Positions 1 to 64,000 of a stretch of DNA of 64,000 bases are shown piece by piece (position 1 is the first letter of the stretch; the number at the start of each line of letters is the position of its first letter). The notes beneath the pieces were generated by a model. That model was not told where the DNA came from. It saw nothing but the letters and a program-made list of their open reading frames with translations, and did no database searches. Source of the DNA: an uncultured Ruminococcus sp. (lineage in GTDB: Bacteria; Bacillota; Clostridia; Oscillospirales; Ruminococcaceae); assembly GCA_947178575.1 (NCBI GenBank), contig CAMWYX010000006.1:1-64000 (forward strand). Direction: 5' to 3'. Position numbers and translations under genes: made by a program.

Positions 1-3000
1 ACAACAGAAACAACAACAACTACAACCACAACAACTACAACGACAACAACTACAACCACAACAACAGAGGAAACAACAACAACTACACATCCAGGTTCTG
101 TTGCTCCAGGTACAGAGGAAGTAACAACAACAACTCGTCCTAATATTAGTGGTGGTGACGAAGACGCATTTACAACAACAACTACAACAGAAATAACAAC
201 GACAACTACTATAGTTGCAAATATCAATATCAGCAAGCAGGATATTCACGGTACTGAAGTAGCAGGAGCAACTCTCATGCTCACAGGTACAGACAGAGAC
301 GGCAATGCTGTCAACTTCTCTGCTGATGATGTAGAATTTGGCTATGGTGCTGAATTTGTAAGCGACGGTACAGAACTTACATGGGTTTCTGGTATGGAAA
401 ATACACTCATCAAGAATCTTCCTGATGGCGTATATGTACTCCACGAAACTACAGCTCCTGACGGATTTGAAATCGCTGCAGATATCAGATTCACAATCAG
501 AAGAGGTCACGTTATCGGACATGATGATGATACAGTCGTTATGGTCGATACAAGAGTAGGCGAAGTACGAATCAGTAAGTCTAACGTATATGGTGACGAA
601 CTCTCCGGTGCAAGACTTACTCTCACAGGTACAGATGCCGACGGCAATGAAATTGCATTCGATGCAGAAAATATTGTTCTCGGAAGAGGTGCACAGCTCG
701 TATTAGCTGATTCACACGAATTTACATGGATTTCAGGTTCAAGACCTACATTCGTAAGAAATCTCTCAGACGGTACTTATGTACTCCACGAAGAAGCAGC
801 TCCTAACGGATACAAACTGACAGCTGACATTACATTTACAGTAACTGACGGTGATGTTGAAGGCGAAGTAGGAATTGACGGCGACCATATCTCTATGGTA
901 GATGATATGATTTCAACAGATATCACTATCAGCAAGAAGAACATTCTTGGCAACGAGCTTGCAGGTGCAACTCTCACTCTTACAGGTACAGACTTCACAG
1001 GCAGAGATGTTGAATTTAATGTAGATGATGTTACTGTAGGTGATGGCGGTGAACTTATCTCTGGCGGTAATGGACTCGCATGGATTTCAGGTTCAGAAGC
1101 TACATCAATAAGAAATCTTGTAGACGGTACTTATGTACTCCACGAGGTTGCAGCTCCTAACGGATACGAAGTAACAGTAGACATTACATTCACAATTTCA
1201 AACGGTGTCGTAAACGGCGAAGTAGGCGTTGAAGGCAACGAAATCACAATGATTGATGACTTTGCAGTTACAGATATCGAAATCAGCAAGGTAAACATAT
1301 TCGGTTCTGAAATTGCAGGCGCAACACTTACACTCACAGGTACACACGCTGATGGCGGAAGCATAGAGTTCTCAGTTGACAATGTTGTTATCGGTGAAAA
1401 TGGACAGCTTGTTTCAACAGAAAACACAACAGAGCTTACATGGCTTTCAGGTACAACATCTACACTGATTAAGAATCTCCCTGACGGTACTTATGTACTT
1501 CACGAGGTTGCAGCTCCTAACGGATATCAGGTAGCTACAGACATTACATTCACAATCACAAACGGCATTCTGACAGGCGAAGTTGGAGTAAGCGGTGATT
1601 CCGTAACAATGGTTGACGATATGAGCGGAACTGATGTTTACCTCAGCAAAGAAAACGTATTCGGTTCTGAGCTTGCAGGTGCAACACTGACACTCACAGG
1701 TACAGACTTCACAGGACACACTGTAGAATTTACACAGGATTCACTTACACTCGGCGAAGGTGCCGGATTCGTAAGCAGCGGAAACGAACTTACATGGACT
1801 TCCGGAACAACAGCTTCAATGGTTAAGAATCTCCCGAACGGTACTTATGTACTTCACGAGGTTGCAGCTCCTAACGGCTATCAGATAGCTACAGACATCA
1901 CATTTACAGTAGAAGACGGCGTTGTAACAGGCGAAGTAGGCGTTGAAGGCAACGAAGTAACAATGGTTGACGATATGCTTACAACCAATGTATCAATCAG
2001 CAAGGTAAATGTAAACGGTGATGAAATTGCAGGTGCAACACTTACACTTACAGGTAAGGACTTCTTAGGCAACACAATCAAGTTCACACAGGATTCACTC
2101 GAACTCGGCGAAGGTGCTGGATTCGTAAGCAGCGGTGATGAGCTTACATGGACTTCCGGAACAAAGTCAACACTGGTTAAGAATATTCCTGACGGTACTT
2201 ATGTACTTCACGAAGTTGCATCTCCTAATGGCTATCAGGTAGCTACAGACATCACATTCACAATTGAAAACGGCGTTCTTACAGGTGAGGTCGGCGTAAA
2301 CGGTGATTCCGTAACAATGGTTGACGATATGACTGTTACTGATGTTACAATCAGCAAGCAGGACATCGCAGGCAAGGAACTCAACGGCGCATCACTCACA
2401 CTCACAGGAACAGACTTCAACGGAAATACTGTTGAATTCACACAGGATTCACTCGTACTCGGAGAAGGTGCTGCACTGACATCAGCAGGCAAGGAACTTG
2501 CATGGATTTCAGGAAAGACATCATCTGTTGTAAAGGGTCTCCCTGACGGTACTTATGTACTTCACGAAGTTACAGCTCCGGACGGATACGAAGTTGCTAC
2601 AGATATTACATTCACTATTGCATCAGGCGTTATCGTTGGTTCTGTAGGAGTTGAAGGAACTACTGTAACAATGATTGACAAGAGGGTTCTTGCAGAAGTT
2701 GAAATCAGCAAGCAGGACGTATACGGCGAAGAACTCGCAGGCGCACAGCTTACACTCAGCGGTGTTGATGCAGACGGCAATGATATTGTTTTCGACATCA
2801 AGCAGGTAGTTCTCGGAACAGATGCTAAGCTTGTATCCGAAGAAAACGGCAAGACACTCACATGGATTTCAGGCACATCTTCAACATTCATCAGCGACCT
2901 TGCAGACGGTACTTACGTACTCCACGAGGTTTCAGCTCCGAATGGATACAAACTTGCTACAGACATCAAGTTCACAGTAAAAGACGGCGTTATATCCGGA

Positions 3001-3252
3001 GGAGTAAGTGTTGACGGTAATACTGTAACAATGATTGACGAAAATATTGTTACAAGTTCAACCACAACAAGAACAACTTACACTCCTGTTGGTACAACAA
3101 GAACAACAAGAACAACAGTATCAACAACAACATATTCAGCAACAAACGCTCCGAAGACAGGCGATATCGGCGTAGGCGTTACAGGAATCGCACTGGCAGT
3201 AGCAGCTATGACAGCATTTGCAGTTCGCAGAAAGAGAGAAGACGAGGAATAA
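1..3252 (+). CDS. SpaA/CnaB-repeat surface protein with sortase signal (5' end outside window)
   Basis: Cell-surface protein whose beginning lies left of the window; the frame is open from base 1. The visible part starts with a Thr-rich stalk (about 75 residues). Eight prealbumin-like SpaA/CnaB repeats of 114-120 residues follow, and then a second Thr/Arg stretch. The end has a sorting signal: NAPKTGD (an LPXTG variant with Ala in the first position), a hydrophobic segment and the tail RRKREDEE. Every repeat has Lys in (I/L)SK near its start, Glu in YVLHE in the middle and Asp in M(V/I)D at its end. This is the residue set CnaB domains use for internal Lys-Asp/Asn isopeptide bonds, so a rigid, protease-resistant fibre is inferred. 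No scaffoldin or cohesin domain is visible. It is probably a sortase-linked adhesin or pilin-like stalk. A terminator follows directly. Confidence 0.88.
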   Translation, partial: TTETTTTTTTTTTTTTTTTTTTEETTTTTHPGSVAPGTEEVTTTTRPNISGGDEDAFTTTTTTEITTTTTIVANINISKQDIHGTEVAGATLMLTGTDRDGNAVNFSADDVEFGYGAEFVSDGTELTWVSGMENTLIKNLPDGVYVLHETTAPDGFEIAADIRFTIRRGHVIGHDDDTVVMVDTRVGEVRISKSNVYGDELSGARLTLTGTDADGNEIAFDAENIVLGRGAQLVLADSHEFTWISGSRPTFVRNLSDGTYVLHEEAAPNGYKLTADITFTVTDGDVEGEVGIDGDHISMVDDMISTDITISKKNILGNELAGATLTLTGTDFTGRDVEFNVDDVTVGDGGELISGGNGLAWISGSEATSIRNLVDGTYVLHEVAAPNGYEVTVDITFTISNGVVNGEVGVEGNEITMIDDFAVTDIEISKVNIFGSEIAGATLTLTGTHADGGSIEFSVDNVVIGENGQLVSTENTTELTWLSGTTSTLIKNLPDGTYVLHEVAAPNGYQVATDITFTITNGILTGEVGVSGDSVTMVDDMSGTDVYLSKENVFGSELAGATLTLTGTDFTGHTVEFTQDSLTLGEGAGFVSSGNELTWTSGTTASMVKNLPNGTYVLHEVAAPNGYQIATDITFTVEDGVVTGEVGVEGNEVTMVDDMLTTNVSISKVNVNGDEIAGATLTLTGKDFLGNTIKFTQDSLELGEGAGFVSSGDELTWTSGTKSTLVKNIPDGTYVLHEVASPNGYQVATDITFTIENGVLTGEVGVNGDSVTMVDDMTVTDVTISKQDIAGKELNGASLTLTGTDFNGNTVEFTQDSLVLGEGAALTSAGKELAWISGKTSSVVKGLPDGTYVLHEVTAPDGYEVATDITFTIASGVIVGSVGVEGTTVTMIDKRVLAEVEISKQDVYGEELAGAQLTLSGVDADGNDIVFDIKQVVLGTDAKLVSEENGKTLTWISGTSSTFISDLADGTYVLHEVSAPNGYKLATDIKFTVKDGVISGGVSVDGNTVTMIDENIVTSSTTTRTTYTPVGTTRTTRTTVSTTTYSATNAPKTGDIGVGVTGIALAVAAMTAFAVRRKREDEE
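229..3057 (+). repeat. Eight tandem SpaA/CnaB coding repeats
   Basis: Units begin at 229, 571, 928, 1282, 1642, 1996, 2350 and 2704 (the Ile/Leu-Ser-Lys codons), with spacing of 342-360 bases. DNA similarity is highest around the codons for DGTYVLHEVAAPNGY. The middle units are most alike, as expected for expansion by unequal recombination. Repeat number may differ between strains. Confidence 0.9.
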
Positions 3253-3282
3253 TAATCCGAATTTTCCCGAATGACGTATAAA

Positions 3283-3314
3283 AAGGCTCTCCTGAGAAAT
3301 CAGGAGAGCTTTTG
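3283..3314 (+). terminator. Rho-independent terminator of the surface protein gene
   Basis: Stem GCTCTCCTGA/TCAGGAGAGC with a GAAA loop, followed by TTTTGCTT, starting about 30 bases after the stop codon. Confidence 0.85.
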
Positions 3315-3392
3315 CTTATTTATGAAAAGTGCTTTACAAATTTTGGAAAATGATGTATAATTATTGGTAGAATGTTGTATGGCGGTGAAAGA

Positions 3393-3755
3393 ATGACTGA
3401 ATATCTGAAAAAATATATGGAACAGATAGAACAGCGGATTGAATCATGTTCCGATATTGAAAGCTTTAATGAAATTCTGGCGGAACACAAGGATAAAATC
3501 GCTTTTATGCAGCATGAAAGAATAGTGCATTTTCTTGTTACAATGATGTTTTCAATCGTGCTGAGCATATTCTTGTGTGCGTTTATATTCAGCGAAAATC
3601 CGGCACTTATGCTTCTTGTTATTATAATTATGGTGTTGCTTGGATTTTATATCAAACATTATTATTTCCTTGAAAATACAGTTCAGAAGATGTATATTGT
3701 ATATGACAGAATATTGAATCTATATAAAGAAATGGAGAAAGATAAAAATGACTAA
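3393..3755 (+). CDS. Small two-segment membrane protein, unknown function
   Basis: About 120 residues. The N-terminal 50 are charged and helical, probably a short coiled coil. Two hydrophobic segments follow (FLVTMMFSIVLSIFLCAFIF and ALMLLVIIIMVLLGFYI), then a charged C-terminal helix. I chose the ATG at 3393, preceded by GGCGGTGAAAGA, over the in-frame ATG at 3372, which has no clear ribosome site. Its last codons overlap the start of nth by eight bases, so the two are translationally coupled, but nothing links them functionally. I do not recognise the family. Confidence 0.65.
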   Translation: MTEYLKKYMEQIEQRIESCSDIESFNEILAEHKDKIAFMQHERIVHFLVTMMFSIVLSIFLCAFIFSENPALMLLVIIIMVLLGFYIKHYYFLENTVQKMYIVYDRILNLYKEMEKDKND

Positions 3756-4383
3756 AAAAGAAATCGCAGAACTCGCCTGCATGGAACTTGAAAAAATATA
3801 TCCGGATATAGACTGTACACTTAAGTACAGCAAGCCGTATGAATTATTGTTTGCGACACGTCTTTCGGCTCAGTGTACCGATGCAAGGGTAAATATAATC
3901 ACAAAGACGCTTTTTGTGAAATATCCTGATTTACAGGCGTTTGCAGATGCCGATATTTCTGAGCTCGAACAGGATATAAAATCATGCGGATTCTATCGGG
4001 AAAAGGCTAAAAGTCTGAAAGGAATGGCACAGAAACTTATTTCTGATTTCAACGGAGAAGTCCCCGATACTATGGAGGAACTTCTGACACTTCCGGGAGT
4101 AGGCAGAAAGACAGCGAATCTTGTTCTCGGTGATATTTACGGAAAACCGGCAGTAGTGACAGATACGCATTTTATACGGATAACCGGACGGCTCGGACTT
4201 ACTGAAAACAAAGCTCCGGCAAAAGTAGAGCAGGATTTGAAAAAACTTCTTCCGGAAAAAACATCAGGTCATTTCTGTCATCAGACTGTACAGTTCGGGC
4301 GTGATGTATGCAGGGCAAGAAATCCAAAGTGTGAAGAATGTACGCTGAATTATTTCTGCCGGTATTATGCTTCACAGAAATAA
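3748..4383 (+). CDS. nth: Endonuclease III (DNA glycosylase/AP lyase)
   Basis: Base-excision repair enzyme that removes oxidised pyrimidines and cleaves the abasic site; cytosolic. The 211 residues match the family length. The helix-hairpin-helix LPGVGRKTA carries the catalytic Lys, the following VVTDTHFIRI carries the catalytic Asp, and the C terminus has the iron-sulfur loop C-X6-C-X2-C-X5-C, all four Cys present. The start overlaps the upstream membrane protein gene (ATGACTAA). Confidence 0.95.
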   Translation: MTKKEIAELACMELEKIYPDIDCTLKYSKPYELLFATRLSAQCTDARVNIITKTLFVKYPDLQAFADADISELEQDIKSCGFYREKAKSLKGMAQKLISDFNGEVPDTMEELLTLPGVGRKTANLVLGDIYGKPAVVTDTHFIRITGRLGLTENKAPAKVEQDLKKLLPEKTSGHFCHQTVQFGRDVCRARNPKCEECTLNYFCRYYASQK

Positions 4384-4572
4384 TTTTTTGAAGTAAAAAA
4401 GATATAATGCGTAAATCAGACGGAAAAGTTTCCGGAGTTTTTGTATAAAAATTTTTAAGAGATAATTTAAGCAGTATTTAAGCGGTTTTTTATTTATCTG
4501 ACAAAAAATGTTTTTATGTTTTGTATATATATACAAAGTTATAGCCGGAGTATAAAAAAAATTAGGAAAAAC

Positions 4573-4601
4573 TTGATTTTTTTAAGAATAAATGTTATAA
4601 T
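4573..4601 (+). promoter_or_regulatory. Promoter of the GH26 gene
   Basis: TTGATT, 17 bases, TATAAT. The leader then forms a GC hairpin GCCGG/CCGGC at 4622-4645, before the GGAGGG ribosome site at 4662. Confidence 0.6.
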
Positions 4602-4675
4602 TAAAGTGCAGTATAAAGGTTGCCGGTCTGATGTTTTGTTCCGGCGTGCCGTGTATTATATGGAGGGAATTAGTA

Positions 4676-7015
4676 ATGCACAATTTTATGAAAAAAGCAG
4701 GCGCAGCTGTTATGGCTGCATCTATGGCAATCAATGGTCTGGCTATAGGTGCGGTGAATATTTTCGCTGCCGATTCTGCAAAATATGAGTTTGAAGATGC
4801 CACAGTTACAGGCACTATCGCCGTAACCGATGATTCGGCTGCAAGCGGTGGAAAAATACTCTTTATGAAAGAGGACGGCACTATCAGCATGGAAGTTGAA
4901 GCTCCGTCAACCGGAATGTATACTCTTTCAATCTATGCAATGGGAGAGGGCGGAGATAAAATCCAGACTCTCGCTATAAACGGCGTAGACCAGGGAAATA
5001 TCAGCATAGCCGAAAGTAAGACATATAGTCCGACTTCAATGACTGTAAAGCTCAATGAGGGTAAAAATACGGTTACTATAAGTAAATCATGGGGCTGGTC
5101 GAAGTTTGACTATCTCACAATCGAAGCTGCTGAACTCAAGCCAATCAAGGCAACACAGACAACCTGCTGTGATGTTAATGCAACTGATGAAACAAGAGCT
5201 TTGATGTCGTATCTCGCAAGCGTTTACGGAAACGGAATTATTTCGGGTCAGCAGGAAATCTATAGCGGCGGTCCTCACGGTCTGGAACAGGAATTTGAAT
5301 ATCTTGAAAAACTTACAGGTCATATGCCGGCTATACGTGGATTCGATTACGGTAATTTCTGCTGTCCTGCATTCGGAAGTGATGACGGTTCTACAGAGCG
5401 TGTTATTGACTGGGTAAAGAATAGAAACGGTATTGCTACAGCATCTTTCCACCTCAATGTTCCGAAAGATACGGCAAGCTATAATATCGGCGACAGAATA
5501 GACTGGGGTCAGACCACATACAGCGAAAAAACAGACTTTTCACCTTCAAAGGCTGTAGTTGAGGGTACTAAGGAAAACCAGTATTATATGCAGGCTCTTA
5601 CAACTCTCGCAAAGGAATTTAAAGAGCTTGAAGCCGAAGGCGTTCCGGTAATGTGGAGACCTCTTCACGAAGCCGAAGGCGGCGGCGGTGAAACAGGTTC
5701 ATGGTTCTGGTGGGGCAGAGAAGGCTCTGAAGCTTACAAGGAACTGTGGAAGTTCACATATAAGGTACTTACAGAGGATTTCGGCTGTCATAACCTTATC
5801 TGGGTATGGAACAGCTATAACTATGAGTATTCTCAGGACTGGTATCCGGGAGATGAATATGTTGATATTATCGGCTACGATAAATACAACTGTTCAGACT
5901 GGTCTACCGGAACTAAAAAAGCATATCATAACGACAGTGCAATCAGTTCTACTTTCTATGGAATCATGGATAAGTATGACAGTGCAAAGATGATTGCCAT
6001 GGCTGAAAACGACAGTTTCTCAACAGTAGAGAATCTCACTTCCGAAAAAGCCGGCTGGCTGTACTTCATGACATGGTATGATGCAGGCGGAAGTGCTGAA
6101 AGTGATAATCCGAATTTCCTTTCAGACCCGATATTCAACACAGAGGAAGATACAATCGCAATGTATCAGAGTGAATATTGTGTTACTCTTGACGAACTTC
6201 CGGCTGACCTTTATTCAAAGGAAACTCCTAAACCTACTCCGATTGAAACAAAGCCGACTACAACAAAAGACCCGACAAATACAACGACAAAGGTAACTAC
6301 AGAGGCAGACCCGACAAAGAACTACGGCAAAGTAACATATGACAAAACCAAAAAGAGCTATCAGATAACACTTCCGAAAGAAGCAAAGGAATTTTATATT
6401 GATGTTGAACTTCCGAAGAACGTTACGTATGCAAACGGCGGACTTGGCGTAAGCATTCCGCTTGACGGCGAGTATTACTGGGCTAATATCCAGTGGGAAG
6501 CAACAAAGAGCGGTTCTGTAAAGGTGAACGTCGTTGACAATCTTTTCAATATATCGCTTGGTCTGGACGAAGTAAAAGACGAAGCACTTCTTAAGAAGCT
6601 CAAAGCCGAACTTGGCAAATCTACTGTTTATGAGGGTCAGATTTGGTATGCAGGAGAGGGAGATAAAGCTGTTGAAACCGACGGCGTTAAGATTCTTTCC
6701 GCATATATCAAGGACGAATCCGGAACAACAGTTACAACAACTACAAAACCGTCAGAGCCCTCAACAGGCGGAGATGATGTCAAGGTTTCACTGTACGGTG
6801 ATTCAAACTGTGACGGCGAAGTCAGCGTAGCCGACGCTACATTGGTTCTCCAGTGTCTCGGAAACAAGGATAAATACAAACTTACAGAACAGGGTGCAAA
6901 GAATGCCGACTGTTACAATCCGGGCGACGGACTTTCAGCTATGGACGCTCTTGCAATTCAGAAACTTGATGCAGGTGCAATAAAGGAACTTCCGGAACTC
7001 GTTGCTGATAAATAA
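4676..7015 (+). CDS. Cellulosomal GH26 beta-mannanase with CBM35-like module and dockerin
   Basis: Secreted endo-beta-1,4-mannanase, 779 residues. The start at 4676 is set by GGAGGG eight bases upstream. Order: signal peptide (about 1-32), CBM35/CBM6-like beta-sandwich opening with YEFEDA (about 35-145), GH26 barrel (about 160-500), Thr/Pro linker, a beta-rich module of about 135 residues I cannot place (perhaps a Ruminococcus-type CBM), and a C-terminal dockerin with two Ca loops (GDSNCDGEVSVADA and a second repeat ending SAMDALAIQ). The acid/base Glu is in WRPLHEAEGG (about residue 332), and the nucleophile is the Glu of MAENDSF (about 444). The dockerin closely resembles those of the GH48 and GH9 enzymes here, which suggests the same scaffoldin. 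It is a single-gene unit with its own promoter and terminator. Confidence 0.92.
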   Translation: MHNFMKKAGAAVMAASMAINGLAIGAVNIFAADSAKYEFEDATVTGTIAVTDDSAASGGKILFMKEDGTISMEVEAPSTGMYTLSIYAMGEGGDKIQTLAINGVDQGNISIAESKTYSPTSMTVKLNEGKNTVTISKSWGWSKFDYLTIEAAELKPIKATQTTCCDVNATDETRALMSYLASVYGNGIISGQQEIYSGGPHGLEQEFEYLEKLTGHMPAIRGFDYGNFCCPAFGSDDGSTERVIDWVKNRNGIATASFHLNVPKDTASYNIGDRIDWGQTTYSEKTDFSPSKAVVEGTKENQYYMQALTTLAKEFKELEAEGVPVMWRPLHEAEGGGGETGSWFWWGREGSEAYKELWKFTYKVLTEDFGCHNLIWVWNSYNYEYSQDWYPGDEYVDIIGYDKYNCSDWSTGTKKAYHNDSAISSTFYGIMDKYDSAKMIAMAENDSFSTVENLTSEKAGWLYFMTWYDAGGSAESDNPNFLSDPIFNTEEDTIAMYQSEYCVTLDELPADLYSKETPKPTPIETKPTTTKDPTNTTTKVTTEADPTKNYGKVTYDKTKKSYQITLPKEAKEFYIDVELPKNVTYANGGLGVSIPLDGEYYWANIQWEATKSGSVKVNVVDNLFNISLGLDEVKDEALLKKLKAELGKSTVYEGQIWYAGEGDKAVETDGVKILSAYIKDESGTTVTTTTKPSEPSTGGDDVKVSLYGDSNCDGEVSVADATLVLQCLGNKDKYKLTEQGAKNADCYNPGDGLSAMDALAIQKLDAGAIKELPELVADK

Positions 7016-7030
7016 TTTATAAATCCAATA

Positions 7031-7059
7031 TAAAAGGGACTTCGCAGAAGTCCCTTTTA
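7031..7059. terminator. Bidirectional terminator between the GH26 gene and coaX
   Basis: Near-perfect palindrome: AAAAGGGACTTC, a three-base loop, GAAGTCCCTTTT. It has T-runs on both strands and lies between converging genes. Confidence 0.85.
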
Positions 7060-7061
7060 TT

Positions 7062-7832
7062 TTATTTCTTGTTTTTCCGGTACACTATTGTAAGTCCACG
7101 TATCAGCAGGTCATTGTCGATATATATTTTACGTCTGCACAGGGGAATAACAACCGAGGAAAGTCCTCCTGTAGCCACAGCGGTGCATGATTCCCCGAGC
7201 TCTTCCTCAATGCGTTCTATGATTCCGTCAATTGCACAGGCATTTGAATAAAGTGCACCGCTTTTCATGCAGTCAATTGTATTTTTTCCGATAATATTAT
7301 CAGGAACTTCAAAATCTATTTTAGGAAGCTGTGCGGTTCGCTGAATAAGTGCATCTGAAGCTACTCCCATACCTGTCATTATAAGTCCGCCGATATAATT
7401 TTTATTTTTATCCACAACTGAAATAGTTGTTGCAGTTCCCATATCGATAATAATAATCGGAACAGGATAAGTATTTATAGCAGCGACGGCATCAACAGCC
7501 TGGTCACTTCCGAGCTGACGTGGATTATCAATAAGAATATTGATTCCCGTTTTTACTCCCGGACCTGCAACCATAGCATTTACGCCGAACAGTTTTTTTA
7601 TTGCCGATTTGACTGTATTCGTGACCGACGGCACAACCGATGACATAACAGCATCATGAATATCACTGAATTTGAAATCATTCATTTCGAGAATATTTTT
7701 AATCAGCGATGCGTATTCTGTGGCGGTTGCATTGTGATTTGTGGAAATTCTTTCTGATACAATGATATTGTCATCAATGTCCACACAGCCGAAGACAATA
7801 TTTGTGTTTCCGATATCAACAGCTAAAAGCAT
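7062..7832 (-). CDS. coaX: Type III pantothenate kinase
   Basis: First step of CoA synthesis: phosphorylates pantothenate with ATP in the cytosol. The 256 residues show the type III ASKHA features: N-terminal phosphate loop AVDIGNTN, NPRQLGSDQAVDA with the catalytic Asp, IIDMGTATT, and GGLIMTGMG. An AGGAGG ribosome site precedes the ATG. It lies 24 bases after a membrane protein gene on the same strand and faces coaBC, another CoA gene, across a shared promoter region. Confidence 0.95.
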   Translation of the reverse strand: MLLAVDIGNTNIVFGCVDIDDNIIVSERISTNHNATATEYASLIKNILEMNDFKFSDIHDAVMSSVVPSVTNTVKSAIKKLFGVNAMVAGPGVKTGINILIDNPRQLGSDQAVDAVAAINTYPVPIIIIDMGTATTISVVDKNKNYIGGLIMTGMGVASDALIQRTAQLPKIDFEVPDNIIGKNTIDCMKSGALYSNACAIDGIIERIEEELGESCTAVATGGLSSVVIPLCRRKIYIDNDLLIRGLTIVYRKNKK

Positions 7833-7856
7833 ATTAAAATCCTCCTGATTATGTAA

Positions 7857-8543
7857 TTATATAAATTTATCTGCATTTTCCCAGCGGATAAAGGATTTGT
7901 ACTTGATTATGACTATATTTTTTGGTACAGGATAACGGCATGTTAATTCAAGTACATATTTTCCGTCGGGAAGATAGAATACTATGAATTTTTTTCTTCC
8001 GCCTCGTGTACGTTCGCCGTCAAACGAGTGGTCAACCTCGATTTCTGCATATATGGCGGAATCGTCCATATTTGCCCATATATATTCATATACGGCATAT
8101 ATTGCAAGGCAAATAAGTGTTGCAGGTATGATAACTGCAAGTGATACAAGCATTGTTTCCATACCGTCCGACAGCATTATGAAGAAAGCTATTATAAGTT
8201 CAAGTCCGATTGCAGCTGCCGTAAGAATAAGATAATCTTTTTTATTGAATTGAAATTTTTTCTTCATTCTGTCAGGTAACTTTTTCCATTCCAGCGGACT
8301 TGCTTCAGTTATTTTCTTTTTTTCATCAGGTTTAAGATGATGTATTACAGCGTAATCAACGGCAAGCGTGAGTAAAATAATTGCAAGGCTTCCGGCGATA
8401 AGATATAAGTATATCATATCAGATTCAATATTATAAGGCAGAACTGTAAAAAGTATAATTATTACCAGAAATGCCCAGAAAAGCGAGAAAATAACCGGCA
8501 GTGACTTTCCGTGAAAAAGATGCCGGTGTTTAAGTCGTTTCAT
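7857..8543 (-). CDS. Four-helix membrane protein, unknown
   Basis: 228 residues with four predicted membrane segments in two pairs (about 15-40, 45-70, 110-135, 137-160) and a soluble C-terminal domain ending in a motif with basic and aromatic residues. The start at 8543 (MKRLKHR) is set by GGGGGAT upstream; an earlier in-frame ATG at 8582 lies inside the promoter. It heads a two-gene unit with coaX. No recognised family; a role related to CoA is not shown. Confidence 0.7.
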   Translation of the reverse strand: MKRLKHRHLFHGKSLPVIFSLFWAFLVIIILFTVLPYNIESDMIYLYLIAGSLAIILLTLAVDYAVIHHLKPDEKKKITEASPLEWKKLPDRMKKKFQFNKKDYLILTAAAIGLELIIAFFIMLSDGMETMLVSLAVIIPATLICLAIYAVYEYIWANMDDSAIYAEIEVDHSFDGERTRGGRKKFIVFYLPDGKYVLELTCRYPVPKNIVIIKYKSFIRWENADKFI

Positions 8544-8562
8544 GATAAATCCCCCTGAAAAC

Positions 8563-8620
8563 ATTATATCACAGATTTTCATAAAAATCTATAGATTTAT
8601 AAAAATTTTTGTGATATAAT
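8563..8620. promoter_or_regulatory. Symmetric divergent promoters for coaX unit and coaBC
   Basis: A 10-base inverted repeat, ATTATATCAC at 8563-8572 and GTGATATAAT at 8611-8620, places an extended -10 box (TGATATAAT) on each strand pointing outward. No good -35 box is seen on either side, so the extended -10 probably carries recognition. Confidence 0.65.
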
Positions 8621-8643
8621 AAAAACAAAAGGAGGTTTTTATT

Positions 8644-9831
8644 ATGTTAAAAGGAAAAACAGTGTTACTCGGAGTATCAAGCTCCATAGCAGCATACAAG
8701 ATGTGCAACGTTGCAAGAATGCTTACAAAATTAGGTGCGGAAGTTCATGTATCAATGACTGTAAACGCAGCGAATTTTGTTCACCCGTTTACTTTTGAGA
8801 CTCTCACGCAGAATAAGTGTCTGATTGATACGTTTGACCGGAATTTTCAGTACAGTGTCGAACATATCGCAATTGCCAAAAAATCCGATGTTGTACTTAT
8901 TGCACCGGCAACGGCGAACATCATAGGCAAGATTGCAAACGGTATAGCGGACGATATGCTTACAACAACGGTAATGGCGTGTACGTGCAGGAAAATCATA
9001 GCTCCGGCGATGAATCACAATATGTATCACAATCCGATAGTTCAGGAGAATATCGAAAAGCTCCGCCGTTTCGGATATGAGATAATAGAGCCGGTTCACG
9101 GAATGCTCGCCAACCGTGATACAGGAGACGGAAAGCTCCCCGACGAAGATACATTGGTTGAATATATTATCCGTGAAATCGCCTTTGAAAAGGATTTGCA
9201 GGGGAAAAAGATACTGGTTACAGCAGGTGCAACACGGGAATCAATTGACCCCGTGCGTTTTATAACAAATCATTCAAGCGGAAAAATGGGATATGCCATA
9301 GCACGTGCCGGAATGCTCAGGGGTGCGGAAGTTACAGTAATATCGGCACATACGGACATTAATCCGCCAATGTTTGTTGATGTTGTTCCGGTCGAATCGG
9401 CGGAAGATATGTTCAGCGCAGTAAGGGAGCGAATGGATTCCGCCGATATTATAATCAAGGCGGCTGCTGTTGCGGATTATACTCCCGTTGCGGTATCGGA
9501 CAGCAAAATCAAAAAATCGGACGGCGATATGCGTATAGAACTTAAACGCACAACCGATATTCTCAAATATATCGGCGAACACAGAACAAATCAGATTGTA
9601 TGCGGTTTTTCAATGGAAACAGATAACGTAATTGAAAATTCACGCAGAAAGCTGGAATCAAAAAAATGTGATATGATTTGTGCAAATTCCCTGAAAAAAT
9701 CGGGAGCAGGATTCGGAACGGATACAAACATCATCACAATGATAACAAAAGACGGCACCGAGGAAATTGAACTGATGTCAAAATTCGATGCCGCAAATAT
9801 TATTCTTAGCAGACTAAGAGAGATAATATAA
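8644..9831 (+). CDS. coaBC: Phosphopantothenoylcysteine decarboxylase/synthetase
   Basis: Bifunctional CoA enzyme of 395 residues. The N-terminal flavoprotein CoaC domain (about 1-180) has the PAMNHNM signature, and the C-terminal CoaB domain (about 185-395) has the NHSSGKMG nucleotide-binding motif. It ligates cysteine to 4'-phosphopantothenate and decarboxylates the product. AAAGGAGG precedes the ATG. It is divergent from the coaX unit, so two CoA steps are encoded back to back. Confidence 0.95.
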   Translation: MLKGKTVLLGVSSSIAAYKMCNVARMLTKLGAEVHVSMTVNAANFVHPFTFETLTQNKCLIDTFDRNFQYSVEHIAIAKKSDVVLIAPATANIIGKIANGIADDMLTTTVMACTCRKIIAPAMNHNMYHNPIVQENIEKLRRFGYEIIEPVHGMLANRDTGDGKLPDEDTLVEYIIREIAFEKDLQGKKILVTAGATRESIDPVRFITNHSSGKMGYAIARAGMLRGAEVTVISAHTDINPPMFVDVVPVESAEDMFSAVRERMDSADIIIKAAAVADYTPVAVSDSKIKKSDGDMRIELKRTTDILKYIGEHRTNQIVCGFSMETDNVIENSRRKLESKKCDMICANSLKKSGAGFGTDTNIITMITKDGTEEIELMSKFDAANIILSRLREII

Positions 9832-9846
9832 AAGATTAAAAAGTTC

Positions 9847-11316
9847 TTAGTTGCTGTATTTAGGTTCACACGTCAGATTTATTCCGAGACGCTTGAAAAT
9901 ACGTTCATCAACGGCGGAAAGTATAACTGTTGAATGAACTTCACAGCCCCAGAGATTTGAAATCTGTTCCATTGCCTTTCTTGCATTTTCATCTGTAGTT
10001 GCACATATTGAGAGTGCGAGAAGTGTTTCGTCTGTGTGGATACGTGGATTATTATTGCCGAGATGATTTACTTTCAAATCCATAATCGGCTCGATGACGT
10101 GTGGTGACATAAGAAGAATATTATCATCAAGACCGGCAAGATGTTTGAGTGCATTCAGGAGAAGTCCGGAAGCTGCACCGAGGAGTTCCGAGGTTCTGCC
10201 GGTCAGTACAGTTCCGTCGGGAAGTTCCATAGCGGCGGCAGGTGCACCGGTTTCCTGTTCTTTTGCGAGAGCGGCGGCAATGGTTTTTCTGTTGTCCGGC
10301 GTAATATTTGCCTGTTTCATGAGAAGTGTGAGCTTCATTTCTTCGTCTTCGGAAATAAGACCTTTCCGTCTGTCGCAGAGACCTGTATAATACCGGCGTA
10401 TGATTTCATCACGGGCGGCGTTGCACGTTGCTTCATCATCTATGATGCAGTTTCCTGCCATATTTACGCCCATATCCGTGGGAGATTTGTACGGTGATTC
10501 ACCAAGGATATTTTCAAACATGGCGTTAAGTACGGGGAATATCTCAATATCACGGTTGTAATTTACAGTGGTTTTGCCGTACGCTTCAAGGTGGAACGGG
10601 TCAATCATATTGACGTCGTTGAGGTCGGCGGTAGCGGCTTCATATGCTATATTTACGGGGTGGCGGAGCGGAAGATTCCATATAGGGAATGTCTCGAACT
10701 TGGCATATCCGGCATTGATTCCACGTTTATGCTCGTGATACAGCTGAGAAAGACAAGTTGCCATTTTTCCGCTTCCGGGTCCTGGAGCAGTTATTACAAC
10801 AAGACGGCGTGAAGTTTCGATATATTCGTTTTTTCCGTATCCGTCTTCGCTGATGATGCGTTTTAGGTTTGACGGATAGCCCTTGATTGAATAGTGATGA
10901 TATACCTTTATTCCGAGATTTTCGAGGCGGTTCTGGAAAGCGTCTGCGGTGGGCTGGTTGTCGTATCTTGTGAGAACGACACTGCTGACATACAGACCGA
11001 TTTTTCTGAATACATTTATCAGGCGTATAACATCGACATCATACGTGATTCCGAGGTCGCCACGTATTTTATTTTTCTCAATATCGTCGGAATTTATTAC
11101 GATAACTATTTCAGCTTCGTCTTTGAGCTGAAGAAGCATCTGCAATTTGCTGTCCGGCTTAAATCCCGGAAGTACACGTGAAGCGTGATAATCGTCGAAA
11201 AGTTTTCCGCCGAACTCAAGATAGAGCTTGTCCCCGAACTGAGCGATACGCTGGCGGATATGTTCGGACTGCATGGTAAGATATTTTTCATTGTCAAAAC
11301 CGATTTTTTTATTCAT
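9847..11316 (-). CDS. DUF1846 family protein
   Basis: 489 residues resembling the widespread DUF1846 family of Firmicutes. Visible landmarks are the N terminus KKIGFDNEKYL.MQ, a VITAPGPGSGKMATCLSQ segment that looks like a nucleotide-binding loop, and a long helical C-terminal half. The biochemical role is unknown as far as I know; the glycine-rich loop suggests ATP/GTP or phosphate binding. AAAGGAG lies before the ATG. Monocistronic, and convergent with coaBC. Confidence 0.85.
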   Translation of the reverse strand: MNKKIGFDNEKYLTMQSEHIRQRIAQFGDKLYLEFGGKLFDDYHASRVLPGFKPDSKLQMLLQLKDEAEIVIVINSDDIEKNKIRGDLGITYDVDVIRLINVFRKIGLYVSSVVLTRYDNQPTADAFQNRLENLGIKVYHHYSIKGYPSNLKRIISEDGYGKNEYIETSRRLVVITAPGPGSGKMATCLSQLYHEHKRGINAGYAKFETFPIWNLPLRHPVNIAYEAATADLNDVNMIDPFHLEAYGKTTVNYNRDIEIFPVLNAMFENILGESPYKSPTDMGVNMAGNCIIDDEATCNAARDEIIRRYYTGLCDRRKGLISEDEEMKLTLLMKQANITPDNRKTIAAALAKEQETGAPAAAMELPDGTVLTGRTSELLGAASGLLLNALKHLAGLDDNILLMSPHVIEPIMDLKVNHLGNNNPRIHTDETLLALSICATTDENARKAMEQISNLWGCEVHSTVILSAVDERIFKRLGINLTCEPKYSN

Positions 11317-11388
11317 ATTTAAACTCCTTTAAAATAAATGCTGACAATAATATTATATAGCAGATTTTCAAAAAAAGCAATAGAATAT

Positions 11389-11421
11389 CAAAAAAAACCT
11401 GTACGGAACAAGTACAGGTTT
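11389..11421 (-). terminator. Terminator of the Gld-type ABC operon
   Basis: Stem AACCTGTAC/GTACAGGTT at 11396-11420; on the minus strand it is followed by TTTTTTT. Confidence 0.85.
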
Positions 11422-11440
11422 TCTGATAAATTTAAATGAT

Positions 11441-12841
11441 TTAATATGTATTTGTTTCGATTCCGGCTTGTCTGCATAGAATTTCATACGCAGAGAATAC
11501 CGAATCAGAGCCGGTAATAAATTTGTTTGAGGCGAGAGAACAGGTATATTCGCCGTCAATGAATACATAGCAGTATTCGTCGTCAGCCGGAACAAAGTCA
11601 ACCGATTTTTCTGTTCCGTTATTTAAGATATAATGAACGGAAAGCAGAGGATACTCAAGAACCGGTTGGGATTCCACATCGATATTATCGATTCCGACAT
11701 ATGAGAAACGATTGAAGAAATTCTGAAAATAGCTGAAAATTTCGGCATTTCCGAGATTTATTTCATTTCCACGGCATTCCGCTGTTTTTCCGGAAGCATT
11801 AACCGTGAAGCTGTCGGAAAAATCAGTTCCGGAGATTTCAAATTCAGCCGTTTCGTTTATGCTGGAAAATTCAAATCTGTCCATAATAAAATCGGAATAT
11901 GTCTGATTTATGAATTTAAGGTCTCCGGCGTAGTAGGTTGCAACCTGCTGGCAATCGTCTATATATACATGAGTATATGAATCGGCATTTTGTCCGTATC
12001 TGCTCATGAAAAGCGTCCTTTGCGAACCGTCGGAAGCTCTGACGATAAATTCCGCAATCGGATTGTCAAATCCGTACTTTGTGAAATCCTCGTCCGTTTC
12101 GGGGAGTATTTCAACGGCTGTAACTCTTGTCATCAGCGTAAGTATACTGGAAACAGCTGTCTGGTCTATGGTGAGGAGTTCATATTCCGGCGGAAGTTTC
12201 CACGTCCTTGTCGTTTCGTCATATGAAAGATTATATATTGTTTCGCCGTCCTTTATGAGTTCAAGCCCTGTTATTTCTGATTCGCTGTAGGGGATAAGAT
12301 TCTTGTCTTTAAGCTCCAGTCTTGAGGAAAGAATTTCTGTCGCATCGGCGGACTGGATAGCGTATATATTAGACTTGCTGTCGGTACAGGCATAGTAATA
12401 TCCGCCTGTAGGGCTTTGTTTTCCGATATACAGCGTGTGAGGAGTTTCACCCTCGTACACCGTTACTTTATACGGATTATCGAGACCGTATTTGGCTTTG
12501 TTTTCGTCATCTGCACTGCCGTAGCTTGCATCGGCAGTAAGCGATGAAATAAATGTGCATATTCCCTGAACTTTTATCTGGTCGAGAGTGAATATATCAG
12601 AGGAAGAAGCAGTCATAATCCATTTTGAGCCGTCGTTTTCAAGAGTATAGTTTTCGCCGGAAACTTCTATTTCTATTTTACCGATACTGTCGGAATCAAT
12701 TTTGAACAGCTCATTATCGGCAAGAATTTCGACCTGTTTCTGATTATCCTTTTCACTCTTTGATTTTACCGCAACAAATGCACCGATTGAAATTCCGGAG
12801 GCAATGAGGAGGGCGACAATTGCAATAACAGCCTTTTTCAT
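11441..12841 (-). CDS. DUF4340 domain protein of the Gld-type transporter
   Basis: 466 residues: one N-terminal membrane anchor (about 5-28), then an extracytoplasmic region with repeated beta-rich DUF4340 segments (conserved KYGLDNP and GKQSPTGGYYYA). In Gld-type operons such a protein is the last gene and acts outside the membrane with GldG; its substrate is unknown. AAGGAG precedes both TTG 12844 and ATG 12841. I take the ATG, whose A overlaps the upstream stop codon (TGATG). Confidence 0.85.
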   Translation of the reverse strand: MKKAVIAIVALLIASGISIGAFVAVKSKSEKDNQKQVEILADNELFKIDSDSIGKIEIEVSGENYTLENDGSKWIMTASSSDIFTLDQIKVQGICTFISSLTADASYGSADDENKAKYGLDNPYKVTVYEGETPHTLYIGKQSPTGGYYYACTDSKSNIYAIQSADATEILSSRLELKDKNLIPYSESEITGLELIKDGETIYNLSYDETTRTWKLPPEYELLTIDQTAVSSILTLMTRVTAVEILPETDEDFTKYGFDNPIAEFIVRASDGSQRTLFMSRYGQNADSYTHVYIDDCQQVATYYAGDLKFINQTYSDFIMDRFEFSSINETAEFEISGTDFSDSFTVNASGKTAECRGNEINLGNAEIFSYFQNFFNRFSYVGIDNIDVESQPVLEYPLLSVHYILNNGTEKSVDFVPADDEYCYVFIDGEYTCSLASNKFITGSDSVFSAYEILCRQAGIETNTY

Positions 12842-14322
12842 CAAGCGTATCTCCTTTTAAGCCATACGGCGAGACCGAGAACAGCAAACACAGCCGGAAC
12901 TATAAAGAATAAGCGTATAGCTCTTGTGGCATCTTTTCCGTCCTCAAACGTCATAGTATCATATGAGTTGAATTTATTCTGTATGCCCATATCAACATCA
13001 CTGTTATACAGCCATGAATTTGAAAACTGAATAAGACAGCGTGTTCCGACTGTGGGAATATGGAATGTATTATCAATAGGCTCGTCACAGCCTACGGCGA
13101 TGAGCTTTGCACCGGTCTGCTTGTTGTATGAGTAATATCCCATGATAAGCGGTTCGTTTGATTTTGCTTTTGCCGATTCGACTGTGGTGCTGTCACCGCC
13201 CATTGGTTCGCTGATACAGGTGTATTCCTCACTGTCCATAGCGGTGGGGAGATTTTCGATTATCGAGGCTTTTTCAATCATCGCACTTGCCGAAGTGATT
13301 TCATAGAAACTTCTGATATTCGACACACCGGCGGAATATATTCCGTTTGCAATGAGCTGATTCAGGTCGGTTGTAAGGTCTTCCGAGTAGTCATCTGATT
13401 TTGTGGGATACGTTACAAGGAAATATGCAGGGTCTTGTTCTGAATTAAGATTACGTAACTGCCAGTCGGGATTCTGTTCCTTGATGATATTGTAATCCAT
13501 TCCTATTTCAAATTTAGCGAGGAGATATTCAATATTTTCAAATCTTCCTGCCGTACTGCACGGAGAAAGCATCATCTGCAAAGAACCGCCGTTATCGATA
13601 TAATTGCTGAGCTTTTCACGGTCGGAATCAGAAATATCACGTGTAGGAGCGGCAAGACATATAATTGCGGTATCTTTCGGAACAGTATCGACAGCGGAGA
13701 GGTCGAGTTCCTCAACACGGTAATTTGCACCTCTTACAACATCACGGTATGATGAATAATCTCCTTCGAGTGTCTTATCGCTGTAGCCTTTAAGGAAATA
13801 AATAGTGGGAAGATTTCCGGTAGTGCATATGTATATTGCACCTGCAATAAGATTTTCTCCGGCATATTCAATGATTCCGTTGGAATCGGTCTGGAAGAGA
13901 TTTCCTGAAATCTGACGGATATTGTCACCGCATTTTACGAAAATATCATTTCTGCTGACAGTGAGTGCACCGGTAGGATTGAGTGATTCAGCAAGTTCAA
14001 CGTTTTCATCGGGGTCAAAGCACGTAAGCGTAATATTGTCACGTGAATCGAGTTCCATAAGCGTATGATAAACCGGAAGACAGTTTGCATCGCTTTTAAG
14101 ATTAAAAAGAGAATTGAGGAAATACACTTCTATTTCTTTATCGGAACAATCATCAAGAAGCTGTTTTGTTACAGGGTCAAGCGAATATTTTCCCGACGGA
14201 GTGAGGTCGTAAACCTTGTCATAATAGCTGAAAATCATATTTATCGGAACAAATACCAATAAAATTAAAAGCGAAAGAAGAATGGCGAATGCACCGGAAA
14301 GATTTATTTTTTTGTTTTTCAT
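12841..14322 (-). CDS. GldG-type ABC auxiliary membrane protein
   Basis: 493 residues: an N-terminal membrane helix, a large extracytoplasmic domain of the ABC-transport auxiliary type (STGALTVSRNDIFV, then a Rossmann-like region with IICLAAPTRDISD), and a C-terminal helix ending LAVWLKRRYA. It is third in a four-gene operon with only 6 bases between it and the permease gene. The family is named from Bacteroidetes gliding genes, but in Firmicutes the system has no gliding role; export or envelope function is inferred. Confidence 0.85.
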   Translation of the reverse strand: MKNKKINLSGAFAILLSLLILLVFVPINMIFSYYDKVYDLTPSGKYSLDPVTKQLLDDCSDKEIEVYFLNSLFNLKSDANCLPVYHTLMELDSRDNITLTCFDPDENVELAESLNPTGALTVSRNDIFVKCGDNIRQISGNLFQTDSNGIIEYAGENLIAGAIYICTTGNLPTIYFLKGYSDKTLEGDYSSYRDVVRGANYRVEELDLSAVDTVPKDTAIICLAAPTRDISDSDREKLSNYIDNGGSLQMMLSPCSTAGRFENIEYLLAKFEIGMDYNIIKEQNPDWQLRNLNSEQDPAYFLVTYPTKSDDYSEDLTTDLNQLIANGIYSAGVSNIRSFYEITSASAMIEKASIIENLPTAMDSEEYTCISEPMGGDSTTVESAKAKSNEPLIMGYYSYNKQTGAKLIAVGCDEPIDNTFHIPTVGTRCLIQFSNSWLYNSDVDMGIQNKFNSYDTMTFEDGKDATRAIRLFFIVPAVFAVLGLAVWLKRRYA

Positions 14323-14328
14323 AAGTTA

Positions 14329-15060
14329 TTACCCCTTTTTCCAGCGTCTTTTTTCGATTGATATGTAATTCCATGCGAGGGATATTATTATAGCTGAAAT
14401 AAAAAATACAATATCCGAAAGTCTGATGAATCCCTGAGAGAAGTATGCAAATCTCGGCTGTGCAGCAAATGAATAAACAAAAGACTGAATAGTAGGATAC
14501 TGGGCGATAAATTCGGTCATTGAAAAATCATCTATAAAAATGAACACGAACATGATTATTTCGCCTATTACTGCGGCTATTATGGAGCTTTCAGTAAACG
14601 ACGATACAAGCTGACCTATAGCAATGAACATAGCTCCCCAGAGGAAAAATCCTATGTATGCACACGCAAGCTGACTTACAACGACTTCTCCCTTTATTGC
14701 CGTGAATATCGGGAAGAAAGCTGAGCCGGCAAGCATAAAAAGAAATGCTGTGAGATTTGCAAGATATTTTCCGACGATTATCTGAATCACATTGACAGGC
14801 GATGTCATGAGAAGAACTTCCGTTCCGAATTTTCTTTCGTCGGCGAAAGTTCTCATGGTAAGAATCGGAATCAGGAATATAAAGTAAAAAATTCCGTTGT
14901 AGAAGATTTCAGGAAATGTGAAGTAGAATGTCGCCTGACTGAGATTTCCCAGAGCGTTGTTGAACATCAACGTAAACAGGAACATAAACAGTGCAGTAAC
15001 AACATAGACAAACGGCGTATAGAAGAAAGACTGGACTTCCTTTTTATATACAGAAAACAT
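14329..15060 (-). CDS. ABC-2 type permease (GldF-like)
   Basis: 243 residues with six predicted membrane segments, typical of ABC-2 export permeases (opening MFSVYKKEVQSFFYTPFVY and RTFADERKFGTEVLL between segments 2 and 3). It pairs with the ATPase gene just upstream, whose stop overlaps this start by one base. Confidence 0.9.
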   Translation of the reverse strand: MFSVYKKEVQSFFYTPFVYVVTALFMFLFTLMFNNALGNLSQATFYFTFPEIFYNGIFYFIFLIPILTMRTFADERKFGTEVLLMTSPVNVIQIIVGKYLANLTAFLFMLAGSAFFPIFTAIKGEVVVSQLACAYIGFFLWGAMFIAIGQLVSSFTESSIIAAVIGEIIMFVFIFIDDFSMTEFIAQYPTIQSFVYSFAAQPRFAYFSQGFIRLSDIVFFISAIIISLAWNYISIEKRRWKKG

Positions 15061-16076
15061 TATTTCTCCTCCTTTGTATCGGGATTTTCTGCTTTTATTT
15101 CTTCATAAAGCTCCTCAATGCCGGATTTTGAGCCAGTGCTGTTTATAAGCTTCATGAAAATTGATTCGAGGTCAGGTTTTTCGGTGAATATTTCGGAAAT
15201 CATGATATTGTTTTTCAGGAGTTCGGTCATTACTGCGGTTCGCACATCATCGGCATTACAGCCGGTTTTGAGCTGTACCGTAAAATCAAAGAAATCATTT
15301 CCCTCGGCATCGATTTTTGAAATTTCTTCAACGCCTTTCGTGAGTTCTATGATATTTGCGGCGGTTGTTCTGTTTCCCTTTATCTTGACATGGAGAATCA
15401 GGCTTCCGCCGAGGGAATTTTCGAGGTTTTCGATAGTATCGACGGCTTTAATATCGCCTTTGTTGATTATTACAACTCTGTCGCATACCGCACTGACTTC
15501 TGAAAGGATATGCGAGCTGAAAATCACGGAATGTTCTTTTTTAAGGTTTCTGATGATTTCACGTACTTCGGTGACCTGTTTCGGGTCGAGACCGACGGTA
15601 GGTTCATCGAGAATGAGAAACTTCGGATTTCCGAGCAGAGCCTGAGCGAATCCGACACGCTGTTTATAACCTTTTGAGAGGTTTTTAATAAGCTTGTCCT
15701 TTACGTCGGTTATTTTAAGGAGTTCCATAACACGTTTGATTTCATCGCTTTTCTTTGCTGAGGGAATTCGTTTCAGACCGGCACAGAAAGAGAGGTATTC
15801 TTTTACACGCATATCGGGATAAACCGGCGGAATTTCGGGGAGATATCCGATATTTTTTTTAGCTTTCACGGGTTCTTTGGTGATGTCGCTTCCGAAGATG
15901 GTGACTTTTCCGTCAGTCATCGGCAGAAATCCGGCAATCATATTCATAGTTGTTGATTTTCCTGCACCGTTAGGGCCGAGGAATCCGAGAATCTCATTAT
16001 CATTTATTGTAAAGCTGATATTATTTACAGCACGGTTATTGCCGTAATATTTTGTGAGTTTTTCAATAGTAACCAT
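15060..16076 (-). CDS. ABC transporter ATPase (GldA-like)
   Basis: 338 residues, the nucleotide-binding subunit of the four-gene exporter. Walker A GPNGAGKST, signature LSKGYKQR, Walker B FLILDEPTVGLDP, and the His switch SSHILSE are all intact. A C-terminal extension (about 220-338) is typical of ABC-2 ATPases. First gene of the operon; AAAGGAAAAG lies upstream. Confidence 0.93.
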   Translation of the reverse strand: MVTIEKLTKYYGNNRAVNNISFTINDNEILGFLGPNGAGKSTTMNMIAGFLPMTDGKVTIFGSDITKEPVKAKKNIGYLPEIPPVYPDMRVKEYLSFCAGLKRIPSAKKSDEIKRVMELLKITDVKDKLIKNLSKGYKQRVGFAQALLGNPKFLILDEPTVGLDPKQVTEVREIIRNLKKEHSVIFSSHILSEVSAVCDRVVIINKGDIKAVDTIENLENSLGGSLILHVKIKGNRTTAANIIELTKGVEEISKIDAEGNDFFDFTVQLKTGCNADDVRTAVMTELLKNNIMISEIFTEKPDLESIFMKLINSTGSKSGIEELYEEIKAENPDTKEEK

Positions 16077-16523
16077 GAGCTTTTCCTTTCTTTTCAGGAA
16101 TATGTTTATTATCGCAGTGTAAATATTTTGGATAACACAAGACCTGAATATAAATTTTAATGATGTACAGCCGGTATATCAGAAGCAATATTCAGGACTG
16201 CACATACTAATATATTATTGCAGATAAATGTGTATGTGAGATGAACAGAATATGTATAAACTGTTAAATTGCGGATATGAAATTTTTAACAGCTGTGCAA
16301 AATCATAAAAAATTATATATCAACTGTATGTGAATTTTGTGAAAGCATATTGTATATAATATGAATTATCATATTAAAATTAAATTTATTTTTTTGTTCA
16401 TTGTAAATACTTAAACTCGACTTTTTATAAAATGGGTCAATGGACAAAATATACAAAAAATATTTCATTAATTGTGCAATACACCAAAAATTATCAGCGG
16501 TATATTTAAAATCCTCCAATCTG
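16077..16523. other. AT-rich intergenic region
   Basis: Spacer between the divergent GldA operon and the GH48 gene. I see no credible gene. An open frame at 16313-16519 on the minus strand is low-complexity AT-rich and lacks a ribosome site. The GldA promoter should lie at the left end but no clear boxes were found. Confidence 0.5.
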
Positions 16524-16552
16524 TTGACAATTAAGGAAATTTGCTTTATAAT
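16524..16552 (+). promoter_or_regulatory. Consensus housekeeping promoter of the GH48 gene
   Basis: Perfect TTGACA (16524-16529), 17 bases, perfect TATAAT (16547-16552). It predicts a leader of about 130 nt. The strongest promoter seen in the window. Confidence 0.85.
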
Positions 16553-16575
16553 ATTATTGAAAATAGTTTGAGAAT

Positions 16576-16644
16576 TGTGTGCAGGCTTGTCGGCTTCACA
16601 CAGTGTACGAAGTATTTTCGTATACGTCCCCCGTGAGGCGGGGG
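16576..16644 (+). promoter_or_regulatory. Three-hairpin leader of the GH48 mRNA
   Basis: Three consecutive hairpins: TGTGTG/CACACA (16576-16602), TACGAA/TTCGTA (16606-16622) and a very stable CCCCCG-TGAGG-CGGGGG (16628-16644). The last lacks an adjacent T-run (TTAACCATTTTTT follows), so it could be a weak attenuator or an mRNA-stabilising structure. Confidence 0.6.
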
Positions 16645-16693
16645 TTAACCATTTTTTAAAACCAATTATATTTATTGAGAGGGGTTAAAAACA

Positions 16694-19222
16694 ATGATAA
16701 GCAAAAAGAACAAGGCGCTTACAAGCGGAATCCTTGCAGCTGCTATGTCGGCTACAGCTATCATTCCTGCTTTCGCTTCAGCAGCTACTGAATATGCTAC
16801 TGAAAACGGCGCAAATGAGTCCTATGCTGCAATGTTCGAGTCACTCTATGACGACGTTATCACAAATGGTGTCGAGAACGGCTACATGAGCGACAAGAAA
16901 AACGGCGATTCTTTCGGTATTCCTTACCACTCAGTTGAAGAACTCTGCGTTGAAGCTCCTGACTACGGTCACGAGACAACATCAGAGGCTATGTCATACA
17001 TGGCTTGGATTACAGCTATGCATGATATTCTCGCTGATAAGGGAATTATCAACGCCTCAAGCAAGGACCTCGAAAAAGGCTGGCGCACTGTTGAAGCTAT
17101 CATTCCTGGCTGGTCCAAGAATGCTTACGGCTCAAACACAGAATACGGCTCAATCTGGAAACTCGAAAGACTTAAGGCTGACCCAGCTGCCGAAGGTGAC
17201 CTTCCGAGCGATTACCCTGTACCGCAGTACGGCGGAGAAGCTGTAAACCCGATTTTCAATGACATGAAATCAGCTTACGGCAGCGATAACGGCTACTACC
17301 TCATGCACTGGCTCGCAGACGTTGACGACTGGTATGGTTTCGGCGGTGGAAAGGGTCAGTTTACATTCATCAATACTTTCCAGCGTGGTAAAGAGGAATC
17401 ATGTTTTGAAACAGTTCCGCAGCCATGTCTCGAAGAACTTAAGTACGGTATGACAGAAATGAAGGACCAGGATAACGGTTCCGGTATCAAGGGTATCTTC
17501 AACGGCGTTGGTCAGGTTCCGAAGCAGTACGCTTTCACAAACGCTCCTGACGCTGAAGACCGTGCTATTCAGGCTATCTACTTTGCAAATCAGTTCGGAC
17601 TCAAGACAGGCGAACTCTCAAGCCTTGCCGGTAAGATGGGTGACCAGTGCCGTAACGACATGTTCGATAAGTACTACAAGCCAATCGGCTGTCAGAATAC
17701 ACAGGCAGGCTCAAGCATCGAAGGTCAGCACTTCCTTATGTCATGGTATACATCATGGGGCGGAGCTCTCCAGGCAAGCTACGGTAACTATTCATGGGCT
17801 TGGCAGATTGGCTGCTCGCACTCACATCAGTTCTATCAGAACCCGCTTGCTGCTTATGCTCTTGCATATGACCCGGCAATCAGTGCTGGTATGAAGTCCA
17901 ATAATGCTAAGGCTGACTATGAGAAGTCACTCCAGAGACAGATTGAACTTTATCTCTGGCTCCAGTCTGCTGACGGTCCGTTCGCAGGCGGTTGTACAAA
18001 CTCCAAGAACGGTAGATACGAGAAATACACAGACGAATCTACATTCTATGATATGGCATACGTTGAGCACCCTGTATATGCTGACCCAGGTTCAAACCAC
18101 TGGATTGGTAACCAGGTATGGTCTGCACAGCGTCTTGCTGAGCTCTACTATTATGTTGCTTCCAACAGCGATTTGATAACTCAGAAGGGTGACCAGTCAA
18201 GCCAGACATACGGCGGACTTTCACTTGAAGAAGCTCTCGATTCACTCGTTACAAGATGGGTTGATTGGTTCATTGAAAATACTAAGTTCGATTATGTTGC
18301 TGAGGACGGCACAGAAATGAAATACGCTATCCCGTCAAGCCTTGACTGGAGCGGTCAGCCTAAGACATGGACAGGAACATATGACCCGAACGCAAACAGC
18401 GGTCTTACCTGCACAATCACAGGCTACGGTCAGGGAGATATCGGTTGTGTATCTTCACTCTGTAATACTCTTATCTTCTATGCTGCTACTAAGGGAGCTC
18501 CTGCGTCTGCTGCTACAAATCCGAATGGTTCAACACTCGCTGAAAAGGCACTCTATACAGCTAACAAGCTCATGAGCCTCCAGTGGAACAATGCACGTGA
18601 CGAAATCGGTCTTGCTTATGAAGACCACAACACGAACCTCAAGAGAGTATTCGAGCAGGACGTTTATATTCCGAATGGTTACCGTGGCACAATGCCTGAC
18701 GGTTCTAAGCTTGAACCCGGTGCTACATTCAGTTCTATCCGTGAGAAGTATTCCACAGTTGATATGTACAATGAGTGTAAGGCTGTTTATGATGCTACAG
18801 GTGCAACAGATGACTACTACTACACACTCCACAGATTCTGGCACATGGGCGATACTCTCATGACAACAGGTACAATGGCACTTCTCTATCCTGAGGTTAA
18901 GCCTCTCGCAGAAGGTGAGGGTGATATTGATCCTCCGACTACAACAGAGCCGGGTGAAGAGGTTAAGGTTACTCTCTGGGGCGATGCAAACGTTGACGGT
19001 ATTGTATCAGTTGCCGATGCTACACTTATTCTCCAGTACCTCGGAAATAAGGATAAGTACAAGATTTCTGAACAGGGTCTTGCTAATGCTGACGTTGTTG
19101 ACAACGGAAAGGGTCTTTCAGCTGTTGACGCACTTTCAATCCAGATGATGGACGCTGAACTCTTTGATTCTTCAAAGTGGCCTATGACATCTGACGAACA
19201 TAACGCACTTATTGCTAAGTAA
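16694..19222 (+). CDS. GH48 reducing-end cellobiohydrolase with dockerin
   Basis: Processive exo-cellulase, usually the most abundant cellulosomal enzyme, releasing cellobiose from chain ends; secreted. 842 residues: signal peptide (about 1-33), one GH48 alpha/alpha-barrel (about 35-740), short Pro/Thr linker, and a C-terminal dockerin (about 757-835, two Ca loops DANVDGIVSVADA and SAVDALSIQ). The proton-donor Glu is in YGHETTSEAMSY (about residue 98 by analogy with CelS). No CBM is attached, as is usual. GAGGGG lies upstream of the ATG. The codon bias (repeated use of a few preferred codons) differs visibly from neighbours and fits very high expression. It has its own promoter, structured leader and terminator. 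Confidence 0.97.
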   Translation: MISKKNKALTSGILAAAMSATAIIPAFASAATEYATENGANESYAAMFESLYDDVITNGVENGYMSDKKNGDSFGIPYHSVEELCVEAPDYGHETTSEAMSYMAWITAMHDILADKGIINASSKDLEKGWRTVEAIIPGWSKNAYGSNTEYGSIWKLERLKADPAAEGDLPSDYPVPQYGGEAVNPIFNDMKSAYGSDNGYYLMHWLADVDDWYGFGGGKGQFTFINTFQRGKEESCFETVPQPCLEELKYGMTEMKDQDNGSGIKGIFNGVGQVPKQYAFTNAPDAEDRAIQAIYFANQFGLKTGELSSLAGKMGDQCRNDMFDKYYKPIGCQNTQAGSSIEGQHFLMSWYTSWGGALQASYGNYSWAWQIGCSHSHQFYQNPLAAYALAYDPAISAGMKSNNAKADYEKSLQRQIELYLWLQSADGPFAGGCTNSKNGRYEKYTDESTFYDMAYVEHPVYADPGSNHWIGNQVWSAQRLAELYYYVASNSDLITQKGDQSSQTYGGLSLEEALDSLVTRWVDWFIENTKFDYVAEDGTEMKYAIPSSLDWSGQPKTWTGTYDPNANSGLTCTITGYGQGDIGCVSSLCNTLIFYAATKGAPASAATNPNGSTLAEKALYTANKLMSLQWNNARDEIGLAYEDHNTNLKRVFEQDVYIPNGYRGTMPDGSKLEPGATFSSIREKYSTVDMYNECKAVYDATGATDDYYYTLHRFWHMGDTLMTTGTMALLYPEVKPLAEGEGDIDPPTTTEPGEEVKVTLWGDANVDGIVSVADATLILQYLGNKDKYKISEQGLANADVVDNGKGLSAVDALSIQMMDAELFDSSKWPMTSDEHNALIAK

Positions 19223-19253
19223 TCGTTTTATGTGATTCAGTTCAATAAATAAT

Positions 19254-19291
19254 AAAATACACTCTGTTGTAAAACGCAGGGTGTATTTTTT
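19254..19291 (+). terminator. Terminator of the GH48 gene
   Basis: Stem AAAATACACTCTG/CAGGGTGTATTTT followed by T residues. Confidence 0.85.
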
Positions 19292-19334
19292 ATATCCGAC
19301 AGGAGATACCACGCAGAAATATTTATATAAACAA

Positions 19335-19364
19335 AAAATCCTTACCATAAAAGGTAAGGATTTC
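19335..19364 (-). terminator. Terminator of tRNA-Leu(GAG)
   Basis: Stem AAATCCTTACC/GGTAAGGATTT directly after the CCA end on the minus strand, then TTTTTTG. Confidence 0.85.
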
Positions 19365-19449
19365 TGGTGCGAGTAATGGGACTTGAACCCATACGTCCTT
19401 CGACACACGCCCCTCAAACGTGCCTGTCTGCCTATTCCAGCACACTCGC
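19365..19449 (-). tRNA. tRNA-Leu, anticodon GAG
   Basis: 85 nt with encoded CCA. The acceptor GCGAGTG pairs with TACTCGC, the discriminator is A, the anticodon stem is CACGT/GCGTG with loop TTGAGGG, there is a long class II variable arm, and the T arm is ATGGG-TTCAAGT-CCCAT. It reads CUU/CUC. Confidence 0.95.
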
Positions 19450-19486
19450 ATTAACTATTCAGCAGTCATTCCCCGACTGCTTATAT

Positions 19487-19515
19487 ATTATATCATATAA
19501 AAACAGATTTGTCAA
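19487..19515 (-). promoter_or_regulatory. Promoter of tRNA-Leu(GAG)
   Basis: On the minus strand TTGACA, 17 bases, TATAAT. A small hairpin (GCAGTC/GACTGC, 19462-19480) lies in the 5' leader of the precursor. Confidence 0.85.
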
Positions 19516-19551
19516 GTCTTTTTTTAAAAAAATCTGAAAAATTTTCAAAAA

Positions 19552-19584
19552 AATTCAGGCACATCAGATTTTCCCCGATGTGCC
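19552..19584 (-). terminator. Terminator of the proB-proA operon
   Basis: Stem GGCACATC/GATGTGCC (19558-19584), followed on the minus strand by TGAATTTTTTT. Confidence 0.8.
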
Positions 19585-19591
19585 GTTGTTT

Positions 19592-21178
19592 TCAGACCGT
19601 ATTGGTACTGGTTGTGAGAATTTTCATTGATTTGAGATGATAGCCGTCTCCGGTTGATGTAATAACAAATTCCACGGATTTGGAAGAGGTTTTCGGAAGC
19701 CATTCCGGAAGTTCGTCTATATAGTCGACAACGAGTATATAATCATCTCCGCTTTTTGTAGCTCCACGCACTTCCGGCGAATATGTATGTGTAACAGGGG
19801 CAACCGGAACATTATATAATTGTGTTTCCTCGTTGTAGTAGAACCGTGATTCAGCAGGGCCGACTGTTGTATGTATAAGTTCCGGAAGTTCATTTCCGAA
19901 AAGTTTCACGGCATATGCTTCGACATCGGCAGCCGGTATCATTACAACATCGAATGTAAGTTCATACTGTTCGGTTATGCCGTCAGTCATAATCATTGAC
20001 CATATAGAAGCGGTGAGTATCTGTTCAGAAGTAAGTTCGGCAGGAGTTTCAAATGATTCAATGTCCATGATTACGGCAGGATACAGGAATTTTTCAAAGC
20101 TGTCCCTGTCGGGGTCGCCGGATTTGAAAGTTCCAATCATGTCGATTCCCTTGGCAACAACAGTAATCAGTCCGATACAGGCAAATACCGCAAATATTAT
20201 GCCGAAAACAGAGTAAGCACTTCTTTTTAATTTCTTTTTACGCCGTTTTTCATCTTGTTCTGTGGAATCGTTCTGCTGATTGATTATTTCGTCGGGGTCT
20301 TCGTTGAGTATATGTTTGAACAGTTCGATAAATCCGCCGGAAACTTCTTTCGGTTCGTTATTTTCTGATTTATTATTATATTCCGGTTCGTCTTTTATTT
20401 CTTCTATGGAAAAATTATCTGATGTATCGGGCTTTCTGGCGGAAATTTCGGCGGCTTTGCGTTCTGCTTCAAGGCGTTCTTTTTCGGCTTTCTCGGCTTT
20501 TTCCGCTTCAAGGCGTGCCTTGCGGGCTTCTTCGGCAGCACGTTTTTCCTCTGCACGTTTAGCTTTTTCGGCTTCACGCTGTTCTTTCTGTCTTTTTTTT
20601 TCAGCGGCTTTTTCAGCTTTAATGCGTTCTTTTTCGGCTTTTTCAGCGGCTTTGCGTTCGGCTTCGAGACGTTCCTGACGAGCTTTTTCTTCTTTTTCGG
20701 CAGCTTCTTTTTCGGCGGCGATTCGTTCTTTTTCTGCTTTTTCGGCGGCTTCTTTTTCGGCTTTAATGCGTTCTTTTTCAGCTTTTTCAGCGGCTTCAAG
20801 GCGTTCCTGTTCAGCCCTTATGCGTTCCTGACGGGCTTTTTCTTCTTTTTCTGCGGCTTTCCTTTCTGCGGTAATACGTTGTCTTTCGGCTATTTCCTCG
20901 GCATATTTCTGAGCCGATTGGCGTTCACGTTCAAGGCGTTCACGTTCCGCCTCCTGTACTCTGAGAGCCTCATAGTCGGGAAGTTCGCCGATTGTTATTC
21001 TTTTTCTGCGGGGTTTCTTTTTTGTCTGCGACTGTGCCCGTAGTGTATCAACTATATCATCTGCGGACAGTTCGACGTTGGTACGATTAATCGGCGGAAG
21101 TTTTTTCGGTGATAATATTGAATCCGCATCATTGCTGAGAGTATTGAGCATATCATCTATATCTTTTCTGATAGCCAT
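19592..21178 (-). CDS. Coiled-coil single-pass membrane protein, unknown
   Basis: 528 residues. The N-terminal 80 are polar with a KKKPRRKR patch. A highly charged single helix of about 170 residues follows (about 85-255), built of Ala/Glu/Lys/Arg repeats such as AEKAEKERI and AERKAAEK. Next comes a basic stretch, one membrane helix (about 320-345), and an extracytoplasmic domain of about 180 residues with YSPEVRGATKSGDDYILVVDY. The topology (long cytoplasmic rod, outside domain) recalls TolA-like or divisome spacers, but I recognise no family. AAAGGAG lies upstream. Last gene of the proline operon, 24 bases after proA. The coding DNA is repetitive and may be length-variable. Confidence 0.7.
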   Translation of the reverse strand: MAIRKDIDDMLNTLSNDADSILSPKKLPPINRTNVELSADDIVDTLRAQSQTKKKPRRKRITIGELPDYEALRVQEAERERLERERQSAQKYAEEIAERQRITAERKAAEKEEKARQERIRAEQERLEAAEKAEKERIKAEKEAAEKAEKERIAAEKEAAEKEEKARQERLEAERKAAEKAEKERIKAEKAAEKKRQKEQREAEKAKRAEEKRAAEEARKARLEAEKAEKAEKERLEAERKAAEISARKPDTSDNFSIEEIKDEPEYNNKSENNEPKEVSGGFIELFKHILNEDPDEIINQQNDSTEQDEKRRKKKLKRSAYSVFGIIFAVFACIGLITVVAKGIDMIGTFKSGDPDRDSFEKFLYPAVIMDIESFETPAELTSEQILTASIWSMIMTDGITEQYELTFDVVMIPAADVEAYAVKLFGNELPELIHTTVGPAESRFYYNEETQLYNVPVAPVTHTYSPEVRGATKSGDDYILVVDYIDELPEWLPKTSSKSVEFVITSTGDGYHLKSMKILTTSTNTV

Positions 21179-21202
21179 ATTTGTTAATCTCCTTTATTAA
21201 AA

Positions 21203-22450
21203 TTATCTTATCTGACCGTTTCCGTCAATAAGATATTTTATTGTGGTAAGTTCGGAAAGTCCCATAGGGCCTCTTGCGTGGAGTTTCTGTGTGGATATTC
21301 CGATTTCTGCACCGAATCCAAATTCTCCGCCGTCGGTAAATCTTGTTGAAGCGTTGACATATACGGCAGCCGCATCGACTTCACGCTGAAATTTCCGTGC
21401 CGAATCAAGTGATTTGGTGACGATACATTCAGAATGATGAGTTCCGTATTTTCTGATATGAGAAATAGCCTCATCAATCGTGTCAACGACTTTTACAGCT
21501 ATTGTGTAATCATTAAATTCAGTGGAATATTCATTTTCAGAGGCTTTTTCAACGGTATCGCCTAAAATTCCGATTGTTCTTTCACAGCCGTATATTTTTA
21601 CATTGTGAGTTTTGAATCTTTCGGCAATCACGGGCAGAAAATCATCGGCGATATTTTTATGTACGAGCAGGCTTTCGATAGCGTTGCATACGGACGGACG
21701 CTGGGTTTTGGCATTGTCCGTAATATTGACAGCCATTTCAATATCGGCTGATTCGTCAACATAGACATGACAGTTTCCTGCACCTGTTTCGATAACCGGA
21801 ACGGTGGCAGTCATAACAACAGCCTGAATCAGACGTGCACTTCCACGTGGAATAAGAACATCAACATATCCGTTAAGTCTCATGAGTTCGTTAGTGGTTT
21901 CTCTTGAAGTGTTTTCGACCACCTGAATAATATCCGCCGGAAGTCCTGATTTTTCAAGAGCGTCACGCATGATTTTTCCGAGGCAGATATTTGAATTTAC
22001 AGCTTCTTTTCCGCCTTTGAGAATTACGGCATTTCCGGCTTTCAGGCAGAGAGCGGCGGCATCTACGGTAACATTCGGGCGGGATTCAAAAATAATTCCG
22101 ACAACACCCATAGGAACACGGGTTTTTGTGATTCTCAGACCGTTCGGGCGTGTGAATCCGTCAACAACCTGACCTATCGGGTCATTAAGTGCAATAAGTT
22201 CGTTTACTCCGTCAGCCATATTTTTTATACGTTTTTCATCGAGTTTAAGCCTGTCCTGCATAGCTTCCGACATATTGTTTTCCTTTGCGGATTCAATATC
22301 CTTGGCGTTTTCTGCGATAATAAGCTCGGTATTATCAATAAGAGCTTTGGAAATAGCTGCAAGCGCATCATTTTTGATTTTTGTGGAAGCCGAACTGATA
22401 ACCGGTTCAGCGGTTTTGGCACGAATACCTAAATCCTGTGTATATCCCAT
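21203..22450 (-). CDS. proA: Gamma-glutamyl phosphate reductase
   Basis: Second step of proline synthesis: NADPH-dependent reduction of gamma-glutamyl phosphate to glutamate semialdehyde. 415 residues of the aldehyde-dehydrogenase fold. The family motifs IGVVGIIFESRPNVT-like (MGVVGIIFESRPN), GKEA near the substrate site, the catalytic Cys in RPSVCNA, and C-terminal FGFGAEIGIST are present. It follows proB by 21 bases. Confidence 0.96.
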   Translation of the reverse strand: MGYTQDLGIRAKTAEPVISSASTKIKNDALAAISKALIDNTELIIAENAKDIESAKENNMSEAMQDRLKLDEKRIKNMADGVNELIALNDPIGQVVDGFTRPNGLRITKTRVPMGVVGIIFESRPNVTVDAAALCLKAGNAVILKGGKEAVNSNICLGKIMRDALEKSGLPADIIQVVENTSRETTNELMRLNGYVDVLIPRGSARLIQAVVMTATVPVIETGAGNCHVYVDESADIEMAVNITDNAKTQRPSVCNAIESLLVHKNIADDFLPVIAERFKTHNVKIYGCERTIGILGDTVEKASENEYSTEFNDYTIAVKVVDTIDEAISHIRKYGTHHSECIVTKSLDSARKFQREVDAAAVYVNASTRFTDGGEFGFGAEIGISTQKLHARGPMGLSELTTIKYLIDGNGQIR

Positions 22451-22471
22451 AATTGCACCTCGTAAATTTTA

Positions 22472-23275
22472 TTATATATTTTTGTTTTTTGATAAAAATA
22501 TAGTTCCGATTTCTTTATCTTCAAACAAATCGTAAAGAAGCTCCGGATTTTTTCCGTTCATGATAACCATATCTATTCCGGCTTCGGACGCAATTTTAGC
22601 GGCATTGATTTTTGTTGACATACCGCCCGTACCGAGTGCCGTTCCTGCACCTCCGGCAGCTTTTTCGATTTCCGGAGTGATTTCCTCAACGACGTAAATC
22701 GGTTCTGCATCGGGATTTGTGCGTGGGTTATCATTATATAAGCAGTCAATATCAGAGAGTATAAGCAACAAATCCGCACCTGAAAGAGAGGCAACAAGTG
22801 CCGAAAGAGAATCATTTTCTCCGATTTCGAGTTCAAGCTCGTCGATAGAAATGGAATCGTTTTCATTAACAATAGGAATAACGCCCATTTCCACCAGTGA
22901 TTCGACAGTATTTTTGAAATTCTCGCAATGACTTGGATTGTTTATAATAGTTTTTGTAAGAAGTATCTGTGCAACTGTAATGCTGTATTTTTCAAACATA
23001 TCATCATAAACGTGCATAAGTTCGCACTGACCCACGGCGGCGACAGCCTGTTTCATTTTTGTTTCTTTTGGCTTTTTGGAAAGTCCGAGTTTTCCTGTTC
23101 CGAGACCGACAGCTCCGGAAGATACCATAATAATTTCCTTGCCGGAGTTGTGGAGGTCGGAGATAACACGGACAAGGCTTGTCATTCTGCGGATATTTAG
23201 TTTTCCGGTTTTATGGGCAAGGGTAGATGTTCCGAGTTTGATGACGATACGTTTTTTTTCGGATATTGTTCTCAT
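22472..23275 (-). CDS. proB: Glutamate 5-kinase, short form without PUA domain
   Basis: First, feedback-controlled step of proline synthesis. 267 residues cover only the amino-acid kinase domain (VIKLGTSTL, VSSGAVGLG, NENDSIS, GTGGMSTKI). The C-terminal PUA domain of the E. coli enzyme is absent, as in a number of other bacterial homologues. AAGGAAG lies upstream. Order proB-proA in one unit. Confidence 0.95.
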   Translation of the reverse strand: MRTISEKKRIVIKLGTSTLAHKTGKLNIRRMTSLVRVISDLHNSGKEIIMVSSGAVGLGTGKLGLSKKPKETKMKQAVAAVGQCELMHVYDDMFEKYSITVAQILLTKTIINNPSHCENFKNTVESLVEMGVIPIVNENDSISIDELELEIGENDSLSALVASLSGADLLLILSDIDCLYNDNPRTNPDAEPIYVVEEITPEIEKAAGGAGTALGTGGMSTKINAAKIASEAGIDMVIMNGKNPELLYDLFEDKEIGTIFLSKNKNI

Positions 23276-23309
23276 TTATATCAGACTTCCTTAAATTGAT
23301 TTATCAGAA

Positions 23310-24260
23310 TTAATTGACTTTATTTTTCGGTGAACCGTTAATCCACGAGCGGATATTGTCAGCCACAATTTTCAGCAGGGACATTCTTGTTTCATAAGAA
23401 GCCCATGCAGTATGAGGCGTGATAATACAGTTCCGTGCTGTTTTCAGCGGAGTATCGGACGACATTGGTTCTTTTTCGAGAACATCGAGATATGCTCCGG
23501 CGATTTTTCCGGAATTGAGTGCATCTGCGAGGTCGGGTTCGTTCACGACTGCACCCCTTGATGTATTTATAAGAACTGCTGTGGATTTCATTTCCGCAAG
23601 AAGTCCGGAATTGACAATTCCTTTTGTCTGTTCTGTCAGAGGACAGTGGAACGTCAGAAAATCGGCTTTTTGTGCTGTTGTTTTAAGGTCAGCTGTTTCA
23701 TACGGGCAGTTTGTGGGAGCAGTTCTGGTGTTTACAATTATTTTCATTCCGAAAGCGTTTCCGATTTCGGCGGTACGTTTTCCGATAGAGCCGTATCCGA
23801 CTATTGACAGCGTTTTTCCGTAGATTTCGGAAGTAGGTATAGGAAAATATGAAAAACACGGCGATGATTCCCATTTTCCGCCATGGACAAGAGAATCATA
23901 TTCTCTTATGCGGTTGCAGTAATCAAGAATATACGCAAATACCTGCTGTGCGACTGCATTTGTGGAATACTGACCTGCATTGCATACAGTAATTCCTTTT
24001 TCGGAGGCATACCGGATATCGACATTATTGTAACCGGTAGCGAAAAGTCCTATATATCGCAGATTAGGGCATTTATCAATCACCGGACGTGTAATCGGGA
24101 CTTTATTGCAGAGGACAATTTCAGCGTTTCCGATTGCATCTGCCGTATCTTCCGGAGATGTCAGCGGAAATACAGACAAATCTCCGAATTTGCGGAAAAT
24201 ATCAGGTGAAATGTCATTTCCGCAGCACATTGTTGACCAGTCAAGAACAGCAATTTTCAT
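23310..24260 (-). CDS. D-2-hydroxyacid dehydrogenase (glycerate dehydrogenase-like)
   Basis: NAD-dependent oxidoreductase of 316 residues. NAD-binding GYGSIGKRTAE lies at about residue 153. The catalytic triad is visible: Arg in NTSRGAV, Glu in VLEKEP, His in ITPHTAW. Closest in style to hydroxypyruvate/glycerate dehydrogenases; the substrate is not certain. Its start overlaps the stop of the upstream membrane protein gene (ATGA), and proB follows after 34 bases. Confidence 0.88.
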   Translation of the reverse strand: MKIAVLDWSTMCCGNDISPDIFRKFGDLSVFPLTSPEDTADAIGNAEIVLCNKVPITRPVIDKCPNLRYIGLFATGYNNVDIRYASEKGITVCNAGQYSTNAVAQQVFAYILDYCNRIREYDSLVHGGKWESSPCFSYFPIPTSEIYGKTLSIVGYGSIGKRTAEIGNAFGMKIIVNTRTAPTNCPYETADLKTTAQKADFLTFHCPLTEQTKGIVNSGLLAEMKSTAVLINTSRGAVVNEPDLADALNSGKIAGAYLDVLEKEPMSSDTPLKTARNCIITPHTAWASYETRMSLLKIVADNIRSWINGSPKNKVN

Positions 24261-24604
24261 ATCTGTTCACCGTTGGATTCCATTTCAGATTCAGTTGCGG
24301 ATTTTTCTTTGTCTTTTTTTCCTCCGTCGATAAACGAACTGATAAATGCAACAAGAAGAAGTATAAGCTCTATAATTCCGACCGCATAGAACCATGTGCG
24401 ATTGTCAGAAATCCAGAGCGTGAGGGAAAACGGGACGGCAATCGCCATTATCAGCTGAAAAATCCGTCTGTCCGTAATAAATCGGTATACAAAAAACACT
24501 GCCGCAATGACCGCAAAAATCACGTGCAGATGAATCGGAAAGGGGAAAAGAGACGGCATATCATTGTTTGAAAGTTCCATAAGAAAAATACTGGGATTAA
24601 ACAT
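24257..24604 (-). CDS. Small membrane protein, unknown
   Basis: 115 residues with three predicted membrane segments and an acidic/Lys-rich tail (GGKKDKEKSATESEMES). The start at 24604 (MFNPSIF) is chosen because TGGAG lies eight bases upstream. First gene of the unit that continues into the dehydrogenase and proBA. No family recognised. Confidence 0.6.
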   Translation of the reverse strand: MFNPSIFLMELSNNDMPSLFPFPIHLHVIFAVIAAVFFVYRFITDRRIFQLIMAIAVPFSLTLWISDNRTWFYAVGIIELILLLVAFISSFIDGGKKDKEKSATESEMESNGEQI

Positions 24605-24933
24605 AATAACTCCATACCGCAGCAGCGGGGCTGTTTTACGGTATACAGCCAAACCAAGAATTAAACAAATATTTGATACAGCTATTCCGCCGGAAAAAGA
24701 CCGTAAAAATCAAAGGTTAAAATTATTTACGGTATATTAAAAGCGAAAATGTCATCTTTTTAATTATACCACACGTGATATTAAAATTCAACTACTTTTT
24801 TAATAAAATTAGTAATTATTGTCATTTTGCACAATAAAAAAGGAAAATAATGTGTAATTTATTCTGCTGTATAAATTACAAAATGTAAATAAATTTAAAT
24901 TTCTCGGCTTTGTAATAATTCGTCAAAAAACTA

Positions 24934-24962
24934 TTGACAAGTTTGTGAAAAACGTGTATAAT
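24934..24962 (+). promoter_or_regulatory. Promoter of the rny transcript
   Basis: Perfect TTGACA (24934-24939), 17 bases, perfect TATAAT (24957-24962). It predicts a leader of almost 600 nt before the rny start codon. Confidence 0.8.
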
Positions 24963-25281
24963 AAGTGTGTTGTATTTTGCATGAATATTGCTTTCAGGCG
25001 ATGCAGCTTTGTTTGTAGTCAGTTACGGAGAACAGATATAAATAGCTCCGTCAATGAGATATATTAACAAATAACGGACGTATCGTCCGGCATTTCAGGC
25101 GGATTCTGGAGTATAGTCCGCTTGTTTGTATATTACAACTTAATAATAAAGCGGCACATATCGCCTGTTACAATATAAGTTATACGATACAAACTTAAAT
25201 TGTCACAATTAAGGAAAGTGAGGTGAAAACCGTTATTGAGACTTGATAAAGTGAATTTTTTATGTTATACTATCCTTGGCG
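24963..25281 (+). other. 5' part of the long rny leader
   Basis: No open frame worth calling. Several hairpins are possible, for example GGACG..CGTCC near 25077-25093. Near its end, AAGGAAAGTGAGGTGAAAACC (25211-25231) looks like a ribosome site. It is about 320 bases from the rny start codon and separated from it by the conserved RNA element. Confidence 0.5.
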
Positions 25282-25542
25282 GTCTGGAACGGCGATATCA
25301 AGCAGAGTGCGATAACCAAGCACAATTTTATTTTGGTACAGCAGAAATGCTGAAGTCGCAGAAAAGACAAAAACACGTTATCTGCGATGTGTACCCGTAC
25401 GTTAGCGGGGAATTTACGCCTTTGGAGTGTCATACCAAACGTGAGTAGACTATGACTTGTCATATCCAAAACGGACACGTTGAACAAGGAATGAAACATA
25501 AAAGTTGATTTATAACTTTTTATAAGTTTTCAGTAACGGTAA
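25282..25542 (+). ncRNA. Conserved structured RNA element, copy A (before rny)
   Basis: Shares with 62041-62313 a core of about 150 bases (25388-25542) having only eight substitutions in its first 118 positions. A weaker upstream part shares CTGGAACGG-like and ACCAAGCA..TTTGG blocks. Helices visible in both copies: CCAA..TTGG (25316-25336), CCCGT-ACGTTA-GCGGG (copy B has CCCGA/TCGGG, a compensatory change), TATGA-CTTG-TCATA, and a long-range GTGTC/GACAC pairing. It ends nine bases before the rny ATG. The family is not recognised with certainty; a HEARO/omega-RNA-like mobile RNA is one possibility. Confidence 0.65.
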
Positions 25543-25550
25543 TGCATTGT

Positions 25551-27128
25551 ATGGACCCGATTATCGCTATTGTTCTGATTATTGCCGCTCTGGCAGCCGG
25601 TGCCGGTGTGAGCTGGTCTGTCGCTTACAAAAAAGGAGTGACTGCCGGAATCGACCAGCGGAAACGTGAAGCCGAAGCCGTTATCGGCTCTGCTGAACAG
25701 CAGGCTGAACGTATTGTCGCAGATGCCGAAAAAGATGCCGACAGTAAAAAGAAAAGTGCTCTGATAGAGGCAAAAGACGAGGTACATAAACTCCGCACAG
25801 AAGCGGATAAGGAAATCAAGGACCGCAGAGCAGAATTGTCACGTCAGGAAAGACGTATGCAGCAGAAAGAGGAAAATCTCGATAAGAAAACCGATAATCT
25901 CGAGAAAAAAGAAGAAGCACTCAGTCAGAAAATTAAAAACGCTGAGGAAAAACTGAAAGAAGCTGAACAGATTAAAAAGTCCGAGATGGACGTGCTTGAA
26001 AGAATATCCGAATTTACAAGAGAACAGGCAAAAGAATATATACTTTCAACACTTGAGGACGACCTCGTTCATGAAAAAGCCGTCAAAATAGCTTTGTATG
26101 AACAACAGCTCAAAGACGAATGCAACGAAAAAGCAAGAAGTCAGATTTCGCTCGCAATCGCAAAAGTCGCTGCCGACCAGGTATCAGAAGCGGCTGTTTC
26201 CGTTGTTCAGCTCCCAAACGACGAAATGAAAGGTCGTATTATAGGTCGTGAAGGACGTAATATCCGTACTCTCGAAACACTTACCGGTGTTGACCTTATA
26301 ATCGATGACACCCCCGAAGCTATCACTTTGTCATGCTTTGACCAGATTCGCCGTGAGGTCGCAAGAATTGCCCTCGAAAAACTTATCGCCGACGGACGTA
26401 TTCACCCGACACGTATCGAGGAAATGGTCGACAAGGCTCGCCGTGAAGTCGAATACCGCATAAAACAGGAGGGCGAACGTGCTGTAATCGAAACCAATGT
26501 ACACGGTCTTAACCACGAACTTATAAAACTTCTCGGCAGACTTAAATTCCGTACAAGCTATAGACAGAATGTTCTTGACCACTCAATTGAAGTCGCAAAA
26601 CTCTGCGGAGTTCTTGCATCTGAACTCGGAGTCGATGCAAACGTTGCAAGACGTGCCGGACTTCTTCACGATATAGGAAAGGCTCTTACTTCCGAAATAG
26701 AGGGTTCACACGTACAGATAGGCGTTGATGTCTGCAAAAAATATAACGAAAATCAGGTTGTTATTCATGCTGTTGAGGCTCATCACAACGACGTTGAACC
26801 GAAAACCGTTATCGCCTGTATCGTTCAGGCAGCTGATGCCATATCCGCTGCAAGACCCGCTGCACGAAGTGAAAATTACGAGAGCTATATTAAACGTCTC
26901 CAGAAACTTGAAGAGATATGCAAATCCTATAACGGCGTTGATAAATGCTTTGCAGTTCAGGCAGGACGTGAAGTCAGAATCATGGTTGTTCCGGAAATCA
27001 TCAACGATGAAAAAATGGTTCTCGTTGCAAGACAGATTGCACAGCAGATTGAGAACGAAATGGATTATCCCGGACAGATTAAAATTAATCTTATACGTGA
27101 AAGCAGAGTTTCGGATTACGCTAAATAA
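25551..27128 (+). CDS. rny: Ribonuclease Y
   Basis: Membrane-anchored endoribonuclease that starts mRNA decay in many Firmicutes. 525 residues: an N-terminal membrane helix (about 2-20), long coiled coil (about 30-175), KH domain ([12 protein letters not shown], about 225), HD domain (LLHDIGKA, about 365) and C-terminal region. I place the start at 25551 (MDPIIAIV), the family's usual N terminus. No Shine-Dalgarno sequence lies before it, unlike nearly all other genes here; the conserved RNA element occupies that space. Confidence 0.94.
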
Positions 27129-27260
27129 TTTGAGTTCCCGTTATCCGGAATTTTTCAGAGTATCAGAAATATACGTCAGTGCAGTTCTTTGTCGGTCTGA
27201 CGGAATTGACCGTATGAGGACGGTATTGTTTATCTAATTTGCGGACAGAAATTGACTGTA

Positions 27261-27304
27261 GGCTGCGGACGGTATTCGTTCGCAGCCGTTTGTATACAGG
27301 AGGA
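27261..27304 (+). promoter_or_regulatory. GC hairpin and ribosome site before the M6 protease gene
   Basis: Hairpin GGCTGCG/CGCAGCC (27261-27287) just before AGGAGG (27298-27303). A similar arrangement is seen in other dockerin-gene leaders here. Confidence 0.5.
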
Positions 27305-27310
27305 AATTTT

Positions 27311-29041
27311 ATGAAAAAATTTTTAAAACGCCTTATAATATCGTCAGCGGCAGTAACAGCTGTTTCCACGGCAGTCATTTCTGTTTCTGCGCTTGCGGAA
27401 TGGAAAAATATCGGATTTATGGGAGACCTTAACGGCGACAGAAATGTATCTGTTTCCGATGCTGTAATACTTACTCATCATCTCCTCGGAAGCAGACTTC
27501 TTACTGACGAAAACAGATACGATACAACAGGAAAATTTATAGGAATCGGAAGTGATGACACAGGATTTGAATCAAAAGGTCTTCTCGAAACCGCCGATAT
27601 GAACCGTGACGGAAAAGTGAATATTTTCGACCTTGTTATGCTGAGAAAAGCCCTTGTTTCCGGAAACAGTCCCGTTGTCTGGGAATGGTTTGAATCCGCA
27701 GTTACTACTGTTCCGGTAACTTCACCGGTTTCATCAACTTCGACTTCATCTACATCTACAGTTACAGTTACAGCTTCGGCTACAACTTCGGCTTCCACGT
27801 CAACAGCTCCGAAATTCATCGCACCGCCGATATATGACCTTTACGGTTCTATGCCGTCACAGGGAAATTCGGAAGTCGTTGTGTTCTATGTCGATTTTCC
27901 GGATTGCAGATATACATATACTCCCGATGCCGAAACAATAGAAAAAATTGCGTTCGGAAATGCAGACGAAAATAACAGGAATTATCCGTTTGAAAGTATG
28001 TCGGCATTTTTTGAGCGTTCATCAAAAGGAGCAATGAAACTCGGCGGAAAAGCATATACATATACCGCCAAAAACAATAAATCAGCCTATGAGGGCGATT
28101 CATGGCACATTTCGCTTGTCGATGAGATAATATCCGCATTTGATAAGAAAGTCGATTTTTCGGAATTCGACGGCGACGGCGATAAGACAATAGATACTAT
28201 TCTGATAAGTGTTCCCGAATCCGCAGGAGCTGAAAACTGGTGGCCGTCTGCCGGTGTTTTCGGCGGTGATGTGTATAACAGAGCCGACGGAATGAATATA
28301 GGTCACGTTATTGTCGGAAATGCGGAAATCACGTCACCGGAATCCTACAGCAATTTTGTGAGTTCGTATCTGCATGAAATGGGTCATTGTATGGGACTTC
28401 CGGACTTCTATCTGTACGGCGTTGAAGATTTTCAGGGAATGCACGGTTCGGCAGGATTTGAAATGATGGACGATGCAAACTGCGATTTCGGAGCTGCGTC
28501 AAAATTACAGCTCGGCTGGTACGGCACAGAACAGATAAATGTATTCGATAAAAATACTATCATAGCATCTTATGAACTTAAATCCGGACAGACCGATGAC
28601 GGAAACTGCGTAATAATACCGATAGGGGAACTCGACCCGAATTACCGTTCGGAATATTTTATTCTGGAGTATACCGGAATCAGCGGAAATAATACCGCTC
28701 TTGCCGATGAATTCCGCACAACCGGAAGCGGTATACGCATATATCACGTTGAGGCTTCGGAAAACGGCGACAGCTGGTATAATACATTCAGATATGCAAG
28801 CGGAAACGATGAGGAAACAAATTATAACAACGGAAAACGTTTTATCCGTCTTGTCGGAGAGGGTACTGACGAAACAGATAATCTTTATCATACCGGCGAT
28901 ATTATAGACAATTCAAATACCGATTTCAGAGCGTATGACAGTAGCGGAGGCAGAACAGGAAATATCGGAATCGCTGTTGAAATAGGCGAAATGACCGACG
29001 ATTTCTGTACAGTGACCGTTTATGCTGATTATCAGCTGTAA
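27311..29041 (+). CDS. Dockerin-bearing M6-type zinc metalloprotease
   Basis: 576 residues, secreted. Order: signal peptide (about 1-28), N-terminal dockerin (about 34-125, Ca loops GDLNGDRNVSVSDA and ADMNRDGKVNIFDL), Ser/Thr linker (about 140-180), then an immune-inhibitor-A-like M6 peptidase domain. The zinc site HEMGHCMGLPD is at about residue 355, with Glu as catalytic base. It resembles cellulosome-attached proteases reported for ruminal ruminococci; the function (processing, defence or protein use) is unknown. Both the position and the sequence of the dockerin differ from those of the GH enzymes here, which suggests another cohesin partner. The AGGAGG site fixes the start. Confidence 0.88.
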   Translation: MKKFLKRLIISSAAVTAVSTAVISVSALAEWKNIGFMGDLNGDRNVSVSDAVILTHHLLGSRLLTDENRYDTTGKFIGIGSDDTGFESKGLLETADMNRDGKVNIFDLVMLRKALVSGNSPVVWEWFESAVTTVPVTSPVSSTSTSSTSTVTVTASATTSASTSTAPKFIAPPIYDLYGSMPSQGNSEVVVFYVDFPDCRYTYTPDAETIEKIAFGNADENNRNYPFESMSAFFERSSKGAMKLGGKAYTYTAKNNKSAYEGDSWHISLVDEIISAFDKKVDFSEFDGDGDKTIDTILISVPESAGAENWWPSAGVFGGDVYNRADGMNIGHVIVGNAEITSPESYSNFVSSYLHEMGHCMGLPDFYLYGVEDFQGMHGSAGFEMMDDANCDFGAASKLQLGWYGTEQINVFDKNTIIASYELKSGQTDDGNCVIIPIGELDPNYRSEYFILEYTGISGNNTALADEFRTTGSGIRIYHVEASENGDSWYNTFRYASGNDEETNYNNGKRFIRLVGEGTDETDNLYHTGDIIDNSNTDFRAYDSSGGRTGNIGIAVEIGEMTDDFCTVTVYADYQL

Positions 29042-29061
29042 ACCTTGAAAGGAATGTAATA

Positions 29062-30492
29062 ATGGCAAAGCAGTTATTCAATTCATCGGAAAAGTCAAAT
29101 TTTATACTTAACATGACTGAGGAAAAGTATGCGGAAATCGCATCATGGGGACTTATATCGGCGTGTCTTATGACATCGCTTGCAATGTCAGTTCCCGTGA
29201 TTTTCGGAAACAGACTTGATGTTCTTGCGTCAGCTGGACTTGCTGTATCGGGCGTATTCTGTATGGTTCTTGCTCTTATCGGTGCTATGAAAAAATATAT
29301 CGGCAGGAAATTGATAGTTCCGGTGTGCGGAATGGGTGTGATTTTTCTGTGGGCGGTAATTTCAACGATTTTTTCATACGATGCATACGTTTCGCTTAAC
29401 GGCTATCCCGGACGGGGCGAGGGACTTCTTGCCATTGTTTTTTATATTGGTTTTTTCTTCACGGCGGTTTCAGTCAAATCTGAAAAAGCACGCAGAAAAC
29501 TGATATACGGAATACTTGCCAACGGTCTGCTTAACAGTATCGTGGGATTGATTCAGATATTCACCGGACGGATAAGCAGTTATACCAAAATCGGATATGA
29601 AATTGAAGTCAATGCGGCTTCGGGATTATCACAATCTCCGCTGTTTCTTGCAATGGTTCTGAGCATATCTATAGCTTCGGCTCTTATGGGATTTGTAATT
29701 CTTGACAGCAAAAAAATAAAGATACTGTGTATAATATCATCGTGTATCTTTTCATTTGTTAATATGTTTACGTATTCTCTCATAGGAGTATGCGGAACTT
29801 TACTCGCCCTGATTTCCGCACTTATTATGATTTTTATTGTAAAAGCTCCGAAAATAAAGCTTCTTTCATTGTTTTCCGTGATTGTTCCGGCAGTTACGGC
29901 GATATGTATTGTTCAGGCGGGATTTATCGGGAGCATAAACAGCTACCGTCTCTACGACGGGCGGTTGCTCTGGTTTGCAGACAGTTATATGCGTCTTACA
30001 TCAAGCGGATATTTTCCGGATTCCGTTGATATTGACGATACGGAAGATGTATATTATACGCTTAACAGGCGTACAATGGATATAATCAGCAGTAATCCCG
30101 TTACCGGAACAGGTCCTGACCAGCTTATATATCCGCAGATATACACGTATGGGCCGGACGGTTCGCCCGAAAGCAGTATGGAAGATGTAATTATGTATAA
30201 TAAAGGAACATTCGACAGAGTGTATAACGAATATCTCAATACTGCCGCAACACGTGGAATACCGTCTGCTTTGGCTCTTGTGATGGTTCTTGTATCGGTT
30301 ATTATAACAGGTATCGTGAAATATAAAAAATATCATAATCAGATGACTCTCTGCATGACGATGATTACATCAATCGGTGCGGTTCTGTTTCTGATTGGGT
30401 GCAGTAATACGGCATTTTCGCCGATATTCTGGGCAGTTGCCGGCTGTGCAGTGAGCAGTTCCGGCGATAAATCCGGTAATCCAAATCCGTGA
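29062..30492 (+). CDS. O-antigen ligase/polymerase-like membrane protein
   Basis: 476 residues with about 11-12 membrane segments and one large outside loop (about 300-400) carrying NPVTGTGPDQL, as in Wzy/WaaL family proteins; NGYPGRGEGLL lies in an earlier loop. Such proteins polymerise or ligate surface polysaccharides on lipid carriers. No other polysaccharide genes are adjacent, so the substrate is open. It starts 20 bases after the protease gene with GAAAGGA upstream, probably co-transcribed. Confidence 0.75.
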   Translation: MAKQLFNSSEKSNFILNMTEEKYAEIASWGLISACLMTSLAMSVPVIFGNRLDVLASAGLAVSGVFCMVLALIGAMKKYIGRKLIVPVCGMGVIFLWAVISTIFSYDAYVSLNGYPGRGEGLLAIVFYIGFFFTAVSVKSEKARRKLIYGILANGLLNSIVGLIQIFTGRISSYTKIGYEIEVNAASGLSQSPLFLAMVLSISIASALMGFVILDSKKIKILCIISSCIFSFVNMFTYSLIGVCGTLLALISALIMIFIVKAPKIKLLSLFSVIVPAVTAICIVQAGFIGSINSYRLYDGRLLWFADSYMRLTSSGYFPDSVDIDDTEDVYYTLNRRTMDIISSNPVTGTGPDQLIYPQIYTYGPDGSPESSMEDVIMYNKGTFDRVYNEYLNTAATRGIPSALALVMVLVSVIITGIVKYKKYHNQMTLCMTMITSIGAVLFLIGCSNTAFSPIFWAVAGCAVSSSGDKSGNPNP

Positions 30493-30496
30493 TATT

Positions 30497-30607
30497 CTAT
30501 TCGTCTTTTCTGCCTTGTACTGCCTGAGATGCTTTCATGATTCCCCAGCCTATGACAGCAACGGTAAGAATCAGCGTTTCTATTAAAAAATCTCTTACGT
30601 GTTTCAT
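30497..30607 (-). CDS. 36-residue single-pass membrane peptide
   Basis: A short gene with a good ribosome site (GGAGGG, eight bases before ATG 30607). The peptide is MKHVRDFLIETLILTVAVIG... (first 20 shown) followed by an amphipathic, charged tail ending QGRKDE. It has one membrane helix and positive charge at the N terminus. It converges on the preceding gene, whose stop lies four bases from its own. Unknown function; too small to assign a family. Confidence 0.55.
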   Translation of the reverse strand: MKHVRDFLIETLILTVAVIGWGIMKASQAVQGRKDE

Positions 30608-30815
30608 AAAAATAGCCCTCCGTCTGTTTCTTGTCCTATACAGATTTTAACATATAATTTGAGTATCATCAAGATGAAATTTGTCATATTGCATCGTTAT
30701 AAATGTAATTATAAATTTATTGTAGTCCGAATATAAGGCATTATGCCTGAAATTATGTGGTATACTGATATGTAAGGCGTAACGCATGAATAATTGATTA
30801 TTCATAAATATACAC

Positions 30816-30844
30816 TTGACAAAGTATTCCGGATAATATATAAT
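30816..30844 (+). promoter_or_regulatory. Promoter of the CNNM/CorC-type gene
   Basis: TTGACA (30816-30821), 17 bases, TATAAT (30839-30844). Confidence 0.8.
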
Positions 30845-30850
30845 AGTATA

Positions 30851-30985
30851 TATTGTTCTTCAGAGGTGAATTTTTAAATGGACAGTACCCCTGACGGGTG
30901 TAATTTCTCCGTAAATAAATATTTTCCGTGGCATGGTCTGCACTATTTTTTATGTTAATGCAGATTATGCCTTTTGGTCGTTGAT
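30851..30985 (+). promoter_or_regulatory. Leader with intrinsic-terminator hairpin (putative riboswitch or attenuator)
   Basis: The leader has a hairpin ACCC-CTGAC-GGGT (30888-30900). It is followed by a long stem GGCAT-GG-TCTGCA / TGCAGA-TT-ATGCC (about 30932-30974) with TTTTGG and further T's after it. This looks like a terminator inside the untranslated region, ahead of the ribosome site at 30996. It does not match the M-box, yybP-ykoY, NiCo or fluoride consensus as I know them. Confidence 0.6.
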
Positions 30986-31008
30986 TTTATTTTATGGAGG
31001 AGTATTTT

Positions 31009-32325
31009 ATGTTTTGGCAGATAATTCTGCAAATTATACTTATATCGGTAAACGCTGTGTTTTCTTATGCTGAATCGGCAATAATATCGGCGAATCCGGC
31101 ACAGATTGAAAAACTCGCTGACGACGGCGACAAACGAGCCGTACTGATTAAAAAACTCAATTCCGAACCGTCACGCCTTTTTTCGTCAGTAAGAACAGTC
31201 ACCATGCTTTCGGGATTTATGGGTTCGGCATTTGCATCTGATTTTTTTTCTGTCCGGATATTGAATGCTTTGTGCAATGCCGGATTTGAAGAATATAAAT
31301 ATCTGCTTAAACCTGTTTCGGTTATTGTTCCTGCTCTGATTCTGGTATGTATAACAATTATTTTCGGAGAACTTGTTCCGAAACGTGCTGGAATGAAAAA
31401 TCCTGAAAAAAATGCACTCAGATTTTCGGGACTTATCAGAGGAACAAAAATTATTTTTTCGCCTCTTGTCTGGATTCTTGATTTTATTTCGGGAATTATA
31501 CTTAAAATTTTCGGTGTTAATCCTGATAATATCACCGAAGATATAACGGAAGAAGAAATAATCATGATGTCAGATGCCGGAGCCGAAAAGGGAACTATCG
31601 ACGAAACAGAACACCGGATTATAAAAAATGTTTTCGCATTTGACGACATGACGGCGGAACAGGTATGCACGCACCGCACTGATGTTTCTGTTCTTTGGGT
31701 CAGCGATTCCGTTGAGACATGGGAAGATACAATTCACCGCACAAGGCATTCGATTTATCCGGTATGCGGTGACAGTGTTGATGATGTTGTGGGAATACTC
31801 AACGCAAAGGATTATTTCCGGCTTGATGATAAAAGTCACGGAAATATCATGAAAAATGCAGTCAGAGAGCCATATTTTGTTCATGAGAATATGAAAGCTG
31901 ACCGCCTTTTTGCTCAGATGAAAAAGAACGGCGGAAATCATTTTGCAGTCGTTGTTGACGAATACGGCGGAATGTCCGGCATTATAACAGTAACCGACCT
32001 TGTGGAACAGCTTGTGGGAGAATTTGACGATGACGAACTTGAACAGCCGGAAGCGGAGTTCCGGAAAACAGGCGAAAATCAATGGATTATCCCCGGAATA
32101 ACATCGCTTTCAGATGTATGCGACGAGCTTGATGTAAAGCTCCCGTGCGAAAAATACGATACTTTCGGAGGATATATAATAGCGGAACTTGGCGAGATTC
32201 CGAAAGACGGCACAAGGCTTTCTGTCGAATGTGATGGACTTCACATAGATATTCTGAAAATATATCATCACAGAATAGAGCTTACAAAAACATCTGTAAT
32301 TAAAAAAACTGAAAACGGAATATAA
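31009..32325 (+). CDS. CNNM/CorC-type (hemolysin-family) membrane protein
   Basis: 438 residues: an N-terminal CNNM/DUF21 membrane domain with four hydrophobic segments (about 1-180, FGELVPKRAGMKNPE), a pair of CBS domains (about 190-330, DEYGGMSGIITVTDLVE) and a C-terminal transporter-associated domain. Homologues act in Mg or Co efflux or homeostasis. GGAGGA eight bases before 31009 fixes the start; an earlier ATG at 30994 overlaps that site. The metal link would fit a metal-sensing leader. Confidence 0.9.
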   Translation: MFWQIILQIILISVNAVFSYAESAIISANPAQIEKLADDGDKRAVLIKKLNSEPSRLFSSVRTVTMLSGFMGSAFASDFFSVRILNALCNAGFEEYKYLLKPVSVIVPALILVCITIIFGELVPKRAGMKNPEKNALRFSGLIRGTKIIFSPLVWILDFISGIILKIFGVNPDNITEDITEEEIIMMSDAGAEKGTIDETEHRIIKNVFAFDDMTAEQVCTHRTDVSVLWVSDSVETWEDTIHRTRHSIYPVCGDSVDDVVGILNAKDYFRLDDKSHGNIMKNAVREPYFVHENMKADRLFAQMKKNGGNHFAVVVDEYGGMSGIITVTDLVEQLVGEFDDDELEQPEAEFRKTGENQWIIPGITSLSDVCDELDVKLPCEKYDTFGGYIIAELGEIPKDGTRLSVECDGLHIDILKIYHHRIELTKTSVIKKTENGI

Positions 32326-32340
32326 TATCCGCTTTCAGTT
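32302..32340 (-). terminator. Terminator of the GH25 gene
   Basis: Stem AACTGAAA.CGGA/TCCG.TTTCAGTT; on the minus strand TTTTTTT follows. It overlaps the last codons of the convergent CNNM gene. Confidence 0.75.
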
Positions 32341-32349
32341 CTGATGTAA

Positions 32350-33294
32350 TTATTCTTTTGAGTAGTCTTTGAATAAGATGTTCAGGTCAACTGGTCCTTC
32401 GATTCCGGCAACTTCGCCGTCGGCGGTATACTGCCACATATCGTATTTATAGTAGAATGACGGAAACGACGAGTAATCCGCAACCCAGAAATCATAATCC
32501 TTTATACGTGGAAGGTCGAGCTTGTTTATTGCGGTTGAGGAATTCTGATATATCATCGGCGTATAACCGGCGGATTTCACACGTTCACAGAAAGACACAC
32601 AGCAGTCCGCAAGAGTTTCAACCGTTACGGAGTCGGTACGTGCTTTGTCGTATGATATTATTTCCCAGTCAAATATAACGGGATATGTAATATTTTTTCC
32701 GGCTATTGCGTTCAGAACCGCATCGGCTTCCTCGATTGCTTCGTCGGGAGTTATCGCCTGAGAATAGAAATAAACTCCGACATCAAGACCGGCAGCTTCT
32801 GCACCGTTGATATTGGCGGAAAAATTGTTGTCCATGGTTATGATTCCACCGCCGTATGTCCTGTATCCTGCACGTATGATGACAAAATCAATTCCTGAAG
32901 CTTTTACAAGTTCCCAGTCGATTGAACCTTGATGTTCGGAAATATCAATTCCGATTTTTGAGGAAATATCTTCACTTCCGCAATATTGCAGGAATCCGTG
33001 TTCGTCTTCGGTCAAATCGGACTGCGTTATTGTACTTGCCGGAACATCGGCAAAAGCAGGAATAAAAATTTCTCCCAGTGTATCGCTGTGCATAAGGATT
33101 TTTTTGCCGTCGGTCTGGTAGAATGTCTGTTCTTTTTCGATATACGGACGTATGCGTATATCATCGGCGGTGCTTGAATTTGCTGGAATGGTTCTGCTGT
33201 ATTTTGCGGCGAATACAACGGCAACGACTGCAAGAATAATAATCGCAAACAGTTCAAGGAATACCATTGCTTTAAGGATATTTTTCTTTTTCAT
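32350..33294 (-). CDS. Membrane-anchored GH25 lysozyme-like muramidase
   Basis: 314 residues: short basic N terminus, one membrane helix (about 8-30), a spacer, then a GH25 domain (about 110-310). Visible active-site acidic residues are in GIDISEHQG and in VIFDWEI; YQNSS and DMWQYTADG are family landmarks. It cleaves N-acetylmuramyl bonds of peptidoglycan outside the cell. The start at 33294 is preceded by GGAGG. Monocistronic. Confidence 0.92.
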   Translation of the reverse strand: MKKKNILKAMVFLELFAIIILAVVAVVFAAKYSRTIPANSSTADDIRIRPYIEKEQTFYQTDGKKILMHSDTLGEIFIPAFADVPASTITQSDLTEDEHGFLQYCGSEDISSKIGIDISEHQGSIDWELVKASGIDFVIIRAGYRTYGGGIITMDNNFSANINGAEAAGLDVGVYFYSQAITPDEAIEEADAVLNAIAGKNITYPVIFDWEIISYDKARTDSVTVETLADCCVSFCERVKSAGYTPMIYQNSSTAINKLDLPRIKDYDFWVADYSSFPSFYYKYDMWQYTADGEVAGIEGPVDLNILFKDYSKE

Positions 33295-33435
33295 AAAACT
33301 GTGTCCTCCGGATATGTTTGTGTTGTTTCTGAATATCAATCAGATTTCTGCCAATATAATAATATCATATTTCCGGCGTTTTGTAAACAGAAAAAGTAAA
33401 ATTTCCAGAAAATTTGTCTGAAAGGAAGATAAAAT

Positions 33436-33954
33436 ATGAATTACGAAAGATTTGAAAAGAATCTTATTGACAATATCAAAGAGGCACAACTTAAACTCGG
33501 ATTTGAAAACCGTCCTATGAGCCTGAACTATATGCAGACATCAATAAATCATCTTACGGGTGCGGAATGCAGTCAGGAAATTCTTGACGGTTTTGCTGAT
33601 TTTGTGCGTGAGCGTCTGGGAGAACTTAATTTCCGGAAAATAAAGGACGGAATCTGTATAACCGTTCCGGCGGAGGGAACGGAATATGTCAATAATCTTG
33701 ACGGATATGACTTCATTTCTGAACTTATTTCGGCGGTCAGAAATCACGGCACATCTATGGAGCAGGTGCTTGAAATTTTCCGCAGATATTCCTCCGATGT
33801 TATAACTCAGAAAAGCAACAGTGATGAATTTGATTTGCTGGCATATTTCGGAAACAGTTCTCCCGATGAATATTATTACTGCCTTACAGATGAGGGCTGT
33901 CACATCACGTATCACAGATTTATCCGTGAAGATTACGAAGATTTAGGATTCTGA
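33436..33954 (+). CDS. Conserved hypothetical protein (possibly DUF3877)
   Basis: 172 residues, soluble, alpha/beta. The opening (NYERFEKNLIDNIKEAQLKLGF) and the YYYCLTDEG segment near the end resemble a Clostridia family I recall as DUF3877, without known function; this match is from memory and uncertain. GAAAGGAAG lies upstream. Its 3' end overlaps that of the convergent folC by 35 bases. Confidence 0.65.
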   Translation: MNYERFEKNLIDNIKEAQLKLGFENRPMSLNYMQTSINHLTGAECSQEILDGFADFVRERLGELNFRKIKDGICITVPAEGTEYVNNLDGYDFISELISAVRNHGTSMEQVLEIFRRYSSDVITQKSNSDEFDLLAYFGNSSPDEYYYCLTDEGCHITYHRFIREDYEDLGF

Positions 33955-35194
33955 TGAAATCCTTGTAAAGATACAGAGAACCAAGAGCAATCAGCGGAAT
34001 ATTGTTTTTTATTGCGTAATCAATGGCGATGTTTATGATTTCGCCGGAATCATCACAGGTATTTCCGGATATTCCGTACTTTGTGAACGCCGATAAAAGC
34101 GTATTAGAATCCAATGCACGGGGATTATCGGGCTTTACCGTGAATACACGGTCAATATATTTTCCGAGCATTTTCGGATATAGTTCGTAATCCTTGTCAG
34201 CCATTACTCCTATGAGAAGTGCGATTTTTGTATCAAAATATTTTTCTATGCTTTCCGATGCCTTTTTTATTCCGTCGGGATTGTGTGAGCCGTCGAAAAT
34301 AACCGGCGGATTGAGTGAAAACACTTCAAATCGTCCGTGAATCTGTGCGTGTTCAAGTCCTTTTTTTACGGAATTTTCGGGAATATCAAAGCCTTCGGTT
34401 CTCAGAATTTCAACGGCGGTCAGAACATTTGCTATATTATACGGCTGATATTCGCCGGTCAGCGGACATGAATATTCTTTTATGCCGTCAAATATCGCTT
34501 TTATTCCCGATATATCGGACGTTGTGACGGTCAGGCGTGAATGTTCGGTTACATACAGCGGAGAAAAATTTTTTTCTGCTGTTTTTTTTATGATTTCAAG
34601 TGCATCTGAATTGTTTCCGCCATACAGAACAGGTCTTCCGGATTTGATTATTCCGGCTTTATGTGCTGTGATTTCCTGTATTGTTGAGCCTAAAAAAGCC
34701 GTGTGGTCTATTGCAATATTTGTAATAACCGAGAGAACCGGCGATTCAACCACGTTTGTGGAATCGGTATCACCGCCCATTCCGCATTCAACAAGAGCAA
34801 TATCACATTTTTTCTGCAAGAACATAAGATATGCAGTTGCGGTCAGGATTTCAAATTCCGTGGGTTTGTCGTCCATGGATTCACATTCCGGAATAATATC
34901 GGCTATGATTTTTTCCAAATCGCTGTCAGTGATTTCAGTTCCGTTTATTCGGAAGCTGTCGGTTATTCCGGTGATTGCAGGAGACGAAAAACTTCCGGTT
35001 TTATAGCCTGATTCGTGCAGGATTGCCGACAGCATTGCTCCGAAAGAGCCTTTTCCGTTTGTTCCGGCGATATGTATTATTTTTACTTTGTTCTGCGGAT
35101 TCCCGAGACGTTCACAAAGTTCGGAAATCCGTTCAAGACCGAGCCTGCTTCCCCGTTGTGAAGCGGTTTCAAGATATTCATATACATTTTTCAT
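33920..35194 (-). CDS. folC: Folylpolyglutamate synthase
   Basis: Adds glutamates to folates (and may act as dihydrofolate synthase). 424 residues of the Mur-ligase fold. ATP loop HIAGTNGKGS is at about residue 43, with ECGMGGDTDSTN, and FDGSHNPDG in the C-terminal domain. It lies five bases after folT, so folate uptake and retention are made from one riboswitch-controlled transcript. Confidence 0.95.
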   Translation of the reverse strand: MKNVYEYLETASQRGSRLGLERISELCERLGNPQNKVKIIHIAGTNGKGSFGAMLSAILHESGYKTGSFSSPAITGITDSFRINGTEITDSDLEKIIADIIPECESMDDKPTEFEILTATAYLMFLQKKCDIALVECGMGGDTDSTNVVESPVLSVITNIAIDHTAFLGSTIQEITAHKAGIIKSGRPVLYGGNNSDALEIIKKTAEKNFSPLYVTEHSRLTVTTSDISGIKAIFDGIKEYSCPLTGEYQPYNIANVLTAVEILRTEGFDIPENSVKKGLEHAQIHGRFEVFSLNPPVIFDGSHNPDGIKKASESIEKYFDTKIALLIGVMADKDYELYPKMLGKYIDRVFTVKPDNPRALDSNTLLSAFTKYGISGNTCDDSGEIINIAIDYAIKNNIPLIALGSLYLYKDFIRILNLRNLHG

Positions 35195-35198
35195 TGAT

Positions 35199-35762
35199 TT
35201 ATTTTCCTGTTATTTTGTTAAGTTGTTTTGAGAATGATTTGTTTTTCAGAAGAAGATAGATTATCAGCGATTCAAGTGCTGTGGTGGCAAGATACAGCGG
35301 TATGCGCATCATCAGAACTTCATGCGGAGTGTGGTAATAGATATACAGACCGATTGATTTTATTATCATTGAGCCGATAATATGTGCAGTCAGTACAGAA
35401 ACTGGAACTTTAAACATCAACGGAAGCTTTGCTGTGAGAACAGCCATAAATCCGGAAATTATTCCTATACTTGCACAACCGACAGTTATTATCGGATTTA
35501 TTGCGTATCCTTTGAGTATACAGCCGATGAGGTCAGCACCTATTCCGACAGCACCGCCCACAAACGGCCCGAAAAAAATTCCAGCCATTATAACAGGCAG
35601 ATTTTCAAAGCTTATGCGTATGCTGTCGCCTATGGCGATATGTGCGAATTTTCCGAGGATAATGCTCATGGCGATAAAAAGCCCTGAGATTATCATAACC
35701 CGAACATTGCCGAAAAGTCTGATACTTCCTAAGCCTGTGTTTTTTGATTTTGTTGTGTTCAT
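35199..35762 (-). CDS. folT: Folate ECF transporter S component
   Basis: Substrate-binding membrane subunit of an energy-coupling-factor vitamin transporter. 187 residues with five to six membrane segments. The family signature RISFENLPVIMAGIFFGPFVGGAVG is followed by a conserved Asp/Gly (GADLIG). The AT-ase and EcfT modules are not in this window. The start at 35762 follows GGAGGT. Folate specificity is supported by the adjoining folC and the tetrahydrofolate riboswitch. Confidence 0.93.
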   Translation of the reverse strand: MNTTKSKNTGLGSIRLFGNVRVMIISGLFIAMSIILGKFAHIAIGDSIRISFENLPVIMAGIFFGPFVGGAVGIGADLIGCILKGYAINPIITVGCASIGIISGFMAVLTAKLPLMFKVPVSVLTAHIIGSMIIKSIGLYIYYHTPHEVLMMRIPLYLATTALESLIIYLLLKNKSFSKQLNKITGK

Positions 35763-35807
35763 AAAAAATACCTCCGTTTCCACATCATACGACATGAAAA
35801 GGAGGTA
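35763..35807 (-). promoter_or_regulatory. Expression platform of the folT riboswitch
   Basis: TACCTCC (35801-35807, read on the minus strand) can pair with GGAGGTA (35769-35775), which contains the folT ribosome site. Six T's follow. The same hairpin could hide the ribosome site or act as a terminator. Confidence 0.7.
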
Positions 35808-35831
35808 GCTAATCTCGGTCTGATGTCCTAT

Positions 35832-35928
35832 GAAGCGGGATGCAAAATGCGAACCGCAAGCAGGAGCTTTTCGTCCTGATGACAACTCCCCGTTCATCAG
35901 GCACTTCACGAACGCATTTTTACTCTTC
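35832..35928 (-). promoter_or_regulatory. Tetrahydrofolate (THF) riboswitch
   Basis: 97 nt in the folT leader. It aligns by eye with the THF class: outer helix GAAG/CTTC, then AGTA, helix AAAATGCG/CGCATTTT, helix CCTGATGA/TCATCAGG closing the loop ACGGGGAGTTG, and the 3' segment TTTTGCATCCCGCTTC matching the family's UUGCAUCC(G)CUCC. CGGG of the loop can pair with CCCG for the known pseudoknot. The gene context (folT-folC) agrees. Confidence 0.88.
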
Positions 35929-36017
35929 AATGAAATAGTCAGCTGAAACAGAAATTCCGCCCATGGTTTAAAATTCGGATAAATCCGATTCACACTGCCA
36001 CGATTATTATACATCAA

Positions 36018-36243
36018 TCTCCATATAATGTCAAGAGATTTTTAAAATTTTATTAAATATACTAAGATTTTTCATTGATTAAATTTTAAATTCGTCATAG
36101 TGCATATTTTATAAGCACTGAATTTGTGATATTTTACAAATATCTTTAAAATAATAAATAAAATCTTCACTTTACTAAGAGTTTGTGATATAATATTAGA
36201 TATTAGTTGAGAATTTCAGAATAATATAAATAAGGAGCATCAA
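36018..36243 (+). promoter_or_regulatory. Promoter region of the HAD phosphatase gene
   Basis: Extended -10 TGATATAAT ending at 36194 with a poor -35 (TTCACT, 36166-36171, 17-base spacing). AAGGAG lies before the TTG start codon. The rest is AT-rich with nothing recognised. Confidence 0.6.
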
Positions 36244-37098
36244 TTGAAAACACTTTATATTTCCGATTTGGACGGAACTTTACTTAATTCCGGTGCGGTA
36301 CTTTCTGATTATACCGCAGACAAGATTAATTCACTTATAGAACGGGGAATGTATTTCACATTTGCGACAGCACGAACAATATATTCCGCTGGTGATATTG
36401 TACGGAATTTAAATATCAATGTTCCATGCATACTCAATAACGGTGCAGAGATATATGATATAAATTCTGGACAGTACGTGAAAAATGCTTATATAAATCC
36501 CGATACCGCACGCCGGATAGTCAGGGCTTTCAGGGATAACGGTCTGAAATGCTTTGTGTTCAAGTTCATTGACGGCAGACTTGCGACCTGTTATGATAAT
36601 ATTGTAAATGAAAATATGCGGTCGTATGTCAGCGAACGCAGAAACAAATTCAATCAGCCTTTTATCGAATGTGCAGATGTTGAGAACGTACTCGACGGCA
36701 CAGCTGTTTATATAAATTCAATCGGAAGCTATGAAAGTCTTTTGCCGGTACGCAATGCCGTTATGTCTATGAAAGATGCCGACTGTGCATTCTATTGCGA
36801 TACATATACTCACGAATGGTATCTTGAAATTTTTTCGTCAACCGCATCAAAAGGAAACGGTCTGAAATTTCTCCGTCAAAAATACGGATTTGAACAGATT
36901 ATCGCATTCGGAGACAATCTCAATGATTTGAGTATGTTCGAGCAGGCGGATATAAAAATCGCCGTCGGCAATGCGGATTCCGCAATCAGAACAAAAGCCG
37001 ATATTATTACAGATACCAACGATAAAAACGGTGTGGCGGATTTTCTGCTAAATAACTATGACATAATAGAAAAAACAGGAAAGCCGGTCATCATATAA
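36244..37098 (+). CDS. Cof-type HAD-superfamily phosphatase
   Basis: 284 residues. HAD motif I is YISDLDGTLL (nucleophile Asp), motif II is FATAR, the conserved Lys is in TASKGNGLKFL, and motif III is FGDNLNDLSMF. It has a type IIB cap. Such enzymes dephosphorylate sugar phosphates or cofactors; the substrate is unknown. It starts with TTG, six bases after AAGGAG. Confidence 0.9.
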   Translation: MKTLYISDLDGTLLNSGAVLSDYTADKINSLIERGMYFTFATARTIYSAGDIVRNLNINVPCILNNGAEIYDINSGQYVKNAYINPDTARRIVRAFRDNGLKCFVFKFIDGRLATCYDNIVNENMRSYVSERRNKFNQPFIECADVENVLDGTAVYINSIGSYESLLPVRNAVMSMKDADCAFYCDTYTHEWYLEIFSSTASKGNGLKFLRQKYGFEQIIAFGDNLNDLSMFEQADIKIAVGNADSAIRTKADIITDTNDKNGVADFLLNNYDIIEKTGKPVII

Positions 37099-37129
37099 AT
37101 TAAAAAGCATAACAAAAGGAGAGAAGTAA

Positions 37130-38860
37130 ATGAAAAAATTAATGTTGGGAAATGAAGCATTTGCAAGGGGTCTCTATGAAGCCGGTTGCAGAATTGTATC
37201 AAGCTATCCCGGTACTCCGTCTACAGAAATTACCGAGGAAGCCGCAAAATATGATGAAATGTATGCCGAATGGGCTCCAAATGAAAAAGTGGCTATGGAA
37301 ACCGCTCTCGGAGCATCAATCGCCGGTGCAAGAAGTTTCTGCGGAATGAAGCACGTCGGACTTAATGTTGCCGCCGACCCGCTTTATACTGCCGGATATA
37401 CCGGAGTAAATGCCGGACTTGTAATCGCCGTTGCCGATGACCAGGGTATGCACTCATCACAGAACGAACAGGACAGCCGTCATCACGCCATAGCCTCGAA
37501 AGTTCCGATGATTGAGCCGTCAGATTCCGGAGAATGCAGGGATTTTGTAAAACTCGCCTTTGAGATTTCCGAAGATTTCGATACCCCCGTAATCGTGAGA
37601 ATGTCCACAAGAGTTGCACACTCGCAAAGTATCGTCGATACAGAAGAAAGACAAGAGCATGAATTAAAGGAATATACAAAAAATCCGCAGAAATATGTCA
37701 TGATGCCGGCATTCGCAAAGGGAAGACATGTATTCGTCGAAGAGCGTATGCGGAAACTCACGGAATACGCCGAAACAAGTCCGCTTAACCGTGTTGAGAT
37801 TTCCGAATCTGCTGAATTTGGCGTAATCACCAACGGCGCAGCTTATCAGTATGTAAAAGAAGCTCTGGGAGATAAAGCATCAGTGCTTAAGCTTGGTATG
37901 GTTAATCCTATGCCTGTTAAGCTTATTCAGGATTTTGCCGGAAAATACGACAGAATAATCGTTGTTGAGGAACTCGACGGTATTATTGAATCCCATTGCC
38001 ATAATATCGGAGTAAATAACGTTGAGGGAAAAAATATTTTCGGATATATCGGTGAAATAAATCAATCCGTCATTGCGGATAAACTTCTCGGAGAAAAGAA
38101 AGAATCTGTTTCCCTTGATGATAATATTCCGGTAAGACCTCCGGTTATGTGTGCCGGCTGTCCGCACAGAGGATTATTCTACTGCCTGAAAAAACTCGGC
38201 GTTATGGTTTCCGGCGATATTGGCTGTTATACGTTAGGTGCAGCTGCTCCGCTCAATGCAATTGATACAACTATCTGCATGGGAGCTTCAATATCAGGAC
38301 TTCATGGATTCAATAAGGCAAGAGGTGCGGAATCGGAACATAAAAGCGTTGCTGTTATCGGTGATTCAACGTTCATGCACAGCGGTATGACAGGACTTGT
38401 CAACATTGCCTATAATAATTCAAATTCGACTGTTATTATTCTTGATAATTCAATAACCGGAATGACCGGACATCAGCAGAATCCGACCACCGGAAAAAAT
38501 CTCAAGGGCGACCCTGCCGCCGCTGTTAATCTTGAGGAACTCTGCAAGGCTATCGGAATAAAGCGTGTCCGTGTAGTTGACCCATATCATCTTGCGGAAA
38601 CAGAAAAAGTCATAAAAGAGGAACTTTCGGCAGATGAAGCCTCGGTAATTATTTCACGCCGTCCGTGTGCCCTGCTCAAATATGTCAAGCATAATGCTCC
38701 GTTTGCGGTTGATTCTGATAAATGCGTGGGCTGTAAAGCCTGCATGAAGCTTGGTTGTCCTGCAATATCAATCAGGGATAAAAAAGCTGTAATCGACCAT
38801 ACTCAGTGTGTCGGCTGCGGTATCTGCAAGGAACAGTGTAAATTCGGTGCTATCAACTGA
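37130..38860 (+). CDS. iorA: Indolepyruvate:ferredoxin oxidoreductase, alpha subunit
   Basis: Thiamine-diphosphate enzyme that interconverts arylpyruvate and arylacetyl-CoA with ferredoxin, in the cytosol. 576 residues: N-terminal pyrimidine-binding domain (SYPGTPSTEITEEAAKY), C-terminal TPP domain (GDIGCYTLG, GDSTFMHSG), and two 4Fe-4S motifs at the end (CVGCKACMKLGC, CVGCGICKEQC). AAGGAG lies upstream. Its partner iorB is at 40292, after three unknown genes. With the ligase gene at 41495 it can run toward aromatic amino acids from arylacetates, as reported for ruminal ruminococci, or in the fermentative direction. Confidence 0.95.
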   Translation: MKKLMLGNEAFARGLYEAGCRIVSSYPGTPSTEITEEAAKYDEMYAEWAPNEKVAMETALGASIAGARSFCGMKHVGLNVAADPLYTAGYTGVNAGLVIAVADDQGMHSSQNEQDSRHHAIASKVPMIEPSDSGECRDFVKLAFEISEDFDTPVIVRMSTRVAHSQSIVDTEERQEHELKEYTKNPQKYVMMPAFAKGRHVFVEERMRKLTEYAETSPLNRVEISESAEFGVITNGAAYQYVKEALGDKASVLKLGMVNPMPVKLIQDFAGKYDRIIVVEELDGIIESHCHNIGVNNVEGKNIFGYIGEINQSVIADKLLGEKKESVSLDDNIPVRPPVMCAGCPHRGLFYCLKKLGVMVSGDIGCYTLGAAAPLNAIDTTICMGASISGLHGFNKARGAESEHKSVAVIGDSTFMHSGMTGLVNIAYNNSNSTVIILDNSITGMTGHQQNPTTGKNLKGDPAAAVNLEELCKAIGIKRVRVVDPYHLAETEKVIKEELSADEASVIISRRPCALLKYVKHNAPFAVDSDKCVGCKACMKLGCPAISIRDKKAVIDHTQCVGCGICKEQCKFGAIN

Positions 38861-39369
38861 TGAAAGTCAGTATCATTGAATTGAGTTATTCGTGTTTCAA
38901 TGACTGTTCATATTTTCTTATATGGTATGAAGACGAAAATATGAAAGACCGTGTTTATACCTCAGACGGAAAAGCGATTGTCTTTCATTGTGAGAATCAG
39001 GCACGGAAAAAAGCCGGACAACTCGGCTTTGAAGCTGGTGAAACAGTATTTTATGATGTGGAAAGGCTTTTTTACTGGATTGAAACACATTCAAAAGAAA
39101 TGGACTGTGATTTTCTGATTGACTTCTGGAATATGTTTTCGGATATTGCGTGTTCTGTCGGCACGGAGCTTGAACCTATAAAAACAAGGCGGATTAAACG
39201 ATGTTATAACAAACTTTTCTGGGGATTGAATCTTCCAGCCGTTACTCCGGAGGACTGCGAATATGAACCGGTTTTCACAAAAAGGGAACGGAAGTTAATC
39301 AGGGAAATTATGCGTACAGGACTTGAAATTTTTGATAAAAATTACTTGTGTGGTGATTGTAATGAATGA
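38860..39369 (+). CDS. Hypothetical cytosolic protein inside the ior cluster
   Basis: 169 residues, no membrane segment, rich in aromatic and acidic residues, Cys-containing (YLCGDCNE at the end). Its start shares a base with the iorA stop (TGATG), so it is translationally coupled. No family recognised. Size, acidity and the tandem position with another small gene recall orphan immunity-type genes, but this is a guess. Confidence 0.6.
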   Translation: MKVSIIELSYSCFNDCSYFLIWYEDENMKDRVYTSDGKAIVFHCENQARKKAGQLGFEAGETVFYDVERLFYWIETHSKEMDCDFLIDFWNMFSDIACSVGTELEPIKTRRIKRCYNKLFWGLNLPAVTPEDCEYEPVFTKRERKLIREIMRTGLEIFDKNYLCGDCNE

Positions 39370-39745
39370 ACTTTATACAGAATTTGAAAACTGGCTGAAT
39401 AATCAGCTCGAAAATAATGATATGCCGGAAAATACGCTTGCTTTCTGTTTTAATCTTTATGAAGAAAGCGTTGAGGACAGCGTTTACAGCGTACAGATTG
39501 TTGCGTGCGATAAGTTCGACAAAGACGATTCCGACTGGGCGTGTGAGGAAGTCTGGAGCAGTGAGGAAGATATTTTCGGTGTCGAACTTTCTGACGAACA
39601 GGAAAAAGACTGGTCTGCTGCTCAGAAGCTTATCATAGAATGGGTTGAGGATTATCTTGCAAACGGACAGTACAGAGATGTATTTTCGGGAAAACCCGTA
39701 GGCATCGGATTTGTTGACGGAGAACTTGAAATTATTCAGTTATAG
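39362..39745 (+). CDS. Hypothetical acidic protein inside the ior cluster
   Basis: 127 residues, strongly acidic (many Asp/Glu, e.g. DKDDSDWACEEVWSSEEDIFG). The start at 39362 (MNELYTEFENW) overlaps the previous gene by eight bases. The predicted alpha/beta fold ends GIGFVDGELEIIQL. No family recognised. Confidence 0.6.
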   Translation: MNELYTEFENWLNNQLENNDMPENTLAFCFNLYEESVEDSVYSVQIVACDKFDKDDSDWACEEVWSSEEDIFGVELSDEQEKDWSAAQKLIIEWVEDYLANGQYRDVFSGKPVGIGFVDGELEIIQL

Positions 39746-39767
39746 ACGGAAAGGATTAAAAAACAAA

Positions 39768-40274
39768 ATGGAGAATTATGGGGAATCAAAAGTTATTACA
39801 CTATTAAAAGGTATTGCCGGAGCAGTCATCGGAGCAATTCCGGGTATGCTTGTATGGATTATTTTAGGAAAACTCGGAATTGTTTTTTCACTGGTGGGTA
39901 TGCTGATAGGTTTCGGAATACTCGTGGGGTTTTCAATATTCACGAAAGATAAAGACCTTCCCATATGGGTTATGCTCGTGATTTTTTTGGGAGTATTCGC
40001 AGTTGTTATGATTCTTTCGGAACAGATTGTATGGACTTGGGAAATAACTGATATTCTGAAAGATAATCTTTCGGAATTTTCCGGTTCTGAATATAAAGAG
40101 ATTCTCAAGGAAACAATCGGCATAGAAAAAATTTCATTCGGCGAATGTTTCTCAAATTTCTTTACGATTCTTGAAAAACTCGATGTCAAAGGAAAATACA
40201 TATGGGAACTCGCAAAAAGCAGTTTGTTCGGTATTCTGGGAGGACTTGCTGTTTTTGCGAAGATGGGTAAATAA
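39768..40274 (+). CDS. Hypothetical membrane protein inside the ior cluster
   Basis: 168 residues: three N-terminal hydrophobic segments (about 12-35, 38-55, 62-85), a soluble middle and a hydrophobic C-terminal segment. Start at 39768 (MENYGES) after AAAGGATT. Third of three unknown genes between iorA and iorB. Confidence 0.6.
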   Translation: MENYGESKVITLLKGIAGAVIGAIPGMLVWIILGKLGIVFSLVGMLIGFGILVGFSIFTKDKDLPIWVMLVIFLGVFAVVMILSEQIVWTWEITDILKDNLSEFSGSEYKEILKETIGIEKISFGECFSNFFTILEKLDVKGKYIWELAKSSLFGILGGLAVFAKMGK

Positions 40275-40291
40275 TATGTAAGGAGAATTAT

Positions 40292-40864
40292 ATGGAAACA
40301 AAATCAATCATGATAGTAGGCGTAGGCGGACAGGGTTCGCTTCTCGCTTCAAGAATTATAGGAAATGTGTTGCTTTCGCAGGGTTACGATGTAAAAGTCA
40401 GCGAAGTTCACGGAATGTCACAGCGTGGAGGTTCGGTGGTGACGTATGTAAAATACGGCGATAAAGTCTATTCGCCTGTAATCGAAAAGGGCGAAGCTGA
40501 TGCGGTGATTTCTTTTGAACTTCTTGAAGCAGCTCGCTGTCTGCCTTATCTTAAAAAAGGCGGAAAACTTATCACATCAACTCAGCAGATTGACCCCATG
40601 CCCGTAATCACCGGAACAGCTCAGTATCCTGAAAATCTCGTTGAAAAGCTGAAATCCGCAGGTGCAGATATTACGGCGGTTGATGCTCTTTCACTTGCGG
40701 AGCAGGCAGGAACTTCAAAGGCTTCCAACGTTGTGCTTATGGGTGTGCTTGCCTCAAAAATGGATTTTCCGGACGAAATCTGGCAGAATGCACTTGAACA
40801 GTGCGTTCCGGCGAAATTCCTTGAACTGAACAAAAAAGCCTTTGAACTCGGTAAAAATGCGTGA
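40292..40864 (+). CDS. iorB: Indolepyruvate oxidoreductase, beta (gamma-domain) subunit
   Basis: 190 residues of the pyruvate-ferredoxin oxidoreductase gamma-like fold. MIVGVGGQGSLLASRIIG and EVHGMSQRGGSV are family motifs. It forms the enzyme with IorA. AAGGAG lies before the ATG. Confidence 0.94.
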   Translation: METKSIMIVGVGGQGSLLASRIIGNVLLSQGYDVKVSEVHGMSQRGGSVVTYVKYGDKVYSPVIEKGEADAVISFELLEAARCLPYLKKGGKLITSTQQIDPMPVITGTAQYPENLVEKLKSAGADITAVDALSLAEQAGTSKASNVVLMGVLASKMDFPDEIWQNALEQCVPAKFLELNKKAFELGKNA

Positions 40865-40938
40865 TTACGCCGTTTGAAAATCAATGGGTAAGGGAATATA
40901 TTGAGGGAGAAGTATTTTTTACTTGGTAAAAACATGTG

Positions 40939-41466
40939 ATGAAAAAAATAGTAATAACCGCATTTTTTGCGTTAATATCAGTAATATCTATATTTTCGGG
41001 TGTTACTATGCAGAAAAGTCATGCTGAAAAATATGTACAGACCCAAGCAACGCTGATTTATGAAGAAAAAAAGACAAAGCTTCCATCAATATTTACATAT
41101 TTATACAGCGCAGACGGCAGAAAATATACTGCGACTAAAAAGAGCGCTATTGGTTTTACGGAACGCAATATATCCTATAATAAAGTGTCGCCGTCAAATT
41201 ATCATTTCGGCTATATTGCACCTATGGTGAAAGTACTGTTGTTTATCGGAATACTTTTTTCTATGATTACTCTTTTTGCTTTTTTCGGATTAATATTGGA
41301 TTTGCCGTTTGCTGAAAAGATGCTGCCATGTATATTTTTGTACTTTGTTGCAGGAATAGCATTTCTTACGGAATCAGGTCTTGTAACGGTACTGACGGCA
41401 TTTTTTACAGTTGTGATAATTGCTGTGTGCCTGACGGCTAAGAAAAATCAGGATAATTATTTTTAA
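40939..41466 (+). CDS. Membrane protein, unknown (DUF3592-like topology)
   Basis: 175 residues: one N-terminal membrane helix, an outside beta-rich part with YTATKKSAIGF, then three membrane segments. The layout resembles DUF3592 proteins. Weak ribosome site; GTG 40936 directly precedes the ATG. It lies between iorB and the ligase gene. Confidence 0.55.
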   Translation: MKKIVITAFFALISVISIFSGVTMQKSHAEKYVQTQATLIYEEKKTKLPSIFTYLYSADGRKYTATKKSAIGFTERNISYNKVSPSNYHFGYIAPMVKVLLFIGILFSMITLFAFFGLILDLPFAEKMLPCIFLYFVAGIAFLTESGLVTVLTAFFTVVIIAVCLTAKKNQDNYF

Positions 41467-41494
41467 AATATTTATATAAAAGGAGATGATACCA

Positions 41495-42802
41495 ATGGAA
41501 AGATATTGGAATCAGGAAATTGAAACCATGTCCCGTGAGGATATGAAAAAACTTCAGGACGAACGTCTTGTGGCTCAGGTGAAACACGTTTACGAAAATG
41601 TGGAGTATTACCGCAATCTCATGGACGAAAAGGGCGTGAAACCGGAGGACATCAAATCAACTGATGATTTGTATAAACTTCCGTTTCTCACAAAGGCGGA
41701 TTTGCGTGATGCTTATCCTTACGGACTTCTTGCGAAACCGCTCGGCGACTGCGTGAGAATCCAGTCTACAAGCGGAACTACAGGAAAACGTGTTGTTGCG
41801 TTCTATACTCAGAACGATATTGATTTGTGGGAGGACTGCTGTGCAAGAGCTATCGTTGCGGCAGGCGGTACAAATGAAGACGTTTGTCAGGTATGCTACG
41901 GATATGGACTTTTTACGGGAGGTCCGGGACTGAACGGCGGTTCTCATAAAGTCGGCTGTCTCACGCTCCCAATGTCAAGCGGAAATACAGAGCGTCAGAT
42001 AACTTTCATGCGTGACCTCGGAGCAACAATTCTTTGCTGTACTCCGTCATATGCGGCATATATCGGCGAAACTCTCCACGATATGGGCTATACGACAGAT
42101 GATATAAAACTCAAAGCCGGAATTTTCGGTGCAGAACCATGGACGGAGGAAATGCGCCGTTCTATCGAGAAATCTCTCGGAATCAAGGCGTATGATATCT
42201 ACGGTCTTACAGAAACAAGCGGACCGGGTGTATCTTTTGAGTGTTCGGAACAGACAGGTATGCACATCAATGAAGACCATTTCATTCCGGAAATAATCAA
42301 TCCCGAAACAGGTGAAGTACTTCCGGACGGCGAAACCGGCGAACTTGTATTCACAAGCATAACCAAAGAGGCTTTCCCGCTTCTGAGATACAGAACACGT
42401 GACCTCTGCGTACTCAGCCGGAAAAAATGTTCGTGCGGACGTACTCTTATAAAAATGAGCAAGCCTATGGGCAGAAGCGATGATATGCTTATTATCCGTG
42501 GAGTCAATGTGTTCCCGTCACAGATTGAAACAGTTCTCATCGAACAGGGCTACAGTCCGAATTATCTCATCGAGGTTGACAGAATTAACAATACCGATAC
42601 TCTCGATGTCAGTGTTGAGATGAATCCCGAACAGCTTTCTGCAAGCAAAGATGATATTCAGAATCTTGAAAAATCACTTGCTTCTGCAATCAAAACCATG
42701 CTCGGAATAAATCCGAAAGTACATCTCGTTAATCCAAAAGCCATCACAAGAAGCGAGGGAAAGGCTGTACGTGTAATCGATAAAAGAAAACTGCACGACT
42801 GA
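41495..42802 (+). CDS. paaK: Phenylacetate (arylacetate)-CoA ligase
   Basis: Activates phenylacetate or indoleacetate to the CoA thioester with ATP. 435 residues of the ANL superfamily short form: P-loop STSGTTGKRV (about residue 90), YGLTETSGPG, RTRDLCVL, and C-terminal domain with MGRSDDMLIIRGVNVFPSQIE. The start at 41495 suits AAGGAG; ATG 41486 is too close. With iorAB it can supply arylacetyl-CoA for reductive carboxylation to arylpyruvates. Confidence 0.93.
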   Translation: MERYWNQEIETMSREDMKKLQDERLVAQVKHVYENVEYYRNLMDEKGVKPEDIKSTDDLYKLPFLTKADLRDAYPYGLLAKPLGDCVRIQSTSGTTGKRVVAFYTQNDIDLWEDCCARAIVAAGGTNEDVCQVCYGYGLFTGGPGLNGGSHKVGCLTLPMSSGNTERQITFMRDLGATILCCTPSYAAYIGETLHDMGYTTDDIKLKAGIFGAEPWTEEMRRSIEKSLGIKAYDIYGLTETSGPGVSFECSEQTGMHINEDHFIPEIINPETGEVLPDGETGELVFTSITKEAFPLLRYRTRDLCVLSRKKCSCGRTLIKMSKPMGRSDDMLIIRGVNVFPSQIETVLIEQGYSPNYLIEVDRINNTDTLDVSVEMNPEQLSASKDDIQNLEKSLASAIKTMLGINPKVHLVNPKAITRSEGKAVRVIDKRKLHD

Positions 42803-42817
42803 TATTGTCGCATTTTC

Positions 42818-42853
42818 TGATTATGATTTCTTATTCATAAAAAATCATAATCA
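42818..42853 (+). terminator. Hairpin after paaK
   Basis: TGATTATGATTT/AAATCATAATCA with a short AAATTT after it; a probable but weak terminator. Confidence 0.5.
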
Positions 42854-42899
42854 AATTTGTGTACATTGACAGAAACACATAAAAATTCATTCAAAACAC

Positions 42900-42928
42900 T
42901 TGACAAATATCTGAAAAAACTGTATAAT
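42900..42928 (+). promoter_or_regulatory. Promoter of the zinc-ribbon gene
   Basis: TTGACA (42900-42905), 17 bases, TATAAT (42923-42928). The 130-nt leader contains a GTTCAG/CTGAAC hairpin (about 42950-42983), otherwise unexplained. Confidence 0.8.
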
Positions 42929-43062
42929 ATAAGTGCTGGTTAATAACCCGTTCAGTGTGCCGGATTTTACATATTCTGAACAGGTGACACGTTTCAGATA
43001 ATTGACGTTTATGGATTTTTTGTCTGCCGTCAGTTGTTAATTTTTTTACAGGAGTGATAATT

Positions 43063-43497
43063 ATGGGTATTCTTGATAAAATCGGCGATGTCAGCAAGGG
43101 CGTTTCCGATAAAACTAAGAGTATGTCTGAGGTAAGCAACCTCAAAAGAAAAATTTTGTACGAAGAGGAACGTATCGTTGAGATATTCACCGACATCGGC
43201 AAGAAATATTATAAAAATCCCAACGAAGACCCTGCCAATCTCAAGCTGCTCTGCGATGACATCGACACTCGCCGCAGACGTATCAAGAAAATGAGATTCG
43301 AACTTAACGGCATCAGAGGCTATAAGGTATGCCCTAAGTGCGATGCGGAAGTAAATGAACGCTTCCAGTTCTGCGGTCGCTGTGGTGCAAGACTTCCCGA
43401 AGTTGAGGACGATGATTTCATGTCCCTCGAAGCCAATGACTACTACACAGAAAGCAGTAACCAGTTCTTTAATGCCGATTCCAACAAAACCCTTTGA
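43063..43497 (+). CDS. Zinc-ribbon protein, unknown
   Basis: 144 residues: an N-terminal helical region (coiled coil, about 10-85), a C-terminal zinc ribbon (CPKCDAEVNERFQFCGRCGARL, written here in two halves: CPKCDAEV and FCGRCGARL), and an acidic tail. ATG 43063 follows AGGAG. A scaffold or nucleic-acid role cannot be told apart. Own promoter and terminator. Confidence 0.75.
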   Translation: MGILDKIGDVSKGVSDKTKSMSEVSNLKRKILYEEERIVEIFTDIGKKYYKNPNEDPANLKLLCDDIDTRRRRIKKMRFELNGIRGYKVCPKCDAEVNERFQFCGRCGARLPEVEDDDFMSLEANDYYTESSNQFFNADSNKTL

Positions 43498-43551
43498 TAG
43501 CGTATCCGGTATGTTCCGGATTATGAAATAACGGATATGTTACGGACAAAT

Positions 43552-43582
43552 GGCTGTCTCGGATTCGGGGCAGCCGTTTTTA
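43552..43582 (+). terminator. Terminator of the zinc-ribbon gene
   Basis: Nine-pair stem GGCTGTCTC/GGGGCAGCC with loop GGATTC, then GTTTTTAT. Confidence 0.85.
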
Positions 43583-43605
43583 TGATTTTATTTTATTCGG
43601 TTTGT

Positions 43606-43983
43606 TCAATCAAATCTCCGGCGGATAATCCGGCAGAGATAAAATGCAGGTATACATAAAATCGCCCATATCGTTGTGAATAACGGGCATATCTGACCCA
43701 TAAAATTAAACCGCAGACCGGAATAATCCCATACACTCCAGCCCATAATAATATTGTCAAATACTCCCACGGCAAATTCAATTGCCGTTATCATCAGTGC
43801 GCCTGTGATACAGCTTTTGATAAGCGTCATCGTCCGGCTTTTGTTCATAATGTAAAGCAGAGTAAGGACAATTCCGCCGGTCAGACACATTGTCCAGTGA
43901 GTATATCCTCGTCCGGCAATTTCCACAAAGGCATATACAAAATATCCCATCAAAAAAGTAAAGATATACTGTGCATATTTCAT
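43606..43983 (-). CDS. Putative ABC permease-like membrane protein (CmpB-type)
   Basis: 125 residues with four membrane segments. The central ITAIEFAVGVFDNIIMGWSVWDYS and FNFMGQICPLFTTIW resemble the family annotated as putative ABC transporter permease PF06541 in Clostridia. Function unproven and no ATPase gene nearby. Start at 43983 after AGAGGTGAT. Divergent from malQ. Confidence 0.75.
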   Translation of the reverse strand: MKYAQYIFTFLMGYFVYAFVEIAGRGYTHWTMCLTGGIVLTLLYIMNKSRTMTLIKSCITGALMITAIEFAVGVFDNIIMGWSVWDYSGLRFNFMGQICPLFTTIWAILCIPAFYLCRIIRRRFD

Positions 43984-44064
43984 AAATATCACCTCTTTTT
44001 ATTTAGTATGTACTGTGTTTCTAAAAAATATACATAAAATATACATTAAAGGAGTTAATTTTTA

Positions 44065-45537
44065 ATGCGTAAAAGCTGTATAATTTTCCACATTTCAAGC
44101 CTGCCGTCCGAATACGGTATCGGCAAAATGGGCAGACACGCTTTTGAATTTGTCGATTTCCTGAAACAGTCAGGAGTAAAATGCTGGCAGATACTTCCGC
44201 TTTCACCCACAAGCTACGGAGATTCTCCGTATCAGTCTTTTTCCGTGAATGCCGGAAATCCGTATTTTATTGATTTTGAAATTCTTGAAGATGACGGACT
44301 TCTTGAAAAATCCGAATACGCCGATATAATATGGGAATCCGACCCCGATAAGGTAGATTACAGTATAATATATAATAACTGCTTTGACGTTCTGCGGATT
44401 GCATACTCAAGATTCCGTATGTCAAAATTTCCGGCATATAAAAAATTCTGCGATAAAAATAAGGAATGGCTTGACGAATATGCTCTGTTTATGGCTCTCA
44501 AATCACAGAATGACGGCAGAGCATGGTATGAGTGGGATAAGGATACAGCTATGCATAAGCCGAAAGTTATCGCCGAACTTAAAAAATCTCTTAAAAAAGA
44601 AATAGGATTCTATAAGTTTATCCAGTTCCAGTTCAGCCGTCAGTGGACTGCATTGAAAGCCTACGCCAATGACAACGGAATCGAAATAGTCGGCGATATT
44701 CCGATATATTGTGCCCTTGACAGCGTTGAAGCATGGGCAGACCATAGACTTTTCTGGTTCAACCGGAAACGTCAGCCGGTATGCGTCGCCGGTTGTCCTC
44801 CCGACAGCTTTTCGCCGACCGGTCAGCTCTGGGGAAATCCGCTGTATGACTGGGAATATCATAAAAAGACCGGCTATAAATGGTGGATAAACCGCATAAA
44901 ATCGGCTTCTGAAATTTACGACATCGTGCGTATTGACCATTTCCGTGGATTTGAAAGCTATTATGCCATACCGTTCGGAAATGAAGATGCCACAGTCGGC
45001 GAATGGAAAAAAGGCCCTGATTATGAACTCTTCCGCATGGCTGAGGAACAGCTCGGTAAACTGAATATAATCGCCGAGGATTTGGGATTCATTACGCCGG
45101 AAGTCCGTGAAATGCTCGACAAATGCGGTTATCCCGGAATGAAAGTATTACAGTTCGGATTCAGCGACGGCGAGAACGAGCATCTTCCGCATAATTTCAC
45201 CACAACGAACTGTTTCGCATATACCGGAACTCATGATAACGAAACGCTTAACGGCTGGGTTGAAACTCTTGATAAAAAATCGCTCAAGTTTACCCGAAAA
45301 TATCTGAATGTCAAGAAAAAATCCGATATTCCGATGGCTGTCGTCCGTTCGGCGTGGGGAAGCGTTGCGGAAGTTGCAGTGGCACAGATGCAGGATTTCC
45401 TTGACAGTCCTAAGTCGGCACGTATGAATACGCCGTCTACTCTCGGTATAAACTGGCAGTTCCGCACGAAATCAGAGCAGTTCACGCCCGAACTTGCCAA
45501 AAAAATACGCCGTCTCAATAAAATTTATAACAGATAA
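44065..45537 (+). CDS. malQ: 4-alpha-glucanotransferase (amylomaltase)
   Basis: GH77 enzyme moving alpha-1,4-glucan segments between chains; cytosolic. 490 residues. Nucleophile Asp in RIDHFRGF (about residue 292), acid/base Glu in AEDLGFI, and transition-state Asp in GTHDNET. AAAGGAG lies upstream. Followed after 33 bases by glgP, a common pair for maltodextrin or glycogen breakdown. Confidence 0.96.
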   Translation: MRKSCIIFHISSLPSEYGIGKMGRHAFEFVDFLKQSGVKCWQILPLSPTSYGDSPYQSFSVNAGNPYFIDFEILEDDGLLEKSEYADIIWESDPDKVDYSIIYNNCFDVLRIAYSRFRMSKFPAYKKFCDKNKEWLDEYALFMALKSQNDGRAWYEWDKDTAMHKPKVIAELKKSLKKEIGFYKFIQFQFSRQWTALKAYANDNGIEIVGDIPIYCALDSVEAWADHRLFWFNRKRQPVCVAGCPPDSFSPTGQLWGNPLYDWEYHKKTGYKWWINRIKSASEIYDIVRIDHFRGFESYYAIPFGNEDATVGEWKKGPDYELFRMAEEQLGKLNIIAEDLGFITPEVREMLDKCGYPGMKVLQFGFSDGENEHLPHNFTTTNCFAYTGTHDNETLNGWVETLDKKSLKFTRKYLNVKKKSDIPMAVVRSAWGSVAEVAVAQMQDFLDSPKSARMNTPSTLGINWQFRTKSEQFTPELAKKIRRLNKIYNR

Positions 45538-45570
45538 ATAATAAAATGATTAATTAATGGAGGAAAACCA

Positions 45571-47916
45571 ATGGATAAAAAAATTTTTACAGAGAAATTC
45601 ACCGCTAAACTTCCAAAGGATATAAAATCCGCATCTCCTCAGCAGGTTCATAATGCTCTCGGCAGTACGGTTATGGAATTATCCGCCGACAGGTGGAATA
45701 CCAGCCGTCAGGAACATCTCGGAAAAAGACGTGCGGCTTATCTTTCAATGGAATTTCTTGTTGGGCGTGCTGTATATAATAATCTTCTCTGTCTCGGCAT
45801 TTATGATGAGGTGAATGAAGTTTTCAGCGAGCTTGGTCTCAATCTTGCCGACCTTGAGGAAATCGAGGACGCTGCTCTCGGAAACGGCGGACTCGGCAGA
45901 CTTGCGGCGTGCTTTCTTGACAGTGCAGCATCTCTTAATCTTCCGCTTGACGGGTACGGAATCCGCTATAAATACGGACTTTTCAAGCAGTCTATTGTGA
46001 ACGGTTTTCAGTGCGAGGATATAGATGACTGGACAAAATACGGCGACTGCTGGTCGGAACGCTGTGAAGAAGATACCGTTATAATTCAGTTCAACGGTCA
46101 GACTGTAAAAGCCGTTCCGTATGATATGCCGATTTTCGGCTGTAAGACTGAAAATGTCGGAACTCTCCGCCTGTGGCAGTCAGAGCCGGTTAAAACTTTT
46201 GATTTCGATACATTCAACCGTCAGAACTACCTTGAAGCATCAAAAGAACAGATTTTCGCCGAAGATATTTCACGTGTACTTTATCCCAATGACGATACAA
46301 ACGAGGGAAAGAAACTCCGCCTCAAACAGCAGTATTTTTTCAGCTGTGCATCACTGACCGATATTCTCAGAAAGCATAAAGCCCGTTACGGTACTCTCGA
46401 TAATCTTGCTGATTATATCACGGTTCAGCTTAATGATACACACCCTGTAATCTCAATTCCGGAACTTATCCGCCAGCTTGTTGACAATGAGGGATATACT
46501 TTTGAAAAGGCATTTGAAATTACTAAAAAAGTATTTAACTATACAAATCATACCGTAATGCAGGAAGCTCTTGAAAAATGGTGGGTAGGTCTTGTTGAAG
46601 AACTTCTCCCACGTATCTATGAAATTATCATTCAGATTAATGAGGAGCTTATCGCCGAAATGTATGCCGCCGGAGTTCCGAAAGACAAGATTAACAGAAT
46701 CAAGATTATCAAGGGCGAACTTATTCACATGGCAGATATGGCTTGCTATGGTTCGAGCCATATTAACGGCGTTGCGGAAATTCATACACAGATATTAAAA
46801 GATACTGTTCTGGCGGATTGGTATAGTCTTTATCCGGAACGTTTCCGCAATGAGACAAACGGAATTACTCAGAGACGCTGGCTTGCACTCTGCAATATGG
46901 AATTATCGGCTCTGATAACCGAACTTCTCGGCAATGATTCGTGGATTACCAATCTTGACGAACTGAAAAAGCTTTCGGAATACGCCGATGATGAATCAGT
47001 CCTCCGCCATTTTATTAATATAAAACAGATAAAGAAAAATCAGCTTGCGAAATTTATCGCAGAACGTGACGGCGTGGAAATTTCTCCGGAATCAATATAC
47101 GATATACAGATAAAGAGACTCCACGAATACAAGAGACAACTTCTTAATGCGTTTTCAATTCTCTGGATTTATTACGGAATCAAGGACGGAACTATAAAGA
47201 ATTTCGCTCCGACGACATTTATTTTCGGTGCAAAATCAGCTCCGGGATATAGAAGGGCAAAGGCAATAATCAAATATATCAACGAAATCGGAAGAATTGT
47301 ATCGTCAGACCCCGATACAAAAGATATTCTCAAAGTCGTATTTGTTCAGAATTACAATGTTTCCTATGCTGAAAAACTTGTTGCAGCAGCTGATATTTCG
47401 GAGCAGATTTCAACGGCAGGCACAGAAGCAAGCGGTACAGGAAATATGAAGCTCATGCTCAACGGTGCTGTTACGCTCGGAACTTATGATGGTGCAAATA
47501 TCGAGATAGTTCAGGAAGCAGGCGAGGAAAATAATTATATCTTTGGTGCACGTGTTGAGGAACTCGAAAAAATTGTTCCGAAATACGACAGCCGAAAGAT
47601 ATTCGCTGAAAATCCCATGATTAAGAAAGTTGTATCATCGCTTATTGACGGTACTGTTTCTGACGGAGGCTCAGGGGATTTCCGTGAACTGTACTCATCA
47701 CTTTTAGACGGTGCAAGCTGGCACGCTCCCGACCATTATTATTTGCTTGGCGATATTGAAAGCTATGTTGAGGCTAAACTCTGTTCAAATTCAGATTACA
47801 GAACCGACAGACTTGAATTTGCAAAAAAACAGTGGCTTAATATGTGTAATGCCGGAAAATTCAGTTCCGACAGAACAATTGCCGATTATGCCGAAAACAT
47901 CTGGAAAATAAAATAA
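45571..47916 (+). CDS. glgP: Glycogen/maltodextrin phosphorylase
   Basis: Releases glucose-1-phosphate from alpha-glucans using pyridoxal phosphate. 781 residues, GT35. N-terminal MEFLVGR and GNGGLGRLAACFLDS; the PLP-binding Lys is in EASGTGNMKLMLNG (about residue 630); GTYDGANIEI follows. GGAGG lies upstream. Forms one unit with malQ. Confidence 0.96.
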   Translation: MDKKIFTEKFTAKLPKDIKSASPQQVHNALGSTVMELSADRWNTSRQEHLGKRRAAYLSMEFLVGRAVYNNLLCLGIYDEVNEVFSELGLNLADLEEIEDAALGNGGLGRLAACFLDSAASLNLPLDGYGIRYKYGLFKQSIVNGFQCEDIDDWTKYGDCWSERCEEDTVIIQFNGQTVKAVPYDMPIFGCKTENVGTLRLWQSEPVKTFDFDTFNRQNYLEASKEQIFAEDISRVLYPNDDTNEGKKLRLKQQYFFSCASLTDILRKHKARYGTLDNLADYITVQLNDTHPVISIPELIRQLVDNEGYTFEKAFEITKKVFNYTNHTVMQEALEKWWVGLVEELLPRIYEIIIQINEELIAEMYAAGVPKDKINRIKIIKGELIHMADMACYGSSHINGVAEIHTQILKDTVLADWYSLYPERFRNETNGITQRRWLALCNMELSALITELLGNDSWITNLDELKKLSEYADDESVLRHFINIKQIKKNQLAKFIAERDGVEISPESIYDIQIKRLHEYKRQLLNAFSILWIYYGIKDGTIKNFAPTTFIFGAKSAPGYRRAKAIIKYINEIGRIVSSDPDTKDILKVVFVQNYNVSYAEKLVAAADISEQISTAGTEASGTGNMKLMLNGAVTLGTYDGANIEIVQEAGEENNYIFGARVEELEKIVPKYDSRKIFAENPMIKKVVSSLIDGTVSDGGSGDFRELYSSLLDGASWHAPDHYYLLGDIESYVEAKLCSNSDYRTDRLEFAKKQWLNMCNAGKFSSDRTIADYAENIWKIK

Positions 47917-47936
47917 AAACTTGTTTTTCCGATAAA

Positions 47937-47978
47937 AAAATACTCTGCAAATCGTAATGAATTGCAGAGTATTTTTAT
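47937..47978. terminator. Bidirectional terminator between glgP and the Big_2 gene
   Basis: Stem AAATACTCTGCA/TGCAGAGTATTT with T-runs on both strands between converging genes. Confidence 0.85.
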
Positions 47979-47993
47979 TATGTATTTAATATT

Positions 47994-50003
47994 TTATTCT
48001 TTGGATTCAGAAATTCCGCCGACAGCCTTGAATGCCTCAATTATATTTTCGTCGATAGTTTCGGCGTCACGTGGATTTATTCTGAATGTATATGTACCGA
48101 TTTTGCATTTTGAATTGTTTTCAAGATTTATCAGGAATGACTCGGCAGTAAATTCATTTGTATCAGCCGTGAGCATACCGACAAAATATTTTGAATCCGG
48201 AACTGTTACGGACGGAATTGTAATAGCTGATGTTTTTCCGTTTAAATCGGTGATAAGATATTCAACAGCAAACTGACCTTTGGCATCTGCCGGAACAGGT
48301 GTAGCAAATGCAAGATGTGTATCTGTTGATAGACCGTCTTTCAGTGCGCTGAAATCCGGCACTGTCGGAGTTATATCAATTTCGCCATTTGTAACGATTA
48401 CTTTTATTGAAGCCGATATTTCCGGATTATCCTCACTTCTTACGGTTACAGTACATTCACCCTCGCTGATTCCCGTTACCCAGCCGAAGCGGTCTACTTT
48501 CGCAATATCGGGATTTGAGCTTGTCCATCTTTCATTTTTGTTTGTAGCTTCGGGCGGATACATACTTACCCATGCAATATCTTTTCCGCCTACTTTGAGT
48601 TTCATCTCATATTTGGAAAGTTCTATTCCGGTTACAGTTCCAGCTGATTTTGTAACGGTAACGGTTATATTTGTGTGTATATTGGGATTATCGGCACTGC
48701 TTACGGTAATTACAGCAGTTCCCTCGCCTATGCCGGTAACAATACCGTTATTGTCGACTGTGGCTACGGATTCGTTGTCCGATGTCCATTTGAGAGGTTT
48801 ATCCGAAGCAGATGACGGAACAACACGGTATGAAATCTGTTTCTGTGCATTTTTGGAGAGTGTTATATTATTCTCGCCTACCTGAATCATTTCTATCGGA
48901 ACATCAGCCGTAGATGTGGTAGTATTTGCAGAAACCGTAGAAGTATTTGTCGCTGTTGTCTGGGTAGATACAGTGGTTACGACGGTGTTTTCGTCAACAA
49001 CGGTAACGAGTACAGTTCCGAAAACAGCCGGATTATTCACACTTCTGACTGTTATTTTTGCAGTACCGGCTTTTTTGCCGGTAACCCAGCCCTGACTGTC
49101 AACTGTTGCGATTTCGGGATTTGAGCTTGTCCATTCTTCCGATTTATCAATTGCAGAAGCCGGAAGCATTGTAACATATGCGGCGATTTCGCCGTATCCG
49201 ACTTTGACTGTCATTTGGGTACGGTTAAGACGTATATCGCTGACGTTTTTGTTATCAATTACAGTGATTTTGATTTCAGAATAAACATCGGGATTATCGG
49301 CACTTTTCACGGTTACGGTGCAAGTTCCTGCACTGATACCGGTAACCCAGCCCTCGCCGTCTACCGTTGCGATATTTGTATTGGAGCTTGTCCATATTTC
49401 GTTTTTATTTTTGGCGGAAGCCGGAAGCATCGTGACATATGCTGCAATTTCGCCCTCTCCTGTATTTATGGACATTTCTGTTCGTGAAACCCGTATATCC
49501 GAAACACGTCCCGAACCTGTTGCAGATACGGTTGTTACAGATGACGGATTCGTTGTTGTAGATGTAACCGGAGCAGTTGTTGTGGTCGGAGGATTACCTG
49601 CAAGAGACTCAAGATAATCTTTCATATTTGTGATAGTTCCGCCTGTAGAGACGTAGGAATAATATACAAGTATGAGCGAAGCATCTGAAGCATCTATTTT
49701 TCCGTCCGAATTGACATCGGCAGATATTTTCTGCTCGTTAGTGAAAATTGATGGCTTGCCTGTTGAAAGATTTGAATATTCAACAAGAACATTAGAAGCG
49801 TCCGAGGCGTTGACCATGTTGTCATTATTTGTATCACCGAGAGCGTTTTTCGCTGTATTTTCAGCATAGGCAATTACAGGGCTGTCAGTGATAACGTCCG
49901 CTGTTGTTAATGCTTTACTTTTGACAGAAACCGGAGGAACAGAAGAAGTTCCGATTCCTATAATTGATGCAATAGCAGCAGCAATAATCTTAGCTTTTTT
50001 CAT
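47994..50003 (-). CDS. Secreted Big_2 repeat protein with N-terminal dockerin
   Basis: 669 residues. Order: signal-like N terminus (about 1-30), N-terminal dockerin (about 54-122; Ca loops GDTNNDNMVNASDA and ADVNSDGKIDASDA), Thr/Pro linker, four Ig-like Big_2 domains (about 168-250, 253-336, 372-452, 456-538; each with W(T/K)S.N..(I/V)A.VD..G.VTG), and a C-terminal domain of about 130 residues. No catalytic motif is seen, so a structural or adhesive cellulosome component is likely. The dockerin resembles that of the M6 protease more than those of the GH enzymes. AAGGAG fixes the start at 50003. Four near-identical Big_2 units suggest internal duplication. Confidence 0.87.
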   Translation of the reverse strand: MKKAKIIAAAIASIIGIGTSSVPPVSVKSKALTTADVITDSPVIAYAENTAKNALGDTNNDNMVNASDASNVLVEYSNLSTGKPSIFTNEQKISADVNSDGKIDASDASLILVYYSYVSTGGTITNMKDYLESLAGNPPTTTTAPVTSTTTNPSSVTTVSATGSGRVSDIRVSRTEMSINTGEGEIAAYVTMLPASAKNKNEIWTSSNTNIATVDGEGWVTGISAGTCTVTVKSADNPDVYSEIKITVIDNKNVSDIRLNRTQMTVKVGYGEIAAYVTMLPASAIDKSEEWTSSNPEIATVDSQGWVTGKKAGTAKITVRSVNNPAVFGTVLVTVVDENTVVTTVSTQTTATNTSTVSANTTTSTADVPIEMIQVGENNITLSKNAQKQISYRVVPSSASDKPLKWTSDNESVATVDNNGIVTGIGEGTAVITVSSADNPNIHTNITVTVTKSAGTVTGIELSKYEMKLKVGGKDIAWVSMYPPEATNKNERWTSSNPDIAKVDRFGWVTGISEGECTVTVRSEDNPEISASIKVIVTNGEIDITPTVPDFSALKDGLSTDTHLAFATPVPADAKGQFAVEYLITDLNGKTSAITIPSVTVPDSKYFVGMLTADTNEFTAESFLINLENNSKCKIGTYTFRINPRDAETIDENIIEAFKAVGGISESKE

Positions 50004-50029
50004 ATGTACTCCTTTATAGTATATATTAC

Positions 50030-50207
50030 GGCGTGTCGGCACGCCAAGGAAAAATATCAATTTTCGGAGACAGTATTATTAATAAAGTTACTTAAAATCT
50101 GTCGGGCAATAGTTCCTGAATTGATTCACATATTTAAAGGATATGTTTATTTTTACGGAATGCAACACACACGTATTAATTATATCGCTTTTTGTCGTAA
50201 AATGCAA
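50030..50207 (-). promoter_or_regulatory. Promoter and GC hairpin of the Big_2 gene
   Basis: On the minus strand TTGCAT (50202-50207), 17 bases, TATAAT (50179-50184). The leader of about 170 nt ends with hairpin GGCGTG-CCGA-CACGCC (50030-50045) about ten bases before the ribosome-site region. Confidence 0.6.
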
Positions 50208-50235
50208 TATTTACAGAAAAATTTGTTGAAACATA

Positions 50236-50266
50236 CAAAAAAGGCTGTCAGTTCTGACAGCCTTTA
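50236..50266 (-). terminator. Terminator of the module-rich dockerin gene
   Basis: Perfect palindrome AAAGGCTGTCAG-TT-CTGACAGCCTTT, T-run on the minus strand. Confidence 0.85.
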
Positions 50267-50338
50267 AATCATATTACGGCAGAATTAAGGAATTACAGCC
50301 ATTAATTGCTAAATAATCATATTTAACAAAGCAAAACC

Positions 50339-52459
50339 TTATTCAATAGGAAGGTCTTTCTGCTCTAAAATACCTGCATCAAGTTCGAGGATAGTAAGAG
50401 CATCTTTTGCGGAGAGACCGCTTCCGTGTTCATGAACATCAGCGTTGAGAGCTCCCTGTTCGGAAATCGCATATTTATCCTTATTTCCGAGATACTGGAG
50501 AAGAAGTGTAGCATCGGCAACAGATACAATTCCATCGCAGTTAGTATCGCCCCAAAGTGTTACTTCGAGTGCAGGTTTGGTAGGAGCTTCTGTTGTTACA
50601 GGCACCGTGGTTGTTGCGGTAGTTGTAGTTGTGGCAGGCATTTCGGTTGTAGTCGTTGCTTTGGTTGTAGTGGTTGTAGTGGTTGTCGTTTTTGTTGTTG
50701 TGGTCTGTGTCGTGGTTGTTGTGGTTTCGGGAGCATCTGCGTAGTATATTTCAATATTGTCAACTGTGATTGAATCAGCTTCGCCATAGTAATATCCGAT
50801 AAGAAGTTTACCGTCTTTTGTATTTATGCCGTTTGAATGTCTTTCATCTCCGGCAACAGCTTTCGGAACAATCCACATAAGTTCTGCGGAATCTCCTGCA
50901 TCGAGAATACAGTAATTTCCGTCCTCCTGAAACCAGTAGTCGGGATTTACAGTTTCTTCAACTCCTGTACCAACATTATACACGAGTTTTCCTATATCGG
51001 ATTTTGCGGAAACATCAAATCTGATTGCGTAAACGTCTTTGGTTTCGTCAACGCCGAGGTCGGTATAATCAATTTCGAGATTTTTCTGTTTATCTGTTCC
51101 GGTATGACTTACTACTTTGCCGACAGCTGTAGATACAGAATCGGTATACGGAACAGTAACAGTCTTGGTATATGTCAGAATAGCGTCTGTAAGATTTACG
51201 CTTTCTATGAGTGTACCCTCGGAATCGCTTCCATACCAATATTGGAATGACAGTGTATCGGTAGATGAAGTTGTAACATGAGGCTGAACTTCGGCAGGAA
51301 CTTCCCAGTAAGCCTCAATATAGTTTCCGGCTTCAAATATCTTGCAGCCGTTTCCGGGAGTTATAAGGAACTCAACGCCCTGCTCTTCAAATTCGGTAAC
51401 AGAACCTGCGCCCTCAGTACCCATATCGTTGTACCAGTAACCGGCAGATTCTTTTCCTTTTATACCGGCAATCTGCTTGGCGTATTCTGTATCAGCAGGC
51501 GAACCCTCGATAACGTTGATACCGCCGCCATAAACGAACTGGTCAAGGTCGCTGTCGGATTCAATAGTGCAGGTAATAGATTCGATAACAACGCCGTCCA
51601 TATCCGTGAGACCGAAGTCGGAGAATCTGAATTTATGGCTGTTCATTGGTCTGTTTTCGTCATCATTGGGGTGAGAGGCATAATAATCGTCGTCATATCC
51701 CTGAGTGAGAACAACTTTTCCGAGCAGTTCAGGGTCAATCTGTTTTGCAATTGTCGCAGAAATGGTAGCAGTACCGTTGCCGTTATCAACGAAAGACCAG
51801 TTTTTACCGCTTTCGGAGTTCACGCCGTTGGAATGCTTATTGGAATCCGGAATAACATTTTCACGGTCTGGTTGTTCCGGCGGAGTTTCGGGGTCTTTAT
51901 CGCCGGGTGTGGGTTCAACGGGAGTATCGTCGTTATACGTGAATCCGGTGAATGTTACGGAATTGTCTACCATATCGCCGACAGTGTTGTCATAGTGTGC
52001 GCTGTAGTAGCATCTTATTTCAAAACTGCTGTAATCATCGTATTTGAGTTCGAGGTCGGAGAGGTCAATAACGACTTTATTTTCGCCTTTTTTGAGTTTT
52101 ACAGCATAACCGCCGGCTTTTTTTCCGTCGGAAGTCCAGCCGCCGGTTGAAGTGTGTTCCATCCAGCCACTTTTTGCGGTAATTCCGATACCATAAGAGA
52201 AAGAGGTTTCGTATTCTGATTCAATATTAAGAACAATGTTTTTAAGCGGTTTACTTGCACTGTATCCGGCAGGAAAATCGTGTTTTTGTTCGATAGTATC
52301 GTCCCATTTTTCGGAAGCGCCTTTATTCTGTACTATTCCGATAGCCGGAGCGGTAACGGCAAATGCGTTGGACATCATATATGCCGGAACAGCGGAAGCT
52401 GTTACAATAGCACTGAGAATGGCAGCCTGAACACGTTTGCTGAAAGAGAAATTCTTCAT
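50339..52459 (-). CDS. Cellulosomal module-rich protein with dockerin, no catalytic domain recognised
   Basis: 706 residues, secreted. Signal peptide about 1-35, followed by three beta-rich stretches of 130-200 residues (first with KGENKVVIDLSDLELKYDDY; second with WSFVDNGNGTATI and an EAYWEVP segment; third ending with LMWIVPKAV). Then come a long Thr linker and a C-terminal dockerin (Ca loops GDTNCDGIVSVADA and SAKDALTILE) of the same type as those of GH48 and GH26. NKHSNGVNS and ERHSNGINTKDGKLL recur, which points to duplicated modules. They look like carbohydrate-binding modules of a Ruminococcus-specific kind, but I cannot name the family. The start at 52459 follows AAAGGACG. Confidence 0.82.
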   Translation of the reverse strand: MKNFSFSKRVQAAILSAIVTASAVPAYMMSNAFAVTAPAIGIVQNKGASEKWDDTIEQKHDFPAGYSASKPLKNIVLNIESEYETSFSYGIGITAKSGWMEHTSTGGWTSDGKKAGGYAVKLKKGENKVVIDLSDLELKYDDYSSFEIRCYYSAHYDNTVGDMVDNSVTFTGFTYNDDTPVEPTPGDKDPETPPEQPDRENVIPDSNKHSNGVNSESGKNWSFVDNGNGTATISATIAKQIDPELLGKVVLTQGYDDDYYASHPNDDENRPMNSHKFRFSDFGLTDMDGVVIESITCTIESDSDLDQFVYGGGINVIEGSPADTEYAKQIAGIKGKESAGYWYNDMGTEGAGSVTEFEEQGVEFLITPGNGCKIFEAGNYIEAYWEVPAEVQPHVTTSSTDTLSFQYWYGSDSEGTLIESVNLTDAILTYTKTVTVPYTDSVSTAVGKVVSHTGTDKQKNLEIDYTDLGVDETKDVYAIRFDVSAKSDIGKLVYNVGTGVEETVNPDYWFQEDGNYCILDAGDSAELMWIVPKAVAGDERHSNGINTKDGKLLIGYYYGEADSITVDNIEIYYADAPETTTTTTQTTTTKTTTTTTTTTKATTTTEMPATTTTTATTTVPVTTEAPTKPALEVTLWGDTNCDGIVSVADATLLLQYLGNKDKYAISEQGALNADVHEHGSGLSAKDALTILELDAGILEQKDLPIE

Positions 52460-52540
52460 GGTCAATCGTCCTTTCATAACAGTTTTTGTCATTATGGAAT
52501 CACTGATGAACTATATCAGGATTTTCATACAGACAAATCT

Positions 52541-52621
52541 AATAAAAACGGTGGTGAAATCTGTTTGTTTTTTTCCGGAATACTGACAGATACCACCTTA
52601 TATATATCACATATTATATCA
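52541..52621 (-). promoter_or_regulatory. Promoter and 5'-end hairpin of the module-rich dockerin gene
   Basis: On the minus strand an extended -10 TGATATAAT (52613-52621). Within about 10-20 bases of the expected start of transcription comes a strong hairpin GGTGG-ATCTGT/ACAGAT-CCACC (52550-52597), followed by GTTTTTATT. It may attenuate transcription or protect the 5' end. The ribosome site lies about 90 bases further on. Confidence 0.6.
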
Positions 52622-52728
52622 TCTGAATGTGAAAAATGCGTGAATTTTCCATTAATTCTCGACAAAATCATGCACAAATTTTTCTATATTTTTTTATAAC
52701 ATATATACAAATATGATTTGAAAAACCA

Positions 52729-52778
52729 TAAAAAAGCCTGTCTGAAAAGATTAAAAATATCTTATCGGACAGGCTTTT
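52729..52778 (-). terminator. Terminator after the prophage remnant
   Basis: Stem AAAAGCCTGTC/GACAGGCTTTT with T-run on the minus strand (also some T's on the plus strand). Confidence 0.75.
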
Positions 52779-52840
52779 GATATTATTAAATTAAATATGA
52801 GTTTTTGTATAAGTTATTTTACCGCTGTTCCGTTGATATG

Positions 52841-53002
52841 TCATTTTCTGTCACCTGCAAGAACTGCGATTCTGCCATCTTTGATTATCAGTGCTGTTGA
52901 ACCCTGATGCAGAGTTTTCTCGTTGATAGTTTCCTTCGGGAGTTCGTCCACGGAATCGATATTAATTTCTGCTATAATTTCAGCACTGTTAGAGTTGTGC
53001 AT
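52841..53002 (-). CDS. 53-residue phage-type small protein (remnant)
   Basis: Begins MHNSNSAEIIAEINIDS and has LHQGSTALIIKDGRIAVLAGD. This resembles small structural or tail-region proteins that precede holins in Clostridia phages (opening plus a G-S-x-A-L-I...G..Y/A-V-L segment). It seems short at the C terminus, and its ribosome site is weak (TTAAG). Lies 50 bases downstream of the holin gene. Confidence 0.5.
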   Translation of the reverse strand: MHNSNSAEIIAEINIDSVDELPKETINEKTLHQGSTALIIKDGRIAVLAGDRK

Positions 53003-53052
53003 ATACTTAACATATTTTTAATTCTGTATTGTGACTGCCATTTTAAATCTTG

Positions 53053-53427
53053 CTATTTTCCGTTGTTTTTAAATCTTTTCAGAAGTTTTGATACCCATTC
53101 GGCTTCCGGATTAAGTGCGGCATAATTTTCAAAAATGCTCACTATCTCCATAACAGAAATATATCCGAAAACGACCGAGGCGGTTATTGTTCCGGCGATG
53201 TCGGACAGATTTTCAACCTGATAATAAACTCCCAACGCCTTGATTCCTGCATCAAGTCCGCAGGCCGATGTCATCACGATTATTTCAGCGAGTTTATTCA
53301 GACCGCCACGTCGCATTTTTGAACTCTGCACAATATCGATACAATAGCCCTTTATGATTCCCGTCAGAAAATCCGCAGCAGCCAGTCCGATTACTATTAT
53401 CAGCATTATGATGTATTTCATTTTCAC
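53053..53427 (-). CDS. Phage holin-family protein
   Basis: 124 residues with three to four membrane segments. AADFLTGIIKGY, RRGGLNKLAEI and the C-terminal FENYAALNPEAEWVSKLLKRFK match toxin-secretion/phage-lysis holins (holin_4 type). Holins form membrane pores to release endolysin. AAAGGAG fixes the start. No endolysin or other phage genes are next to it, so this is a remnant or a domesticated holin. Confidence 0.85.
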   Translation of the reverse strand: MKMKYIIMLIIVIGLAAADFLTGIIKGYCIDIVQSSKMRRGGLNKLAEIIVMTSACGLDAGIKALGVYYQVENLSDIAGTITASVVFGYISVMEIVSIFENYAALNPEAEWVSKLLKRFKNNGK

Positions 53428-53526
53428 ACTCCTTTCGCCCTCCTGTAAATGGTCTGAACAGATGGTTTTTGCAATATAAAAATATTGAATATCACAAAAA
53501 TTTACAGTTTATTAATAATTTGCAAT

Positions 53527-53558
53527 AAAAAAATTCACCATACCGGAGCATGGTGAAA
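53527..53558 (-). terminator. Terminator of the MATE gene
   Basis: Stem TTCACCAT/ATGGTGAA with T-run on the minus strand. Confidence 0.8.
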
Positions 53559-53575
53559 ATCAATATCATGTGTTT

Positions 53576-54949
53576 TCAGTTTTTATGATTTAATACTTCT
53601 GTATTTGTAAGATTATTCAGCCACAGATATTTTTTATAATGCTTATATACAGCCGGAAGCTTTACAATCTCATCAATATTTATGATGATATACACCGGAA
53701 TAACAGGCAGATTGAGCAGGAATGCCGAAATAAGTCCGAGCGGTACAGTTACGCACCACATTGTAATTGTATCGCATTTGAATCCGAATCTTGAATCTCC
53801 GCCGGATGGGAAAATTCCGGCAATTACCGTCATATTCATTGCCTTTCCGACAACGTAATACGAACATACGACAAGCATTACTTTCAGATATTTCTGTGCT
53901 GTGGGAGTTATTGTTCTGAAAAGCGGAACAAAAGGAATCACACACAGAATTATGAGTCCTGAGATTATTCCGCAGACAAGGGAAATCCGGCAGAACTTTG
54001 AACCGTATTCCTTTGCTTTATCAAGCAGACCCTGTCCGAGTTCCATGCCGACGAGAACTGAACTCGCCGAACTTACTCCCTGACAGAGACATATAGCGAG
54101 ATTCTTTACAATATTTGCGATTGAATTTGCGGCGGCGGCATCACTTCCCATATGACCGAGAATAACGGAATACATAGTAAATCCGATACCCCACACCATA
54201 TTGTTTCCGAACATCGGCAAAGCGTATTTCCAGTAATCCTTTTTTAATATTTTATCGCTGTGCAGTATGTATTTAAGGCGTATTTTTATATTGTCGCCTC
54301 TGAAGCATATTGCCATAGCCCAGATAAGTTCAACGGCTTTGGAAATTACTGTGGCAATTGCAGCACCTTTTATTTCAAGACGGGGAAAGATACCAACTCC
54401 GAAAATCAGAAGCCAGTTGAAAATGATATTCAGAACCACAGAAACGGAGCTTATCAGAGAGCTTTTTCCGGCATTTCCGCAGTTTTTCATAATACAGAGA
54501 TACGGCTGTGAGAATCCGAGAAACAGATATGAAAGCGAAACGGCTCTGAGATACTGTGCACCTTTTTCTATTAATATAGGGTCAGAGGCGAAGCATTTCA
54601 TCATTGCCGTCGGAAAAATCAATGCTCCGAGCGTAAAAGGAATTGAAAAAAGTACAAGTAATTTCAGTCCGATAGCAAGAATTTTTTCAACAGAATCCTT
54701 ATCTTTGATTCCCCAGTATTGAGTTGCTAAAACTGAAACACCGCCGGTAACTGAAAATATAAACAAATGGAATACAAACTGCACCTGACCGGCAAGCGAA
54801 ACGGCTGATAAGGAATCCTGATTAAGAAAACCAATCATAACAGCATCGGTAACGCTGACGAGTGCAAGCATCAGCTGCTGTAACGTAATTGGAATCACGA
54901 GTTTCAGGAGTTTGCTTCTGAAACTATCATTATTATTATTATTATTCAT
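53576..54949 (-). CDS. MATE-family efflux transporter
   Basis: 457 residues with twelve membrane segments in two MatE halves. Conserved PITLQQLMLALVSVTDAVMIG in helix 1 and QPYLCIMKNCGNAGKSS after helix 5. Exports drugs or metabolites using an ion gradient; substrate unknown. The start at 54949 begins with a run of Asn codons (AAT repeats, possibly slippage-prone), preceded by GAAGTGAT. It follows the NUDIX gene by 40 bases. Confidence 0.9.
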   Translation of the reverse strand: MNNNNNNDSFRSKLLKLVIPITLQQLMLALVSVTDAVMIGFLNQDSLSAVSLAGQVQFVFHLFIFSVTGGVSVLATQYWGIKDKDSVEKILAIGLKLLVLFSIPFTLGALIFPTAMMKCFASDPILIEKGAQYLRAVSLSYLFLGFSQPYLCIMKNCGNAGKSSLISSVSVVLNIIFNWLLIFGVGIFPRLEIKGAAIATVISKAVELIWAMAICFRGDNIKIRLKYILHSDKILKKDYWKYALPMFGNNMVWGIGFTMYSVILGHMGSDAAAANSIANIVKNLAICLCQGVSSASSVLVGMELGQGLLDKAKEYGSKFCRISLVCGIISGLIILCVIPFVPLFRTITPTAQKYLKVMLVVCSYYVVGKAMNMTVIAGIFPSGGDSRFGFKCDTITMWCVTVPLGLISAFLLNLPVIPVYIIINIDEIVKLPAVYKHYKKYLWLNNLTNTEVLNHKN

Positions 54950-54989
54950 ATAATCACTTCTTTTTATATTTTGAAAAGATTTAATTTTT

Positions 54990-55454
54990 TTATCCGAGAA
55001 GTTGACCCTCATACATATCGTTATGTATTTTGAAGAAAAATTCACTGAAACAATCATTGTCGCATATTTGCAGAACTTCTTTCATATTCCATATAAAATT
55101 TACGTTATCCACGTCGTTCCGGTCAATCCAGAAAACTTTTCCTTCGCCGGAACTTTTCAGTTCGCCCTCATATTCGGAAGTTTTGTATATAAGCACCATG
55201 TATCTTGTACCGTCGTCAAGTATCCAGTCCTTGAAACCGCATGGTTTGGGGTTATGGACAGTCAGACCGGTTTCCTCTTTCATTTCACGGATTACGGAAT
55301 CGAGCAGAGACTCATCGGGTTCGACGTGACCGCCGGGGAATACAATTCCGCCCTTGTATTTTTCTTCAAGACCGAGTTTTTCCTGAACAAGAATTTTATT
55401 TCCGTTGCAGATGATACACATATTTGTAAGTTCGATTTTTGATATACGGCTCAT
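54990..55454 (-). CDS. NUDIX hydrolase (8-oxo-dGTPase-like)
   Basis: 154 residues with a complete Nudix box GGHVEPDESLLDSVIREMKEETGL (given in parts: GGHVEPDESLL, then REMKEETGL). Substrate uncertain; the layout matches MutT-like 8-oxo-dGTP diphosphatases. ATG 55454 follows AAGGACG. Confidence 0.88.
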   Translation of the reverse strand: MSRISKIELTNMCIICNGNKILVQEKLGLEEKYKGGIVFPGGHVEPDESLLDSVIREMKEETGLTVHNPKPCGFKDWILDDGTRYMVLIYKTSEYEGELKSSGEGKVFWIDRNDVDNVNFIWNMKEVLQICDNDCFSEFFFKIHNDMYEGQLLG

Positions 55455-55647
55455 AGTCAGCACGTCCTTTCCTTGATTATCACAGCAATTGTATCACAGT
55501 CTGCACGTAAAGTCAATACAGATTGGAAATTATTTTTCAACAGGAAATCTCAAAAATTTTAAAACAAAATTATGAAAATTATTCAGGATTTCTTAAGAAT
55601 ATTATTATAATATTTTTTATGGAAATAAATATAAAGGATTTGATTTA

Positions 55648-56322
55648 ATGAGAAAGATTCTGAAAAAAGCAATAACATTTGCATTTCTGATTATTCTGAT
55701 ATTTGCAGGGGCGAAACTGTTAAAATCACGTTCTGATATTATTGATGTTTTTGACAAAGCTGTACACACTTCCGGAACGGATTCGGACTGGAGGCTTATT
55801 CTTGTAAACAGCAGTCATGCAGTCCCGAAAGGGTACAGTCCGGATTTGATGCAGTTGTCAAACGGTGTTTATATTGATTCAAGAATATATCCGGATTTGC
55901 AGAATATGTTTGATGACGCACGGGCTGACGGAATTTATCCGGTAGTCGGCGAGGGTTACAGAACTCACGAACAGCAGGAAGATATGATGCAGGATAAAAT
56001 AAATGCTTTCATTGATGAGGGATATTCCGAGAAAGAAGCAAAAAATCTTGCCGGTGAATGGGTGGCGGAAGCCGGAAAAAGCGAGCATGAACTGGGAATC
56101 GCTCTTGATATAAATGCAGATACGTCAATGTGTACGGATTCCGACGTATATGACTGGCTCGCCGGAAATGCGTTCAGATATGGATTTATACTCCGGTATC
56201 CGTCAGGAAGCGAGAGCATAACAGGTATTGATTATGAGCCGTGGCATTATCGTTATGTGGGAATCGACAACGCCACAGAAATTTATAATAATAATATTAC
56301 TCTTGAGGAATACTTATCATAA
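55648..56322 (+). CDS. VanY-type D-alanyl-D-alanine carboxypeptidase
   Basis: 224 residues: N-terminal membrane anchor (about 7-27), then a peptidase M15B domain. Zinc ligands are visible in SEHELGIALDI and EPWHYRYVG; GEGYRTHEQQ is also conserved. Trims the last D-Ala from peptidoglycan stems outside the cell. AAAGGA lies upstream. No vancomycin-resistance genes are near, so a housekeeping role is likely. Confidence 0.92.
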   Translation: MRKILKKAITFAFLIILIFAGAKLLKSRSDIIDVFDKAVHTSGTDSDWRLILVNSSHAVPKGYSPDLMQLSNGVYIDSRIYPDLQNMFDDARADGIYPVVGEGYRTHEQQEDMMQDKINAFIDEGYSEKEAKNLAGEWVAEAGKSEHELGIALDINADTSMCTDSDVYDWLAGNAFRYGFILRYPSGSESITGIDYEPWHYRYVGIDNATEIYNNNITLEEYLS

Positions 56323-56340
56323 TATCAGGAAAATTCACGC

Positions 56341-56369
56341 AAAAAAAACCTGACCGTAAAAGTCAGGGT
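56341..56369 (-). terminator. Terminator of tRNA-Leu(CAG)
   Basis: Stem ACCTGAC/GTCAGGGT-type with eight T's on the minus strand. Confidence 0.75.
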
Positions 56370-56408
56370 AAATGCTTATCAATAATAACAAAACGACATA
56401 TAAATTTA

Positions 56409-56495
56409 TGGTGCGGATAACAGGAGTTGAACCTGCACCGAGTTGCCCCGACTGGCACCTGAAGCCAGCGCGTCTGCCTATTCCGCCATATCCGC
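56409..56495 (-). tRNA. tRNA-Leu, anticodon CAG
   Basis: 87 nt with encoded CCA. Acceptor GCGGATA/TATCCGC, discriminator A, anticodon stem CTGGC/GCCAG with loop TTCAGGT, long variable arm, T arm GCAGG-TTCAACT-CCTGT. It reads CUG. Confidence 0.95.
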
Positions 56496-56508
56496 ACATT
56501 ACTTGAAT

Positions 56509-56537
56509 ATTATATCATATATTTTCAGATTTGTCAA
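56509..56537 (-). promoter_or_regulatory. Promoter of tRNA-Leu(CAG)
   Basis: Minus strand TTGACA, 17 bases, TATAAT. Both tRNA-Leu promoters in this window are alike (CTTGACAAATCTG). Confidence 0.85.
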
Positions 56538-56561
56538 GGGAGTTTAAATATTTTTAAATAT

Positions 56562-56600
56562 AAAAACAAAAGCTCCTGATTTTTACGTCAGGAGCTTTTG
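56562..56600 (-). terminator. Terminator of the GH9 gene
   Basis: Stem AAAAGCTCCTGA/TCAGGAGCTTTT, then GTTTTTA on the minus strand. Confidence 0.85.
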
Positions 56601-56607
56601 AAAATTC

Positions 56608-59049
56608 TTAATTTTTTGATACGGGGAGTTTATCTAAAAGCTGAGCGTCATACTGCTGGATATTCAGTGCATCGACAGCCGAAAGTCCTGCTGTACCGTC
56701 AACATCGGCATTTTTGCGACCCTGTTCGCTGATAGCGTACTTGTCGGCATTTCCCAGAACCTGAAGAACAAGCGTAGCATCGGCGACTGTTACAACTCCG
56801 TCGCAGTTTGCATCACCTGCAAGATATTTATTGCCGGACGGTGAATCGGTCGGATTTGTTTCGGTGGGAGTTTCTGCCGGTGGTTCGTCTTTTTCCGGAA
56901 CAGAGCCGTCCGGCTCAATACCGCCTACAAATTTTCCGTCATCATATACGCATATTCCCTCGGCTTTGACTTCGTTGCCTGTTCCGAAAAATGCGTCATC
57001 TTCCTTGAATATTGCAAGACCTTTATAGCTCGGGTCGTTTTCCGGATTCCACTTGTCGCCGTAGTACATACCGACAGTGAACTGATATTTCTTTCCGGAA
57101 TTAGCAATATTGTAGTCATCGAATTTTATTTCAACGTAGTAAATATTATCCATTTTGTCGTATTTATGGATTCCGGTAATCACGCCGTCAGCCGGAGATG
57201 CCTCGACAGCTGCCTGGTCGTAGAGTTCGGAAGCCGTCACGCTTTTAATATCGGCGATTTCGTCCGCACTGAAATAATATCTTACCGATATATCTTTTGA
57301 ACCTTTTGTCGAATCGGTCATTACCATGAATGATACTTTTGTAACTCCGCAGCCGTCCGCCTTGATGTCGTCGATTCCGCAGGCGTTGACCCAGTAATTA
57401 TTTCCTCCTCCGGCACTTCCGCTGAATTTAGGTTCAGGAGGGAAATTTTTTGTAGGTTTCATATCATCAGTTCCGAAAAATTCATAAAGTCCTGCCGATG
57501 CACCTACGAATGCGGCGTTGTAGTCGATAGTAACTTCGTTGTAGATATAGTCGCTTGTAACGTCGATATGATTATCCTGACCGTCCGGACCTCCGGCAAG
57601 TGCACCGTATAATACGTATCTGTGTTCGTCGGGGTCTTCGCATTTGGTAAGACCAGAGCAGGCACGGTGATGAGGATATTTCACGGAATTTTCGTTATAT
57701 CCCACGATATACGAGCGTTTAAGCGGATTGTTTCCCATGAGGTATTCCATCTGACCTTTAGCCCATTCACTTGCCTCACCAGGCTTGCCGTTGTTTGTGT
57801 ATTTATCGTAAACAAGGCAAATAAGCTGCATAGCCGTGTTATAGCGTGCAGAACCCCATTGATTCAGGAATGCATATCCTCCAGGAGATTCAAGACCTTT
57901 CCACACGGGGAAGCACTTTGCCACTTCGTCCCAGAAATTATCGTAGACGTATTCATTTTTACCCTGTGCTTTTCTCACGATGTTTATGAGGTCGATTTCC
58001 GGAAATTCCTGATTTATACGTCCCCATATACAGCTTGTACCGCTCCATACGTCATTCCAGCAGTAGCACCAGCCACTCGGAGCGTAATAGTCGAAATACG
58101 GTGCAGCGGTTTCGAGATAGTTTACATCTTTTGTACAGAGGTAGAGCCAGCCGGCAGCCCAGCAGAAATCATCTTCCCACTTTTCAGAACGGTAATAGCC
58201 TTTCGGCCCGTCGGCATTATCGCTGAGTTCAAGAGGATTTGCATTTGCAAACGACCAGAGAGCCTTTGCGTAATCAAGGGATTTTTCAGCATATTCGGGG
58301 TCTGTATCCTTGAAATTGAGATAATTTATGGCGAGTGAAGCAGCAGCGGAAACAACATAATCTGTCTGCGGTTTATCGGCGGTAAGGAAAAATGCCGGTC
58401 TGCCCATTTCATCGACTTCAGGGGAGTTCCAGAAGCTGTGGTCAATATCTCCGTCACCGACCTGATAACAGTGAGCAATAACATTTCCGTCCTTATCCCT
58501 GAAAGTACATTTCATGAGATAGTCGTTGAAATACCGCAGGATTGTTTCAATATGACTGTCCTGACCTGTCTTGACGTAAGCGTCACGAAATTCGTAATAT
58601 CCCCAGCCGAGCGTTGAAGCGGCATAATTTTCCGGCATACCAAATTCAACGTGGTCGCCGGCATCGTGGAATCCGCCGGAAACATCAACAAATCCGTCGC
58701 CGTCGGGGTCAAGAATATCCTTGTACTTATCGATAAATTCCTGAGAGAGATTTGTTCCTACAAAGTCATTGATTCCGGCTTTAAGTTCAACCTTTGCGTC
58801 GTATGTATGACAGTCTCCACGCCATTTATAGCCGTTATTTTCATCTACTTCCGTACCGCACATATTGGCATCGTAGAAGTAGATAGAATACTGAAGCGAA
58901 CGTGCAAAATCGTAGTCGAGACCCGAATCGTTTGCAAGCGAATCGGCGAGTTCTTCGGCAGCGTTTACCGCCGGCGTGAATACTGCAATCTGAGATAACG
59001 TCATAGCTGTACAGACAACAGCGGAAGTAATTTTTTTAATAAATTTCAT
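56608..59049 (-). CDS. GH9 cellulase with CBM3-like module and dockerin
   Basis: Secreted endoglucanase, 813 residues. Order: signal peptide (about 1-30), GH9 alpha/alpha-barrel (about 40-515), CBM3c-like module (about 530-725, with WVNACGIDDI and NDPSYKGLA), Pro/Thr linker, C-terminal dockerin (about 745-810, Ca loops GDANCDGVVTVADA and SAVDALNIQ). Catalytic Asp pair in SGGFHDAGDHVEFG (about 128), His in HHRACS, acid Glu in NEVTIDYNAAF (about 504). The GH9-CBM3c layout is typical of processive endoglucanases that cooperate with GH48. GGAGG precedes the ATG. Single-gene unit with its own terminator. Confidence 0.95.
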   Translation of the reverse strand: MKFIKKITSAVVCTAMTLSQIAVFTPAVNAAEELADSLANDSGLDYDFARSLQYSIYFYDANMCGTEVDENNGYKWRGDCHTYDAKVELKAGINDFVGTNLSQEFIDKYKDILDPDGDGFVDVSGGFHDAGDHVEFGMPENYAASTLGWGYYEFRDAYVKTGQDSHIETILRYFNDYLMKCTFRDKDGNVIAHCYQVGDGDIDHSFWNSPEVDEMGRPAFFLTADKPQTDYVVSAAASLAINYLNFKDTDPEYAEKSLDYAKALWSFANANPLELSDNADGPKGYYRSEKWEDDFCWAAGWLYLCTKDVNYLETAAPYFDYYAPSGWCYCWNDVWSGTSCIWGRINQEFPEIDLINIVRKAQGKNEYVYDNFWDEVAKCFPVWKGLESPGGYAFLNQWGSARYNTAMQLICLVYDKYTNNGKPGEASEWAKGQMEYLMGNNPLKRSYIVGYNENSVKYPHHRACSGLTKCEDPDEHRYVLYGALAGGPDGQDNHIDVTSDYIYNEVTIDYNAAFVGASAGLYEFFGTDDMKPTKNFPPEPKFSGSAGGGNNYWVNACGIDDIKADGCGVTKVSFMVMTDSTKGSKDISVRYYFSADEIADIKSVTASELYDQAAVEASPADGVITGIHKYDKMDNIYYVEIKFDDYNIANSGKKYQFTVGMYYGDKWNPENDPSYKGLAIFKEDDAFFGTGNEVKAEGICVYDDGKFVGGIEPDGSVPEKDEPPAETPTETNPTDSPSGNKYLAGDANCDGVVTVADATLVLQVLGNADKYAISEQGRKNADVDGTAGLSAVDALNIQQYDAQLLDKLPVSKN

Positions 59050-59182
59050 TGCATTCCTCCGTGTAAATAATTTGGCAATAATTTGATAGTATCGTGAATT
59101 AATAAAACAAGACGATTAAACACCCTGTATATTTATGATAACATATTTTCAGGAATAATGCAATAGTTTTATATCGGATTTT

Positions 59183-60055
59183 TTATTTTTTGATTTTTCT
59201 TTTTCTGTTTTTTTTGGCATTATGTGTTTTGCTGAAAGTCATAAACAATGCCGAAACAAAAAGAATCGCAACCCCTGCGACGAAAACAGACGGAACTGTA
59301 ATTCTTTGTCCGTTTATACGCTGTACGGCAAAAGCATGAAGCGAATTTCCGACATCTTCAAATGTAAGATTATTTTCATCTGCATATTTTTTGGCGACGG
59401 ATTTTTTTGAGCCGAGAACAATAAATCCGTCCATAGTCATCGAGCCCTCCGGAGTCGGAATATAGCCTACAGCACATGAGCCTATTTTTTCAACTGAATC
59501 GGGTATATACAAATTTTTAAGAGAACTGCACATATAGAACGAGCAGTCATCAAGCGACTTAGTATTATCGCCGATTGAAACCGCCATAAGCGATGTACAG
59601 CCGGAAAAGCAAAATTCCCCGATTCTCTCGATATTCTGAGGAATTATAATATTTGTGAGGCTTGTACAGCTTCTGAAACAGGAATCCGGAATTTCTGTCA
59701 GATTTTCGGGGAGAGATACGGAGCGAAGTGAATCACAGCCACAGAAACTTCCCATTCCTATTTCGGTTACAGAATCCGGAATAACTATGTTTTCCAGAGA
59801 CAGACAGGCATAAAATGCGTGATGACCTATTTTTTCCACGGTTTCAGGAATATCAATATGTTTCAGTGTCAGGCAGTTATAAAAAGAATTTTCTTTTATT
59901 TCCGTTACACGGCAACCGTCTATTATTTCAGGAATATTTATATATGTAGGTTCTCCTGAAAATCCGGTGATAGCTGCTTCGTTATTGATAATTGAATATG
60001 TATATCCTGATTTTGCATCATCTGTTGTATAAACTGTTGATGAAAAATTTTTCAT
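59183..60055 (-). CDS. BspA-like leucine-rich repeat protein
   Basis: 290 residues: about six LRR_5 repeats (about 40-200, pattern FxxCxSLxxIxIPxSVxxIG), a short spacer, and a C-terminal membrane helix (about 255-275) followed by a strongly basic tail. No N-terminal signal peptide is visible, which is odd for this usually extracellular family. The start is fixed by AAAGGAGATGAT upstream. It may be tail-anchored with the repeats inside the cell, or exported by another route. Confidence 0.82.
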   Translation of the reverse strand: MKNFSSTVYTTDDAKSGYTYSIINNEAAITGFSGEPTYINIPEIIDGCRVTEIKENSFYNCLTLKHIDIPETVEKIGHHAFYACLSLENIVIPDSVTEIGMGSFCGCDSLRSVSLPENLTEIPDSCFRSCTSLTNIIIPQNIERIGEFCFSGCTSLMAVSIGDNTKSLDDCSFYMCSSLKNLYIPDSVEKIGSCAVGYIPTPEGSMTMDGFIVLGSKKSVAKKYADENNLTFEDVGNSLHAFAVQRINGQRITVPSVFVAGVAILFVSALFMTFSKTHNAKKNRKRKIKK

Positions 60056-60234
60056 TTTATCATCTCCTTTTATATAATTATAAATTCAGACATATATAAT
60101 GTAAAGAGCGTGTTTATAATAAAATACCTCATAATTTGTCACGGTTATTTGTTATTCCGTAATGTACGACGGCAATCGTCAGGATTTTCCGGCGAATTTT
60201 CGGAAAATATGCGATATTTTTTCTGATATTACGT

Positions 60235-60264
60235 GCATAATAACTGATTCTGCGGTCAATGATT
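60235..60264 (+). promoter_or_regulatory. Candidate sigma-F promoter of spoIIR
   Basis: GCATA (60235-60239), 15 bases, GTCAATGATT (60255-60264), eight of ten positions of the -10 consensus GGNRANANTW. A dyad TGCATAAT/ATTATGCA (60234-60269) overlaps it. The start point would be very close to the ribosome site. Confidence 0.4.
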
Positions 60265-60280
60265 ATGCAGAGGTGATAAA

Positions 60281-60958
60281 ATGAAAAAACATATTGATTT
60301 TATTATGATAAGCGGTCTTGTACTTGCAATACTTATTTCAAATTCATGCAGATTTATCCGTGACGGCAGACGGCTGGAACAGCTCCGGCACAGCGTTCTG
60401 AGACTTCATATTCTTGCCGAATCCGACAGCGAATATGACCAGAATCTCAAGCTGAAAGTTCGGGACAGGCTTCTTGAATCCGGAATATTTGAGGAATGCA
60501 GCAGTCTTTCAGATGCCGAAAAAACCGCAGAGGAAAAAATTCCGGAAATAATAAGTACTGCCGAATCTGTACTCAAAGAAAATGGCTGTGAACTTCCGGT
60601 TACTGCTGAAATTGCCGATGTTTCTTTCGATACAAGAGTATACGGAGAAATCACAATGCCTGCCGGCGAATACCGTGCACTTCGTGTGAAAATCGGTTCA
60701 GCTCAGGGCAAAAACTGGTGGTGTGTGATGTATCCTCCGTTATGTCTGCCGGCTGCGTGCGATGAAAAAAATACGGGTAAAAATGTAAACGAGAATATCA
60801 AGGAAAATAAATCCGCCGAGGAACTTTTTACCGACAGCGAACTCGATATTCTTTATAATCCTGAAAAATATGAAGTAAGATTCGCTGTATGGGATAAAAT
60901 TAAAGGGCTGTATAATAAAATATTTGTGAAAAATGACAAAAATCGGAAATCTGCTTGA
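60281..60958 (+). CDS. spoIIR: Stage II sporulation protein R
   Basis: Forespore-secreted signal that activates SpoIIGA to process pro-sigma-E. 225 residues: N-terminal signal/anchor (about 6-22), conserved LRLHILAESDSEYDQNLKLKVRD and MPAGEYRALRVKIGSAQGKNWWCVMYPPLC. GAGGTGAT lies upstream. Its presence implies sporulation potential in this lineage. Confidence 0.94.
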   Translation: MKKHIDFIMISGLVLAILISNSCRFIRDGRRLEQLRHSVLRLHILAESDSEYDQNLKLKVRDRLLESGIFEECSSLSDAEKTAEEKIPEIISTAESVLKENGCELPVTAEIADVSFDTRVYGEITMPAGEYRALRVKIGSAQGKNWWCVMYPPLCLPAACDEKNTGKNVNENIKENKSAEELFTDSELDILYNPEKYEVRFAVWDKIKGLYNKIFVKNDKNRKSA

Positions 60959-60983
60959 CATTTCTGTCGGTACGGTATATAAT
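60955..60983 (+). promoter_or_regulatory. Promoter of infC-rpmI-rplT
   Basis: TTGACA (60955-60960), 17 bases, TATAAT (60978-60983), starting inside the last codons of spoIIR. Confidence 0.85.
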
Positions 60984-60989
60984 GTTATG

Positions 60990-61117
60990 GTAAAGAAAGC
61001 AGAACATTCCTGTTCTCACCGTCAGGCTTCGCTTAAACGGTCAATATGTAAAGTGTCCGTCAGGATTATGCGTATTGTGTGAGTGTGGGTGTTTCTGCAC
61101 TCACTTTTCATTTTTTA
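60990..61117 (+). promoter_or_regulatory. infC leader with terminator (L20-leader type)
   Basis: Hairpin AGAAC-ATTCCT-GTTCT then, at 61079-61116, stem GTGAGTG/CACTCAC followed by TTTTCATTTTTT, before the infC ribosome site. Firmicutes commonly control this operon by L20-dependent attenuation in such a leader; the match here is by position and shape. Confidence 0.65.
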
Positions 61118-61134
61118 GTCGGAGGTGCTTGAAT

Positions 61135-61650
61135 ATTAGCAAACAGGAACTGCAGATAAATGAGGATATCCGTGACAAGGAAATTCTCGTTATCGACAAT
61201 GATGGAAAAAAGCTCGGCGTTATGTCCGCCAGAGAAGCCCAGAAATTAGCCTACGAAAAAGAACTCGACCTCGTGAAAATCGCCCCTCAGGCAACACCGC
61301 CTGTGTGCCGTATCCTCGATTACGGTAAGTTCTGCTTTGAACAGGCTAAGCGTGAAAAAGAAGCAAGAAAGAATCAGAAAATCGTTGCCATAAAGGAAAT
61401 CAGAATGTTTTCAACTATCGATACCCACGATTTTGAAACTAAAGTCAATCAGGCTGTCAAATTCCTTCAGGGAGGCGATAAGCTTAAAGTTTCCGTGAGA
61501 TTCCGCAAAAGAGCAATCGCTCATCCGGAACTCGGCGCAGAACTGCTGGACCGCTTCAAGGACGCTGTTTCCGCAGCAGGTTCTGTTGACAAGCCCGCTA
61601 AAATGGAAGGGCGCAGCATTGTTATGTTTGTAAGCCCTAAAAAGAACTGA
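61135..61650 (+). CDS. infC: Translation initiation factor IF-3
   Basis: Binds the 30S subunit and proofreads the start codon. 171 residues (ISKQELQINEDIRDKE.., PVCRILDYGK, conserved C-terminal RFRGREI-like RFRKRAI). The reading frame has no usable ATG near GGAGG (61121-61125): TTG 61129 is only three bases away, whereas ATT 61135 is nine away and gives the family N terminus I-S-K. I call the rare AUU start, the hallmark of infC autoregulation. First gene of infC-rpmI-rplT. Confidence 0.93.
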   Translation: MSKQELQINEDIRDKEILVIDNDGKKLGVMSAREAQKLAYEKELDLVKIAPQATPPVCRILDYGKFCFEQAKREKEARKNQKIVAIKEIRMFSTIDTHDFETKVNQAVKFLQGGDKLKVSVRFRKRAIAHPELGAELLDRFKDAVSAAGSVDKPAKMEGRSIVMFVSPKKN

Positions 61651-61677
61651 CGGTTCTTAATTAAGGAGGAATATTTA

Positions 61678-61881
61678 ATGGCAAAGGTTAAGGTTAAAAC
61701 TCATTCCGGTGCAAAGAAACGTTTCAAGATAACAGGCAGCGGCAAGGTTAAGTATCAGCATACAAATAAGAGACACAGACTTACTCAGAAAGATACAAAG
61801 CGTAAGAGAATCGCCCGCAACGCAGGTGTTGCAGACAGCACAAACGCTCCTACAATCAAAAAGCTCGTTCCTTATATGTAA
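61678..61881 (+). CDS. rpmI: Ribosomal protein L35
   Basis: 67 residues, very basic, with [18 protein letters not shown] and [21 protein letters not shown] precedes the ATG, 27 bases after infC. Confidence 0.96.
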
Positions 61882-62040
61882 TCGGCTGACGTTGTGTCGA
61901 AAAAATAACTGTATTTATTCTGAGGAATTATAACAGTTAAAGGAAAAGTATAAAAAGTTGTTATATAAAATCCTTTATAAAATAAAGGTCGGCGCTTCAA
62001 ATAGCAGTTCATAAGACGTCGCACTGTCTGTTTATAAAAA
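61882..62040 (+). other. 5' part of the expanded rpmI-rplT spacer
   Basis: rpmI and rplT, usually tens of bases apart, are 437 bases apart here. This part holds hairpins TAACTG/CAGTTA and CCTTTAT/ATAAAGG, and a ribosome-site-like AAAGGA near 61940, now about 375 bases from rplT. No gene. Confidence 0.55.
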
Positions 62041-62313
62041 CAGCTTGAACGGGGACTGCCGTCGTATAATGTGAATGCGAAAACCAAGCAGAAAAATTTT
62101 TTTGGCAATCAGTAAAGAAAGGAAATGTTACTGGCACGGTATTCAGCCACAGAATTGGTGTTTATCGTGTGTACCCGAACGTTATCGGGGAATTTACGCC
62201 TTCGGAGTGTCATGCCAAACATGAGTAGATTATGACTTGTCATATCAAAAATGGACACGTTGAACAAGGAATGAAACATAAAAGTTTATTTTATAAGTTT
62301 TCAGTAACGGTAA
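62041..62313 (+). ncRNA. Conserved structured RNA element, copy B (before rplT)
   Basis: Second copy of the element at 25282-25542; core 62168-62313. It shares TGTGTACCCG.ACGTTA, GGGGAATTTACGCC, GGAGTGTCAT, TATGACTTGTCATAT, GGACACGTTGAACAAGG and CAGTAACGGTAA. Its hairpin CCCGA-ACGTTA-TCGGG compensates CCCGT/GCGGG of copy A. The apical variable hairpin between 62106 and 62160 differs fully from copy A. It ends five bases before the rplT ATG. Confidence 0.65.
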
Positions 62314-62318
62314 ATGGT

Positions 62319-62672
62319 ATGGCACGTATTAAGGGTGCGATGATGACTCGCAAGAGAAGAAATAAAACATTAAAGCTTGCTAAGGGCTACTGGGGAGCAA
62401 AAAGCAAACATTTCAAGATGGCTAAACAGGCTGTAATGAAGTCTGGAAATTATGCTTACATCGGCAGAAAACAGAAGAAAAGAAATTTCAGACAGCTCTG
62501 GATTACAAGAATCTCTGCTGCTGCAAAAATTAACGGCATGAATTACTCCACTTTTATGAACGGCTGCAAAAAGGCAGGCATTAATCTTAACAGAAAAATG
62601 CTTTCCGAAATCGCTATAAACGATGCAGCAGGATTTACAGCTATTGCCGAAAAAGCAAAGGCTGCTCTTTAA
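62319..62672 (+). CDS. rplT: Ribosomal protein L20
   Basis: 117 residues starting [16 protein letters not shown], with [11 protein letters not shown] and RQLWITRI conserved. Binds 23S rRNA early in assembly and, in Firmicutes, represses its own operon. The ATG at 62319 matches the family start; an in-frame extension up to 62232 is only the RNA element read as protein. No Shine-Dalgarno site is within reach, unusual for a ribosomal protein gene. Confidence 0.95.
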
Positions 62673-62690
62673 TTTAAGATTATGTGTACA

Positions 62691-62720
62691 CAAACACGCT
62701 TCAAAAAAGCGTGTTTTGTT
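62691..62720 (+). terminator. Terminator of the infC-rpmI-rplT operon
   Basis: Stem AAACACGCT/AGCGTGTTT then TTGTT. Confidence 0.8.
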
Positions 62721-62750
62721 GTATACCTGATTTCTGACGGAGGTTGAATA

Positions 62751-63545
62751 TTGGAAAACATCATCACATCTAAAGAGAATCCCGTTATCAGGCTGTATCA
62801 GAAGCTTTCTTCATCAAAAAAAGAAAGATTCCAGTACGGCTTGTTCGTGTTGGAGGGACTGAGAATTGTAAAAGACGCAGTAAGCGAAAATGCAGAAATA
62901 ACTCATCTGCTTATCACCGAACAGGCTTATCGGAAATTCAGAACAGATTTTTTTCAGGCTGATTTGAGAAATACAAAAATTATTGTTATTTCAAATGAAC
63001 TTGGAAACAGAATTTCTTCCACAGACAAAACACAGGGAATTTTCGCAATATGCTCTGTTCCGGCAGAAAAAGGCATAAAATTCAGGGAGAACGGCAGATA
63101 TTTAGTTCTTCACGGACTTCAGGACCCCGGAAATGCCGGTATGATAATACGTACAGCAGACGCTCTCGGAATTGACGGCATTATAATGTCCGGAAGCTGT
63201 GAACTGTACAGTCCGAAAGTCGTCCGAGCCACTATGGGTTCGGTTTTCCGCATGAATATAGTCATCGAAAATGATATTGATTCTGTTTTTAAAATTCTGG
63301 AATCAAACAATGTTATGACCTCGGCTGCTGTTATAGATGCTGATGCCGAAAATATAATGAAATGTGAATTTTCAGGGTCGCAGGCTGTATTTATCGGAAA
63401 CGAGGGCAACGGACTTCCTCACGATGTCTCCGCAAGATGCAGCCGACGTGTCACAATACCTATGAAAGGTTCAATCAATTCGCTTAATGCTGCTATGGCA
63501 GCCGGAATTTTAATGTGGGAAATGGGCAGAGACAATGGAAGATAA
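62751..63545 (+). CDS. TrmH/SpoU-family RNA 2'-O-methyltransferase
   Basis: 264 residues: N-terminal RNA-binding substrate domain (VIRLYQKLSSSKKER, FVLEGLR) and a knotted SPOUT domain (LHGLQDPGNAGMIIRTADA, FIGNEGNGLP, IPMKGSINSLNAAMAAGI), the three family motifs. Methylates a ribose in rRNA or tRNA with SAM; the target is unknown. It starts with TTG, seven bases after GGAGG. Confidence 0.92.
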   Translation: MENIITSKENPVIRLYQKLSSSKKERFQYGLFVLEGLRIVKDAVSENAEITHLLITEQAYRKFRTDFFQADLRNTKIIVISNELGNRISSTDKTQGIFAICSVPAEKGIKFRENGRYLVLHGLQDPGNAGMIIRTADALGIDGIIMSGSCELYSPKVVRATMGSVFRMNIVIENDIDSVFKILESNNVMTSAAVIDADAENIMKCEFSGSQAVFIGNEGNGLPHDVSARCSRRVTIPMKGSINSLNAAMAAGILMWEMGRDNGR

Positions 63546-64000
63546 AATATACTGGATATGGCTTTCCCTTGTTTTCGGTGTAGCAAACCGCCGTCTCTGG
63601 CAGATAATGAATATTTATGAATCCGCAAGTGAAGCTTTTTACGCAATGCATTCAGGAAGTACCGGAAAGTTGCTTAATAGGAAAGAACAGAAGTCAGTGC
63701 GTGAAATTCCGCTGAAAAACGCTGAATCCATTGCAGAAGAATGCCGGAAAAGAAATATCGGAATAACAACATATTCAGATATTGATTATCCTTTGAGTCT
63801 GAAGTATATATCAGTTCCGCCTGCGGTATTATACTATAAGGGAAATATAAACTGTATCAACGGAGCAAAGACAATTACATCAGTAGGAACACGCTACGCA
63901 AGTGAATACAGCATTTATGCTGCTTCACGCATATGTTCCGAACTTGCAGAGCATAATATCATAATTGTCAGCGGATTTGCAGTCGGTGTTGATATAGCTT
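63535..64000 (+). CDS. dprA: DNA-processing protein DprA (3' end outside window)
   Basis: First 155 codons. The N-terminal helical part, DIDYPLSLKYISVPPAVLYYKGN, SVGTRYASEYS and IVSGFAVGVDIA are DprA landmarks. Loads RecA on incoming single-stranded DNA in transformation; also widespread in non-competent bacteria. Its start overlaps the end of the methyltransferase gene by 11 bases. Confidence 0.92.
   Translation, partial: MEDKIYWIWLSLVFGVANRRLWQIMNIYESASEAFYAMHSGSTGKLLNRKEQKSVREIPLKNAESIAEECRKRNIGITTYSDIDYPLSLKYISVPPAVLYYKGNINCINGAKTITSVGTRYASEYSIYAASRICSELAEHNIIIVSGFAVGVDIA

Follow-up and report, generated by a model that had tools for sequence, protein, structure and literature searches.

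Tiny IS607-type elements without tnpB as candidate mobile split ribosome-binding sites before rny, rplT and other bacterial genes

Structure within an mRNA can bring a distant Shine-Dalgarno (SD) sequence to its start codon: in genes 38 and 25 of phage T4, it shortens the SD-AUG distance from 22 to 5 nt and from 27 to 11 nt, respectively (PMC3014915). The RNA motif RAGATH-18, in turn, is the core of the guide RNA (reRNA) of IS607 TnpB nucleases, and 10,258 of 16,029 RAGATH-18 RNAs adjoin tnpB; PK2 of the reRNA is required for complex formation (section 10), and the TAM of the tested nucleases was AGGAG in 18 of 22 strains and GAGGG in 4 of 22 (PMC11061315).

The window in this work is the whole stretch of 64,000 nt analysed, from a contig of an uncultured Ruminococcus sp. 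A first-pass annotation of its sequence described a structured RNA block of about 260 bases before rny that recurs before rplT. Two homologous blocks are indeed found at 25282-25540 and 62041-62311, identical at 212 of 243 ungapped aligned positions, and a core of 118 nt contains the eight substitutions reported, including the change from T-G to A-T in the closing pair around an ACGTTA loop. The size was underestimated, since by comparison with other copies the elements exceed 260 nt: copy 1, before rny, extends 5' at least to the SD at 25211-25223, a motif common to other copies of its class (type 1), and copy 2, before rplT, starts near 61926. The annotation had left this distant ribosome site (25211-25227) outside the block. 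We also considered that it might be the old SD of rny, and rejected this because other type-1 copies carry the same SD inside the element. The right end of both copies is CAGTAACGG (last base 25539 and 62310). The features of the two loci are as follows, a slash marking the insertion point in empty sites.

24934-24962, + strand: promoter-like TTGACA-17-TATAAT upstream of the element, probably the native rny promoter (consensus scan, 12/12)
25211-25223, + strand: putative element-borne SD of copy 1, AAGGAAAGTGAGG (sequence; same motif in other type-1 copies)
25230-25239, + strand: 5' strand of the predicted closing helix P1 of copy 1, CCGTTATTGA (complementary to 25530-25539 and so paired in the MFE fold)
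25243-25271, + strand: promoter-like TTGATA-17-TATACT within the element, type 1 only (scan; recurs in other type-1 copies)
25332-25338, + strand: 5' strand of the predicted second helix of copy 1, TTTGGTA (complementary to 25433-25439)
25394-25409, + strand: hairpin with loop ACGTTA (sequence)
25419-25491, + strand: RAGATH-18 motif of copy 1 (RF03064, 73.5 bits)
25433-25439, + strand: 3' strand of the second helix of copy 1 in the RAGATH-18 bulge, TACCAAA (sequence complementarity)
25530-25539, + strand: right end and P1 3' strand of copy 1, TCAGTAACGG, the element ending at 25539 (empty sites in relatives, GGAGG/TAATGC)
25551-27128, + strand: rny, ribonuclease Y (TIGR03319, E 1e-209; a further in-frame ATG at 25542)
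61920-61925, + strand: CTGAGG, likely a leftover of the native SD on the left side of copy 2 (AGG immediately precedes the left end, which other copies show too)
61926-61948, + strand: left end of copy 2, AATTAT-AACAGTTAAAGGAAAAG (AACAGTT left end shared with autonomous IS607 copies)
61989-62064, + strand: extra 5' domain, conserved in full-length mobile copies (alignment A3 and consensus fold)
62101-62107, + strand: 5' strand of the second helix of copy 2, TTTGGCA (covariation)
62118-62123, + strand: putative element-borne SD of copy 2, AAAGGA (SD-like word here in 18 of 22 strands at RAGATH-18-only loci; unpaired in the MFE fold)
62127-62133, + strand: P1 5' strand of copy 2, GTTACTG (complement of 62302-62308; P1 recovered without guidance from alignment A3)
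62199-62271, + strand: RAGATH-18 motif of copy 2 (RF03064, 73.7 bits)
62213-62219, + strand: 3' strand of the second helix of copy 2 in the RAGATH-18 bulge, TGCCAAA (covariation)
62302-62310, + strand: right end of copy 2, CAGTAACGG, with the P1 3' strand at 62302-62308 (empty sites GGAGG/TAAAAGACTATGG or near it, 28 relatives)
62319-62672, + strand: rplT, ribosomal protein L20 (TIGR01032, E 2.5e-46)

Both copies exceed the Rfam cut-off for RAGATH-18 (44.9 bits), with 73.5 and 73.7 bits. Seven such motifs occur in this genome, one of them in an autonomous IS607 with a serine recombinase and TnpB, upstream of aroE (named by eye from its start), and no ORF of tnpB size lies between the upstream genes and either window copy. 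As in a reRNA, the right end is followed by flanking sequence in the position of the guide, and the TAM, here the SD, lies at the insertion point; as in an IS607 transposition unit, copy 2, the one whose left end was located, has there the sequence of the autonomous copies, and GG at both junctions. We are firm, on this sequence evidence, in regarding the window copies as non-autonomous IS607-type elements that consist essentially of the TnpB guide-RNA scaffold only; they would be transposed by IS607 TnpA in trans. The ACGTTA-loop hairpin, with the right end, is probably the equivalent of reRNA PK2. In type-1 elements, a near-consensus promoter lies between the SD/P1 strand and the guide RNA, so the guide RNA may be made separately and be usable by TnpB in trans.

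The first-pass annotation had thus recognized the right kind of object, a mobile non-coding RNA without its protein gene, and suggested the wrong family. Rfam gave no match to HEARO, the omega-RNA of IscB elements, in the window at the gathering score or, for copy 1, at E values of up to 10; group I and II intron families were missing from the matches with E up to 10 or 0.1; and no L20 leader is matched before rplT at the gathering score. The extra 5' domain (GGTCGGCGCTTCAAATAGCAG...GACTGCCGTCG) is strongly conserved, with covarying stems, in full-length mobile copies from Ruminococcus, Synergistaceae and Selenomonas records; Rfam provided no convincing match for it. Elsewhere in the window, a THF riboswitch was found at 35831-35929 on the - strand (RF01831, 88.4 bits).

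Relatives without the element reveal where it inserts. For rplT, matches were obtained in 57 of 60 genomes, and 30 loci were fetched and 29 parsed, one being the window copy; the other 28 genes, all in genus relatives, have GGAGG 9-10 nt before the ATG. For rny, 12 of 30 fetched loci were parsed, one again being the window copy, and the remaining 11 all have GGAGGTAATGCACTGT-ATG or a sequence near it. Neither gene has a local SD in the window, as the annotation had noticed, and the junctions there read CAGTAACGG/TAAATGGT-ATG and CAGTAACGG/TAATGCATTGT-ATG. Comparison of empty sites with junctions therefore indicates that the elements entered at GG/T inside the SDs of rny and rplT. At the left, 8 of the 13 candidate ends listed directly follow AGG, the GG there being a requirement of the listing. 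At the right, an ATG ORF begins within 25 nt of 41 of 51 distinct right ends (drawn from 53 RAGATH-18 hits), at 5-11 nt in 38 of these 41, compared with 15% of random positions (1573/10600). Since the TAM, with its GG core (AGGAG/GAGGG), is itself an SD motif, repeated placement between SD and start codon is explained, and by the same sequence comparison SD-targeting also accounts for the position of the autonomous copies. We hold identity and insertion logic, as read from sequence, to be firm.

In addition to the scaffold, ten small copies have in common a 5' part, absent from ordinary reRNAs, that runs from TTTGGCA or a variant through AAGAAAGGAAAA or a variant to GTTACTG. The last of these can pair with CAGTAAC in the right end, which defines helix P1, and the SD-like AAAGGA is situated between the TTTGGCA and GTTACTG strands. 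P1 emerged as the enclosing helix from an unguided consensus fold of 11 full-length copies, and the rplT leader of another species contains the compensatory pair GTTACCG:CGGTAAC. Because P1 is nearly invariant, its covariation is thin, with one compensatory pair in type 2 and a small number of other changes in type 1 and in lineage B. Loci fetched through RAGATH-18 only, regardless of SD or P1, provided 42 contexts with 22 strands complementary to the right end, and an SD-like word (AGGA, GAGG or GGAG) lies within 16 nt 5' of 18 of the 22, against a background of 8.5%. A second model, R2, consists of the core only and leaves out P1, the SD and the 5' strand of the second helix; it matched in 18 of 38 sister-genus genomes and in 7 of 7 genomes reached through pattern-scan loci. 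Sixty R2 loci were examined (30 of 86 plus 30 of 67 matches). P1 is present in 33 of them, and all 33 have the SD, although 25 had previously been selected for SD or belonged to the training set, so that the independent figure is 8 of 8 new elements; of the 25 remaining loci in which a right end is present, one has an SD-like word in the corresponding position.

Other classes arrive at the same layout with other sequences. In type 1, which includes the rny copy, GAGGTGAAAA precedes CCGTTAYTGA, the strand that can pair with TCARTAACGG; in lineage B, AAAGGAGAAA precedes GCTATTC, GCTACTC or GCTGCTC, whose partner is GAGTAGC. The three small-element classes therefore have different SD words at the same place, and some type-1 and lineage-B copies show weak or broken pairing (e.g., L218, L037 and L041). 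Small elements of a second guide-RNA lineage, with the right end TTTTGAGTAGCAG (L066, L055, L070, L071, L104 and L240), carry AAAGGAGAAA or AAAGGAAAA upstream of a strand that can pair with their own right end, an arrangement that may be a convergent bridge.

The second helix is formed by TTTGGCA and the bulge TGCCAAA inside RAGATH-18, and crosses P1. Covariation in a larger alignment, which the first-pass annotation had proposed as a check, is present here: in 15 elements (14 distinct), 94.8% of cells are paired versus at most 40.2% when the strands are slid, and the covariation score exceeds those of 500 of 500 shuffles. Note that the number of pairs changed on both sides (3) was reached in 72 of 500 shuffles. 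All 48 of the 48 type-2 elements have a second helix of at least 5 bp, in forms ranging from TTTGGCA:TGCCAAA through TCCGGCG:CGCCGGA and AGGGTA:TACCCT to TTTGCTG:CAGCAAA; shuffled bulges attain the real median in 4.8% of trials. Three other contexts in this larger set are type 1, where the 5' strand is placed elsewhere.

We propose the following mechanism. As the target motif is the SD, an insertion would land between SD and start codon. The element would bring a replacement SD immediately 5' of a P1 strand that pairs with the right end just before the start codon; in type 2, the commonest class, a second helix from the segment 5' of the SD to the RAGATH-18 bulge would keep the SD in position. 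Within the mRNA, the two P1 strands would be separated by a compactly folded domain of 150-300 nt, bringing the SD within about 10-19 nt of the start codon (P1 not counted) and creating a split ribosome-binding site. Insertions might thereby be tolerable even before essential genes, and some copies would later have been fixed as leaders and lost their transposon-specific parts. To this reading, in which non-autonomous IS607 elements are mobile, repeatedly domesticated split ribosome-binding sites that reunite SD and AUG by folding, we assign a probability of roughly 0.7. The sequence comparisons demonstrate identity, insertion point, helices, SD, start-codon distance and retention across species, and a cis function of the element is well supported by them; that ribosomes use the bridged SD is what we infer.

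The geometry was measured on 47 type-2-like elements, which had been selected for SD and P1. The start codon lies 3-15 nt past P1 in all 47 (43 ATG, 2 TTG and 2 ATT; 1-17 nt were searched), and 2-9 nt separate the end of the SD word from P1. The summed SD-to-start spacing, with the helix excluded, is 10-19 nt in 42 of 47, with a median of 15 nt; this plus a helix is long for an SD and counts against a split site. No SD follows P1 in 43 of 47. Two simpler arrangements were rejected: an N-terminal extension of the gene, because 42 of 47 elements contain an in-frame stop, and a leader peptide with translational coupling, because 27 of 47 have no start codon 2-15 nt past the SD.

Predicted folds are less uniform. 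The MFE fold contains P1 in 41 of the 47 elements and local pairing in 3, in folds that omitted the 5' strand of the second helix, an omission that favours P1. In the rny copy, P1 is present (z -3.85), and seven of the 13 bases of the SD segment are paired with the start region; in the rplT leader, GTTACTG is paired with an upstream CAGTAA, and the SD lies in that loop. The predicted folds of both window copies are thus ambiguous, without a simple open bridge, and it is the comparative evidence that points to a conserved SD and a helix bringing it near the AUG. Two further observations count against a split site: the promoter within copy 1 is downstream of its SD and P1 strand, so that its transcripts would have neither, and no bridge was found in the autonomous IS607 copies, yet the genes behind them persist.

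The further copies and empty sites that the first-pass annotation proposed to look for exist. Besides the element-free SDs described above, a pattern scan of species genomes yielded 38 stretches, under record titles of Ruminococcus, Oscillospiraceae, Clostridia, Eubacteriaceae, Selenomonas/Selenomonadaceae and Synergistaceae/Synergistales/Fretibacterium, which we take to represent Clostridia, Negativicutes and Synergistota; many of the genomes are incomplete MAGs, in which misbinning is possible. Genes behind elements that were matched by NCBIfam are rny, rplT, glgB, rplS, efp, glgC, rplW (in two hosts), uppP, rplJ, ffh, rpsJ, rplD, rplK, rplO, infC (start ATT), rplE and lysC, of which glgB, ffh and uppP, scanned as 300-residue fragments, are below their own family cut-offs. 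In addition, tmk, carD and divIVA were named by eye, the divIVA-like protein having no NCBIfam match. At one locus (L179), the ATT start codon of infC is kept, 12 nt past the right-end helix of the element, and at another (L167, 436-562 and 743-937), a ribosomal protein L10 leader (RF00557) precedes the element, which is followed by rplJ. Further element fragments occur at ends of contigs C25, C46 and C56 of genome G000 (L057, L136 and L085), and element repeats appear to break the assembly.

Some of these copies have been retained. An element precedes rplT in three genus members (the window, G026 and G054) and glgB at ten pattern loci, some of them near-duplicates (one was NCBIfam-tested, the others assigned by their shared N-terminus). 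In five genomes, which are 72-95% complete (G873, G874, G880, G882 and G883), the glgB copy is the sole R2 match. Before rplT, glgB, glgC and further genes, diverged copies no longer have certain guide-RNA features, namely the ACGTTA loop and the AAACATGAGTAG region, which belongs to the conserved k-turn, but still have the SD, P1 and the second helix; some diverged relatives score below the RAGATH-18 gathering score, at 32.5-42.8 bits. A Selenomonadaceae genome with 18 R2 matches in total (G902, L169) has one element each before rpsJ, rplD and rplW of a single operon, in which rplC, rplB and other genes have ordinary SDs.

Part of this evidence can be read without a cis function. Plain non-autonomous IS607 elements would accumulate on SDs since TAM and SD coincide; weak translation would be tolerated, and the SD-like words and helices would be parts of the guide RNA. 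The target logic and the right-end distances do hold for autonomous copies as well, and RAGATH-18 is intact in mobile copies. However, elements of this kind should not lose the k-turn region and the ACGTTA loop and still keep SD, P1 and second helix, as the diverged copies do, nor does it suit them that different SD words occupy the same place in three classes, that rplT has kept a copy in three species and glgB in several, or that a glgB copy is the only R2 match in the five genomes mentioned; we give this explanation little probability. Excision of the element from the mRNA, in the manner of an intron or IStron, would rejoin the native SD to the start codon, and had been among the proposals of the first-pass annotation. 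IStrons of the IS607 type that have GG targets and end stems are known, including one in Selenomonas ruminantium (PMC4227781), and the conserved 5' domain of full-length copies is unexplained. Nevertheless, with no group I or II intron matched, and with a conserved SD inside the element, also in diverged copies that have no 5' domain, where splicing would remove it, we consider excision very improbable.

It is also conceivable that the elements are regulated leaders, in which GTTACTG toggles between the right-end helix and a local hairpin with the SD in its loop, translation being under the control of a protein or ligand. Of the 47 elements, 33 can form a local hairpin of at least 5 bp, which is the preferred state in the rplT leader; in the MFE fold of the rny copy, some SD bases are paired with the start region; and ribosomal proteins or translation factors are the products of many target genes. 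The hairpin is, however, absent in 14 of 47, including L052, the rplT copy with the compensated P1, and the target genes are diverse (glgB, glgC, lysC, ffh and a TelA-like gene), which makes regulation of this type unlikely as the general explanation. The local hairpin as the main structure was rejected because it is not conserved in all elements, and is retained as part of this alternative. The annotation's idea of a shared regulatory leader is supported in one part, the fixation of copies as leaders of genes such as rplT and glgB; these leaders are not known to have a ligand or protein partner.

We therefore return to the split ribosome-binding site reunited by folding. In its most general form, the proposal describes a new class of mobile RNAs acting in cis: transposons would target SDs and repair the damage at translation by a new SD, which the guide-RNA fold places beside the start codon. 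The class would comprise at least three sequence forms, would occur in Clostridia, Negativicutes and Synergistota, and would have been domesticated as the working ribosome-binding site of essential ribosomal-protein and glycogen genes. From the sequence data, we judge this general form to have a somewhat better than even chance of being correct. If true, it would add the rebuilding of a broken ribosome site to the ways in which a mobile element can be harmless, beside self-splicing (IStrons and introns) and gene avoidance, and a CRISPR-like guide RNA would have been turned into a part of host genes. It would also link the TAM of a nuclease to the SD, offering a cause for repeated insertion before start codons, and may explain what some of the RAGATH-18 RNAs away from tnpB do.

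The literature search, mostly outside subscription papers and bioRxiv, found no account of RAGATH-18 as a split ribosome-binding site, nor of TnpB elements and Shine-Dalgarno sites; in PMC11061315, 'ribosome' and 'start codon' occur 0 times. The elements described here share the core motif, hairpins, right end and target motif with the RAGATH-18 reRNAs of IS607 TnpB, an autonomous copy of which is in the same genome. Unlike ordinary reRNAs, they are small elements without tnpB that have an extra 5' part (SD, P1 strand and second helix), and their diverged copies are without the k-turn region and the ACGTTA loop, several falling under the Rfam cut-off. With the group B IStrons (IS607 type), they have in common IS607-type mobility, GG targets and an insertion made harmless at the RNA level (PMC4227781); IStrons self-splice by a group I intron, whereas none was found here and the rescue would take place at translation initiation. 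In the c-di-GMP riboswitch-group I intron of Clostridioides difficile, processing of the 5' UTR likewise decides whether ribosome-binding site and start codon meet (PMC3984707), by ligand-controlled splicing, unlike in the present elements. In the split sites of T4 genes 38 and 25, SD and AUG are joined by folding of the intervening RNA, as proposed here, but that structure is a short one in a phage mRNA, whereas the present one would be a mobile transposon guide-RNA scaffold of 150-300 nt before dozens of genes. As far as our searches show, split ribosome-binding sites and the rescue of insertions at the RNA level are known in parts, and their combination is new to the literature searched.
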